A stretch of DNA of 64,000 nt from Anas platyrhynchos (lineage: Eukaryota > Chordata > Aves > Anseriformes > Anatidae), in the NCBI RefSeq assembly GCF_047663525.1, contig NC_092602.1, positions 7,065,501 to 7,129,500 on the forward strand, in the 5' to 3' direction. The notes beneath the pieces were generated by a model that ran no database searches, had not been told where the DNA came from, and worked only from the letters and a program-made list of their open reading frames with translations. A program made the translations under genes and the position numbers. Shown in pieces: positions 1-64,000 of this stretch; the first letter of the stretch is position 1, and each line of letters begins with the position of its first letter.

Positions 1-1814
1 TGGCTTGTTCAGAGGAGGTATTTATTTATTCTCTGCCAATGACATGGGCTGACGGTGCCCTCTGAATTTCAAATAGGACTCTGCTCTGCTTTCACAGCCT
101 GTGTGGCTCTGCTTTAAAAAAAAAAAAAAAAATAGCCAGAGAAGAAATAAGCCCAAAAAGCTGAGACCTAATTTCTTCCTCTGGGAAGGGAACATTGCTC
201 CTCAGCTTCAAGGGCTCTCTCCTGGAGTCCTGTGAGCAGGCTCAGTGCTGTGCTGGCACCACGCACAGGGGATTAAGGGATGGGGATAAGTGTGAGCAGC
301 CAGAAAGTGCCTGTGGTTGTCCCAGGGGATGGAGGCTGGGGTCAGGGAGAGCCCCCAGGGGAAGTCACAGCCCATCCATTCACCTACCTCAGGTCTCCAG
401 CAATCCCAACAGGTGAAATCCCAGCTCCAAGGGACGTGGTGTCACCACAGGTGGAAGCATGGAAGGAAAACCATCAGGCTAGGAGGTGAAGCAGCTCGGG
501 TTATCGTGAGCTCTGCTGAAATTCACCCACACAGCAATACCATGCAGGCTCACATCCAGCAGCACAGCCCAGTGACCACCAAGTAGGTGTGCAGCAACAA
601 AATAGGTCCAGAACAGGTCACCCCACAGGCTGAGGTCCTCACCAAGAAGGTCTGTGGCCAGACACAGGCAAGGCTGAAGGAGGCACATCCACAGCAAAGC
701 TCAAAAAGTGAGTGGAGGCTCAGGTCTGGGCTTAAATAGACCCCAGCCGCAGGTGGAGCCCCCAGGTGAGGCTGCTCAGGGTCGTTAGTGCCTTGTGTCA
801 CCAAGGTGATGCTCTGGGCAAGGTGCTAGCCCAGCATCCACCTGAAATTCAGAGGTGTCCTTTGGTATGAATAAAGATCCCAGCTGGAAAACTTGTACGT
901 GGCAGCTCCTCATCCCAGGAGGGGATGGGGCTTCTCAGCCTGCATCCGAACCCGTTGTCTCGTGGCAAACGTGGTGCTCTTTGACTCACCTCGAGGAATA
1001 AAACACACATTTCACCCAATTTTGGTGGTGTTTGAGGGAGCTGGAACAGGCGATGGGGAAGAAGCACACGGAGAGGGCGGCTTCACCTCTTGGTGGGAAA
1101 GAACCACTGGCCACAGCCCGAGTGAAGTTCCCACTTTATGACATTATTTTATTTTTTTTTTTAACCAGCCTGGCTATTAACTTCGGTATTGGCTTAAACC
1201 CCCTGGCCTCAGGCACAAGCAAAGCAGAGCTCATAGACTGTAAATGTTAATACTGCTTTAGCACCTTTATAAGCTAAAAGGTGGATGCAAGATCTGGCGC
1301 ATTAATTCCTTTTTTTTTTTTTTCATCTTTTTAGCACATTTTGGGGTAATATGAATAATAAATATTTGAGCTGATGAAGGTTAATGGATGGGTAGCCCTG
1401 GTGACTGGCACTCCTGGGGGGAAGGCAGCAGCTCCCTTCTTCCCAGGGGATCCAGGGGGCTCCAGCAGCCGCCTATGGAGAGGTTGGGGGGCTCCTCATC
1501 AGGGAAATATCCAGGGCAAAAACTTCTTGGGGGGGTTTCACTTGTTAGCACTTCAAAGAAGAGCGCTGGGGCTGGTGGATGAGTGGAGATGGCCGTCCCT
1601 AAACTGCCCTGGGCAAAGCTTTGGGGAGAGGAGAGACACCTCCAGCCAGGACATCAGCCTGCAGTTTCCATCCAAAAAAATGCCAGCTTTGTCCAGCACA
1701 CAGCCCCAGCCTCAGAGCCCTTTGGGCATCTAATTCCCATGGAGGTGGTGGTGGTGGAGCACAGGAACTGATCCCTCAGGGGGTGTAATCCCAACTGACA
1801 CCCCCTCGTGCTGG
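1..1814. other. Intergenic, no gene recognised
   Basis: Moderate-GC DNA with an A run (about 115-132) and T runs near 1145 and 1311. Only short overlapping reading frames are present, and no family signature was seen. Confidence 0.4.
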
Positions 1815-2005
1815 GGGAACAACCCAGATCTCCCAGATCTCTGACCTGGATCTCCTAGATCACTGACCCAGAAATCCCAAATCTCCAATCCGAACCTCCC
1901 AAATCTCCCACACAGATCTCCCAAATCTCCCACCCAGATCTCCCAAATCTCCAACCCAGATCTCCCAAATCTCCCACCCAGATCTCCCACCCAGATCTCC
2001 AGACC
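1815..2005. repeat. Minisatellite built on CCCAGATCTCCCAAATCT
   Basis: About eight tandem units of roughly 22 bases containing AGATCTCCCAAATCTCC. Neighbouring copies are similar enough to suggest recent expansion. It lies in the distal upstream region of LHX5. Confidence 0.8.
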
Positions 2006-2579
2006 TCTGACCCCGCCTGGCTTTGCAGAGCCTGGGTCAGACCAGGAGGACTTTTGGTGGCCCACCTCTGGTGGACATCAACGTGGTGGGATGCGGGGAC
2101 ACCAGGGGCACATCCCTCACCCTGGCAGTCGGTTATGGGGTGGGTGGTGACAGCATGGCTAAAAGAAAGCCTTGTCCTGATCCCTCCTGCCCCAGCACCA
2201 GCCCAGGACCTGCCGCAACGCCCCGTGCCACCCCACGCGGGGACAATGCGGTGACAGGCACCTAACGGCACGCAGTGACCGTGGCGTGGAGCCAGAGGCA
2301 AGACGCACGACCTGCAGCTCTCCCCCTATTCCCCTCCCACCCCATCCACCTCCCCAGACCCCGATTTGGGGCCGGGGGCTGCAGCAGGGCTCCAACCCAT
2401 CCTCCTCGCACCGCGCTCGCTCGCGCGTGGCATCGCCGGGCCCCCCCCCCCCGTCCCTCTCCATCCTTGGGGGATATCAAGGGCAAGCAAGAGAAGGGTT
2501 ACCTGGAGGGAAGGGTTGCTAAGCAACCCCCCCCCCGACCCCCCCCCAAGCATCGCAAACCCAAAACTCGTTCCAGGCC

Positions 2580-2770
2580 TGCAACCAGATTAGCATATTA
2601 ATGAGGCTGTAATTTCCCCGGAATTGTCTGCGCGGCTATGCCCGCTCACAGCGGCACTGGCCCAGGAGTTTGCTATGCAAATAAACTGGTTTTACAGGCT
2701 GTGACTTAATTAACTCATCAAGTTCATCTTCCTAACAAAAAAGGCAGACTAACTGCGGATTAATGGACCT
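2580..2770. promoter_or_regulatory. Candidate conserved enhancer (POU/homeodomain motifs)
   Basis: An AT-richer island in very GC-rich surroundings. It holds an octamer ATGCAAAT (2675-2682), a palindrome TTAATTAA (2706-2713), GATTAGCATATTAAT near 2588, and an OTX-type GGATTA (2757-2762). Motif density 12 kb upstream of a neural LIM-homeobox gene suggests an enhancer. Conservation was not tested. Confidence 0.4.
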
Positions 2771-3189
2771 GTGTTTGCTCTTCTTTCTCTCGCCCCGGCT
2801 CCCCGAGGCACCCGCTCCCTCCAGACCCTTCCCTTCCCGGCCCCGCCAGGAGATAAATCCTGGGAAAAGAGATGGGGGGATCGCAGCACAGCCTCCTGCG
2901 GAGTCTGGGAGGTTTCCTCCTCGGCTTCAAGGGGAATAAGACGGCTCAGGCCTCGAGGATGGCAATTACGCCTCCAGCTGAAGCTGGCAGGTGACCACTT
3001 ATGAGGAGGAGGTGGCAGCGTCGCGGCGCTGTCCCCGTAAGGCGGATCAGGGGCCGGGTGTTTTGGGGACGGGGATTAAGGCTCGGTGCCCAGGTGAGCG
3101 CTGGCGAGCCCGCTCCATCCCCATAGGTGCAGGGTCAGGGCAGGCAGGAGGGATGCTCTCCCTCCTGGGTTAATTAGAGAGGTCCTTCT

Positions 3190-3480
3190 GGATGCATCCC
3201 ATGCTCAGCGGCTCTTTCTGCCTTTTGATAATGACCAGAAAAATAAATATAAGGATTTGCAGAGTCACTGGGAGAGAGTTCACATGGCCAAAAGTCTGTA
3301 TTCAACCACAAGCCCCCGGACTGGAGGCTTCTTGGAAAATTAATGTAATTATGGGTTTATTAATTTCCCCCTCGACTCCTGGCTTTTTTTGGTTCTCTCC
3401 CTCCCCATGTGAAGGAATTTCTGCAGGAGCTGGGTAGCCCATAGCTAGGATGGGAATGGTTGATTTGACATCTGTATCAC
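3190..3480. promoter_or_regulatory. Candidate regulatory island
   Basis: AT-rich non-repetitive DNA with TTAATGTAATTATG (TAATTA at 3346-3351), TTATTAATTT, TTGATAATGA and ACAAATTATG. It has no coding potential and differs sharply in composition from its flanks. Function is inferred only. Confidence 0.3.
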
Positions 3481-3699
3481 AAATTATGCCAGACTGAGGT
3501 ACGGGGAGCCCAGAGAGCCCGTGGCCATCCAGGGGTCCGGCTGCTCCATGCCCCGCTCCGCAGCCTCTCCCCAGCAGCTCCCAGGGCAAAAATCTGCACC
3601 TTAACTGGGAGAAAGCTTTGGGGCCTTCGCACCACATTCGGCCAAAACCCAGCCCTCTTCCAGCTGCAGCTGGCTCAGGATGGATTTAAGTTGCCGAAG

Positions 3700-3830
3700 T
3701 TGTTTTAAACTGGGTGAAGTCCTTGAAAACCAAGCTGCACCCCTGAGCTTCTCTGCATTGCCAGGGAAATGGACTGGCTGACCTAAAAGATCCTTTCCAT
3801 CTCTAATTTCTGTAGCTGTGTGATTCATCC
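3700..3830 (+). mobile_element. Possible 3' end of a CR1 LINE fragment
   Basis: The segment contains GGACTGGCTGACC, AAGATCCTTTCCATC and a TGTGATTC-type ending. These resemble the 3' tail of avian CR1 elements, in which a GACT..GATGATC segment is followed by CCTTCCA and ATTCTATGATTCT. No reverse transcriptase coding is present, so this would be a short, old, 5'-truncated copy. The match is judged by eye and is tentative. Confidence 0.35.
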
Positions 3831-6800
3831 CTCTTCTTTGAAAGTGTTTCCTACACGAAGCGCCTGGTAGAAGGGAAAAATGATACCAAATAATCTTTTT
3901 TCATTTCCCCTCGTCGTTGTCAGGGCTGATGAGAGGTGAGGGACAGCCGGCTGTGACACGAGCCGAGCAGCGGAACAGAAAAGGCAAAGCAGGATCCGGC
4001 TTGGCAGCCAGGAACGAGGCAATTCACGCAAGGCAGGATAGGAGGAGATGTTCTGGAGACATCCTTTCCAGGAACGCTGCCTTATTTCCTCGGACCCCGC
4101 CAAAATCCCGAGCTGGAGACAAACACATGCAGCAACTCTGTGCCAGAATCGGCGGTTCCCCAGGACCCTCTCCTATCTACCAGCACAGGACCACCAGAAC
4201 CAGCTCTGCTTTCAATGGTTTCACCATCCTGCAAGCAATTTCCCTGCTCCAAGCTTGTCTGGTTTCTTTATCCGTGAAGCTCCTGCAGCAAGGAGTCCCA
4301 CCGACAGCTCCGTGCCGGGAGGGACAACGCCTGTGGCTTGTCTTAAATGTTGCTTCCTCCGCCTCCAGCTGAGGATGGGAAAGGGAATTTAGCTTGGTGC
4401 TTTCTCCCACCAGCTGTAGCATGTAGGGAAAGCCTTCAAGGGCAGCACGAAAAGGAGAGCAGAAGCTCACCACATCAGCCAAGTCCCCCAAAGCATGCGG
4501 GTGAGCAGCATTGGGTCCCGAAGCAGTCCAGCGTGGGAAGGGATGAGATGGGACCCCAAACCTGGGCATGGGATGGGAGAGCCTCCTGGGCTCGCAGGCA
4601 CCAGCACATCCCTCAGCCGCCCGTATCTGCTCTGGCTGGGGCAGGACAGGGACCCCAGGAGCCCTCTGCAGTCCCCATGGGCACCGTGTCCTCCCCTTGG
4701 GGGATCCCTAAAACCTCAGTGGATATGGGGTGACATGGCCTTACCTCCTCCGTTACACAGCTGCTGTCCCCAAAAGTAGGAACATGGGGGAACCAAAGGG
4801 ACAAAATCCTGTTTGAAAGCAAACCCTGGACCTGATCCCGGTCCCTTTACCAGCCAGTTCCCAGCAGTGATTCGGGGATCAGAGGTGGCACAAAGTACGG
4901 GCACCTGTCTTCAGCTGTCACACCAGAGGTGCTTTTTTGATGAGTTTTTGTGACCATAACATAAGACTTTCAGCTCTTTTTATTTATTTTTATTCTCTTT
5001 TAATTGTTTTCCTTCATTTTCTGGGAGAAAGTAATATAAACTGGGAGAAGTAATATAAACCAAAGCCCTCCTAGAGCACCCTTCGCCGCTAAATGCATGC
5101 ACACGGATGTTCTGGAACAAAGCCTGAAGGTTTGGTGTACTGTCAGAGCCAGGGAACTACCCAAAACCTGAACATCTTCCCAGATACCATCCCCCCATGA
5201 GTATCCTTTTTAAGACAGGCATTCCAGGACAGAGATTTTTATTTTCCTTCCTCCTGTGCAGCCACAGCTTCAACAAAAGGGGAAAAGCATTTCCCTCGCC
5301 CACACCCGGTGGCACGGGAGAAGGGGGGACACCCAAGAGGACCAAGTGGTGAGGATCCAAGCTGGATCTCCACAAGGCAAAATAACAAAAAATGGCCCTT
5401 TTATGATTAACGAGGAGAGTGTTAGGACCGAGGGCGATGGCAACTTCTCCAGTCTGAGCTGTGGGAGGGGAGGTGCTGCCGAGCCCGGCGTCGCGGGGCA
5501 GGATGCCGAAACCACCGGTGCTCCGCGGGAGGCCAGGCTGCGTAGTCGCCGGGGTCCCTTCTGGCCCTAAAACCTCTGAATCTATTGACGCTCTGAGGCT
5601 TCAAAAGCAGCAGCTGCTCCTGCGCAGCACCTAGTCCTCAGAAGCGCCTGGAATAATGGATCCATATTGTGCCAATGCATACTAATGTTAAGATACATTT
5701 GCGGCACACAATGTGGTGGCTGCGGAGACACCCGGGTGTCAGATCGAATCAGCGTCAGCGACACGGCGCGCCAGGACCTCGCGGCAGGTCCCTCCTGGCT
5801 TCTCCGCTGGGAAGCCGTGGCTCCTTTGAAATTATTGTGTTTACCCCTTGTGTGAAAAAAATAAATAAATTGTCCCAGGCTCACCGCAGGGCTGGTGGCG
5901 GCAGCTTGCCTGCTATCCAAAGGGTTGGAGGTGCGGGTGTGGGGGGAAACAAAGGGAGATGCTGCACGAGGGGTGACCGGAGAGCTCTGAGGTGCAGCCT
6001 CCTGCACCCTGCTCATCTTCTCTCATGCACCAGTGCAAGGAAATGAAGATCCAGGGCCAGGGGCTGCTGCCAGCTCTGTCACAGCCCCTGCTCAAGCCCC
6101 CAGAAGTTGCACAAAGCCAGGACCTGCGCCTGCCCCTGCCAGGTCTCATCACCCCCTCTCGAGCGCAGGATGAAATTCGGCTTCTGCGGAGAGAACGCAG
6201 CCTCTGGGGCTGCCACCGGGTATTCGCGATGCTGGGTCACGGAGGAGCAAGCCCCTACCTTGTCCAAACTCCCTCTGCACCCAGAGCAGTGTGAGCAGAA
6301 CTGGGGGGGGTGCACCTGCGTGGTTTGGGGTGGTGGCACACGTGCGTCTGCGTGCAACGCCTTCCCATTTGCATTTACCCATGCAGACACTTCGTCTTTC
6401 TGTAATAAGCGTGCCTGCATCAGCCTGCCCTCTGTTCCCAACCCAAATCTGCACGAGCCCATACGGGAGGCTGCCCAAAACATCATTTGTTCACAGGAAG
6501 GCAACAAAGCAGAGCGCAGCCCAGCAGCTCCCTTGTATTAGGGCTCGTTGTTCCCCTCGCTGAGCCACCCAACCGCCCCGGTGCCGGCAACCAGGGGGCT
6601 TTGTCACCGCCCAGGCACTGCAAGGGTTAAATCCATCCGCACAGGGGCTTTGGGACTCACCTGAAGGGGCACCGGAGGCTCCCTGGGGGCTCCTTGGGGG
6701 GGGGTCTCTGCCCTGCAGAGCATCCCCCCGGGCTCGACCCCGCCACCAGCTGGCCCAGGTGAGGAGCCCCCCCCGGCTCCAGCTGGAAGAGGGAGATGGG

Positions 6801-7100
6801 CAACCTGTCCTGCTCCAAAATGTAATAAATAAATAAATAAGGATGAGAAGCATTTAAAGAAAAAACGTGAAGAAGCCGACTCCAGCTGCTTCCCCAGCCC
6901 ACGGGGGACTCCTCTCTCCTTCCAAGCCTCCAGCCCTACAGGGATCCTACTCCAGGTGACGGGGACCCACCTGGAGCAGGGCCCCTTTTGTGCCCCTGGG
7001 CACGGTGAAGAAGGGAGTGGGGACAGCAGGAGGAGAGGGGAAGGGAAAAGAAAGCAAGGTCGCCACGTGCCCAGGTGACGGTGACAGCCCGGGGGGTACC
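3830..7100. other. Intergenic, mostly unremarkable
   Basis: Apart from the island at 5575-5720 and a T-rich patch at about 4975-5035, I see no repeat, RNA gene or coding signal. Reading frames are short and overlap on both strands. Confidence 0.4.
5575..5720. promoter_or_regulatory. Candidate regulatory island
   Basis: A complex, non-repetitive segment with ATTGTGCCAATGCAT, TACTAATGTTAAGATAC and an E-box (CAGCTG). It lies between GC-rich stretches and has no reading frame of note. Conservation is untested. Confidence 0.25.
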
Positions 7101-7114
7101 GAGCCCTGAGCCCC

Positions 7115-7120
7115 TTTATT
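7115..7120 (-). terminator. Isolated AATAAA on the minus strand
   Basis: GTTCAATAAAGGGG on the minus strand resembles a real polyadenylation context. No matching gene is recognised on this strand at higher coordinates. It could belong to an unrecognised non-coding transcript. Confidence 0.2.
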
Positions 7121-7844
7121 GAACCCATGGCAGAGGAGATGGGGTCACCACGCTGGGTGTTGGGGGGGGGACACGTTATAGGGTGGTAGGTGTGTGTGTG
7201 ACACGATGGAGAGCTGCGTTACGGGTGTAGGGAAGGGGTCTGTGTGCACGTGTGCGTGCCCAGCAGTGGGACGTGCACATGGACACACATAAAGGGGCAG
7301 GGGGCAGCTGGCGGTGCCCCCCGTCCAGCCAGGGAATGCCAAGGAGGCACCTGGCAACCCAAATTCTCGCTGTCCTGGGGGGCAGCACAGGGGGATTGTG
7401 CCGGAGGAGAAGCAGATGCATCCCAGCATCACCTTTCTGCAACACCCAGGGTTTGCATTTCTTTTTGTCGGCTGCCTGGGTCCCCCCACAGACCTGGGGC
7501 TGCCACATTTTGGGGGGGAGCAGGGGCTGTGCGTGCCCGCCCCACCGCTGGCAGCTTGGTTTTCTGCTTCGGTCCCAGCAGAAGAAGGGCTTCGTGCTGG
7601 GACCCCCCGGGGCTGGGGTCAGTGGGGTGCTGGGTGCTGGACATGGGAGCTCCGAGGGTCTTCCCCTCCGATCGTCATGTCTGCAAAATTTCTGCTCTTT
7701 TGGCAAACGGAGCTCTGTGGGGGAGGAGGGAGAGCGGGGGGAAAGGGGGGAGAGACGGGGAGATCGGTGCTGGAGGTGTGTGTGTGAAATGGGAGAGAAA
7801 TGAGGGAAAGTGGGGGAAATAAAGGGGATGTGAGGGAGGAGGAG

Positions 7845-8105
<261 letters not shown>

Positions 8106-8718
8106 AAAGAAAATCAAAAGGAGGAAACAGAAAAATAGGAGAAAAAAATAAGAAAAAGACAAAGAAAGAGGAAAAGAAAAAGGAAAAAATGAAAAGGAAA
8201 GAAAGAAAGAAAAAGAGAGAAAGAAAGGAAGAGAAAAAGAGGAAAAGAGGAAAAGAGGGAAGAGGGAAAAGAGAAAAGGAGAGGAAAGAAAGGAAAAAAA
8301 TAGGAGAAAAAGGGGCAAACGAAAGAAAGAGAAAGAGGTAAAGAAAGAAAGAAAAAGTGGGAAACAGAAAGATAGGAAAGAGGAATAAGAAAAAAGAAAA
8401 AAAAAGGTAAAGAAAGAGAAAGAAAAAGGAACAGAAAAAGAATGAGAAAGTGGAAAAATAAAGAAAAAGAAAAAGGTAAAAGAAAGAGAATGAGGAAAAA
8501 GGAAAAAAAAGAGCAAGAAAAAAAGAACGAGGAAAGAGGAAAAAAGGAAAAAATAAAAAAAGACGAGAAAAAAGAGGAAAGAGAAAAAAGAAAAGAGGAA
8601 AAAGAGGAACGAAGAAAGAAAAGAGAGAAAAGAGAGAGACAAGGAAAGGAAAAGAGAGGGTGGGAAAAAAAGAGAGAAAAAGAGAAATCGAGAGAGGGAA
8701 AAATAAAAGAAAACAAAC
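8106..8718. repeat. Degenerate polypurine tract following the (GAAA)n array
   Basis: About 0.6 kb in which almost every plus-strand base is A or G, with rare C or T. It looks like a decayed older part of the adjacent microsatellite. The minus-strand reading frames rich in Phe, Leu and Ser here are artefacts of this composition. Confidence 0.85.
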
Positions 8719-9750
8719 GGGGGGGGGGGAGCGAAAGAGCGAGAGAGGGAGCGGGGCCGGGGGGGGCTGGGGGGGCCGGGGCCGTTCAGGACCCTGGAGA
8801 GGGCCGGGGGCGGGGCGGGGGGGGCGGGTTGGGGACATGGGGGGGGGTCGGGGACACGGGGGGGGGGGGCTGGGGGACACCGTGGGCTCCCCCGGGGGGT
8901 TCTGCAGCCGGTGCCGGACGCGCTTCAGGGGGGGCTTTGAGTGTGTCCCCCCTCGCCTCGGCCCCGTTATATACCCATGGGGGGGGGTCGGGGTACTCTC
9001 AGCACCCCCCCCGTGCCCCCCCCGCAGCTCCCAGCGGCACCACCCGGCCCCAAACCCTGCCCGCGGGTGCGGGCCGTGCGCCCTCCCCCCCCCCCCCCCC
9101 CATCCCCTTTTCCCTATTTCCCACGAAAAAATCAAAGCTGGGGAATGGAAACGAATGGAAGGGAGGGGGGGGCACAGCCCGACGGGGACACCCCCATCTC
9201 CATCAGCCCTTCCCCACCCCCTTTATTTTCCCACTTGGGGTTCCCATTTAGGGTTCCCATTTGGGGTTCCCATTTACCCCACCACCACCGCCCCCCGACG
9301 GCAACACGGGGGGGGGCGACAACCCCCTAACCTCGGGCTTTTCCCTCCTCGGGGTGGCCACCACCGTACCCCGGAGTGCCCCTTACCCCCACCCCTTATC
9401 CCCTAGCCCCCCCCCACCAACCCCCGCAGTCTCTCCGGGGGTCCCTGCCCCGACGGGGCGCCCTCCCCACGCACCGGCTCGCTCCGTCCCGCCGCAGCTC
9501 CGCGCTCGCCGCCGCCTTTTCTCATGCAGATCCCCCTCCTTTCACACCTCCCAAACAAAGGCAAAGCGGGGGCATCGCCTCGCCGTGTCAACACACACCC
9601 TCATTAGCGCCGCTACGGCGGGGGGGGGACGGCCCCGAGCCGAGGAAGGGCTGGGGGGGGAGGTCGCACCGACGGGAGGGTGCGGCAAACCCAGGAAATT
9701 TGGAGAGGGTTTTGCGCCCCCCCCCTCTAAAACCCCTCCACGCCACCCCA
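8719..9750. other. G-run and CpG-rich block, no gene recognised
   Basis: The stretch at 8719-8880 carries many runs of four or more G on the plus strand, so G-quadruplexes are possible. The rest, to ~9,750, is CpG-rich with long C runs. Open frames are present but show no recognisable domain and overlap on both strands, as expected for GC-rich DNA. Confidence 0.5.
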
Positions 9751-9787
9751 AATAAATGAAGTGGCCCAAGCTCAGGTTCGGTTTATT
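9751..9787. terminator. Facing AATAAA hexamers (plus at 9751, minus at 9782)
   Basis: A plus-strand AATAAA (9751-9756) and a minus-strand AATAAA (9782-9787) lie 25 bases apart. Such pairs occur where two transcripts converge. No coding exon is recognised on either side, so any transcripts would be non-coding. Confidence 0.2.
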
Positions 9788-9929
9788 GCAAGGTGCAAGG
9801 GGGAGGCACATACGAGGCTCCGGGGGGGTGGGGGGGTGGGTTGGGGTTTGTTTTTGGGGTCCCAAACAGCAGGGATGGAGAGCAGGGGATGGGGACGGGG
9901 CCCTGGGATGGGGCTGGAGCTCGGGGAGG

Positions 9930-10030
9930 GTGGGTGTGGGGGTAATTAAAGCCTCTCCAATTACCGCCACCCTCGGAAATTGAAAAAATAGATATAAAAA
10001 AATTAAAAATCAACCGATTCAAACAGCTGT
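9930..10030. other. Short AT-rich island in GC-rich DNA
   Basis: GGTAATTAAAGCC, CCAATTACCGCC and an A/T-rich run with ATATAAAAAAATTAAAAATC lie between CpG-rich blocks. It could be a small regulatory element, or only a low-complexity patch. Confidence 0.25.
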
Positions 10031-10224
10031 GGGAAGGGAGAAGGGAAAGCGATCGGAGAAATCCCGACCGCCGGCCCCGCTGCCGCACCGGGAGAGGGCT
10101 GGGGGCTGGGGCCGGGGGTGGGGGGACAGGGGGAGGGAGTCGGGGGGGGGTCGGGGCCGGCCGCCCCCAAAAGCCGGAGAGCCCCGGGGCACCGGGGGCT
10201 GCGGTCTCCATCCCGCACCCTTCC

Positions 10225-10390
10225 CGCTTCTGGGTGTTTGTTTTTTTTTCCATTTCTCCTTTTTTTTTCCTTTCTCTTTTTTTTTTTTCTTTTAATTTTC
10301 TTATATTTTTTTTCTTTAATTTTTCTTTTTTTTTTTTTAACTTTCCTTTTATTTATTTTTCATTTTTTACTTTAAAAAAAAATCCCTTTT
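10225..10390. repeat. T-rich low-complexity tract
   Basis: Successive T runs separated by single C, A or G bases on the plus strand. No coding or structural signal is seen. It may be a decayed poly-T or retroposon tail, but no element is recognisable. Confidence 0.6.
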
Positions 10391-10399
10391 ATTTTCCCT

Positions 10400-11070
10400 A
10401 TAAACGGCCCCCAGGAGCCTGATCCCGGAGCCCCCCTCATCTCCTGCCGCCCCTTTTCGTTTGGTGCCGTTCCCCCCTCCGAAACCCGGGGATGGAGCTG
10501 GGAGGGGAGGCACCGATAAATCCGTTAAAACCAAGAAAAAAAGGTGAAAAAAAAAATCCCTTCGTTCTTCGTTTGGATTTCGTTTTTTTTTTTTCATGTT
10601 GGTTTTGGGTTGGTTTGATTGTTTATTTGTGTGTTCCCCTCCCGCTGGGCACAAAAACACCCGCGGCGAGCAAAACCCCCCCGGGCCGGGCTCCCCGGTA
10701 CCGAAAAGGGGGAGAGAGGAGGAGATTTGGGGTGGCACGGAGAAACCGGGAGGGGCACCGGGGCCCATCTTGGGGGCAGGAGATTGGGGTCGGGGTTGGG
10801 ATCCCTCCCGGCTTGGGGTCCCTTCTTGCCGGGGGAGCTCCGGGGGGGCTGTGGCGATGCTCGGGGCTCCGCAGCTCCGCAACCCCCAGCACCCCCCGGA
10901 CCTCTCGGAAATTTCCACGTCCCCTTTTAACCTTGGTATTAATTTAGGACGGATCTTTCTAAACGGCCCCGCAATGCATTCAGACGCTGCTGGAGGTTTA
11001 TCTTTTTTTTTTTTTCTTTTTTTTCCTTTTTTTTTTTTTTTTGTACCGTGGGTTATATTTACACCCAAAA
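10400..11070. other. Intergenic GC-rich DNA, no gene recognised
   Basis: CpG-containing sequence with T runs at 10990-11042. Overlapping open frames on both strands show no domain or splice pattern. Confidence 0.4.
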
Positions 11071-11079
11071 CAAAATAAT

Positions 11080-11260
11080 TACACTTTTGTTGGAGAGAGA
11101 AAGCTGGTGATTAGGCTGTGGCTCTTTGCAGCAAACCCTTTCTCAGTGGTACACCAGGACAATTTTTCACGGCTGGGTGAAATCAGACGCGGGAGGTAAT
11201 GAATCCTGTGAGCTATTTAAATTTACAATTTGTAACGCAGTCACTCAGAAACGCCTATGG
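11080..11260. promoter_or_regulatory. Candidate regulatory island upstream of LHX5
   Basis: Non-repetitive AT-rich DNA with AAATAATTACAC, GTGATTAGGC, GGTAATGAATCC and TATTTAAATTTACAA. It lies ~3.5 kb upstream of the LHX5 start codon, between GC-rich blocks. Enhancer function is inferred. Confidence 0.35.
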
Positions 11261-11424
11261 CCCGGCGACGAGATGCTTGCTGGGTTTGTTTAATGTTAAA
11301 ACGGCCCCGGCCCCCTTTTACCGGGGAGAGGAGGGGGCGGCTGCGGCATCCTCCGGCCCCGCTCCGCGCTGCACCCGAAAATAGGGGAAATCGGGGAAAA
11401 CCTCCACCAAGTCGGCGGCGGAGC

Positions 11425-11720
11425 ATCCTAGCAGCTAGATAATTAATTACAAAACACCGGGGGAATATGCAAACCGCGTATTACAAATTCTACAGGGCTT
11501 AACTGATTGGAAACAGATTATTATCTTGTTTGTCTTTTGTCTGTTTCACTTATCCCTCTGCCGTCTGTTGTGTTGTAAGTTGATACACTTTATTCTTGAA
11601 AGGGGATTTTTTTATTATTATTATTATTTTTTTTTAGGGTGTAAATTCCATCGACATCTTCTACAAGCGACGCCGCTTCTCCGTGCGCTCCCCTGTTAAA
11701 ACACAACGGGTTGGTTAGGT
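11425..11720. promoter_or_regulatory. Candidate regulatory island upstream of LHX5
   Basis: TAATTAATTA (11440-11449) is followed by GAATATGCAAACC (POU-like), AACTGATTGG, ACAGATTATTATC and TTTGTCTTTTGTCT (SOX-like). The sequence is non-repetitive and unlike its GC-rich flanks. Function is inferred. Confidence 0.35.
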
Positions 11721-11724
11721 GCAT

Positions 11725-12740
11725 CAGTGTGCCGCTGCCTCAATTACCCCGGGGGAATGCGGCCAGCGGGGGTGGGCTGGGGGGCTCCTGGGGTGCGTTT
11801 TTCTTCTCCCCTCCCCGTTGCCTTTATTTGTTCCTTTACTTTCAAACGAAACGGGGAGCGGGAGGGGGGGAGAGGCAGCGCCTGGCAGCGCCTCGCGCCC
11901 CCTCCAAGCCCCCCTCGCCCTTCTCTTGAGTCCGGAGAGGTCCCGGGGGGTCCTGGAGAGGTCTCCGGGGGTCCCCGGGGGGTGCCCAGGAAGGTTCCGA
12001 GTGGACCCCGGGCGGGTTCTAGGGAGTCCCGGTGTGGTTCCGGGGAGGATCCCGGGGGTGTCCGGGGGGGTTCTTCGGGAAGATTCGGCCAGCCCCGTGG
12101 AGGGGGGGTGGGTTACGGGAGGCTCCGCCAAGCCGTGGGAACGGGAGTGCGCGGGGCGCACAAGCTCCGCACCCCCCATCTGGCACCTCCACGCGTGCCC
12201 GTGGCCACGCGTGCCCCCACGCCCTCCCGGTGTGTCCCCCTCCCCAAAACCGTTCCCCCCCGCCGTGGAACCGGGTCCAAGCCCACCGAGGGCTGCGGCC
12301 CCCGACGGGGCGCACCGGGATCCCCCCGCGGCCCGGCTGTGCCCGTGGGGAGGGCGCGGGTGTGCGCAGGAGCGCGGGCACGCTGCCCCGGCCTGGAGGT
12401 GTGCACGCGTGGGGGTGCGTGTCCACGCGTGTGCGCGCACCTCCCGCGGGCACACGCCTTTGGGCAACCGCACCTACCTCGGGAACAAGTCCGTGGGAAC
12501 GCGGCTCTGCTGCGCGGCTCCGGGGCGCAGCGCGGGGGGGAATTGCAGGGCCCCCCCCGGGGCCGGTGTTGGGGCCGGTACCGGGGCCGTGACCCCCGGC
12601 CCCGACCCTCCCCGAGGTCTCTCCCCGGCGTGGAAATTCAGCGGCGAACCCCCCCCCGAGGGCAAACTTCGGGCGCAGCGCGCTGGGGAAGGGCGCAGCG
12701 GGCGCTCCCGTCGCCTCCTCTCGTCCTGCTCCTTCCCTCC
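11725..12740. other. CpG-rich block upstream of LHX5
   Basis: About 1 kb dense in CG dinucleotides, with a GGTCCCGGGGGGTCC-type internal repetition at 11940-12075 and a GTGCACGCGTGGG-type one at 12380-12450. It is probably part of the CpG-island complex typical of developmental regulators. Long frames (to 411 codons) overlap on both strands and are not recognised. Confidence 0.45.
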
Positions 12741-12744
12741 TTAG

Positions 12745-13265
12745 CCGGTGCCTTCTTCATTTATTTCCTTCTCTCTCCTTCTTTCTCACCTCCTCTCTTT
12801 GTTTTCCTTCGTTTCCTTCCTTCCTCGCTCGCGCTTTCTCCAGCTTTCCTTTTCGTGCCCTTTATTTTCCATCCTTTCTTTCATTCCTTCCCGTTTCTCT
12901 CTTCTTCCGTTTCCGCGCTCCCGATGGTTTTCCTGCCTCGTTTCTACCCTTATTTTATTTAATTTCTTCATTTTTTTTTCGTTCACCTCTTCCTAGCTTC
13001 TTTTACCTTTTTTCTTTCTGATTTTCTTTTTTATTATTTTTCGTTTTTCCTTCATTCCTTCCATCCGTTTTCGTTTATTTTTGTTCTTTATTTTTTCCTC
13101 ACTCTCCCGTTTTCCTTTCTCTTCTCTTTTTTTCTTGTTTCTTTTTCTCTGCTTTCGTCTGCAGATTTTTTCACTTTTCACTCTTTTTTTTTAATATTAT
13201 TATTTTCCGTTTCTTTCTCTGTTCTCTTTTTCTTTACCTTTTGTTTTATTTCTTTCTTTTCGGTG
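12745..13265. repeat. Polypyrimidine tract
   Basis: About 0.5 kb of mostly C and T on the plus strand (TTCC, TTTC and CTTT words) with occasional G in CG or TTCG. Its strand bias is opposite to that of the purine tract at 7846-8718. A further C/T-rich stretch continues at 13565-13830. Confidence 0.8.
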
Positions 13266-13379
13266 GCCTCCTCTCCGTATTTTCTCTCCTCCATCCTCTT
13301 GCCCCGAACCACACAAATCCGCCTCCTTTTCCCTCTCCCGGCGATGTCCTTAACGCTGCGGATTTGCTTTTTGGTTTTG

Positions 13380-14080
13380 TTTTGTTTTGTTTTGTTTTTT
13401 GGCTTTCCTCTGCCGCTCCCCTCGCCGGCTGCGGGGTTTCGGGGGGCGGCCGGGGGGATTCGGGGGGTCCCCAGGGGCCGGATCCCCGGGGGCAGCCGGT
13501 TCGGCACAGCCCCGCCGCACCTGCAGCTGGGGAGAAAAAACAGCGGAGAAGTGCGGCGGCCCCGTCCCGGCCTCCTCCTCCTCTTCTTCCTCTTTTTTCT
13601 CCCCTTCCTCTCCTTCCTCCCCTTTCACCGCTTTCTCCTCTTCCTCCCCTTCCTCCCCGTTTATCCCCGCATCGCGGGGCCCCCACGGCAGCTCCACAAA
13701 GCCCCGCGGGGGGCCCGCAGCGCAACTTTGCGCCCCCTCCCTTTTTCTTTCCCCCCTCCCCAAAAATCCTCTTCCCCCCTTCTCCCCCATTTCTCCTCCC
13801 CTCCCTCGTTCCTTTTACCTCCCGGCCCGGCCAAAATAAATAATACGAAATAACACTACTAATAACACCAACAGCGATCCCGTCGAGAAAACAGGTGCTG
13901 CCTTCTCCATCCCGAGCCGGGATGGGGAGCCCTCCCCCAGCATCCCTCTGGGATAAATTAAATTACAGAAAGAGGGAAATTTCAAAAAACAATGAAAAGC
14001 CCTTGCGGAGCCCCCCGGGCGGCCCCCCCAAGCCAGGTGCGTACTCACTTGGCGGCGCAGGTACAAGCCACCCTCAACAA
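13380..14080. other. GC-rich then AT-richer DNA upstream of the LHX5 promoter
   Basis: CpG-rich with C/T-rich runs to about 13830, then AT-richer (AAATAAATAATACG, TAATAACACC) to 13875 and mixed composition to 14080. No coding exon is recognised. Part of it may be proximal promoter. Confidence 0.35.
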
Positions 14081-14084
14081 TAGA

Positions 14085-14240
14085 GGCGCGTTGTTTTTTT
14101 CCCTCTGTGCCAAGCGCAGGGCTGGAGCCAATTTAGATATGCTATAAATTAAGAGGTTGCCATGGCCACCGGGATGCCATTGGCCACCGGGCGGCCGACG
14201 CGGGCCCCCACGTCACCAAATCTGAATAAGGATGCGCGAA
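14085..14240 (+). promoter_or_regulatory. Candidate LHX5 core promoter
   Basis: A TATA-like element (TATAAAT, 14143-14149) lies in an AT-rich patch. A CCAAT box (14128-14132) lies just before it and an inverted CCAAT (ATTGG, 14179-14183) follows. Transcription from this TATA box would start near 14,170 and give a 5' leader of ~550 nt that includes a long T run (about 14459-14485). The position upstream of the ATG fits; use of this site is inferred, not shown. Confidence 0.4.
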
Positions 14241-14726
14241 TTAACTAAGGCGGGGGACAAAGCTGGCCATGGGGACAGCATGAGAGTGGCGGCGCGGCGG
14301 CGGCGGAGCACAGCGAGGCACCGGGGCTGCCGGCTGCAGGGGGGGCGTTCATGCACCCCTCCTGCCCTGCCCGCTGCCGCACAGCCCCCCAGCACGACGG
14401 AGGGGCCGGGGGCGTCCCTTCGGGCTTTTTCGGGGCCGTTTTGGATTTTTGGGGGGGGTCTTTTTTTTTTTTTTTTTTTTTTTTTCTTCTTTGGGCTTTT
14501 GGGTTTTGTGTTTTTATTTTTTCCATCCCCGCCGGAGAGAAGAGGGGGAAGAACTTGACAGCTCCGCTCCCCTCCTTTAATTTTTGAGATTTTTTTTTTT
14601 CCTGGTGTGTTCTTATTTTTTATTTTTTTTATTATTAATTTTTTTTCCCGACGGGTGAATTTTTGCGAGACCTCGCTCGGGGCTCTGACTTCTCGGTGGC
14701 GAGGCTCCTTTCCCCCGGCGGAGGTG

Positions 14727-14917
14727 ATGATGGTGCATTGTGCGGGCTGCGAGAGGCCGATCCTGGACCGCTTTCTGCTCAACGTCTTGGACAGGGCATG
14801 GCACATCAAATGCGTCCAGTGCTGCGAGTGCAAGTGCAACCTGACCGAGAAATGCTTCTCCAGGGAAGGCAAACTCTACTGCAAAAATGACTTTTTCAGG
14901 TGAGTGGCACCCCCCCC

Positions 14918-14950
<33 letters not shown>

Positions 14951-17900
14951 ATACTCCACACCGAGGGGATGCGGTGCCGCCGCCGCTCCCAGCCCGGCGG
15001 GGAAGAGGAGAGGGGCTGGGGGGGCTCCCCAAGGGATGAGGAGGACTCCCCGAAGGATGGGGGGGCTCCTCAAGAGATGGGGGGCCTCCCCCTGAGAGCT
15101 GGGGGTCTCCCACCGGGATGTGGGGGGGTCTCCCCTCGAGATCTGGGGGTCTCCCCCCATCCCCATCCTTCCCTCCCGGGAGCTGGGGGGCTCCCCTCGA
15201 CAGCTGGGGGGCTCCTCCTGGGTTCTGGGGGTCTCCCCAGGGATTTGGGGCTCTCTTCCCGGGTTCTGGGGGGGCTCCCCCCGGGATCTGGGGGGCTCCC
15301 CCCACCCCCGTCCGTCCCTCCCGGGGCTCCAGCCCGCGGTGCCCGGGCAGGGCGCGGCGAAGATGGGGCCAGGGGCTGCGCTGCAGCCCGAGGTTGGGGG
15401 GGGGCTGTGCTTTATCCTCCCCCCCCCCAGCTCCTTGTGTGACCTTGCCTCCAAAAGCAGCCGGGCCCGCGGCCCTCTCCGCCGACCCCCCCACCCCCCA
15501 AAAAAAAAAAAAAAAAAAGACACAAAAAAACCCACCCCGGGGCCCCGCCGAAGCCGGTGCCAAAATCTCGCCTTTTGCCACCAAAACGCTGCGGGCGGCG
15601 CTTCCCCGCCGGGCCGCTCCTTGGCCCCCCTATTTCCTCCCGGCCCCGGGGCCCCCCCCCCCGCTCCGCCGCTCCTTAAATGCCCCTAATGACTCCGATA
15701 AGGTGCCGGGGAGGAAATTAGGGGCCGGGATGGGAAGGGGAAAATGACTTACGACCCGTAATGCTTTCACTACATCAACGTCACGGGCAGCAGCGCGGGC
15801 AGCAGAAGTTGTGCCGAGGCCAGAAGGAGAAAAGAGGGGACCCCCCCGGACACCCCCAGCCCCATTCCCCCCCCCCCCGGCCTGGCAGCCCCCGGCTCCC
15901 CCGGGCCTGGCAGCCACAGCCACAGCCACCGTGTGCGGCTTTTGGTTTTCTCCTTTTTGTTTTCTTTCTTTTTCTTTTTATTTTTTTCCTCGAGGAAATC
16001 GTTTTCTGCATTTTTTTCGTTTCCCGGGAAAAAAAAAAATAAATAAATAAAAATTAAGATAAATAAAAGGAATAAAAAGGGGAAAAATAAAAATAAAATA
16101 CAACATCGGCCGGGGAAAAGCGCTGCGCGCAGGGGAAGGAAGCCGGAGCTGTGCGAAGCGGCGGCTCCGAGCTGGAAAAATTAAAATAAAATACAACGGG
16201 GGGGTGGAAGGGGGGTGCAGGATGGTCCCGAGCTCCCGACCCCGGGGTCCTTTCGGGCCCCGCCGCCGCCCCCCGGTTTGCTCCCGGTGCTCCCCGCTAC
16301 CCGGAGCGCCCGGCCCGGTGCCCTCCGGCCGCGATGTGCGGGGATGGGGGGGGGACACGAAATCCCCCCCTGCTGGGCTGGGAGGAGCGACCCCCCCTTC
16401 ACCCCCTACCCTTTTGGAGAGGGGGCGACCCCCATGTCCTCTAGGAGAGGACCCCAAACCCGAGCTCCCCGGGGAAATGGGGTTGTGGGGTACGAAGCAT
16501 TTCCATGCCGTGCCGTGTGCGTTCCCCAAAATCGTGCCTCTCACCTCTCTTTTTCTTTTTTAATCTCCCCCCCCCCCCCCCAGGAGGTTTGGTACCAAAT
16601 GCGCCGGCTGCTCCCAAGGCATCTCCCCCAGCGACCTGGTCCGGAAAGCGCGGAACAAAGTGTTCCACCTGAACTGTTTCACCTGCATGGTCTGCAACAA
16701 GCAGCTCTCCACGGGCGAGGAACTCTATATCATAGACGAGAACAAATTTGTTTGCAAAGAGGATTATTTGAACTCCCCCACCCTGAAGGAAGGCAGCCTC
16801 AACTCAGGTACGCGCCGCGTGGCCTCGGGGACACCGAGGGGGACGCATCCCACACCAGTGCCCACCCTGGTGCCGGGGTTTTTCTTTCTGGCCCCGCGTT
16901 CCCCCCGTGGAGCAGGGTTGGGATGGGGGCCAGACGCCTTCTAAGCCCCCATCGCTCCCCACGGATGCTCGTGGTGCCCCCCCATGCACGCCCACCTCCC
17001 CGCTTTACACCAAGCCCCCCCCCAACACCCCACCGCGAGTGTGCCCGGTGCCCCCCGCGCCGCGGGCCTGATCCTTCGCCTCCTTTCACCCAGAGGCAAA
17101 GCTCCCATTTGACTTCCTTGGAAGCTGTCTCTGCGGCAGGACGGCAGGATCAGGCCCGCTCGTGCTGTCCCAGCAATGCCAGCCGCCCGTGCTCACCCCC
17201 TTCCGTGGGCTCTCTCTCCGTCCAGCACCCGGGGCCGGATCCTGCCACGCCAGTCAGTGGGGCCGCTGCTGCGAGCGAGGCGAGTAGAGCTTGGCCTGGG
17301 GGGGTGCTGGCATCAGGGACCCCGGGGGGGGCAGTGAGGGGGCGGCTGGGGGGGGAGGGGTGTGAGCCAGGCTCAAGGCAGTGACTGGACCCCCCCCAAA
17401 ATCCCCCCCCGACCCTCGCATTTCTCCCAGCGGCGCATCCCCGGTGCGAGCGGCACGGTGGGGGGGGAGAGGGGGAGCGCCGGGGGCTGTGGTGTGCTCG
17501 GGAGGGGGCCGCCCCCTCCCCAAAAAGCCCCCCCCCCCCCGGCTGCTGAACCCCCAAGCAATTTGTGGGGGGGGAGCTTTATAGGGTCACCAGCTCAGAT
17601 GCCGGCGTGCGGGGCCGGGCCGGGCGATGCTTGCCACGAGCTCCGTGCGTTGTTTAGGGAGGGGGGCAAAGGCGATCCGCACCCCCAGCACCCCCAAAAA
17701 TCCCCCTCCCCATTTCCTGCAAGCATCCGGGCTCGGTGGGAAGGGGAGGGCAGAGGAGAAGGGGGTCGCTCTCTCTCCTAAGCCATCCGCCCCCCCCCCC
17801 CCCTTTCCTCTCTGGGTCTCCTTTACAGTGTCCTCATGTACAGACAGGAGTTTGTCCCCGGATCTCCAGGACCCCATGCAGGACGACCCCAAGGAGACGG

Positions 17901-20387
17901 ACAACTCCACCTCATCGGACAAGGAGACCACCAACAACGAGAACGAGGAGCAGAACTCGGGCACCAAGCGCCGGGGGCCCCGCACCACCATTAAGGCCAA
18001 GCAGCTGGAGACCCTCAAAGCCGCCTTCGCCGCCACCCCAAAGCCCACCCGGCACATCCGCGAGCAGCTGGCGCAGGAGACCGGCCTCAACATGAGAGTC
18101 ATCCAGGTGAGCCCCCCCCCGTGTGACGTCACGGGATGGACGGTGACGTCATCACCTCGACGGTGACGTCAGGGTGGGGGTGGTGATGTCCTCCCCCCGG
18201 GGGCTGGAGCAATTTGGGATGGGGACGGAGCGCCTGTGGGACCCGCGGTGCCGAGTGTTGGCCACCGGTGAGGGCAGAAGGCGCTGCCCCCAGGGGGGCA
18301 AAGAGAGGCCGATGGTCCCTGCCCGGCACGTCCCTGCTGCTCTTCCCCACCCCAAAAAAAAAACCATAAAAATCCCAGTGGAAATATAGGGATTAACGAG
18401 TTTAATAGGGCTAATAGGGGAGGGCGCTCCCGCCGCGCTGGTGCCGTCCTCGCTCTGCGCACAGGGCAGCGGGGTTGGTGGGGGGACGTGCGTGCCCCAC
18501 GTGTGCAGGCCCTCGGGTGCAGGAGGGGGGCAATAATTCAGCCCCCCCCCCAACCAGGAGTAGATTTGGTTCAGGTGAGGGAATACCCCAAAAGAAGGCA
18601 CCCACCTCGTCCCTTTTATCCCCATCCATCCCGGGGAAATCCCTCCCCAGGCGGTGACAACATTTTCACCCCTTTCCCCATCCACCCCTGGCTGATTTAT
18701 TTTGGAGAGGGGGTTATCCCGGAGGATTTGGGGGGGCGTGCAGGGGGGGGGGTCCTTAGGGGGTCCTGACGTTGGCCCCCCCGCCGCAGGTCTGGTTCCA
18801 GAACCGCCGGTCCAAGGAGCGCCGGATGAAGCAGCTGAGCGCGCTGGGTGCCCGCCGGCACGCCTTCTTCCGCAGCCCCCGCAGGATGCGGCCCCTGGGC
18901 GGCCGCCTCGACGAGTCCGAGATGCTCGGCTCGACGCCCTACACGTACTACGGAGGTGAGGGACCCGGGAACCCCTTCCCCATCCCTCTTCCCTTTTCCT
19001 TTCCCCCTCGCCATCCCCTTTGTCCCTCTCCTCCCTGATCCCTGTGCCGCTGCCAGGCTCAGGGTGACGGTGACGGTGGCGGTGGCGGTGGCAGCGGTGG
19101 CGGCGCGGCCCCTCTCCGGCGAACAAAGCCCCAGCTGCGGGCTTTTGTGCCCCTTTCAGGCCGCATTTGTTCCCATTACCTCCCGGGCCCGCAGCATATG
19201 GAAGGTCACCGCCGCCCCCAACGCCCCCCGACACCCCGCCGGGACGGGACGGGCAGCGGGGAGCCCCCACGGCTTTTGGGGCAACATCTCCTAATTTTGG
19301 ACAAAACGCCCCCACCACCTCCCCTACACCCCCACTGCTGCCAGGGCCCCGGTGCTGCATCTCCAGAGCTCCCCCGAGCCCAGGGGCTTTGGGGGCACCC
19401 CTTGAGGTTGGGGTCTCGAGCCCTTCCAGGCTGATAAATGGGAACATGTTCCCCATTATGTATATATGCATCATATATTTATATGTATTTATATATACAT
19501 ACATTTTATATATATATTTGTGTGTTTTATATATCCATATGTGTTAAATACATATTTTATATATTTTTTTATATATATATTCCCCCCCATATATTATCTA
19601 TTCCCCATTTATCTATTCCCCCTATCTATCTCCCCATTACATATACACACATTTCCCCCACTCCTTTTATTTATTTATATATGTGTGTATATATATAAAT
19701 ATATATAAAATATAAATATTTCTACACCTGCAAATACTTTTCCCCATTAAATAATGGGATCACGCCCACCTCACCCCAGTTACCCCAGCTCCTCGCCCTC
19801 CCCTTCCCCTATTTCCTCCCCTTCCCACCCCAAAAATGCCACGGTGTTAGGATGGGGGGGTTATCGGGGGGGGTCTTTTTACCTCCACGAGGTGCTGAGC
19901 GCCCCAAAAGCGCCGTTTTGGGGTGTGGGGGCTGTGATGGGGTCATGCCCATGGTGGTGCGGGGGGCTCGGGGTGACGGCACCGGGGGCCGGCTCCAACC
20001 TTTCCCCCCCCCATTGCAGATTACCAAGGTGACTACTACGGGCCGGGAGGCAATTATGACTTTTTCCCCCACGGGCCCCCCTCCCAGGCCCAGTCCCCGG
20101 CCGACCCCAGCTACCTTCAGAACTCAGGACCCGGCTCCACGCCCCTGGGACCCTTGGAGCCCCCCCTAAGCGGACACCACTCCTCAGAAAACCAAAGGTA
20201 CACGGATATGATCTCGCACCCCGACACCCCCAGCCCCGAGCCGGGGATGACGGGCTCGCTGCACCCCATCCCGGGGGAGGTCTTCAGCGGGGGGCCGAGC
20301 CCCCCCTTCTCCATGTCCAGCAATAGCGGCTACAGCGGGGCGCTCGCGCACCCCAACCCGGAGCTGAGCGAGGCGGCGGTGTGGTAG
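14727..20387 (+). CDS. LHX5: LIM homeobox protein 5 (five coding exons, 402 aa)
   Basis: Coding exons are 14727-14899, 16584-16807, 17829-18106, 18790-18955 and 20020-20387 (TAG at 20385-20387). All have GT/AG borders and the phases close to 402 aa, the human length. The start is the first of two adjacent ATGs (MMVHC), the family N-terminus. Domains: LIM1 about residues 5-55, LIM2 about 63-120, an acidic Ser/Asn/Glu linker, then a homeodomain about 180-239 with the helix-3 core [12 protein letters not shown]. The C-terminus ends EAAVW, as in LHX1 and LHX5. LHX5 is chosen over LHX1 because the linker reads [14 protein letters not shown] and the post-homeodomain part contains [12 protein letters not shown]. 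It is a nuclear transcription factor acting in forebrain and spinal interneuron development and binds the cofactor LDB through its LIM domains. In LIM1, CKCNLTEK resembles LHX1 more than my recollection of human LHX5 (CKTNLSEK). Identification is very secure. Confidence 0.97.
19440..19740. repeat. AT-rich TATATA-type block in LHX5 intron 4
   Basis: Dense TATATA, TATTTATA and ATATGT words in an otherwise GC-rich gene. It lies wholly inside the last intron of LHX5 (18956-20019). It looks like an expanded dinucleotide region with decay. Confidence 0.7.
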
Positions 20388-21300
20388 AGCCGGGGGGGGG
20401 ACGCGCCTCTTCCCCACCCCCCCCCCCAAAAAATCCCCACCCCACACCTCCCTCCAGCCCCCCCCGGGGCACACCGGCTGACGGACACCCCCCCTTTCCC
20501 CGAAATAAAACCACAACCCCGATGCCACGGCCGCCCTCCGATGCCAAAACGCATCCTCCCCGGCACCGCAGCCCCATCCCGATGCTGGGGGCACCCCGCT
20601 ACCTCCCCCTCCCCACACTGTGCCCCCTCTTTTATTGGGGTGGGGGCAACACAACGTGCCCCGAGACCCCCCCTTTGTGCCCCCCGCCGGCGTCGGGACC
20701 ACCACCTCTCGGACCAAAGCTGAACTCGCCTGGACACGGGTCCCACCGGTGCCGGGGGGCTGCTGTGGGGCTCCCCCCCCCCCCAGTGCTAATTAGCCTC
20801 TTTTTAATGATCCCCATCCTTCGTCCCGATATAACGGGGCCGGGGGGGGGACACGGGGAATAGCAGCCCCCCCCTCAGCCCCTCGCTTTCGTTGTTCCCC
20901 CGTTTTGTTCCCCAGGAGGAGGTGGGTTGGGACCCGCTGGGTGGTTTTTTTTTTGGTGAGGCCGCGGGGAGGGGGGGACGGGAGGCCGGGCAGGGGGCTC
21001 CCCGAGCATCCCGCTGAGCTCGGCCTCCTAAATTTTAGGGGAAGAAGGGGTGGGGGGGGAGGCGAAGAAGCGCCCGGGACCGGAAAGAGGCAGAAAAAAA
21101 TAATAAAAAATAATAAAAAAAAGGAGACAAACAAAGAAACGCGGCACAAAACCGGCGCGCGGCGCAAACGAAGGCCGAGCCTCCGCCGAGCCCAGCGCGT
21201 CCCGGCGGCCCCGCGGGTCCGAGGATGTATTATAGTTTTTGCTTCTAGTTTCTTTATTTTGTATAAAGGAGAAACAAATAAAGTATGTTTTTGTGTTTAC
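20388..21300 (+). other. LHX5: LHX5 3' untranslated region
   Basis: GC-rich DNA from the LHX5 stop to just past the AATAAA at 21277. No open coding continuity is seen. Several C runs and an AT-rich last 80 bases before the polyadenylation signal are typical of a vertebrate 3' end. Confidence 0.6.
21277..21282 (+). terminator. LHX5: LHX5 polyadenylation signal
   Basis: AATAAA is followed within 15-30 bases by a T/G-rich element (GTATGTTTTTGTG). It lies about 890 bases after the LHX5 stop codon and is the first strong hexamer with a proper downstream element. Confidence 0.7.
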
Positions 21301-22049
21301 TGATTATTTATTGTACTTGCAGTCAGCGGAGGCTCCGAGTTTTTTTCTGGTTTCGGAGGCTGGGGATGGGGTGGTGCTGGGGGAGGGGGGGGGGAGAGGA
21401 GGATGAAGGTGGGGGGAAAAAAATAGGAAAAAGGAAGGAGAATGGGAAAGAAAGATGAGAAAAGTTGTTTTCTGAAGGCACCGCGGGTTTCCTGTCCCCG
21501 CTGCCTCTCGTGGAGGCCGCTGGTGTGAGTGCCTGGCGTTGTTCGGTGTGGATAAAAAACCCCTGAGCTACCTGCTCCCGCCCCCAACCCCCTTCATCGG
21601 GGGGCTGCAAGGAGAAGCAGACACCCCCGTGCCCCCCAGCACACGAAGCGGCCCCAAACTAATATTTAAAATGCAAAATCGTGGCCGAGGTCCGGCCTCC
21701 CCCCCCTCGCCTTGCAGTAAAAAGATACAAACCGAATAAATTACCTTCCCGCGCCGGCTTCCCAGAGCCCCTCTCGCTGACCTGAATTTTAAGTCCCGCT
21801 GCTGATTTATGGCCAGCCAGCCGCTCCGCTGCCTCTTTTTATTTTTGTATTTTTATTTTTTTTCTCCCCCCGTTCAGCCAAGTGGAGGAATTTTTCCTTC
21901 TCGTGCCACCACGGGAGGGGACGCCGAGAAAAGCGCGCGGCGCACGGGGAAACTGAGGCACGAGCGCAGGCGGTGGGGACAGGAGAGGTGCGGCCCCTGC
22001 GGGTGGCACCGCGTCCCGGTGACCTCTGCCCGGCCTCGTTATGGGGATT

Positions 22050-22135
22050 AAAGCACAAGGGCGCGTGCCGCCTGCTCGTTATTATCAGCGTGCTGCTGTC
22101 ATTAGCCTTACGCTAATTATCACGCCCCAGCCGCG
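22050..22135. promoter_or_regulatory. Candidate regulatory island downstream of LHX5
   Basis: A short AT-rich island with CATTAGCC and GCTAATTATC (TAATTA at 22114-22119). It lies ~0.8 kb after the LHX5 polyadenylation signal, between LHX5 and SDSL. Confidence 0.25.
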
Positions 22136-22448
22136 TGGCCGAGGGTGGTTTGCGGGGTGCTGGGGCACCCCTGGGATTTGGGATGCTGGCGGGGGCTCCG
22201 TGCGAGGAGGTTGAGGTGGGAAAGGTGGAAAGTAATCGGGGCCGGGACCCGGGATAAAAAATGGCAGGGGGAGGGCGGGCTGACTCCCGATAATTAATAG
22301 TGCGCCTCGTAATAGGATTCTCCAGCCTTCGGTGCTCCCTGGAAACACCTTTTTACATAAGCTACTGCCCACGATGGAGCAGCAGGACTTTGATTTATGG
22401 GGTTCGGTCCTCCAGGAGGCATTGCGGGGGCTGGCCGGGCCGGGGGGA

Positions 22449-22454
22449 TTTATT
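22449..22454 (-). terminator. SDSL: Possible SDSL polyadenylation signal
   Basis: AATAAA on the minus strand lies ~520 bases beyond the SDSL stop. It is the nearest canonical hexamer I can see, but no distinctive downstream element marks it. Confidence 0.25.
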
Positions 22455-22784
22455 GGGGAAAAGGGAAAAAGGGAAAGAAGGGAGGAGAAGGCTTCAGGGC
22501 AGGCAGGCGGGCGAGGGGAAGGGGCTTCGGTGGCTGCTCCGGGGGGAGGTTGAGGAGGGTTTCGGGGCTGGAAAGGGCAAAACGGGCACTGGGGCTAAAT
22601 GGATCAACTGGTGGGAGCTGGGGGGCAGTTGGGGTTGGGGGCCCTGGTGGGAGAGAGACCCCAAATCAGGGGATGGGGGGGGAACACGGGGAATGGACAC
22701 ATGGCTGGGGACCCCCCCAATAAATCCCCGTAAGCAGCAGGTCTGCGCACGCTGTTCCCTTCTGACAGCACAGGAGGGACGGGC

Positions 22785-22870
22785 GAGGGTTGTAATAATT
22801 AATAATCATTAGAATAATAACGCATCGAGACAGTGCCAAAGTAATTAGCCAGAGCGGGAGCGCTCACTGA
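22785..22870. promoter_or_regulatory. Candidate regulatory island near the SDSL 3' end
   Basis: GTAATAATTAATAATCATTAG and GTAATTAGCC lie in about 80 bases with no coding potential. Several ATTA cores are present. The function and the target gene are unknown. Confidence 0.25.
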
Positions 22871-22973
22871 TTGAGGCTCCAGCCGTGGCGTCCTCGGGGA
22901 TGTGCCTCAGTTTCCCCACCCCACTCAGCACCTTTGGGGTGATGTGGGGAAGGGGGGGGACAACCGGGGGGGG

Positions 22974-24868
22974 TCACTCCAGCCCCAGCTGGCTCTTCAG
23001 GCCCCGCAGCTGTGCCGCCGTGATGCTGCTGCCGCCGCAGACCACCAGCACCACGCTGCCCAGGGGGGACCCCAGGCGCCCCTCGCGCTGCAGCCGCTGC
23101 AGCCGCCCCGAGTAGAGCACGGCCAGCGCCGCCCCGCACGCCGGCTGCACCAGCATCCTCTCGTCATCTGTAGGGACAAGGACATCCTGAGAGCCTGGCC
23201 CCGTTGTTGGACACCCCCTTTGGTGTCCCCGTCCCCTGTTACTCACCCAGGAACTGCTCCACGGCGCGCACGGCCTCGGCATCCTCCACCACCTGGGAGA
23301 GGACCCGGCTCTCCTGCGCGCACTGCAGCGCCCGCGCCGACACCGTCTTCGCCCCCAGGCACTTGGCCACGCTGGGGAAATGGGGTCAGGGTGGCCCTGG
23401 GATGTGCCATCCCCTCGGGGACCCACCGTAGGGGTGGCAGAGCTGGGACCGGCCAGCTCACGACACCCACGGCCCAGTGCCACGTGCCGAGGACGCAGAG
23501 CCCCCCAGCACCTTCCAAGGGGGGGGTCCGTGGTGACGTTGGGGACCTCCTGCTGATGGAAAGGTGTCCCCAGAGCTCACCTGGTGATGTCGGGCAGGGT
23601 GACGAGGTGGCCGGCCTCCAGCGCCGCGTGGAAGCTGTGCGCCCCCCAGGTCTCGGCGGCGATGATGGGGACGTCGGGCCACCCCACCTGCTGCAGCCCG
23701 GCCACCACGCCGGCCAGCAGCCCCCCGCCGCCCACCGCCAGCACGATGGCATCAGGCTTGGCCTCCAGAGAGTCCTTCAGCTCCTGGACCAGGCTGGCGT
23801 GTCCCTGCCTGGGGGATTTTGGTGGCCGTGGGCACCCCAAACCCACCCGAACCTTGGGGACGGGGATGGGGGGTGTGGAGCTGAGCCCCAAAGGCACTCA
23901 CCACACCAAGGGGTGGTCGAAGGGGTGGACGCTGACCCAGCCGGGGGTGTCGGCCAGCTGCAGGGCTCTGCGGTTGGCTTCATCCCACACCTGGGGGGCA
24001 CAAGGCGGGCTCAGCGGGGCCGCATCCAGCCCTGGGGCCCCGGCGATGTGCCCCTTATCACCGTGGAGATACCCAAAACCCAATGCAGGAGGGAGCGTTT
24101 TTGGGGTCCGTGCTCATCCACAGGCACCGAGGTCCCCCCCCAAGCCCCAATTTGGGGGGTGGGCACCCTACCTTGCCGCAGACCTCCACCGTCGCCCCCA
24201 GCTCCTGCAGCCTGTGCACGGTGCCGGGGCCGGTGCTGCTGGGCACCACCACGGTGGCCGGCAGCCCCAGCTTCCTGGCTGCGTACGCCGCGGCCATGCC
24301 CGCGTTGCCCCCTGCCAAAAAAAACAGGGGGGGGCTTTCATTTGAGGGGTTCCACCCCCCCCCCCCGTGTGCCCCACTCCCCTCCTCCAGGGTCAGAGCT
24401 CCTCCAGCCCCCCAGGGTGATCCATGCAGGGGGGCGCATGGTTTCTCCCCCATGCGGCACCCCACTGGGAGCAACCCCAAAATTGGGGGAGAGTGGGGCA
24501 CGAGGATGAGGGGCTGGGAAGCAGGGGGTGTCCCCCATGCTCCCTCCCCCCCAAAAAAAATTACCTGAGGAGCACACGAAGTGCTGGCAGCCCTTCTTGG
24601 CAGCCTGGAAAACAGGAGGAAGAAGAGGAAAGGACAGAGCCATGTGTCCCCAAAACTGAGGACTGCACCGGGTGCCCCCATTACACCCCCCCACGGCCCC
24701 CCCCGCCACGCTCACCTCCTGGCAGAAGTGCCCGATGCCCCGGATCTTGAAGGAGCCGGTGGGCTGCACGTTCTCCAGCTTCATGTAGACCTTGGTCCCC
24801 GCCACACGGGACAGGGGCAGGCTCTCCAGGAGCGGGGACACGAGGTGGAAGGGCCTCTCGGCCTCCAT
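22974..24868 (-). CDS. SDSL: Serine dehydratase-like, PLP-dependent L-serine/L-threonine dehydratase (seven coding exons, 322 aa)
   Basis: Coding exons on the minus strand, 5' to 3': 24868-24716, 24604-24565, 24311-24172, 23990-23902, 23808-23581, 23371-23247 and 23167-22974 (TGA at 22976-22974). Phases close to 322 aa; human SDSL is about 329. The enzyme is a cytosolic fold-type II PLP enzyme that deaminates serine to pyruvate and threonine to 2-oxobutyrate. The Schiff-base lysine is K41 in GSFKIRG. The substrate loop is SSGGNAG (residues 63-69), the phosphate-binding glycine run is AVGGGGLLAG, and the C-terminal cofactor motif is VCGGSS. SDSL is preferred over SDS because of SSGGNAG (SDS has SSAGNAG), KVWDEANRRA, PFDHPLVWQGHASLVQELK and DDERMLV. 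The ATG at 24868 starts MEAERPFH and fits the family. It lies tail to tail with LHX5 and head to tail with PLBD2. It may be the only SDS/SDSL-family gene in this block. Confidence 0.93.
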
Positions 24869-26160
24869 GGCTGCGCTCTGACAGGTTTTGGGGTCACCGC
24901 TGGTGTCCCCAAACCCCCCCCAAAACCCACAGAAAGCAGCTGGGGATTGGGAGAACCGCAGGTGGGCTTGGTCCCCAGGGGTACCTGGTGCCCACGGAGT
25001 CTTGCCGTGTGTCCCCACGCCTCCTGCCCCGCTCCCAGAGCGACGTCTGGGGAGGGAAGGCGGCGAGGTGACGTCGGAGGGGCCGTGCCGGTGGCCGCAG
25101 GCCCCGTGCCAGCACGCCGAGCTCAGGCCTGGCCAGAAATGTGCTTCCCCAGCAGATTTCAGGACTCTGCCTCCTTCGGCTGATTGTGGCCAACTCCCTC
25201 CCCCCCCATAAAAAAAAACAAAAAAAAACAAAAAAAACAAGTAGCTGTGCCACGGTTTGTTGGCACCGCAGCCCCTCTCCCTTGGCAATTGGCACAAACA
25301 CCCAAAATTTTGGCAAGATCCTCCTGGTCCTTTGTCCTGGAGGAGGAGGAAGAGGAGGGTGAGGGTTGGAGGAAGGTCAGTGGGGCTCCCACCCCTCCAT
25401 TTCTCCACCCCACCAGCTGGAAGGCTTGGAGGTACCACCGGGGACACAGAGCAGGGACAGCCACGTCCCCATGGAGCTGTCGGTGGCAACGAGGGCTCAT
25501 GCCGTCAGTAGGCTTCAGAGTGAACAGCCCACACAGCGGGCACCTGACACCGAGCTGTGCCCCCCTCGCGACACCGGGGACTGGAAAAGGGGTGGTGACA
25601 GTGACACTTTGTGCTCACCCTCTCTGGGGGTGATGGGGGGGGGCCCAGCCTGGTCCGGGGAGGCCTCGGAACGGGGGCCAGGGCGGCCTCGGTGGGAACC
25701 TCGCTCCTTCAAAGCGCTGCCGAACGCCAGCTCATTAATCCCCCGGTAATGACCTTGTTATTCCTAACGAGCCGCGCTGCGGCGGAGAGGATCAAGGGGG
25801 CTGCAGTAAGAGGATTTCAGGATGTGGGTTTTGGGGCTGGGGGGGCAGACACAGGTGGCAGAGGAGGGGGAACAAAGGGGACAAGGACGGGCACCCCGTC
25901 CTGGGGGTGAGTGGTGCTCCCCGCTCCATCGCTGCTCTCCCCTTTAAGCTCTTGAGAACCAACTCCAGACACCCGAAATAACCCCAAGGGGTCAGCACCA
26001 GAGCACAGTATGGAGCAGAGGCAAGGAAACCCAGCCAGCCAGCACCCCGGAGACAGGAGCACCCCATTAACCACCTCCCTTTTTGCAGGAGAGGCCGTCA
26101 GTGTGAGCCCAACCCCGATACGAGGCACCAGAGAGTCTCGGCGCAGCACAAAGCACGGCT
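24869..26160. other. SDSL-PLBD2 intergenic region
   Basis: About 1.3 kb with SDSL promoter-side DNA next to 24869 and no recognisable exon on either strand. The mammalian SDS gene would lie here on the plus strand; none of its motifs (SFKIRG, SSAGNAG, VGGGGLL) is seen in any frame. Confidence 0.5.
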
Positions 26161-26178
26161 CCACCGCACGCAGACCAC

Positions 26179-26184
26179 TTTATT
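26179..26184 (-). terminator. PLBD2: PLBD2 polyadenylation signal
   Basis: AATAAA on the minus strand lies about 460 bases beyond the PLBD2 stop codon. It is the nearest canonical hexamer and sets a short 3' untranslated region of about 26,160-26,642. Confidence 0.6.
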
Positions 26185-26642
26185 TATCGAACCCAAACCC
26201 GGTCACTCACCTCCTCTTTTGCCACGGGGCTGTCCTGGTGCCTGCCCCAGCCTCCCAGCACCCCCCTTTATGGGAAGGGCCCCCCAGAGCGAGAGCAGCC
26301 CCCCCAGGGAAGCACCCCACGGGGCACAGCGCTCATTTTTGGGGTTGGGGACAGAGCCCTCTGATCCTGGGCACGGCGGCACAGCGGGGGCACAGCCCCA
26401 TACGCAGCGTGGGGCACCCCACGGGACGGCAATGAGCAGCGAGAGAAGCAGGGGGAGAAAAATATAGGGGACAGGGGACAGGGCAGAGCCGGTCCCCCCC
26501 CCATGCGCCCCCCAAAGCCAGCCCTAGTGAGAAGGAAGAGCCAGCAGCTGATGCGCCGCGGAGTTTGCCCCCCCAAAAAAAGGCTCTGGACAGACGGACG
26601 CGGATGGACGAGCGGCCACCACGTGCCGGGGTCGCTCTGGGC

Positions 26643-29600
26643 TCAGTCCCAGCGGACCTTGACGGGGGGGAACTTCCAGAGGTCGGGGTGCCCCATGTGC
26701 AGCAGGTGGCTGCAGGGGGACGTGCTCCAGCGGAAGGGGGGCACGTCGTCCCACGCCGGGCCGCTGGCGGCCACCAGCCCGAAGGTGGAGGCCATGCCGA
26801 AGGAGGTGACCTGGTGCCAGGAGGGAAAAAAGGAGAAATAAGAGGGTTGTGTGGGGTCCCGGGGGGGATTTGGGAGGGATAGGGGAGTCCCCACCTTCAT
26901 GTCGGTGCCGCCGTGGCAGCGCTGGCGCAGGGCGGCGAAGGGGTAGGTGCCGTTGGAGGGGTTGAGGTCGGAGCGGGCGGAGATGGCGTTCTCGGCGTTC
27001 TGGGGGGGGTCACAGCCCCGGCACCGTGACAGTGGGTCCTGCAGGTAGTTGTTGGACCTGGAAAGGGGGGGAAATTAAATAATTAGATCACTGAGAGCAC
27101 GGCCGCAAAGGCTGGGGGTCCGCGGGGAGGCGGAGGCGACACCCAGGAGGGGGTTTTTGGGGGCGGGGGGCAGCCCCCACCTCATCAGGCGGACCATGGA
27201 GTCCACGTCGTGGACCTGCGAGTGGTTCCTGCGGAAGATTTGGGCGCGCGGGTTCTTGTCGTAGGTGAACCAGTCGCCGTACTGCTTCACCAGCTCCAGG
27301 TTCCCGCTGGCGTTGAAGATCTCCTCGAAGTACCTGGGGGGTGGGGAGGCAGCGGGTGAGGGCGGCACCAACAGCCCCCCCTTTTTTATTATTAAATGGC
27401 ATCAGTGGGACACCGATCGGGGTGGAGACGAGCAGAGACGAGGCTGGAGGGAGCTTACGGCACATTGTAGCTGGCCCAGTATCCCTGCTGGTACAGCACC
27501 TCTGTCTTATCAGCCACCATCACCAAGCCCCTGCGGCAGGAGGAAGGACACCGGTCAGAGCAGAAGGCAAAATAAAAGGGGGACGGGAGGGACAGACCCA
27601 CCTGGGGGTCCCCACCCCATCCGGGGGCCGTCACCTGCATGCAGAGAGCCACCAGCTGTCACACCCGTGCCAGAAGGGCCACCGCAGTGGGAGGCAGCGT
27701 GCCACCGAGCCCGCGTTTCGCACCCAGGCCATCAAACAAATCCCACCTGGGCCACGCTGGGACAGCCCGCAGGCTGTACAGCCAGGATTTTAGGGCTCCG
27801 AGGGGCCAAGCTGGCTTTTGGGGAGGGCGAGGGGCACTCACGGGATCTGCTCCAGCACCGTCAGCACGCCTGGCTGGGGGCCAGCCTTCCCCGGGGAGAA
27901 GGCTTTGTAATCCACCACCATCCACTGGTTGTTGTACCTGCACGGGGAGGTGACCGCGTCCCTCGGGGTCACCCAGAGCGCGCCCCGGGGGTGTCCCCAT
28001 GGGGTGTCCCCCCTCCGTGCTCACGTGCCGCTGTTGAACTGGGTGAAGATGGTGGCCCACTCGGCGCCGCTGCGGGCCAGCCGGTTGGCCACGATGTTCC
28101 TCAGCCACTCCAGGACGCTGCCCTGCGGCCGCAGGTACTTCCAGAGCGCCGCGTTGCTGTTGCCGATGGTGGTCTCCAGAGCTACCTGCGGGGAGGGGAA
28201 GGGGAAACTGGGGGGTGAGCTGGGTTGGGGGGTGCCACCGGGGGGTCCCGCAGGAGCCAGGTGCCACCCACCAGCCCACTGCTCAGGATGTAGAAGTCGT
28301 CTCCGGAGAAGATGGTGCCGGGGTAGGAGGAAAACACTTGGATGCTCCCCGGGATCTGAGCAGAGCCTGGAGAGGGGGGCGAGAACGGGGTCGGGGGAGT
28401 CAGGATTTGGGGAGAAAGGGGGGAAAAGGTGTGCCCCCTCCCCATCCTGCCCACATACCACCAGGCGCCACGCGGAAGGGCAGCGTGTACTTCTTGACGA
28501 TGCGCAGCATGGTCTGGTAGGGGGCCCAGGTGTCGTGGGCCACCAGCAGGTCCCGCTGGCCCGGCAGCAGCTTGAGAAGCGCCGAGCAGGAGCCGGAGCC
28601 CAGCGGGCGCCGCGGGGCCGATCTGTTCAGGGCCTGCTCCAGGTCCTCCAGGTCCCCCCCCAGCTGCAGGAGGCTGCGGGGAGGCGAGGAGGCGGCGTGG
28701 GGCACCCCACGTGGGGAACCCAGCCCCAAGACGTCCCCCGGCAGCCCCCAGCCCCGATTTTTTGGGGGACAGAGCTCACAGGAAGCCAAAAGGCGACAGG
28801 GAGAGGCTGCCGGTGGGGAAGGCCACGCGCCCGTTGTAGCTGTCCTCCAGGCCCTTCAGCTGCAGCAGCGCCAGGCGCACCTGTGGGAACGAGGAAAAAT
28901 GAACCAAAACCCAACATTCTGCACCCAAACTGGTGGTGGGGACACCGAGGGGCACGGCCTCACCTGGTGCCAGTACTCGGGGTGCTGGCCGGACGCCATC
29001 TGCTCCTCCATCCAGGCCAGGTTGGCCTGCAGGTAGCCGCGGAGCTTCTCGCAGTAGGGGGTCTGGTAGCCGAAGGGCCCGCAGTAGCCCACCACCGTGT
29101 TCATCCAGTGCATGTAGATGAGCTGCGGGGCACGGCGCTGGCAGTGGGACGGGGACAGGGGGGTCCTGTCCACCGCCCCCCCCCCCCCCGCCACCACCGC
29201 CACCCCCCCGGTACCTGCTCGGTGACGGCGGCCTCGGCCAGCCCCGCGGCATAGGCCTGCAGGCTGTCATTGAACGAGGCGTTGGTGGCCAGCTCCAGGA
29301 AGGCCCAGCTGTGACAGCAGGGGGGGGATGGCTGGGAACGGTTCTCCCCGGGACCCCCCCGGTTCTCCCCGGGACCCCCCCAGTTCTCCCCAGGACCCCC
29401 CCAGTTCTCCTCCAGGTCCCTCCCAGTTCTCCCCAGGTCCCCCCTGTTCTCCACCAGTTCCCCCCAAGCTCTCCCCACGTCCCCCCAGTTCTCCCCCCTA
29501 TTCTGACCCAGTCCCCCCTGGTTCTCCTCCCCAGTATCCCCCCCAGCCCTCCCAGTCCTCTCCCTGGTTCTGCTCAGGATCCCCTTGCTTCACCCCCAGT

Positions 29601-30116
29601 TTCCCCCCAGCTCTCCCCAAGGTCCCCAAGTTTCCCTCCCCAGTTCTCCCCTGGGTCCCCCCACTTCTCCCCAGCCCCCCCAGTCCTCTGAGCCCCCCCA
29701 TTTCTCCCCATGTCCCACCCCACGTACCCCCTACCTCTCCCCCTTGACTCCCCCTATTCTGGGACTCCCTTACTCCCCCCAATTCCCCCCCAGCTCCCCC
29801 CTAGCTCCCTCCCATTCCCTCCCCAGCCCCCAATGCCTCCCAACGCCCCCCCCCCAGTTCTCCTGCTGCCCCCCAGCCCCCCCCCACCCCATCCCCACCC
29901 CACAGCCCGGCTGTGGTCGGTGAGCGCTGCCCAGGCGATGGCGTTGGGGTGGCGGCCGGGCAGGACCCGCAGCCGCCCGGAGCCGGGCTCCAGCAGCACG
30001 GAGGCGCCGCGGGCCGGGGGGGGCGGGACGGCGGCGGCGACCCCGACCCCAAACCCGACCCCAAGCCCGGGCAGGGCCAGGAGCAGCGCGGCCACCACCG
30101 CCCGCGGAGCCGCCAT
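26643..30116 (-). CDS. PLBD2: Phospholipase B domain containing 2, lysosomal (twelve coding exons, 564 aa)
   Basis: Coding exons on the minus strand, 5' to 3': 30116-29899, 29308-29215, 29122-28964, 28880-28780, 28673-28459, 28366-28272, 28185-28025, 27937-27842, 27530-27459, 27333-27181, 27057-26895 and 26810-26643 (TGA at 26645-26643). Phases close to 564 aa; human is 589, mostly because of a longer N-terminus. PLBD2 is a soluble lysosomal glycoprotein of the Ntn-hydrolase phospholipase B-like family; its substrate is not settled. Visible here: an Ala/Leu/Val-rich signal peptide (about residues 1-30), LIYMHWMN, FSSYPGTIFS, GDWFTYD, LGSGSCSAL with Cys220 as the expected autocleavage nucleophile, several N-glycosylation sequons (NAS, NDS, NRS, NHS, NGT) and the conserved ending DLWKFPPVKVRWD. 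The start has a strong context (GCCGCCATGG). The donor of intron 1 lies inside a GTGGGGTGGGG run; the second GT was chosen because it keeps phase and gives GWAFLEL. Confidence 0.95.
29330..29880. repeat. ~21-bp pyrimidine-rich minisatellite in PLBD2 intron 1
   Basis: Units of the form GGTTCTCCCCGGGACCCCCCC repeat from ~29,335 with growing decay to ~29,880. Because the unit is about a multiple of three, long apparent reading frames arise on both strands. It is intronic with respect to PLBD2. Confidence 0.75.
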
Positions 30117-30289
30117 GGCTGGGGGGGGGGGGCGTGGGTTTGGGGGTGGGTTTGGGGGTGGGGGGGGTCGGAGTGGGAGGGGTTTAGGGGAAGTGGGAGG
30201 GGTTTAGGGAAAAGGTGCGCCCCCTCTGGGGGGGCTCCGGGGGGGGTCGGGGGGGATGCGCCCTAAGGGAGGGCTGTGGGTGGTTGTGT

Positions 30290-30830
30290 TATATGGGCAG
30301 CCTGCCCTATAGGAACCCCGTGGGTACACATAGGAACCCCATGGGCACCCCGCAGGCACCCCAAAGGATCCCCTATGGCATGGCACCCCAGCCCTATAGG
30401 TGCCCTGTGGGCTCCTGCACCCCGTGGTACCCCTTTCCCATAGGCGCCCCTACCCCAAAAACACCCCTGCCCTATAGACAATGCCGTGGGCACCCTGCAG
30501 GCACCTCTGCCCCGTGGACACCCTAGGGGGACCCCTATCCATTGGCATCCCTACCCCATGGGCACCCCTACCCCACAGACACCCCATGGGCACCCCCGCC
30601 CTGTGTGACACCCTTACCCCATAGGCACCCCAGCCCCGTAGGCACCCCATGGGCACCCCACAGACACCCCTACCCCACGGGCACCCCATGCGGCACCCCT
30701 GCCCTATGGGAACCCCAGCCCCTTAGGCACCCCTATCCTATAGACACCCCATGGGCACCCTTACCCCATGACACCCCTACCCCATAGGCACCCCATGGGC
30801 ACCCCATAGCCACCCCTAACCCCCGGGGGG
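30290..30830. repeat. C-rich minisatellite (CCCCATGGGCACC-type units)
   Basis: Degenerate tandem units of about 12-24 bases built on CACCCC, CCATGGG and CCTACCCC (or CCCTATAGG). It fills half a kilobase between the PLBD2 and SLC8B1 promoters. The units spell apparent open frames on both strands, which are repeat artefacts. Confidence 0.8.
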
Positions 30831-31039
30831 GTGACAGGGGCGCAGCACCCCGGCCTTATGCAATCCCCGCCTGTTTACTGCTGCACCCAGCGGGCAAAGT
30901 CCCCGGGAGGCTCCTACCGGGGAGGGGGGGGCTGACACCCAAGCCTGACCCCCCTCAATATGGGGCACGGAGCCCCCAGCCCCTATCCCCGCTGTGTCCC
31001 CACGTCCCCCCCTCGTGTCCCCCCCCGTGCCCAAAGCTC

Positions 31040-31132
31040 CGCTGCGCCTTTAAGGGCGGATGGGGGCGGCCCCTTTAGGGCGGGGGGGGGGCAGCAGCCG
31101 CCCGCGCACAGCGCCGGGGCCGCGCCGGCACG
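31040..31132 (+). other. SLC8B1: Possible non-coding first exon of SLC8B1
   Basis: A CpG-rich stretch ends at a donor-like GTGGGT (31133). The next clear acceptor is the C-rich tract with AG a few bases before the SLC8B1 ATG at 32177. Together they suggest a 5' untranslated exon separated by a ~1-kb intron. There is no transcript support. Confidence 0.25.
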
Positions 31133-31434
31133 GTGGGTCCGGGGGGGGGGGTCCCGGGGGGGTCCCCTTGTCCCCATATCCCCATATCCCCATATCCCTA
31201 TATCCCCGTGTCCCCAACCCGTCCCCAGCCCCGACCCCATCGCGGCCCCATTGGGACCCCCCCCACCCCGGCTTGGGGTCCCCGGTCGCGGTGCAGGGGG
31301 GGGGGGCGGTGTGGGGGGGTCTCCCCGTGCCCCCCCCTTACCCCCGGGTCCCCCCGCAGGGAGCCGGGCACGGGGCTGGCGGCCTCCCCTCGCTCCTAGC
31401 CCTGTTCTGCGCCCTGTGCCTGGTTTTACCCCTA

Positions 31435-32060
31435 TTTTAACCCCAATATCCCCATTTTTACCCTTATATCCCTATTTTTTACCCCTATGTCCCTATTTTA
31501 ACCCCTAAATCCCTATTTCTTATCCCTATATTCCTGTTTTTATCCCTATTTCCCTGTTTTTGCCCCTCTACCCCTACTTTTATCCCTATCTTTTATCCCG
31601 GTACCCCTACTTCTATCCCTGTACCCCTATTCTTACCCCCATACCCTTACTTTTATCCCTATAGCCCTAATTTATCCCAATATTCCTGTTTTTTATCCCT
31701 AGCTTTTAGTCCTGTACCCCTACTTTTATCCCTGTACCCCTAGCCTTACCCCTATACCCTTACTTTTAAACCTATACCCCTATTTTTTATCCTTATCTCT
31801 TATCCCTGCACCGTTTTTATCCCTATACTCCTATTTTGTGTCCCTTTTATCCCTATAACCCTACTTTTATTCCTATAACCCTCCTTTTATCGATATATCC
31901 CTATTTTATCCCTATATTTCTATTTTTATCCCTTTTGACCCTACACCCCTACTTGTATCCCTATACCCCAACTCTTATCCCTATACCCCTACTTTTTTTC
32001 CCCTATATTCCTATTTTTTACCCCTACTTTCACCCCTATACCCCAATTCTAACCCCTATA
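31435..32060. repeat. CCCTA/TTTTA-rich degenerate tandem array
   Basis: Irregular units such as CCCTATTTTTAT and CCCTACTTTTATC run for ~0.6 kb on the plus strand. CCCTA is frequent, but the exact telomeric hexamer CCCTAA is rare. The array occupies the inferred first intron or promoter of SLC8B1. Confidence 0.8.
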
Positions 32061-32176
32061 CCCACTTCTCCCATCCCCACCTCCCCCCATGGCCCCCCCA
32101 CACCCCGCTCAGCCCCTGCCCCCCCTCCCCAAGCCCTAGGTGCCCCCACCCTCTCCCCCCAGCCCCATAGGGTGCC

Positions 32177-35100
32177 ATGGGGACACTGTGGGTGCTGAGC
32201 CTGGCCGGGGCGCTGAGCCTGGCCGGGGCGCTGGCGGGTGACAGCGGGGCACCACGAGCGGTGACACCGGCGGCGCTGGACACGGGGAGCACCAGGGAGG
32301 ACCCCATGGGACACGGACAGGGCCTGGACGTGAGTGGGGGCATGAAGGGGGGCGAGGAGGGAGATTTGGGTGCGGGGGGGGTCCTGTCCTTACACCCCTC
32401 ATCCGCTGTGTTATATGGGGAAACTGAGGCAGGGAGGGGATGCGGTACAGCAGCGCGGTGTCACCCACGGGGTGGGTGCTGCCTCTGGGGGGGGGACACA
32501 CACGGCCGGGGACCCCCGTGTGAGCCCCCCCGGCCCTGCCCCGCAGTGCAGGGAGGTGAGGAAGCACAACAGCTCCGAGTGGTGCCGCTTCGTGCGGGGC
32601 AACCCCGACTGCCAGCTGGAGGGCGGCTTCCTCGACTACCTCGGCGGCGTCTTCTGCGTCTTCCCCCCGGGGCTGCTGCCGCTGGCCGTCACCCTCTACG
32701 TAAGGACAGGGACCTGGGGGGCCGTGGGCTGTGCCCCCCATGCCTTGAGGCTGAGCCCTGTCCCCCCCCCCACAGGCCCTGTGGCTCCTCTACCTCTTCG
32801 TCATCCTCGGCGTGACAGCCGAGAAGTTGTGAGTACCCCGAGGGGACGAGGGGACGCCCCCCGAGCTGTGGTGGCCTCGGGTGGTCCCATCAAACGCCCC
32901 CCTGAGACCACCACCACCGCCTCCTTTGTGCCCTCGCAGCTTCTGCCCCAACCTCTCGGCCATCTCCACCAACCTGAAGCTGTCCCACAATGTGGCAGTA
33001 TCCTTGGGACGGGGACCTGGGGGGGGACACATACACACACATGGGGGGGGTCCGGGCCGTGATCCGGGGGCTGCTCCTTGACGGCTCCCCTCCATGGCGT
33101 CACCTTCCTGGCCTTCGGCAACGGGGCGCCCGACGTCTTCAGCGCCGTGGTGGCCTTCTCCGACCCACGGACAGCGGGGCTGGCTGTTGGGGCCGTCTTT
33201 GGTAAGGGTCCCCGTGATGGTGAGGGATGGTGGGGGGGGCCCGTGGGACACCCCCCAGCGCTCCCCTCACCCCGTTGTGTCGACAGGCGCCGGCATTTTT
33301 GTGACCACGGTGGTGGCCGGCGGCATCGCGCTGGTCAAGCCCTTCACGGCCGCCTCCAGGCCCTTCCTCAGGGACGCCATTTTCTACATGGTGGCCGTCT
33401 TCCTCACCTTCCTCGTCCTCTACCTGGGCCGCATCACACTGGGAGAGGCGCTGGGTGAGTGACGGCTGCTTGGGTGGCTTGAGCGTCCCCCAGGGGGGTC
33501 CATAACCCCTTCTCCTTGCCCCCCGCCAGGTTACCTGGGGCTCTACGTCTTCTACGTCTTCGCCGTGGTGCTCTGCACATGGATTCACCGCAGGCAGCGC
33601 GGGGATGGGCTGGCCCCCCCCGGACCCTGGGAGCCAGGTAAGGGCCGCCTTGTGGTGCCATCGGGACCCCCGTGTCCCCCCCTCACCACCCCCTTGCTCT
33701 TCCTCACCCCCCCCAGAGATGCCGACGGATGCTGAGGAGCGGGAGTCCTCGGGCACCAACAGTGGGGACTACGGTAGGTTGGGTTTTGGGGGCGGTTTGG
33801 GGCCATCTCTGCTAGGTCTTGGGGGGGTTCTGTGGTGTGGGGAGCCCCCCCCGGCACACTCAGTCCCCCAACCCCCGCAGGTGAGGAGTACCGGCCCCTG
33901 CTCCCCTACCACGAAACCTCCCTGCACATCCTCGCCAGCGCCCTCAGCCCCTTGGACCAGCGCAAGTGGAGGAGGAAGCCCTGGTACTGGCGGCTCTTCA
34001 AGGTCTTCAAGGTGAGGAGGACGGGGGGGACATGACGTGTGTCACCCCTGGGCTGGGACAGCGTGTTTGGGGACGGGTCACACCCGTGGGATGCCCCACA
34101 GGTCCCTGTGGAGCTGGTGCTGCTGCTCACCGTGCCCGTGGTGGACCCTGACAAGGACGACCTGAACTGGAAGAGACCCCTCAACTGCCTGCACATCGTC
34201 ACCAGCCCCCTGCTCTGCGTCCTCACCCTCAAGTCGGGTGCCTGTAAGAGCCCACGGTGATCCCAGGCTCCCCCCCGTGTCCCCCGAGGAGGGGACACGA
34301 CCGAGCTGGCCACAAAGCCCCAGGCCGGGTAGCTCCATGCTCCCTGTCCCCCATGGGGTCTCCCCCAGCAGGGTGGGGTAGAGGTGGCTTTAGGGACGAG
34401 GCTCAACCCCACACCACCCGCCTGGTGGGATCCTGCCCAGCCTGTGGGGCCGCATTGACATGTTCTCTCCCCACTGCGTGCAGATGGGTTGTACCAGATC
34501 CAGGGCATCTTCCCAGTCTGGGGACTGGTCATGCTGGTTGGCTCTGTCCTGGCCATCATCATCTTCCTCACCACGACTAACGAGGAGCCGCCCAAGTACC
34601 ACTGCGTAAGGTGTCCCCAGCCCCGAACGCACACCAGGGGCCGGAGCAGCTCTGCTGGGAGCTGTGGGACCTGAGCACCTTCCCGGTCCCTGGTGTCCCC
34701 AGGAGGGACACAGCTGGCCAAAAGGGATGCACCCAGTAGCCAGCTTCCCCTCCTCCTGCCAGGTGTTTGCCTTCCTCGGCTTCTTGGCCAGCGCCATGTG
34801 GATCAACGCCGCGGCCACGGAGCTGGTGAACATCCTGCGGACCCTGGGCATCATCTTCCAGCTGAGCAACACGGTGCTGGGCCTGACGCTGCTGGCCTGG
34901 GGCAACAGCATTGGGGGTAAGGGCTCCACAGTGCCCCAGTTGTGTGGCTGGAGCTGCCGGCAGCGAACATGGCCCACTGAACCCCAGCAGGGTGCAGGTG
35001 TCCTCCAGCATCTCCCCCTTCTCCCACCAGACACCTTCTCCGACCTCACCATGGCACGGCAGGGCTACCCCCGCATGGCCTTCTCCGCCTGCTTCGGGGG

Positions 35101-35776
35101 CATCATCTTCAGTATCCTTCGGGCACGCGGTGCTGGGGGTTTGGGTGCTGGGGGGACAGATCGGGGCTGTGCTGGGGCCAGTCCCTGTTCCTGGGGGACC
35201 TGGAGGTGGGCAGGATCCATCCTGGGATGAGGGTCAGGGCTGGTCCCTTGGGGTCTGCTCGAGGGAAGGATGGGAAGAGGCCGTGCGTCCCTGGGGAGCC
35301 TGGGACCAAGCTGAAGCCTCTTGTGTTTGAGGCTTGGGTAGCCTCAGAGGGGCTGGGAGGAAGGGGGACGGTGCTGTCCCCATCCCCGGGGCTGGAGGGG
35401 AAATTGCGTTGCTCCTCCGTCCTGAACCAGCCCCAGACATCCTGGTGGGCGTGGGACTGGGCTGCCTGCTGCAGATGACGAGCAGCCAGCTGGTGGTGAA
35501 GGTAAGGCTGATGGGCACAGCACGGGGAGGGGACCGGCCCCGCCAGGACCCCGCTGCCACCCAGAATCTCTCCGGCAGCTGGAGCCCGACAGCCTCCTGG
35601 TCTGGATCCTGGCCGGAGCCCTGGGGCTGAGCCTGGTCTTCTCCTTCGTGGCGGTGCCGGCGCAGTGCTTCCAGCTGGGCAAGGCGTACGGCGTCTGCCT
35701 CATCCTCTACTACCTGGCCTTCCTCTGTGTGGCCCTGCTGACTGAGTTCAGGGTGATCCGCCTGGCCACCGCCTGA
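32177..35776 (+). CDS. SLC8B1: Mitochondrial sodium/lithium/calcium exchanger NCLX (fifteen coding exons, 582 aa)
   Basis: Coding exons: 32177-32329, 32547-32699, 32776-32828, 32940-32997, 33096-33201, 33287-33454, 33530-33637, 33717-33773, 33881-34011, 34102-34243, 34484-34605, 34763-34916, 35031-35111, 35437-35501 and 35579-35776 (TGA at 35774-35776). Phases close to 582 aa; human is 584. NCLX extrudes Ca from the mitochondrial matrix in exchange for Na or Li across the inner membrane. The two alpha-repeats are clear: GNGAPD (exon 5) and GNSIGD (exons 12/13), each flanked by hydrophobic segments. FCPNLSAIST, VVDPDKDDLNWKRPLNCLH and GYPRMAFSACFGG are also family signatures. The N-terminus is a Leu/Ala-rich presequence (MGTLWVLSLAG). 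Introns 4 and 13 have U12-type donors (GTATCCTT); intron 4 appears to end in AT rather than AG. A polypyrimidine tract with AG just before the ATG suggests an upstream non-coding exon. The gene is head to head with PLBD2 and tail to tail with TPCN1. Confidence 0.95.
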
Positions 35777-36035
35777 CCGCCCGCCCTCCCTGCCCTCGGC
35801 GCCACGGCTCCAGCCTCCGCCTGCTCGTGCGTTTTGAGAAGGGAAAAGGAGGCGCTGGGCAGCAGCCAAGTCCTCGCCCCGCTCTGGTTAACCTCGGTTA
35901 ACTCTGAATATGGACGAGGTGAAAGGCTCAGCCACCCCCGGGCACAAGGGAGCAGGGCAGCCGCAGGGGAGGTTGCTCCTGGGCACCCGCTTCCCGTCCC
36001 CGTCCCCCTCCTGGGGCTGCGTGGGGAAACTGCAA

Positions 36036-36041
36036 AGTAAA
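36036..36041 (+). terminator. SLC8B1: Possible SLC8B1 polyadenylation signal (AGTAAA variant)
   Basis: AGTAAA is a common variant hexamer. It lies ~260 bases after the SLC8B1 stop and is followed by a T/G-rich stretch. No canonical AATAAA was noticed between the stop and this point. Confidence 0.4.
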
Positions 36042-37200
36042 GGCTTGAGTGCAATTTTGGGGCTGGCTGTCGTTGCAGAGGGCAGCGAGCATTCGTAACA
36101 TGGGGGGAAGAGCAAAAGAGGGGTTGAGGTGAGGCGAGGCAGCAGGGCAGAGTGCAAGCGAAGCTGGAAAGCAGCCCACAGGAGGCTGGTTTCTCCTCAT
36201 TTTTTTCTTTTTTTTTTTTTTTAGCAATGTTTTTCAACCTGCCTTTAGGAATACTTCTGCTCCTGAGAGCACAGACAGAGCTGTAGCAAAGGACTTGGTG
36301 CAGAGGTTTCCGTGCACACTGTTAGCCTCTGGCAAAACTAGGTTTAGACACTGTAAGAAGAAAAAAAAAAAAACACAACAAATTAATTGCAATTAAAAAC
36401 CACACAACCTCAACTCGTGGTGCTTGCTGCGAGGGCGCTGGGTGCAGGGCTGGGGGTGCAGCTTCCTCCAGGGCACCCGCGCTGCATTTCCCAACGCCGG
36501 TCACATGCAGCTGCTCGTGCTGCCGGGGGCCTGCTCGTGACGGAGCTGCAGGCACGGGGCTGCGGCCGCCGGCTCTTACGCAGCTCCACGGGCTCGGGGA
36601 GGCAGCGGTTCTGCGGCCCCAGCCGTTAGGGATCACCCCACTTCTGCTCTGCGGGGACACGGGCGGTTGTGCAAGCAGCACGAGTGGCAGCCTGGGTTTG
36701 GGGCAGTTTTGAGGCGCTCCGAGCCCGCTGCTCTTCCCTTCCAGGCTGTGCTCGTTTCTCCTTTTTTTCTGGCTGGATGAGTGCTTTCACAAATATTACG
36801 GCTCCCTGCGCCTGCGGCTCTCGCAGCAGCCACCCCCGGTTTCCGGCCCAAACAGGAGGCAGCAGCCACGCAGGGAGAGGAGCGAGGGCTTCAGGAGCCT
36901 GTGCAGCTCCTCCCGGCCTCGGCTGGTGCATTAAAAAGAAAGCAAAACCAGAGCATGAAAGCAGTACCGTGACAGAGAGGGGAAAAACGGGCAGGGGGAG
37001 AGCTGAGCTCTGAGAGCAATGTCCAGGAAGAAGAATTCAGGGCAGAGCTGCAGGGCAGGGATGTGAAATATGCTCATGTAAGCAGCTGCTGCTGGAGAGG
37101 GAGGGCGGGCACAGCTCCTCTTCAAACAGCGTGGAAATCCACAGCCGAGTCCCTCTCCTGAACCAAGGGGAAGGAGGAAAGAAAGGTGCTGCCTTTACAA
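36042..37200. other. SLC8B1-TPCN1 tail-to-tail intergenic region
   Basis: T and A runs at about 36204-36223 and 36360-36373; otherwise non-repetitive DNA without a gene signature. The two transcripts converge here. Confidence 0.4.
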
Positions 37201-37214
37201 AGCTGAGGATGCTC

Positions 37215-37220
37215 TTTATT
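37215..37220 (-). terminator. TPCN1: Distal TPCN1 polyadenylation signal
   Basis: AATAAA on the minus strand lies ~2.05 kb beyond the TPCN1 stop and would end a long 3' untranslated region. It faces the SLC8B1 end about 1.2 kb away, as expected for tail-to-tail genes. Confidence 0.5.
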
Positions 37221-38840
37221 AGTGTGCTTGAAAAATCTAGAGAACATTTTACAGACGTGTCCATAAAATCATCTTTATAAACAAAATGCCAGCGTACAAA
37301 AATCCTGCCGCGCTTCCTCCCTCGTTCCCTACCGAATGATTGTCTCCGTCGTTAGTCTGTGGGGAAGGGGGGGGGAAGAGGAGGATAAATAGAAGGGGAT
37401 GCCCCGTACTCAAACTTCTTGTCCTTCCAGACAAAGTCCTGCGGAAGAAGTAAACTTCTGTGGCCCTCCTTAGTTTAAAAATAATAATACAGTGAAGGTG
37501 GGGGCGGATCAGCATCTCAGCACAAGACCAGAGAAGCAGCAGCCGAGCCCCAAATCCCAGGACATGAGACCCCATTACTGCAGGGCAGGCAGGGTGTAGC
37601 CTGAAGGTGCAGCTCCTTTCACACCCAGCAAGTGCCCCAAACCCAGAAAATGCCCCAAACCTATCACTGAGGGGTAACGTGGAATTTAAACAAAGCCCCA
37701 GGTGGTTTTGTGACCTTCCCACTGCTCGTTCATCCTGCCCCACACCCCGAGACATCTCCTCCAGCTCCAGTTCTAATCTGGATAAATCTCCCAGGCTGCG
37801 ACTCCACGCAGAGCAACCACAACGCTGTGCTGCTCATTGGCTCGTGGTCACATTTACGGTCTGGAAAGCAGCCCTTTAAGGTCCTTCACGGTTCAGCTCA
37901 GAAGTGATTTCACAGCCAAGCACCCTGAAGTACCCAGAAAGAAAACGGAGCTGCCCCGAGGCACCCAGGGCATTTATCCAGGCAGGAGCAAGGAGCACAG
38001 AGCACTTTGCCTGCTTTTCCAAGTCTCGTCCTTCCCCAGCAAGCTCCCTAGCTGCCCTGGTGGAATCAGTCCTCTCCTTCTGTCCTGTGCTACAGGGTGA
38101 GGCTGTAAGGAAACACCAGGCACATGGCACACAGGGACTGGGCACACATCTCCCACCACCAGGTGCTTCAAAGCCTTCAGAAAGCCTCCCCAGCTCCGTC
38201 TACTCTTCACCTGAAGCTGAGAAGAGGTCAAAAAGCAAGAGTTAAGGGAACCTCCCAGCTTCTAACCCTCAGCACTTTCTGTGGTTAGGGGGTTAAAAAA
38301 AAAAAAAAAAAAAAAGGGGGGCTTAGAGGCAGGTTCTCACCACTTTACAGGTAATGAAACGCGAGGGATGAAGCTACCTGCTGCAATCCCAGCATAAACA
38401 TTTCAGAGCTGGGAAGCGAGCCCTTTTCTTTCCCCTCCCTCAGCTACCAGGTCTCTGGCAGCTCACACTGAGAAACAGACAGGTGAGAAGAAACATCTTT
38501 CACATTCCTGCTCCCTTGGATTCTGGATGTGGAAGAAAAGCTCTTCAGAGAGCTTCCCAAGACCTGACCCCCCTCTCCTTAACCTGAGCTGGCTTTCCCT
38601 TATCCAGACACAATTCAGTGAGCTGCAGACCCTCGCTTCTGGCTCCAGCTGCCACAGGACTGCTCAGGGACAGCTAAATTCGACGTGCAGAGCTGGATCT
38701 GCTACTGGGAGTGCATCTAGCGGTGCTAAAAGGTAGAGGAGAGGCAGCCCGACCTCCAAAAGTGCTGAAATTTCATACCACCCTCCCTTGCTTTGCATAA
38801 CAAGTGGGGGAGAAGAAAAAAAATAATCCACTCCCCTTCT

Positions 38841-38846
38841 TTTATT
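38841..38846 (-). terminator. TPCN1: Proximal TPCN1 polyadenylation signal
   Basis: AATAAA on the minus strand lies ~425 bases beyond the stop codon. Together with the distal site at 37215 it would allow short and long 3' untranslated forms. Confidence 0.35.
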
Positions 38847-39270
38847 CCTAGGTTAACGGTACCCTTTAAGCGAAGCAGACCTTCAAAAAGGGCAAGTTGT
38901 TTTTCCCTCTTTTAAATAGTAAGCAGGTGGCTTAAGCGCATTTCCTCCTGTTAATGGATTACACGTCCCTCTCCCCCAGGTCTGTTAGTGGCAAGACAAA
39001 CAGCAGGCTTGAGCCTGGGAAGCAGCTCGGAGGGAGAAGTCTCTGCTCTGTCTGAGATGCTCTGTGCCGAGCGCGGGCACCACGCTCACTCTGGTTGCAG
39101 TCTTACACAGAGTCCCCGTTTTTTTTTCAGGGGTTCACTGCTTAGGGGAAGAGCTTTGAACCCTAAAGCCAACCAGCACGTGGAACAGACCTATGTACAC
39201 CATCCCGATATATACGCTGTGAAGTAATACTCTAGGTTATTGCATAGAAGGCAGCTCGCGTTAGCTAGGC

Positions 39271-42200
39271 CTAAATGACAGTCTGGGAGCGTTGCCGGAG
39301 GCTCAGGGGCTTCAGAGAGCTGGTGGAAGCAGACGCAGACTCCTGCAGCGGTGCCTGGGATTCCTCTTTCCTGGAGTGCTCCTCATACCACTCCTGCGAG
39401 ACAAGATCAAGACAGAGATCAGTCTTTGCCCCAGAGCACCCCTGATCTGCAAGGACACAGCATTTCTCGGGCAGAGGGGCTCCTTCCAGCTTTTTGCCTA
39501 GCATTTTCTCCAGCAGAGGGGCCCAGCTGTGACAGATACACCAAAGGTCCAAGCAAGAAGCACCGGGCAAGGCTCAGCAGCAGCCGAGCTGAGCTGCCAG
39601 GCCTGACAAACCCCAGCAAGGAAGCATCGTGCTCAGGATGTCCCTCCTTAATGTCCTGGACTCTCATGTTGACACCACAGGGATGTCTGGGGCTTGGAGT
39701 TGCGCCCAGGGTGCTACAGGACGTTACATCCCCCTGTTAGAGGCCAAACAGGACAGGCAGGGAGCTTCAACGTAGATTTCCACCCAGCTGTGTGGCATGT
39801 AATGTGTTTATTTTTGTTAGTGGGACTGAAGACTCACCCACAACCTAGCTGCCCAAGGGATAGAAGGGCAGATTTGAGTGGTTACGAGATTAATTCTTCC
39901 AGTTCTAATCACTGTATTAGTCCATGACCCCAAGCCACAAGGCCTTGCTCACGCTACAGCGGCCAAATTCAAGGCACAAAGTTCCTAACCTCGAAGAACA
40001 CCGGCAGGAATGCCTCAAACAATGCAGCGAATCAGCTGATTTAAGCGTTTCCCATCTTTGTTTGCCTGCTATTGAAAAACAGGCACTTGCAGAGCACTCG
40101 GTCTGACGGACACACCCAAGCTCAAACACAATCACATTCCAGGGGCTTAGCAACTGAGTGTAAGGCGGCCAAGTCCCAGGAACACCACGCATGTGCTCCT
40201 CACAGCTGCCTTAGTGACTGTGGGTTATCCTGGCCATGCTGGAACACCTACACACACACACACAGTTGCTGCCACTCTGCTGATGCACACCAGCACAGCC
40301 GAGTTCCTGAAGCCACCAGGGAGGCTCTCACACACTCTGTGGTTTTAAGAAAGCCTCCAAACACCAAATCTGATGACTCTAAAGCACAATTCATCTTCTG
40401 CTACCACTCTTTTCACGGAGGTGCCAGGGTCTCAGAGGGAGAAGGCCTCCTGTGTTTCAAAGGAGGATTTGTTCTTCCAGGCAGTGTGAAGTGTTCTGCT
40501 AACCACGAGCCTTGCTACTATGTCCAACTCAGCCCCACATACCTGTATCTCCTCCTCATACATCTTCATGCTCAAATCACTCTTGGTCCTGGATCTGCGT
40601 CCCAAAAACGTGGTTGACATTTGCTAAGGAGGAAGAAAAAACAAAGACAACGTTTGTCAGTCACCAGGCAGCTCACAGGAGCAGCCCCTGAGCTTCAGGC
40701 ACCCCTTCTGCAGACACCTATTATCTGCTGGTGAGCCTGGGCTATTCTGGGCTCTTCCTGTTAGCAGAGGAAAAGAGCTGCAGAAGACCAGAGAGCTGAA
40801 TTCTGAATTACTTTCTGCCCACAGGAGTCACCCGAACAGCACTGAGAAAAACAACCCCAGGTCTGGCACCATTCTGTACTCCACCGCAAGGCTGAGGGCA
40901 ACATAACATCCCCCTATGGTTGATCTTCTTCAAAACTCTTTCTGATCAGTACTGCCATGGCCATCATTACCACCACTACTCTGAACTTTGCCCATGTAAA
41001 CAAGAGCTCAACTTTTGACCACCAAGCCAACCAGAGCAAATCAAGGCCCGCAAAGGGACTGGAGCACTTGCATTTGGCAACGCAGATGCAGGAACACAAT
41101 GGCTATTATTAAAACAATCGTTTAAGCTCCTCCCAGATGCGCAAGCCAACAGATCTCAGAGACAAGAGCAGACAGCCAGGTCAGCTCTTTTTTCCTGTTC
41201 TGAGATGAAAACGTAAGCAGTGCCGCAGAGAAAAGGACAGCTGCTCTCTGGAATCGATACAAACGTATTGCTGCATAATGCTTCAGGACTGCCTGGGCCT
41301 AAGTGTGTGATGGCACGGAGAGAGGGGCAGGAGAATCACAAGGCACTGGCTTCCCTGGAGAAAAGTAAATATGCTTTTTCCAGTCTGTTTCCCTCTAGAA
41401 GATAGCAAAAAGGTATGCGCAACCCTGGTGCACCTCCCTCCCCTGAAGCCAAGAACCTGCAGTGAGTTTCCTCTTACCCCATACTTGTCCATCTGCAAAA
41501 CGATTTTCTGCAGCTGAGAAGTTTCGGGGGCGGCTGAACTCCGCTTGTACAGCTCAATTATCCCAACCACTTCCTCCTTGGAGATCTCCTTCTCCAGCAC
41601 AATGCCGTTGTCTTCTGCACAGGCAAGAAAAAGAAGCAGGAAGAAAAGTTACCTGTACTGGAACACGTATGTCCTGGTCCCCCAGCAGGGCAGGGAAGAA
41701 GAAAACTGGTGTGTAGGGCCAGCATCTCTCAGCTTTTAAAACCTCAGGTTCCTCAGGGCCTTAAGGTCTTGTCCCTCTTTGCTCACCTGCAAGTTAACTA
41801 GCAGAACAAATAATCACACACTAATTGCTGCCTTTTGGCCTTCAGCTGCCCAGCGCAGCTCGAGATAAGTGCTAACAAACGCCTTTCACTGCACCATGCA
41901 GAATGGGAGCAGGAGGGATCGCAATGAGAAGTGTTCTGCAGCTAACAACGCCTGGCTCACACTGGCCTGTGCCACACATTTGGATCTCCTGGCACCTAAG
42001 GAAGACGAGGGGCGAATCAAAGCCACTCCTGTGGCTGGGGCCACCACCATGTCTTTCTACAGGGAAGATTCCCTGCATTAAATATATGAAAGTGCAGTAA
42101 CTGTAGCTTCTTCCTGCAGAAAACTGTGAAGAATTACTAAAATTAGCCTGCATAAAGACTGAATAGAAAAGTCTGGGTGTAGATCACCTAAAGGAACAGC

Positions 42201-45200
42201 AGGAGAAGGACTGTAAGAGATTAATGTGTTTATGGCACCTAGATTAGCAGGTCACGAAGTTACAGGCAGCTTCAGCCGCCCAGCTCAGGAGACAAAGGAC
42301 AGTGAGGAAACACGGTGACTCAGAGAGGTGTGATGGGATGGAGAGCCCAGTACAGTCAGCTCTTAAAGGGCACAAAAAGGCACATCCAAAACCAGCACAT
42401 GGTCAGCAGTCTAAGTACAACTGGGAGATGTGGAAAGGACTGGATAGGCAGCTTCCTTTTTCTCTGTGTCATGGCAAGGAATGCTGTTAAATCACCTTTT
42501 TCTTGGTGCCCAAGAGCTGGATGAAACACTTGGAGGGAGACATCCTGATGTGGGTGTGTGAGTGCAAGGGAGTGAAATTGATTTTAAAAGGAGGAAGGAA
42601 AAAAATCACCTTTCTTTCCTGTATGGTCTGAAGATTTTGCTCTGCTATATTATGGCTGTAAGGTTTCCTACGTTTCTTCCACAAAATGTGCACTGATTTG
42701 CTGTCTCTTTGAAACAGCTCAAATAGCTGAAGTTCACCCAAACACACATACACAATATATATATGTGTATGTATGTATCAATACATGGCAGGGCAGGGTG
42801 GGGGAAATGAGGGCAGAGCTGGAAGCCAGACAGAGATATCACACAAAAGCATAAGAATGATTTTAGGAAGTCAGGCTAAAATAAATAAATAAATAAATGC
42901 AATCCAATCTCATTATCTCCTAAGAAGTCAGAGAGAGGAAACACGCTGTGGGTCAGCCAGTCCTTGGTTCTGACCTTCTGAGTCTTGGTTCTTCCGTGTG
43001 TAGTTCATGCGGAAGACAAAAGCCTCCAGGATAAATGCCACGATGATGGTCATCACCACCTGGGAGAGGACACAACAGGAGATAGAGATCAGGAGGCTGC
43101 TGCAGGGACGTTCTGCCCCCCCAGTTCAACAAGAAGCTGAGCTTTTGGGCTGTGCTTCAGCTCCTGCTGCTCCAGGCTCCTCTGTGGAAGAGAGGATGCA
43201 CGTGTCCCACCTCACACATCTACCTGCACGTCGGCTGATGGCAGTGAACAACAAAGGGGACAGAACAAGACTCTGCTGCCCCAGCCCTTACCCTGAGGCC
43301 CAGATTTGTGCAGCACCAGTTTTGTCAATGCCCACAAATTCAAATTCCTGCAAGTGAGGAAGGCTCACATGTTTTTGGAAGACGTTATGCAGAGGAGCAA
43401 AGCTGTCCTCATTTAGGGACAAAAGCTCCCTCTGGAACAGAGGGAAAGCTGTATCCCTTCCCCATCCCCTCAATTTCACATACAAAGCATCTCCAGACAC
43501 CTACCATGGTCACAATGTAGAAGATCATGAAGTAAAGGCGGCTCCAGTGAGTGGTTTGAGACGTTACCCCTTCCTAGAGGAGACAGGGGGAAGAGTCACT
43601 GGTGCATACAAGAAGAATGCTGGCTAAGCAACAAAAAGCAGCATCAATACTATCCACCTCATATTCATGCTAGCCCCAGGGACTGCCTGCACAATATTCA
43701 GTGCTCCAGCTGGTTCTTGCAGCTAACCTGCCCCTGAAGGCAAAAAGCTAGGGTCCTACATGCAAACACACAGAGCACTTAAGGCCCCTGGCTGAACAAA
43801 CCACTGCTGCTAAGAGAACACAGCCTGGACAGCAGGGCGATAAGCTGGAGTACAGCCTGACTTCATTTGTCCAGATTGTGAAACCCAGCCTGAAGGCTGG
43901 TCAAGTTCGATGAGTAAACATGCCTGGTAGCATGTCACAGAGGTCAAATATCACCCCGTGATCAAGAGCAACAAACACCTAACAACAGCAAGTGACTAAT
44001 CCTGCCCTCTCCACACGCCAGGGGAAGAAAGCAGTGATAGAATGAAAAGATCTACCTCATCTGGCAAGAGCCTGTGCTGCTTGGGCAGACAAGGGAGCTG
44101 AGGTTTACTTACCATGATGATGTACCAGTCATTGACAACCGTCAGCTCAAACAGGGTCACTGCAGACGAGGGAGAAAAAATAAAGACAACTGCTTTATCC
44201 AACCATGCTTGTTTTAGAATGAATCTTTAGACAAGGTATTTGACAGACAAAACAGAGGCAAGATGCCAACTTCCAATACAGGCAGCAAATCCAGATGCAG
44301 AATGCAGGCCCTCACCACTGCAATCACTTTGGCATCTTCCCACTTACAACAAAGGGGGTTAAACCCACAGAACCAGGAGCATGGCTTAATCTCTGTTTCT
44401 TAAGAATCAGAAACACACCTAACCCTTTCCATAACAGAGCATGGAGACCTCTGAAATCCCCAGGAGATGAGCACCTCTGCTCATGCATTAAGAAAAGTCA
44501 TGAAGAGTAACCATATTCAAATCAATCTCCACCAGTGGATTTCAAGAAACGTATTAGCATTACTGCTGGCTCTTTAGAAGAACAGTAACCTAAAGACCTC
44601 CTTAAACATCTCTGGAAGCCCGGTCTGATTACCAGTCAAAACAGATTTGCTCGCTTCACACTGGCTTTTAAGAGATGGCTGCTTGCTTTGCAATAAAGCC
44701 AAGACACAATGACTCAGCTGACATTGTCCAAAAAGGAAGAGCAGGATATTGAGTGCCTGAGGTGCACTCGGACGTCTCTCTTACAGTGTCCCAGGCACTG
44801 CAGTCCTGCCACCCAGCTCAGCAGGGACACAGATGCACTAGGGAATAGGCTTTGCTATGGATAAAGCTGCCATTACCAAAGCTGTTCAGAATGTTGTCGA
44901 AGTTGTTGAGATAGTAATAGCCTTCTTCCACAACCGTCTTGTTGCCAATCGTGTGGTTCACCCAGCGGTAGGAATCTGCAACAGTGCTTGTGCTGGTTGG
45001 GGAAACCAGGGCAAAGAATGAGAAGAGAAAATGGAAAAAATCTCAGGATAATAAATACCAAAACACTTAGACGGTGTTGAATTGGGTGGCAGTTTCCAAC
45101 TCTTGGCTAACACTTGCCCCTGTCTTTGAGAGCTAGCCTCTCTCCTTCACAGCTCAGCACAAGCCCAGGGTGTCTGGGTAATAATTCAAGAAACATTAGA

Positions 45201-48200
45201 CCAGAGAAACTGAATGTCTTAGACTCCTTGGCTCACAGCCTGAAAGCCTGGTATTTCCAAGTGGTCTGCCATCATTTAAGATGCAAAGGGCACAGGACAG
45301 CTCAGTTTCCAAGACTAGGCAAATTTATCTTGTAGAAAGCGAGGCCTAAGTATGTTACATCTGGCACAGCAACTCTGGGGTCACGTAGATGAAAATCTCA
45401 ATTTTGCTCTAGAGCAGATGTTTACAGGAAGTTCCCAGCTACAATACCAAGAAAAAATTCTACCAGCACAGCCACCTGAGGTGAACTACAGATCTCAAAA
45501 AGCAGCCAAATCGTCCGCAGAAATCTCTCCCTTTCCAAGTGCAGCATGAAAGCAATTTCATCCAATCTTACCTAGAGAAGTGAAGTATCTCCCTTAAATT
45601 TTCCCACTGTGTTGCTTTGGCTACAGAGCCCCATTCAGACCCATTCTCTAGCCCCTTCTTCAGCTGGAGATTTAACTGCCAGAGGCACTACTACTGGCTC
45701 TGCACCAAACCCACTGCAGGGGGGATGGATTTGCAGTACTCACTTGCAGCAGTTCGGGTAGACCACACCAGCAAAGAATTCCATGCCAACGATGGCGAAG
45801 CAGTAGTAGAAGATCAGCAGGGTTAAACCTAGGCTAGAGGCAAAAAAACACAAAGAGCAACTCTTCAGTAGCACAGTACTGAGGGAGGCAAAACAAAGTC
45901 ACAGGCTAGCTGCTCTGGAAGGATTTCTAAAAGCACTGAAAACCCCAGACCACCCTCTCTGCCAGCACTGCCCTGCAGTTCTTTGTGCTTTCATTCATCA
46001 AGTCCTTGGACAAGGAGCTTGCCACTCACTGAAGAGAGAGAAGTTCTAAGAAACTAGAGAACAGCCTGGATTCTCTCCCAGTTTATGTTCTGCTAAGCAA
46101 ACTTCTCTCCACAGTTTTTCTAACAAAAACCAAACCACAACAAACTGTTCTGCCCTCTCCACATCCTTCAATGCAGGGACAGCACCAAGAACAAGGCTCT
46201 CTAGCTAACACTCCACCACCGAGCTCCTCCCAATGCCCTACCATTTAACAATAATGCTCTAGAGTGGCTGTACTAAAGACAGTGAGACAGCTGGGGCTGG
46301 GCATATTTGTGCCAATGTTCCTCCCACACAGGTCTCCCCTCTCACCAAAAGCTGAGGGAGGAAAAATTAAACAACACCAACTCTTAGTCATTCTCCTAAC
46401 ATAAAAAAAAAAAAAAAAGGCATCCCAGAAGGGTTTCTTGCTGCTCCAAAAAATGGGAAGATTACCAGCACACTGCAACCTCAGCAGCACATCAAGCAAC
46501 AATCAATCAACAGGTCTGAGGACAAAACCTTTGGAAGGTTTGGCAGGGCCGTGTCCTGATCCCAGCCCTAGACACTTAACCTTTGCCCCTCTCTCCCCCT
46601 GCTGCTGTCCAAAGAGATTAAGTCAGTACCTGGCCATCCTGGGGAACAACTCAAACATGGTGTCCAGGACATTCCTGTAGCGTTTCTTCAATTTAAAGAG
46701 CCTGAAAGGAGAAGCCAGAGAAGTTAACCTACGCACTGAAAGCTGTCGGGAATAGTTAAAAAGAGCATCACAGTTCTCTGCATCTCCCAGGTTAATGATC
46801 AGGGAAGGTTTCCTGACACTAAACCCACACAATCTGCACTGGTTCAAGTGGTCTCTGTTCATCTGACAACGTCCTGTTGCTTCATCTGGATGTTTATGGC
46901 ACAGCCAAGTAAGTGCTTACAGGATTAAGGAATCTTAAGGAAAGGCCCACATCTACTTAAGCAGCATGAAGCATAAATAGCTTTTTTTTTTTTTTATATA
47001 TAAAAAAAAGTTGTAAGAACCCAAACTAGACCTATGCACAGGGTAAGGATTCATCACTCTTTTCCCTAGACACAAGCTTTTCTGTGTTTACCTCACGACC
47101 CAGTAAAAATTGATGAAAGAAAACACACATTGTGCCTGCTAATTTCGGATTTGGCAAACCCCTCGGCCTTCACAGAGCAGCACAGTTGCCAAACACAGGT
47201 TTTCTGTTGCTCCCCTGCCAAAGCATTTCCACTCTCCCACCCCCCCGCCTTCGAGTGTCATGAAGTGTTCTTTAAATCCTCACTGAAGAGCTAAACTACA
47301 TTAGCTCGCCTTTAATGAAACAATATTTTGCTTCTCAGATGCCTTCCACAGCTCTCAGATCCTTCTGTCAAGGCGAATGTACCTCTGTAACAGCCTCAAA
47401 ACGAGAGGGTTAATCAGACCCATCTCACTGAGCTGCAGAGAGGTTACAGGCCCCAGCCTTGCTTAAAGGGTGAGGTACAACTGAGCAGGGTTGTGCTTCA
47501 CCCTAGAAAACAGTACCCTTTGAAAACTGTAATTTCTGGTAATTCAAGAGAAATTATTAAGCTGGCTGAGACCGCCTCACCCCGACAGAAGAGCTTTTCT
47601 CTGAACAGCATCAGACAATTTAGAGGAGGTGTAAGAACCCCACGAAGGCAGACATAGGATAATCTGTCCCTGGTAAATCCCTTGATCTCTATTAGAGATC
47701 AGCTTAAGCTCCAAAGCACGGGGTTTCATATCCCATCCCAAGTTTTTATCTTGGGTTTTGATGGCGCTGGCTAATCTCCTTACCCTGCGCGATTCCTGGT
47801 CGTGCCATGGTCAGGTACCCACAGAGCAATCCTTGCCCCCTCCTGGTAAGGAGCTCAGTGCCCAGCTGGACCGATGGCAAACAAACCTGCCTGTTTTCTT
47901 CCCCAACCTGCTCTCTGTGCTCCCTGTCTCACCTCAGCAGCTGGAGAGGTCGCAGGACCACGATGAAGTAGAACGGCTCCATGTTAAATGCCAGCGCCAT
48001 AAGCCCCAGGAACGCAAACAGGGTCACTGAGAAGTCAAAGCTGGAAAAGAAAAAAAAATAAATGACATAAATGATATATCACTAATATTTCAGCAGAGAA
48101 GAGGTACTCGGGGCCACTCCAGCCTGACAGGATGCCCAAGGCCAAGCCCAGAAGCCTCACCCTCAGGCCTCAGAACTCATCTCAGCAGCCAGCCTCTCTA

Positions 48201-51200
48201 ACACACCAGTTTTCATCGCCTCTGAGTGTCAGCGCACACTTACAGATTCCAGCCTGAGGACAGGTACTCGACGGGCCCCAGCCCAGTGGTTTTCAGGAGC
48301 AGCTCCACGCCGTAGACTGTAAAAGGAGATGAGAGCCATGACCAGAAATTAGCAGCATCACAAGGAGGGCTTATGCAAAGGCTCGCCCTCTGCATAAGAT
48401 ACATGGTCCTTTCAGTACAGGACCTTATTCTTGGTCAGATGCCAAAAGCAACATTTTCCCTCCAAACCAACATGTTTTCCTGTACGTGGTGATTTCTCTT
48501 CAGGGCAGCTGACAAAGCAGTTACTTGGCTAACAAGCTGTAAATGTTCAGGCACAAGCTCCCATACAAGAGGCCAGAGAGCTGTGTAATAAATTCAGGCC
48601 TGCTTGGGTATTTCCTTTATCTCAGGGGAACAAATACGACCTCCACCCCTTAGCCTAGGCCTGACCTGCAGCGACAGATCCTTTCAAAGAGGAGCTATCT
48701 AACAGCCTCTCTGTCCTGGCAGCGCTCTGTGAGCATGCAGGTTAAAAAACCTAAACAAAGCCAACAATACCACAATGACAGGGAGGCACCCCTGGCTGCA
48801 GCAGCTCAGGGAGCTGTAGAGCAGTGCAGCGCTCACGTGGGTCTATGTGTATGCTGACAAACTCTGCCAGGCACAGGATCATTCTAGATGGAGTCTGTAC
48901 ACCTGTTTTTACTCCAAACTGCACGATCTTCTGGCAACTGCCTATTCCCTTCCCAACTCATTACGAAGTGAGATATTTCTGTTGGGTGGCACCTACTTAC
49001 TTGTGAGGAAGACTATGTAGCTCCACGGGACGTTTCTGGAGAAGAAATTCCCTCCTGCAAGACACAAGAACAACTTCTGGCCTCCCCTTCATTCAGTCAC
49101 CCAGCAGCGTAGTCAAGACAGCAAGCTGCAACATTTCCTACCTTGCAGCATGAAGGTTTCGACAAGAATCCAAATTCCATTCACAGCCACCACAGTATCT
49201 GGAAAACAAAGTGAAAATCGATGAGTGGCAGGGTCAACATTTCCAACTCAGCTATCAAGTTGAATTTGTAACTTGGAAGAGTCACAACCTTCCACTCAGG
49301 CTTTTCCCAGGCTGTCAAACAAATGCAGCACTGCTGTCTTCTAAAGTAAACAAAACTAAAACAATGACCAGGTTCACGCTCAATCATTTGTTCACCAAGA
49401 ATTATTTTACACACAAGTAACAACATGGCAAAATACTTCAGCTTCGTCCTAGTTCTGGAACAAGATCTTGAGAAGCACTAGGTCCCCAACAGTGCAAAGC
49501 CCCTGTCAGCTTGGATCTGTAACTGCTCCCCAGTGTTCAGCTCTCAGGAGCTGAAGGTGCAGGATTTATCCTTTTCATTCAGATGTCCACATCTCTTCCC
49601 TTCTCCCTAGTTTAGCACCCTAATTTATAAAAATCAGTCTCCTCCAATGTTCAAATTACTCCAAATTACTGAGTAGGAAGAGACCGTGTAGAACATAACA
49701 AGGAGCACCACAAGTAAGCACTCCTCCTCCTTCTCGAGAGAGAAGAAGAGATTCTCCCAGGCAGAGCAGTTGCCAAGCAATCCCTCCAGCAGCAACAATG
49801 CTCGCACCTTCTCAAGTGCCAGCAGAACAAGAAGGCTGCCTGGCAAGGCAGTTCCTTATCCAGCATCCTTCAGCTGCAAGATAAAAACCTCAAGGCTTGT
49901 GAAACCTAACCGCCAACGTATCCCAACGCAGTGAGCCGATCCCTACGCAGCCAGCCCACAAGTAGGTTATAAAGCAGCCTCTGCAGGAGACTCAACACAG
50001 CAGCAGTTGGTGTGAGCATGTTTTCCCTCCCTCTCCACCCAAACTCCAGATTTTGCAGAGGAACCACAGCTCAGACCAAAGACCAGACCACACCGTGCTG
50101 AGTCCTTGGAGGGCTGAGCACAGACAGTGCCCCGGCACGAGATCAAGGGAGTGTGGCAGAGAGAGAGCAAGCTTGTTGCTGCTACTTACACATGGTGTAC
50201 TGGAACACGCGGGAATTCACGAGGATGTTGATGCCTGCACAAAGGAAAGTACAGCAAAATGCATGTTAATGCAGTCCTCTGTGTCTCACGCACAGCTTCC
50301 TCTATCTTCTCCTTGAGACGTTTTTCACATCAGTGCTCAGCACAGAAGCTAAGCAGATCTGTAGAACAGAAACTTTTGCTTCTTGGGACCAAGGTGAATT
50401 TGGTTTAGATTTTTAGTGGCAGTGAACTCGCTATCCTTAACCATCTAGATGCCTCCCCCTGCCTCTATGCACTAGTTCTGTGATGCGGACAGAGGTAAAA
50501 ACAGCTGACGAAGCACTGCCCACGTTTGAAACAACACGTGCTGCCAAGGAGAGCTGAGTGCATTAGCAGAGATCCACAGGGCTCCTACAGCAGCTGTGCG
50601 TGTGGATCAGGATGCTGCTAACTGCTTCCCACCAGCATACCCATGATTTCGGTGTTGGTGTTCTTATTTCTGAGTGCCTACGTTCAATCAGGTAACCTGG
50701 GACACGGGAGATGTTACATTTGCAAGGCAGACAGCACTGATGGCTGTTGCACATCTCCTTCCCCCTCCTTAGCAGCTGCACTTGATCTGTACAAGCACTG
50801 CAATTCCATGTTGGGACCAGGAAGCCCCGTGGCTTCTTGGCAAACAAATCCCACTGCACTGTCACAAACCCTGCTAGATTCAGGGCTCGTACATCACAGC
50901 TAGCCTCGGGGCTGAAAAAGGAGTACAGCCCTCCCTTGACCTCAGGGTCTGGTTCACCACAGAGCTTCTGCTAAGAGGTGTCTCACTCTGAGGAAGCTGG
51001 GGTTTGGGTCAGGGCACAGGGAGTCTGTAAAGAAATCTCCCTTGGAGGCTCTGAATACACAGAGTTGGTTAGTGGGCCTCCCCTCAAGCTGTTTACCTTG
51101 GACGTTTCAGCACAGGTACATAAGAAGTCCCTTCAGAGAGCCCTGTCTTTATAGAGAAAAGCTCTTCTTACTAGTTGAATGTGTGCTGTCATTAAACCCC

Positions 51201-54200
51201 AGCCAGTACCTTTAAAAATAAGGAAAGCTGTCCGGGGAAGGTCATCAAACCAGTGCTCGCGATTTCGTTTTGCCTGGAAGCAGAACAGCCACAATCAAAA
51301 GAAGTCAAAGCTATTTTCACCCCAAAAATACAGCAGTTGAGACCTACCTTATCCACATCACCTGCTTTTAGACTGCCTTTGTTTCTCATCCACTTTCTCT
51401 TTAATCACTGGCCTCCTTTGCTCCCCCCCCCGACACACTTCCCGTTTTCCACCCCATTAATACTCACCTTCCATTTTAAGCCAACAACTTCATAGAAATT
51501 GTAAAAATCCTTTAGACTGCAAAACAAAAAGAAACATCTGATCAGAGCCTTAAAGATGATTACATCCTTAAGTGTCCTTGCCAGGCACCATCAGCAGAAA
51601 GTCCCTGGCAATTATTAACTCCTTATTAGAGCTGCAGCCACTGCTGGTAAGTCAACACTGACCTCTTCTTGGTGTGGCCAGAGGTTGCTGACTGACAGTA
51701 ACCAGAGCTGCATGCTTTTAGGTGTCTGAAAGCACGGATGCTGGAATTCTCAGGCTCTTGCCAGTGCCATTAGGTGCCTAAATTTAAGAACTCAGTCCTT
51801 CTCCTCGTGCCATTTTCAGTATGTCTCCATGGCACTTGACTTGAAGGAGAAGCATCAGCACCAGTTTCACGGGAAACATTCGCTCTGTGGCCAGAACAAA
51901 TTAAAAGAAGGAGCAGGTCTCCTGCTCTAATTCCCTCTACTTCCATGCTGGCTCGAGTTAGCTGCACCCACCCACCAGAATGGTAATTCTCTGCCTCATA
52001 ACGCAGAGGATGACAGTCCTGAAAGCACCAGCAGAACCAGATTTTAATTAACAAAACCCTAGGGGACACAGCCAGCTGCTGGAATAACAAAAACTTGTTA
52101 AGCTGCGAGGCTGCGCTGTGTGAAGAAATGCTCCTTGCAGGCTCTAATGCTGTTCCTCAATTTCCCACTCCTCTGTTCTGGCAGGGAAAGTGGGAAGCAG
52201 AGGATGCCTGGCGACTGCCAGCAGAGCACTGTATCCACAAGAGGGCATGCAGGAACGCCATCACCTCTGCAGAAAAACCCTCAATTCCCAGGGCACCCAT
52301 CCCTCCAAGCTTCCTAATTCCCCAACTCAAATCTTTTCAGGCACAGAACTCCATTGCCACACTCCAGACCAGTTTCCTTCCATGAACTCAGCCATCCTCT
52401 CTGAGGGATAGCCTCAGAGTGTGAGGCAACATCCCTGCTCAGGGCGCAGCAGCGAGAGCATCCTACCTGAGTAAAGGAGTGTTACTTTGATTCAGTGCTT
52501 TGAACGTGAGATACCGCTCTCGGGTGCACATCCGAGGCTTGTAAAACCGCAACAGCCCTTCAAAATGCTTGAAGGAAATTCCAGACGGCCTCTAGAAAAC
52601 AAGGAAATGTCATGAGCAGGGACATCAGACAGAAACACGTACACACTTACATGTTCAACTCTCACTCTGGATTTGTTTTAAGCAGGATTTTTACATTACC
52701 ATAAGATGCCATTATAAATAAGCCTGAAAAGTACCCTAAACCATCACCCAAAAATACTGCATTTATCCCAGAACACAGATCAGAAAGCTCTCCTGGCAAA
52801 TCAGACCCTCCCAACAAATGCAGAGCTGTTCTGTGCTGCCCCGCCCCGTGAAAACTGTCCAGCCAGACATCCCCAGCAGAGTTCAACTACTGTCTCTGAG
52901 AGAACAGCAGATATTCTAACTGGCCCTGTTACTGGCATGATTTTCGGAATATAAGCTCTTCCTCAGAAAGTGCTAATATAACAAATACGCCCTAAACATG
53001 AACTAATTTATTAGAGGAAAGTTGGTTATTCTTGGGCCTTATTTCTCTTCTTGCTCCATAAGTTAACCACAAAATCAATGCTGTCCCCCAGTGCTTTGTC
53101 CCTTAAAGCCCTGTAGGCGAATTCTGTCTCCACCATTTATTCACGCAGTATCTGGCAACTGAACCGTCTCTTCACACGCATAACCCGTCCCTCCTCTAAA
53201 TATTGGTGCTCAAGAAGCAAGTCCTCGAGTGACCCACACTTGAGGGTGTAAATTAAGGAGAAATCAACAACCACATGCACTCCAGGACAAGCTTCCCTCA
53301 TTTACCAAGGTACTTCCACAGTCTCACATTGGGGCAGAAATTCAGGCTACTTTTTCCTCCAGAAAGATTAAAAACTAGTTGGACAAATAAAAAAAAAAAC
53401 AGTAGCCTTTGGTGGTTACGATCTGACCTCCCTCCCAGCACCCCCTGGGAGGTTCTGAGAGTCCCCGCAGGGCGCTGTACCTGTTTGGTGATGAGCAAGC
53501 GGTAGGCGTGCTGTATGGCCGTGCGCTTGTGCAGCAGCAAAGACTTAAACTTCCTCTTCTCAATGTCATTGAACGTGTCGAACACAACAGCAAGAAGCTG
53601 CGGAAAGAAGAGATGAGACACAAGTTTTGATCCGTATTCTGTACAGCTACCTGAGCCAAAGCTTCTGAAACAGGCAGGAATATCCAGTCCAGAGAGGCAA
53701 GGAGAGGCACTGCTGTGGGGGGAATCTTCTTACTGAAGCAGGATAGAGGTAGTGATGGCTCACCGAGCATAAGGACAAAAAAAAGATCAGGACGCACACT
53801 GCGCACACACTGATCCACTTCTTTGTTTGGAAGAGGCCCAGATATTTCTGGTCTCCTAACACTCACTAGTGGTTTTCAGAGGTAAGGCTGAATCCCACAT
53901 ATACTAACAGAAAATGGCATCAAAACGTTGCTAAAAATGCCCCAGTCTCTTTGGGAAGGGGGCTTTGAAGGCTGCTGTTTGGACTCATCCATCCATGGGA
54001 GCTTTGGCAAACATATCAGAACTATCCCTCCATCTAGCACAACAGTAGTGAAATCCCAGCCCATTACAAGCACCAAATCACTCACCTTGGGATGCAGAAT
54101 CCCCCAAGTCCTTCAACAACCCATTTTTCACAGCCCACATCCTCCCCTGAGCTGGTTTCAGCTCTGCTCTGGATGCTGAACGAAGCAGAGCGAGCACAGC

Positions 54201-57200
54201 AGCCGCACTCTCACGCTGCAGATATCAGCACTCTTCAAGTCCTGCCATCCTTAGCAATTCCATTCCCTTTTGAACTGATTTACAAAGGATTTCAGGCAAG
54301 CCCAGATAATAAAATGCCATTTTACGATAAATAATTAAGACAGAAAAGGACAGTAAATTTTGTGCAACCAAGTATGTCACTCCAAGCATGATATTAATGT
54401 GAGAGAGGCTGAAAGATGATAATATCATTCTGTTTTCTATGATTTAGTTCACTTCCTTGTGGTCAAACGTTAGACTCCTATCTGCAGCAGAGCTGCCATT
54501 TCTAGAATTATTCTGCCAAGGGGTCTCAGGTTATTATAGAGCACCCTTGGGAACGGGGAAGACTTGAGCAATGAACTCCAAATCCAGGCAGAGGGAAGTT
54601 AAGCGCTTCAACGGGGCACTCACCAAGTTCATGATGAAGTACAGCTCAATGGAGAGGTACACTATGAAGAAGACACAGGACCACGGGTTCCGGGCATAAG
54701 ATGGCATCATCACGTCAGGGAAACTGCATCCGAAAGACACAAATTTAAGTGCCTCAATACATCATGCTACACTTCCCACTACGTAGGCAAAAGCACAAGA
54801 CTCAGATGTGTGCACCCAGATCCATGGACCTACTCATTTCTGCAAAACCCATGGCTTCTCATGGCACTAGCAATGAGCAGCAAGAACACTGAGGCATGAT
54901 AAAAGGAAAAAAAGAAAAAAATATTTTCTGCACATCCCAAAAATCAAACGGGCCAAGGGGATTTGTAACATGGCTAGGGGTTGTGCTTGTACCAATGGCA
55001 GCCCTGGTGTAGAAGTACTACAGCATGACACCCTGAGATTTATTCCATCCTTTGCTAATTTCCTAATCCCCAGAGCTCTCCCAGACAGCAGATCAATATT
55101 TACCCACTGTCATTATCCCCCCTCTCCTAGATAGTGGAAGTGAAGCAGAGGAATAGGAAGTTACTTCACAACAGCAAACTGTCGGCTGACAAAGAAGCAC
55201 AAACAAACTTTCCCTCCTTGGACCCAGGCCTAATAAAGCTGTCTCCCCCTTATTGCCCTCGCAGTGATGAAGTGTTCGAGTGGCTTAGAGATAACTCCAC
55301 ATCTGAGGTCACAGTGGCCTAAAACAAAACGAAGTACCAGCTGTTCCCAGGCAGGCTAACCCAGGAAACCTCTCTCATGCAGGGGAAAGGAGTCACAGCT
55401 GGAGACAGACCATTTCTGCAGAGAAAGTCTGGACTCTGCTAGATTTCTTCTGGGACAGAGGCACAGACATCCTTTTCTAGCTCAGAACTTACTTTGAAGT
55501 GGTCAGAAGTACAAAGAGATTCACGAGGCTGTTCTCTAAGGTACTGAAGTACTGAAAGAAAAGGGAAAAAAATAAATGACAAAAATGCAAGCAGAATTTC
55601 GTAGTGACATTTTGTCCAAAAAATAAACCAAATGAAAACAACATCACTTGAATACAGGCACTTCTACTGTTCCCTGATGCCTCCTAGGAAAAAGGGTTCT
55701 TTAGCACTGGTCTTTTTTAAAGGTCTCTGAGAGATGGCATGTGAAGAGTTAAATCAATTGAAAGCTAACCTAAACATTTTTGCCGTCATATTCCCAGGAA
55801 GTTATAGATTCATAACACGAGGAACTTGGCTGCTGGACTTGGACAGTCACTGTGTGGAACGGCCAAGCTCCCACCCAAATAACTCCCTCCCCTGGGGATG
55901 GCAGCAGGTGGCCCATCCGCCTGAATTCAGACACCAAGAACAAGGAACGACGACCTGAGAGTTCCCTGTGGGACTTCCTCTCTCTGAAGAAGTCCCATGC
56001 GCTGCCTTCCCTGCCAGCAGGTGTTGACCCAGGGTAACTCTGCCAACTGCCTCGTCAGCCACGGCCCCTGCACTTTTTCCATTGCCAGCACCAGCTAACG
56101 TCTGCCCCCCCAGGCCACCACGTGGAAATAAGCCACGTCTGCACAATAATACTCGGTTCTGAACTGGTCAAACTGGGACTCAAGCTTCAGTTCCAGGTGA
56201 GAGATGCTTACCGGATCTGAGTGGTTAGGAGAAAACAAGTAAAAACCTAGAAGAAAACGGAGAGGAGAGGTGAGAAGACGTGTGGAAAAGAACAACAAGA
56301 AGTCTGTTTCAATTTCAAGCAGCAGTGACTAGTCTCTGTTCTCAAAGAGCAAAGTCACACCAACAGCCAGAAAGCACCATGAAGAGAGAATCTGTAAGGC
56401 CTTTTCTATACATGATTGCTAATATGGCTCATTGGCATTTCACTGATCCTTTTGGAAAACAAGCTTTTTGGGGATAGGATGGTAGCAGGTACACCACAGA
56501 CATTCAGCTCTTGAGAGTTCAGACTAAACTTACTGGGCTGAGAAAGAGATGATGGAAACAGAACATGGAGACCTCCAGCACACACACCATGAACTATCTT
56601 CTGGAAGAGGTCAAAAGGACCTTTGCTACAGAATCAAACAGCGATCTCCTAGATTTTTTTTAGCTCTAAATAATTCTGCTTTCCTGGTGACTGCAGGTAA
56701 AGTGGGACACATGGAAGACCCTGGCAGGACCCTGAATCTGATCAGGTTTATATTCATCGTTCATGTCTGTGCTGCTTTTGGAGAACTGGTTGAGAGCATC
56801 CTAACTCCTTATTTCCATAAGTACAACTCACCCAGGATGGCAAAGATCACCATGAAGAAAAGCAGGAGGAGAAGAATGTCAATAAACGGTGGGAGGGACT
56901 GGAAGATCTGTCGCAGGTTTCTGAAAAAGGAGGGAAAAAAAATGAGGAAAAAAAGGAGAAAACATGGATAAACCAAAACTCGTATATTTTCTCTTCCAGG
57001 TGGGAAGGGGAAAAAAAAAAAAAAAGAGTGCTTTTCCTCCACCTATTGCTAGGCGTGACAGCAGAAGAGCCAGCCAGCTGACCGCTCACCTCCTCACGGC
57101 GCCGCAGTAGCGGCAGTCCACCAGGAAGATGCAGCGCAGAGCCCTCGTTATGCGGACATGCGAGGTTTGGCGCACCAGCACCACGATGGCCTCGATGAAC

Positions 57201-60200
57201 TGCACAAACAGCACGCAAGTCTGCAAGAAAAAAAAAAAAAAAGGGGGGTTAATAAGAGGCACAGCTGCAGTCTCCTTCTGGAAAGGCAAAGCTCTCACTG
57301 ACCACCCATTTATTTGCATCTCCCAGAGCTTAGGAACCTCACACGAATTATTTGGCTTTGGGACACATGGCTGAGCGATGCTGCTACAGGAAGGCCAGCA
57401 GTTACTGCGGTTCTTTGGTTCTCAGAGGTGCTGAAGGAAAAAACGACAACGCCCAGAGGGACAGCTTACCTTCACCATCGTCCTCTTGTGCCTAATGAAG
57501 GTGTGGAAGCCCAGCCACCTCATCTTCATGGAGAGCTCAAAGACCACCACCATCAACGCAAACAGCTCCAGGGTTGCGTGGACCTGTTAGGGCACAAACC
57601 TTAAACCTGGGCTTCTGGCTACAGGCACATCAGAGGCCATGCTTCCACCCCTTTTTTCTAGCATCACTGTTGTCAAACTCAGAGCACTGAGTGCACATGG
57701 GAAAACCCAAAGACACTCTTAAAGCCAGTACAGTGCTCTGCTTTCACAGTCTGTATGTTTATTGCTTTGTGCTTCTGTTAAAGCCAGTTGAATATTCCTC
57801 TAGTCAGCATCAGCCCAGCATTTCCTAGAAAACCACACAGCTTTTGGACTTGAAAAACATAAAAAACATATATATTTGAAACAGAAGGGCAAGACACTAG
57901 CAACTCGAGCAGAAATGCTTTTTAAAAGTTTGGGACTGCATTTTTATTTATTTATTTATTTATTTATTGGTGAAATGCAGGAAGGAGATCTGCTTGGCAG
58001 ACTGAATTTACATGGAGAATAGTTTTTTCTTGACACAGAAGTTCTGGACAACCACAGAGAGTGTCCTGATCAAGCTCAGGAACAGAACAGCAACTTCTGG
58101 CAGTGCTGATGGACCCCTTCTCTGTTGGAAGATGCAGAACTGGGCTATGAAGATGCCCTTTTCTTACAACCTCAGCATTAGTCATAGCTCAAAACCCCAA
58201 TGCATTTAAGGAGCCCTGACTCATTCTGAGGAACACTTTAACCCAAAGGCTGTCACAAACTCTTCTGCACCCTGGCATGCTCTTAGGATGCAACTAGAAC
58301 TACCAGCTCCAACAGCAGGTGGAGGTTCTCCCACAAGCAGCATCAGCTCCTAGCGCTGTGCCTGACAGTGGCACCTGCTGGCTGGGGACCAACAACAGGA
58401 CACAAAACTGTTTGTGCATCCCTTATCTAAACCCACATTTTGTCAGGGTTAGACAAAACTTCACCTCACTTAAATACATTACAAGAAAAGTGCTCAAGAC
58501 ATCAGGAGGACGGGACACAAGGTTTAGCAAACTGGTTCTCAGCTTGGGCCAGGTGCGTTCTAGGGAGCAGCGACACCCCTGGGATAACAGCACCAACACA
58601 AGGACAGTAAAACCACCCTGTGAAAGCACACAGACTTCAGAGCTACCTCAAGAAAAAGGAAAAGCCACACTTTTCTCCACAGTTACAAAATTTAAGATCT
58701 GCACAGGCTAGATAATGTAGCTGTGTCACTTTCACAGTTGCTCTATGCACATCAGGTTAAAAAAAAAACACACAACAAAAAGGATGTTTTGCTGGCTGGC
58801 ATATCTGCTCTCAGCCAATTTAGAGAACAAGCCAGATGGGTTTTTTCCCATCTGCTACCTCCTTCCTTTATGTCTAACCTTTTTCCTCTTACCCACCCCT
58901 GCAAAACAAGCAAACTTCTTCATTATGCCCCCAAGTACTTACGAAGATGCCAAGGCGGAGCATAGGAACAGCTGGCGCCTCGCACAGAGACAGCAACAGG
59001 AGCAGCAGTGCCGTGCTCAGCTCCATCAGGTAGAAAAGGTGATTGTGTGCAAAGAGGTAGGCAGCAAGTGCTTTGGCATTTTTGGGGTGAGTGAAGAACT
59101 TGTCGTTGTTTTCTCCTTCCTAGAGCAACAGGAGTAATAAGGAGAAGAGCACCAGTGACTGTCAGCTCTGTACCTGAGTTTTCCACCCAAAGAACAGACT
59201 TTTATAAGGACTGGCCTCAATTCCCAATGGGCTATTCCCACCTCACAGCCTGACATTCATTTGTTTATTGAGGAATGAACTCCACACTCGTGGGGCATCC
59301 CCTTCCGTTCCTCAGCACATTTCAGTAATGAACTCGTTAACATCCACCAGCCCCCGCTTCAGGAACCCTTGAGGTTTTCCAAAAGGAGGAAGAGCCCTGA
59401 AGGAGTTTACAAAGGCAGGAGGAATCTTCAGTCGACATCCCAGCGCAAACACTGCACCTCATCTATTTGCAACCACTTCCACACGTTTGCAGCTCTCTTT
59501 GATTAAAGTTCTCCAGGACAGAACAGAAAAACACACAGATAAGCTCTGGGGCACCTGGCTGACAGTCGCTCCTCCTTATCTGGGCCTCGACGAATGCCTG
59601 AGAGAAAACATGCTTGGGAGCCCTGGCAGCGAAGGAAGGGAGCAGAGAGACAGACTCCATGAAAAATTAACAGGTCTCTATGCTGATTTATCATTTCCTC
59701 TTAAAGAGAGAGCTTAATTAATGTTAAAAGGTCAGATACTCCATCTTAACAGTTTGCCTTCAACTGATTTTAAACAGCTGCGCTGTTGCTATTTTTAATT
59801 CTAGGACAAAACTTAGCTCGGGGAGAATTTAGAAAAGATTTTTTTGTGAAGAAGCATCCAGCTGCTTCTCCTGTCTTGAGCCGAGGGTTTAAGCAAGGGA
59901 AGCCACTCACAGGAAGCTTGCTGGCTCTTGGAAAACGTCAAATGAGAACATTTTTCCCCAGCTGGGACACTCAGGTACACACACACACTTTTCTTTCTGA
60001 ATGAATACCTTTCCACCCAAGAAGAATCGCTATAATTGCAAAATGGATAACAAGATCCACAAACAGGACCTCCTTTAAGAGGTGAAGCGTTCTCAAGACT
60101 AATTCAAAAGAGGGTTTCAAACATTTCTCATTTAGGCGCCTCGCAGCCAAGCTCACACTCTGAGTAAGAACAAACAAACACTGCCAGGTCAGGGAGCCAG

Positions 60201-63200
60201 ATTGCAGGCAGGACAAAACCCAGCAGCAAGCTCCATAAAACGCGAGCCCCCCACTCAAAGGGAGAGCTAGCTTAGATCAGCAGGGCATTCTTATTCACGC
60301 CTGACAAAACACATTTGCAGAATGAAAAATAGTCTCAATTCCGCCTCATGGTAGCCAAGCAATTCGAAACGTGGCTGGACAGCAAAGTCCTCGCATTCAG
60401 ATAAGACGCTCTTGCCTGCAGCTACTGCCGCACATAAACAATCTGCACGCTCTTTAAGTTATGTCTACTTCGTTTCAAGGACATTGTCATTATGGCCATT
60501 GGTCAAGGCAGCAGCAAGACTAATCTGCATGTGAAGGGCCAAGCCTGCTGTGTGCATTACCATCAGACGCTGCAGCAGCTCAATGAACCTTTGCAGAGCA
60601 TCTCCACTAATCGGGAGTTTAAACAAAAGCCCAGGAGGGGCTGGGGTTACCATTATCTTGTCCATGCTGCTCCAGCATAAGCTGAGGTATCAGCAAGGTC
60701 CGAGCCTCCCAGGTTTTCAAATGGCAGAGGAGCAACGCTCGGCAGTCCTGTGGGGCAGGAGCAGGGTAGCTCTGGTAGCTAACGCATTACAGCAGGCAGC
60801 AATATTATAAATACTCTCATTTTCTTGTTCCAATAGGGCTGTTCCTATAACTAAAGCACGGGCTGAACCTCTCCACTACAAAATCCTCAGCATGGGGAGA
60901 AGATGGGTAGCCCCAGCTTGCTCGGTGTTTCCCAACTACTTACCAGAGCCCATCTGAAGGTGCTTGCATCTTCCTTCCCTTTAGATCCCCTTGCAAAGCA
61001 CTGATTTTATTTTATTATTTTTTAACCCCAGGACTGAAGCTCTTTGCTCCTCGTAACCAAGAGCTATCACAGCTTCAGATGGCCCCATTTTTTTTAAATT
61101 ATTTTTTATTCTTTATTTTTTACACAGTGCACTGAAGAGCAGGGCTCACCTGGAGGTAGATCGCTGCCTCTTGGTAGTTCATTTCCCAGTTGTGGCGGGC
61201 AGAGCTTTGCTGCGCGCAGCAGTCCCCGGCAGCAGGGCTGGAGGCATCGTGGATAACGTCGTAGCTGCCTCCATCTGCATCGGGACAACAGGAGAGAAAA
61301 TGATTTGCAATTAAGCGAGCTGAGATGGGTCAGGGAGCAGGCAAACAAGCCAGGCAGCGGGAGCAGGAACAGGCACCAAGAGGCAATGGAGTGCCCGAGG
61401 AACTGGCTGCTTGCACACCTACTCTTCCCAGCAGGAGTGCAGTATTTTAAGGAGAAAAATCTCATTTTTCAGAGCTCTTCAGTCATTAAACAACACACCT
61501 TTGCAACACTTTTTGGTGCAGGTAAGCACCAATCTCCTTCTGATAAGAACAAAGAGCAAGGTTCATTTTGAGTCCGTACCCCAGATTTACTTGGAGATGT
61601 CTCTGCCATCAGTAAAGCACTACAAAGCAATGCTTTACTGAACATTTGTACATGGTTTTGTAACTAAAAATCCCATTTAAAAATACAAGTCTGTTGCAAA
61701 AAGCAGCTCCCAAGCATAGCTGCACACACACAGCACCTACCCACAGGTAAGCTGAGCAGGACAGGTAAATAAGCTCCAGCACTCGCTAGTGGGCATGTTG
61801 TACAGCCTTGGTGTTATTAAGACACACGAAACACACATGAAGACTATCACTGTTCACAAAAAGATGCCGTTTTTAATTCTGGGATAGGAATTTTTACTTT
61901 GCAGCTTCGGTGACGAGCACTGCACAGACCCCACAGAGGCGAGGCCGGTGCTGGAGCTCCCCAAAGTTCCCCTCGGTACCCAAACCACGTTGGGGTTCTC
62001 ACTCTCAGCACAATTCCCTCCTCCACAGCCTCGTGTTCCCCAAAAGGGTACATCTCTGATTGACCTTGCCAGGGCAAAAATGCTGATTTTCTCCCTTTCT
62101 ACGAGCACAGACACTGTGATGGAGCAGTTGTCTCTTTCTGTGCCACGAGGTGGGGAAAAAACAACCTCTCCCATGTTAGGATGCCGAGGATTTGCTGCAC
62201 CTCTTCTCTACGACAAAACCACCCTCATTAAACAAGTGGTCAGGCTGTTCTGGAAAAGGCCACACCAGACCTCTGCACTCCTCAAAACAGCTCCTGCAAG
62301 GCCAGCAAACCCTGCACCGAGGCAGAGCCCCAGCTGCCTTTCCCACCCCCTAACCGAAGTCAGACAGCACATATCGGAGGTTGGTGAAAGCCTCCCGGGC
62401 TGCAGGCAGATTGCTGGAACCCTGCAGCACTCAGTCTGCTCCTCTGCGCTTCCCCCATACCTTTAAAACACCTCTCCATGTTCAGCTGGATGTTCCGGTG
62501 GGGCTGATTGCTCCCCCAGACCTTCTTAAACCTTAAATGAGCACAATTTTTTGGAGGAGGGGAGAAATAAACACAGATGATGCTTTTTTTCCTTTATCCA
62601 CAGAGGTGGAACGCCAGTCTTTTGCATTCATCCACTTTTTAACTAAAAGATATCAGTAAAGAAGTCAGAAGCTTTACACTGGGAGCTCTAACAAAGCTCT
62701 TCAAAAGTGGTTATTTGCAAAGCTTTTCCTGCATGCACGTCCCAAAGAGAGATTCCCTTGGACTGCAGCCTGACTGCAAACCCCTTTGGGGCAGGATGCT
62801 TAACAGGGCACTGGGAGGACCACGCATGGGGTCCCCAAGGCCCCAGGCACCCCTCCTGCTGCTCCTTCAGCATTTGGTGGCTGGGTACAGCTGCAGAATT
62901 CCTCGCCCCGAGCTGCTACAGGTCCCTGCGGGGCTCAGCTCAGCTCAAAGCACAGAGAGAGGAGAGAAAATCCTGGAGTCGTTCGTCCCTCACAATTCAG
63001 GAGGTGGTGAAAAAGCACAGAACCAACACCTGGGCTGCCCCAGCTCTTCTGGGGAAAGGGGATGCGTTAAGGAGGCTGTTACCCTGGTTATTGGAGCACA
63101 CGGAGATGTTTCAGGAGGTCGAAATGCACCGGGCACAAACCAGCCAAGTTTTGTGGGGCTCAACAAGGCACCAGGACACTGCTCCTACCCAGAGACACCA

Positions 63201-63842
63201 AACTCCCTTGAATCAAAGTAATTATTGCACATGGACAAACCTCTGCTGTAAAGGACCAACTCAAGAAAAAGCTACGCTGCAGTGAAAACGAGAGGACATC
63301 TCCCTGCCTTGCACAGCCAGCTCGCAGCTGAAGCAGAAAACATGTCCCAGGGAGATGAAGCCTGCAAACAGCTCCCAGACTAAAGTCAGAGCTAAGAAGT
63401 AACTCCAGAAGCCACGCTATCTGCCCCCTGCCTGCCCCAGCCATCACCTTTCTAGGCACAGGCAACAAACGTTGCAGTGCAGAGCTGCGCTTCGTGGCTG
63501 GGCTCCTTCCCCACCAGGTACCAGAAGGCTGATCTAGCGTCCCCGAGGCAACGGCATCATCTGGGTAATAAATAATAATAATAATAAAACAACAACAACA
63601 ACCACCACCAACTTGAGCAGCGTCTCAATGCCTGCTCGCTCACTTGGCAGCCCTCCAGCCAGCTAATTTCCTCAGCTGCTCCCACGCTAACAATGACACA
63701 GACTAATGCCAGCCCCGGCTCGTGCCGCAGCGCGTCCCCGGCGGCGGTTACCGGCGGTGGGGAGCTGGATGAGGTAGGAGGATCTCTCCACGGGGCTCCC
63801 GCAGTCCTCCAAGTAGATGGCAGGAGGCTCTCTCCACCGCAT
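39271..63842 (-). CDS. TPCN1: Two pore segment channel 1 (27 coding exons, 810 aa)
   Basis: Coding exons on the minus strand, 5' to 3': 63842-63752, 61274-61150, 59119-58943, 57583-57470, 57220-57090, 56920-56832, 56246-56212, 55551-55493, 54723-54624, 53597-53481, 52591-52467, 51516-51468, 51273-51210, 50234-50190, 49198-49142, 49054-49001, 48316-48244, 48040-47933, 46701-46630, 45833-45744, 44992-44877, 44159-44113, 43573-43505, 43059-42975, 41614-41478, 40623-40543 and 39393-39271. Phases close to 810 aa; human is about 816. TPC1 is an endolysosomal cation channel, gated by PI(3,5)P2 and voltage and linked to NAADP, with two six-helix domains. Visible: domain I S4-S5 ([19 protein letters not shown]), filter I (FVLLTTSNFPDVMM), domain II S4 ([15 protein letters not shown]), three luminal sequons (NTS, NHT, NKT) and filter II (VVNDWYIIM). 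The tail has [12 protein letters not shown] and ends RQRSQTVI. All later exons are secure. Exon 1 is weaker: its donor is GTAACC and its 30 residues match human only loosely. Confidence 0.95.
57942..57968. repeat. (TTTA)n microsatellite in a TPCN1 intron
   Basis: About six TTTA units between the exons at 57470-57583 and 58943-59119. A similar short AAAT array lies at about 42882-42898. Confidence 0.85.
63566..63612. repeat. (AAT)n/(AAC)n/(ACC)n microsatellite
   Basis: Three adjoining trinucleotide arrays lie just inside TPCN1 intron 1, near the first coding exon. Confidence 0.8.
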
Positions 63843-64000
63843 GGCAGCCGGCGCTGCCTCCCCGAGCTGCTCCCCGATGGCTCAGGGCAGAGCCGGGCGC
63901 AGGAGGGGTTCCTCTGAGCTCCACAGAGCCGCAGGCATCTTCCCCTTCCCGCTGAGGAAGGTGGCTCGGGGCCGGGCTGAAAAGCTTCCCTCTCGCCGTC
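63752..64000 (-). promoter_or_regulatory. TPCN1: TPCN1 first exon and CpG-rich 5' end (promoter partly outside the window)
   Basis: GC content and CG dinucleotides rise in the last 300 bases, as expected at a CpG-island start. The coding part of exon 1 is 63842-63752. The upstream promoter probably runs past the end of the window. Confidence 0.4.

Follow-up and report, generated by a model that had tools for sequence, protein, structure and literature searches.

A candidate minor (U12-type) intron with GT-AT termini in a vertebrate SLC8B1 gene

U12-type splicing depends on U11/U12/U4atac/U6atac, and the introns removed in this way follow the consensus RTATCCTT at the 5′ splice site and TTCCTTRAC at the branch site. 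As far as the excerpts of the papers cited here and below go, U12 introns starting with G can be spliced to a 3′ G or T (PMC4176328), and GT-AT is listed among the human G-type minor introns (PMC8280824); in agreement with the initial annotation of this locus, GT-AT is thus a rare, already described subclass of U12 introns, of which intron 4 of SLC8B1, read as proposed below, is a new example. Non-canonical ends, most commonly AT-AA and AT-AT, occur in some 3.8% of the orthologous minor introns of animals (PMC10639083) and support U12-dependent splicing, often less efficiently (PMC3584512); the term GT-AT was not found in the excerpt of PMC7072748. With the human GT-AT minor introns (PMC8280824) intron 4 has in common an exact U12 donor, a U12-like branch site, a short distance from branch to end and, as predicted, the GT and AT ends; it differs from them in being located in SLC8B1 of one vertebrate and in having a junction inferred from the genome. 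The AT-AN (A-type) minor introns resemble intron 4 in tolerating a variable last base, AT-AT included (PMC8280824), but they begin with AT, whereas intron 4 begins with GT. A literature search of article texts found no paper treating SLC8B1/NCLX together with minor or U12-type introns, and a search for SLC24A6 together with U12 matched only a paper on thyroid cancer.

The window, i.e. the whole stretch of 64,000 nucleotides that was analysed, contains a gene model (Table 1) whose exons were positioned by hand and, when joined, yield a frame of 582 amino acid residues without interruption. Its product matches the NCLX chain 9ps1_B of the PDB over residues 50–579 (E 3.5e-255) and carries the Pfam domain PF01699 (Na_Ca_ex) in two stretches. 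The two Na_Ca_ex domains and the close NCLX match identify the gene as SLC8B1, in agreement with the initial annotation; the product of SLC8B1 is the mitochondrial sodium/calcium exchanger (NCLX). Exon 1 is less certain than the rest of the model because residues 1–49 fall outside the 9ps1_B match. The region 32900–33250 matches a single place in the assembly of 1.26 Gb and 42 contigs, which is the region itself. A search of prokaryote genomes with the 92-residue peptide of exons 5 and 6 returned 372 pattern stretches, ten of which encode a relative (all from Halorubrum, 37–39% identity) and are uninformative on a vertebrate intron. The same peptide gave 22 pattern stretches and no relative in viral contigs. 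Upstream of SLC8B1, coding-looking sequence was recognized by eye on the minus strand at 26600–30115, presumably the neighbouring gene PLBD2, and an extended tract of low complexity, also read by eye and made up of degenerate repeats similar to CCCTATTTTTAT, occupies 31400–32060 just 5′ of exon 1.

Table 1. Features of the SLC8B1 locus discussed in the text (positions within the window).
Feature	Position	Strand	Remarks
SLC8B1/NCLX gene model	32177..35776	+	15 coding exons, 582-aa open frame
Exon 4	32940..32997	+	ends ...LSHNVA, phase 0
Intron 4, candidate U12-type, termini GT-AT	32998..33095	+	98 nt, phase 0
Putative U12-type 5′ splice site GTATCCTT	32998..33005	+	8/8 vs U12 consensus
Putative U12-type branch site CTCCTTGAC	33074..33082	+	1 mismatch to TTCCTTRAC
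Non-canonical 3′ terminus AT, predicted	33094..33095	+	genomic sequence and protein frame
Exon 5	33096..33201	+	begins GVTFLAFGNGAPD
Intron 13, perfect U12 donor, GT-AG	35112..35436	+	GTATCCTT...GTCCTGAAC...AG

The donors of all 14 introns of the gene were scored against the U12 consensus (8 positions) and a U1-type consensus (9 positions). The donor of intron 4 agrees with the former at every position and with the latter at only three of nine, whereas 12 of the 14 donors, all belonging to GT-AG introns, match the U12 consensus at two to four positions (four to six mismatches) and the U1-type consensus at five to eight. Intron 4 is also the sole one of the 14 introns having a branch site with a single mismatch. 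Its core motif TCCTTGAC lies at 33075–33082, with the inferred branch-point adenosine at 33081, 14 nt before the last base of the intron; this short spacing is slightly past the optimum of 11–13 nt for U12 introns (PMC3584512). The last stretch of intron 4 has a pyrimidine fraction of 0.78, a value that falls between the extremes of the 12 U2-type introns of the gene (0.56–0.94); U12-type introns are described as being without a distinct polypyrimidine tract (PMC3584512), and this U2-like value may count against the U12 reading. It could mean that the major (U2) spliceosome removes intron 4 through a non-canonical AT acceptor, and the 14 annotated GT-AT introns of Drosophila are indeed given in a row separate from the U12 rows (PMC4528330, Table 3); all 14 of them, however, have a similar alternative splice, while intron 4 has no AG close by, and its donor falls below every U2-type donor of the gene in its match to U1. 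Removal by the major spliceosome is therefore regarded as extremely improbable. That intron 4 belongs to the G-type minor (U12-type) introns and has GT-AT ends is well supported, if unproven, and probable.

The position of the 3′ junction was examined by joining last exonic bases from 32970 to 33039 with next-exon starts at least 30 bases further on, up to 33159. Three of these junctions, with the termini GT-AT, TA-TG and AG-CA, restore LKLSHNVAGVTFLAFGNGAPDVFSA. The TA-TG junction is the GT-AT junction shifted by one base and gives an identical mRNA, the AG-CA junction uses a different alanine codon, and among the three only GT-AT begins with a splice-donor motif. Joining 32997 to 33096 rebuilds the conserved protein NVA-GVTFLAFGNGAPD, the second part of which, at the start of exon 5, we take to be the alpha-1 repeat; across this junction the joined protein of the window and the NCLX chain 9ps1_B are identical and without gaps (LKLSHNVAGVTFLAFGNGAPD). 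The predicted mRNA would accordingly connect AATGTGGCA directly to GGCGTCACC, as deduced from protein conservation. The claims of the initial annotation on these points, i.e. an exact minor-spliceosome donor at 32998, a branch-site motif with its adenosine 14 bases from the junction, an exon start at 33096 that would keep the frame and restore the alpha-1 repeat, and the lack of an AG between branch site and junction, were all reproduced.

Only two AG dinucleotides are present in 32998–33205, beginning at 33141 and 33173. Their presence downstream, together with the reduced efficiency often seen with non-canonical termini (PMC3584512), would fit a decayed 3′ splice site, the RNA using the AG ending at 33142 or at 33174, or an AC, or retaining intron 4. 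With the donor fixed, however, both AGs shift the frame, leading to stops at codons 257 and 154, respectively. Six AC acceptors occur between 33096 and the end of the exon, three of which shift the frame, including the nearest one (22 nt from the branch adenosine); the other three, at 41, 53 or 83 nt from it, keep the frame but remove all or part of GVTFLAFGNGAPD. Skipping of exon 5 breaks the frame as well. Retention of intron 4 brings in a TGA at codon 167 (33079–33081), and because this triplet overlaps the branch site, translation of a retained intron would end right there. The protein is conserved from residue 50 to residue 579, and a decayed site is considered very unlikely. As to the preferred 32997/33096 junction, Moyer 2020 (PMC7367187) cautions that in genomes like that of Gallus the boundaries of most annotated non-canonical U2-type introns are off by a few bases, but this warning concerns U2-type introns, and there is no AG within a few bases of the end of intron 4.

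Intron 4 ends in CTCCAT, with CCAT at 33092–33095, and is followed by GGCGTC from 33096. A single substitution at 33095 would give CCAG. Since AT is just one base away from the canonical AG, a sequence error, a private variant or a recent mutation would all look alike, and base 33095 is known from one assembly copy of an intron that contains two runs of eight G. The main rival explanation is consequently that AT represents an assembly error or a private or heterozygous variant, the true or common dinucleotide at 33094–33095 being AG (or AC) and the intron an ordinary U12 one. Against it, the last bases of the intron lie outside any homopolymer run, the frame of the SLC8B1 model is open throughout, GT-AT minor introns exist naturally (PMC8280824, PMC4176328), and termini classed as ‘Other’, comprising non-canonical combinations of all kinds, make up 3.4% of the U12 introns of Gallus (PMC7367187). 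On balance such an error or variant appears unlikely.

Concerning the machinery, the assembly contains at least one match to U12 snRNA, scoring 151.3 bits, above the family cut-off (44 of 100731 candidates scored), whereas none of the 14 control genomes was matched; an Rfam scan of the window gave no match at the gathering score. Inspection by eye suggests that the U12 snRNA element GTAAGGAA can pair with UCCUU of the intron 4 branch site and, beyond it, through G-U and C-G pairing, with adenosine 33081 bulged out. In the mechanism proposed for intron 4, U11 would recognize the donor GTATCCTT and U12 would pair with the branch region, thereby setting the branch adenosine at 33081; the second step would then act at CCAT|GGC, a permitted site at a suitable distance, the AT end presumably being accepted since the identity of the final base matters less to the minor spliceosome than donor, branch site and spacing. 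Bases 32997 and 33096 would in this way be joined in the RNA by the minor spliceosome, and the spliced product would encode an intact alpha-1 repeat.

A second perfect U12-type donor, absent from the initial annotation, was found in intron 13, which interrupts the second exchanger domain at FGGIIFN/ILVG, a site which we take to be the alpha-2 repeat. Intron 13 represents the majority GT-AG subtype of U12-type introns and has the donor octamer GTATCCTT in common with intron 4, but it differs from the latter in ending with AG and in having a weaker branch site, GTCCTGAAC, with two mismatches and its adenosine 10 nt from the end. Branch sites with two mismatches are reached also by introns 2, 6 and 7, so that the one of intron 13 is unremarkable and the assignment of this intron to the U12 type rests on its perfect donor. 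Although introns 4 and 13 interrupt the first and the second exchanger domain, respectively, their positions are not equivalent as judged by eye.

The AT end may have arisen from an ancestral AG by a transversion or from AC by a C-to-T change, one step in each case; in the latter, the change would have taken place at the CpG formed with the G of the next exon. If confirmed, intron 4 would be a natural addition to the rare GT-AT minor introns, without a nearby canonical AG as a fallback, and an experiment of nature on the extent to which a terminal AG can be replaced by donor, branch site and spacing. Within the core of the ion-binding repeat, automatic annotation could put an exon boundary in the wrong position. 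It is also conceivable, though rather unlikely, that the AT end is fixed lineage-wide as a constitutive GT-AT terminus and that inefficient splicing here, along with the second minor intron, could restrict the output of the mitochondrial Na+/Ca2+ exchanger via the minor spliceosome, given that translation would end at the branch site itself whenever the splice fails.

The U12-like motif pattern alone lacks specificity. The window has three RTATCCTT sites (2.00 expected; three or more in 32 of 100 shuffles) and five TCCTTRAC sites (4.32 expected; five or more in 43 of 100). Genome-wide, the GT-AT pattern with a gap of 50–80 nt gave eight matches and its reversed control 18; for the GT-AG pattern the numbers were 14 (two of them overlapping, hence 13 distinct places) and 16. 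With counts no higher than chance in the window and genome-wide, the evidence lies in where the motifs fall relative to exon ends: two of the three RTATCCTT sites in the window sit exactly at the ends of SLC8B1 coding exons. The flanks of seven of the eight GT-AT matches were inspected; one match was the window's own and the other six looked non-coding by eye. A scan of the window for a U12 donor with one mismatch, a branch site with one mismatch and an AG or AC end, which by its criteria excludes both SLC8B1 introns, gave 16 donor sites. Elsewhere in the assembly (G000), three near-identical GC-rich stretches of the form GTATCCTT...TGCTCCTTAAC with an AG end were observed at C2:159744693, C6:41580080 and C10:25080357, possibly representing a U12-type intron common to a duplicated gene family, or else a repeat.
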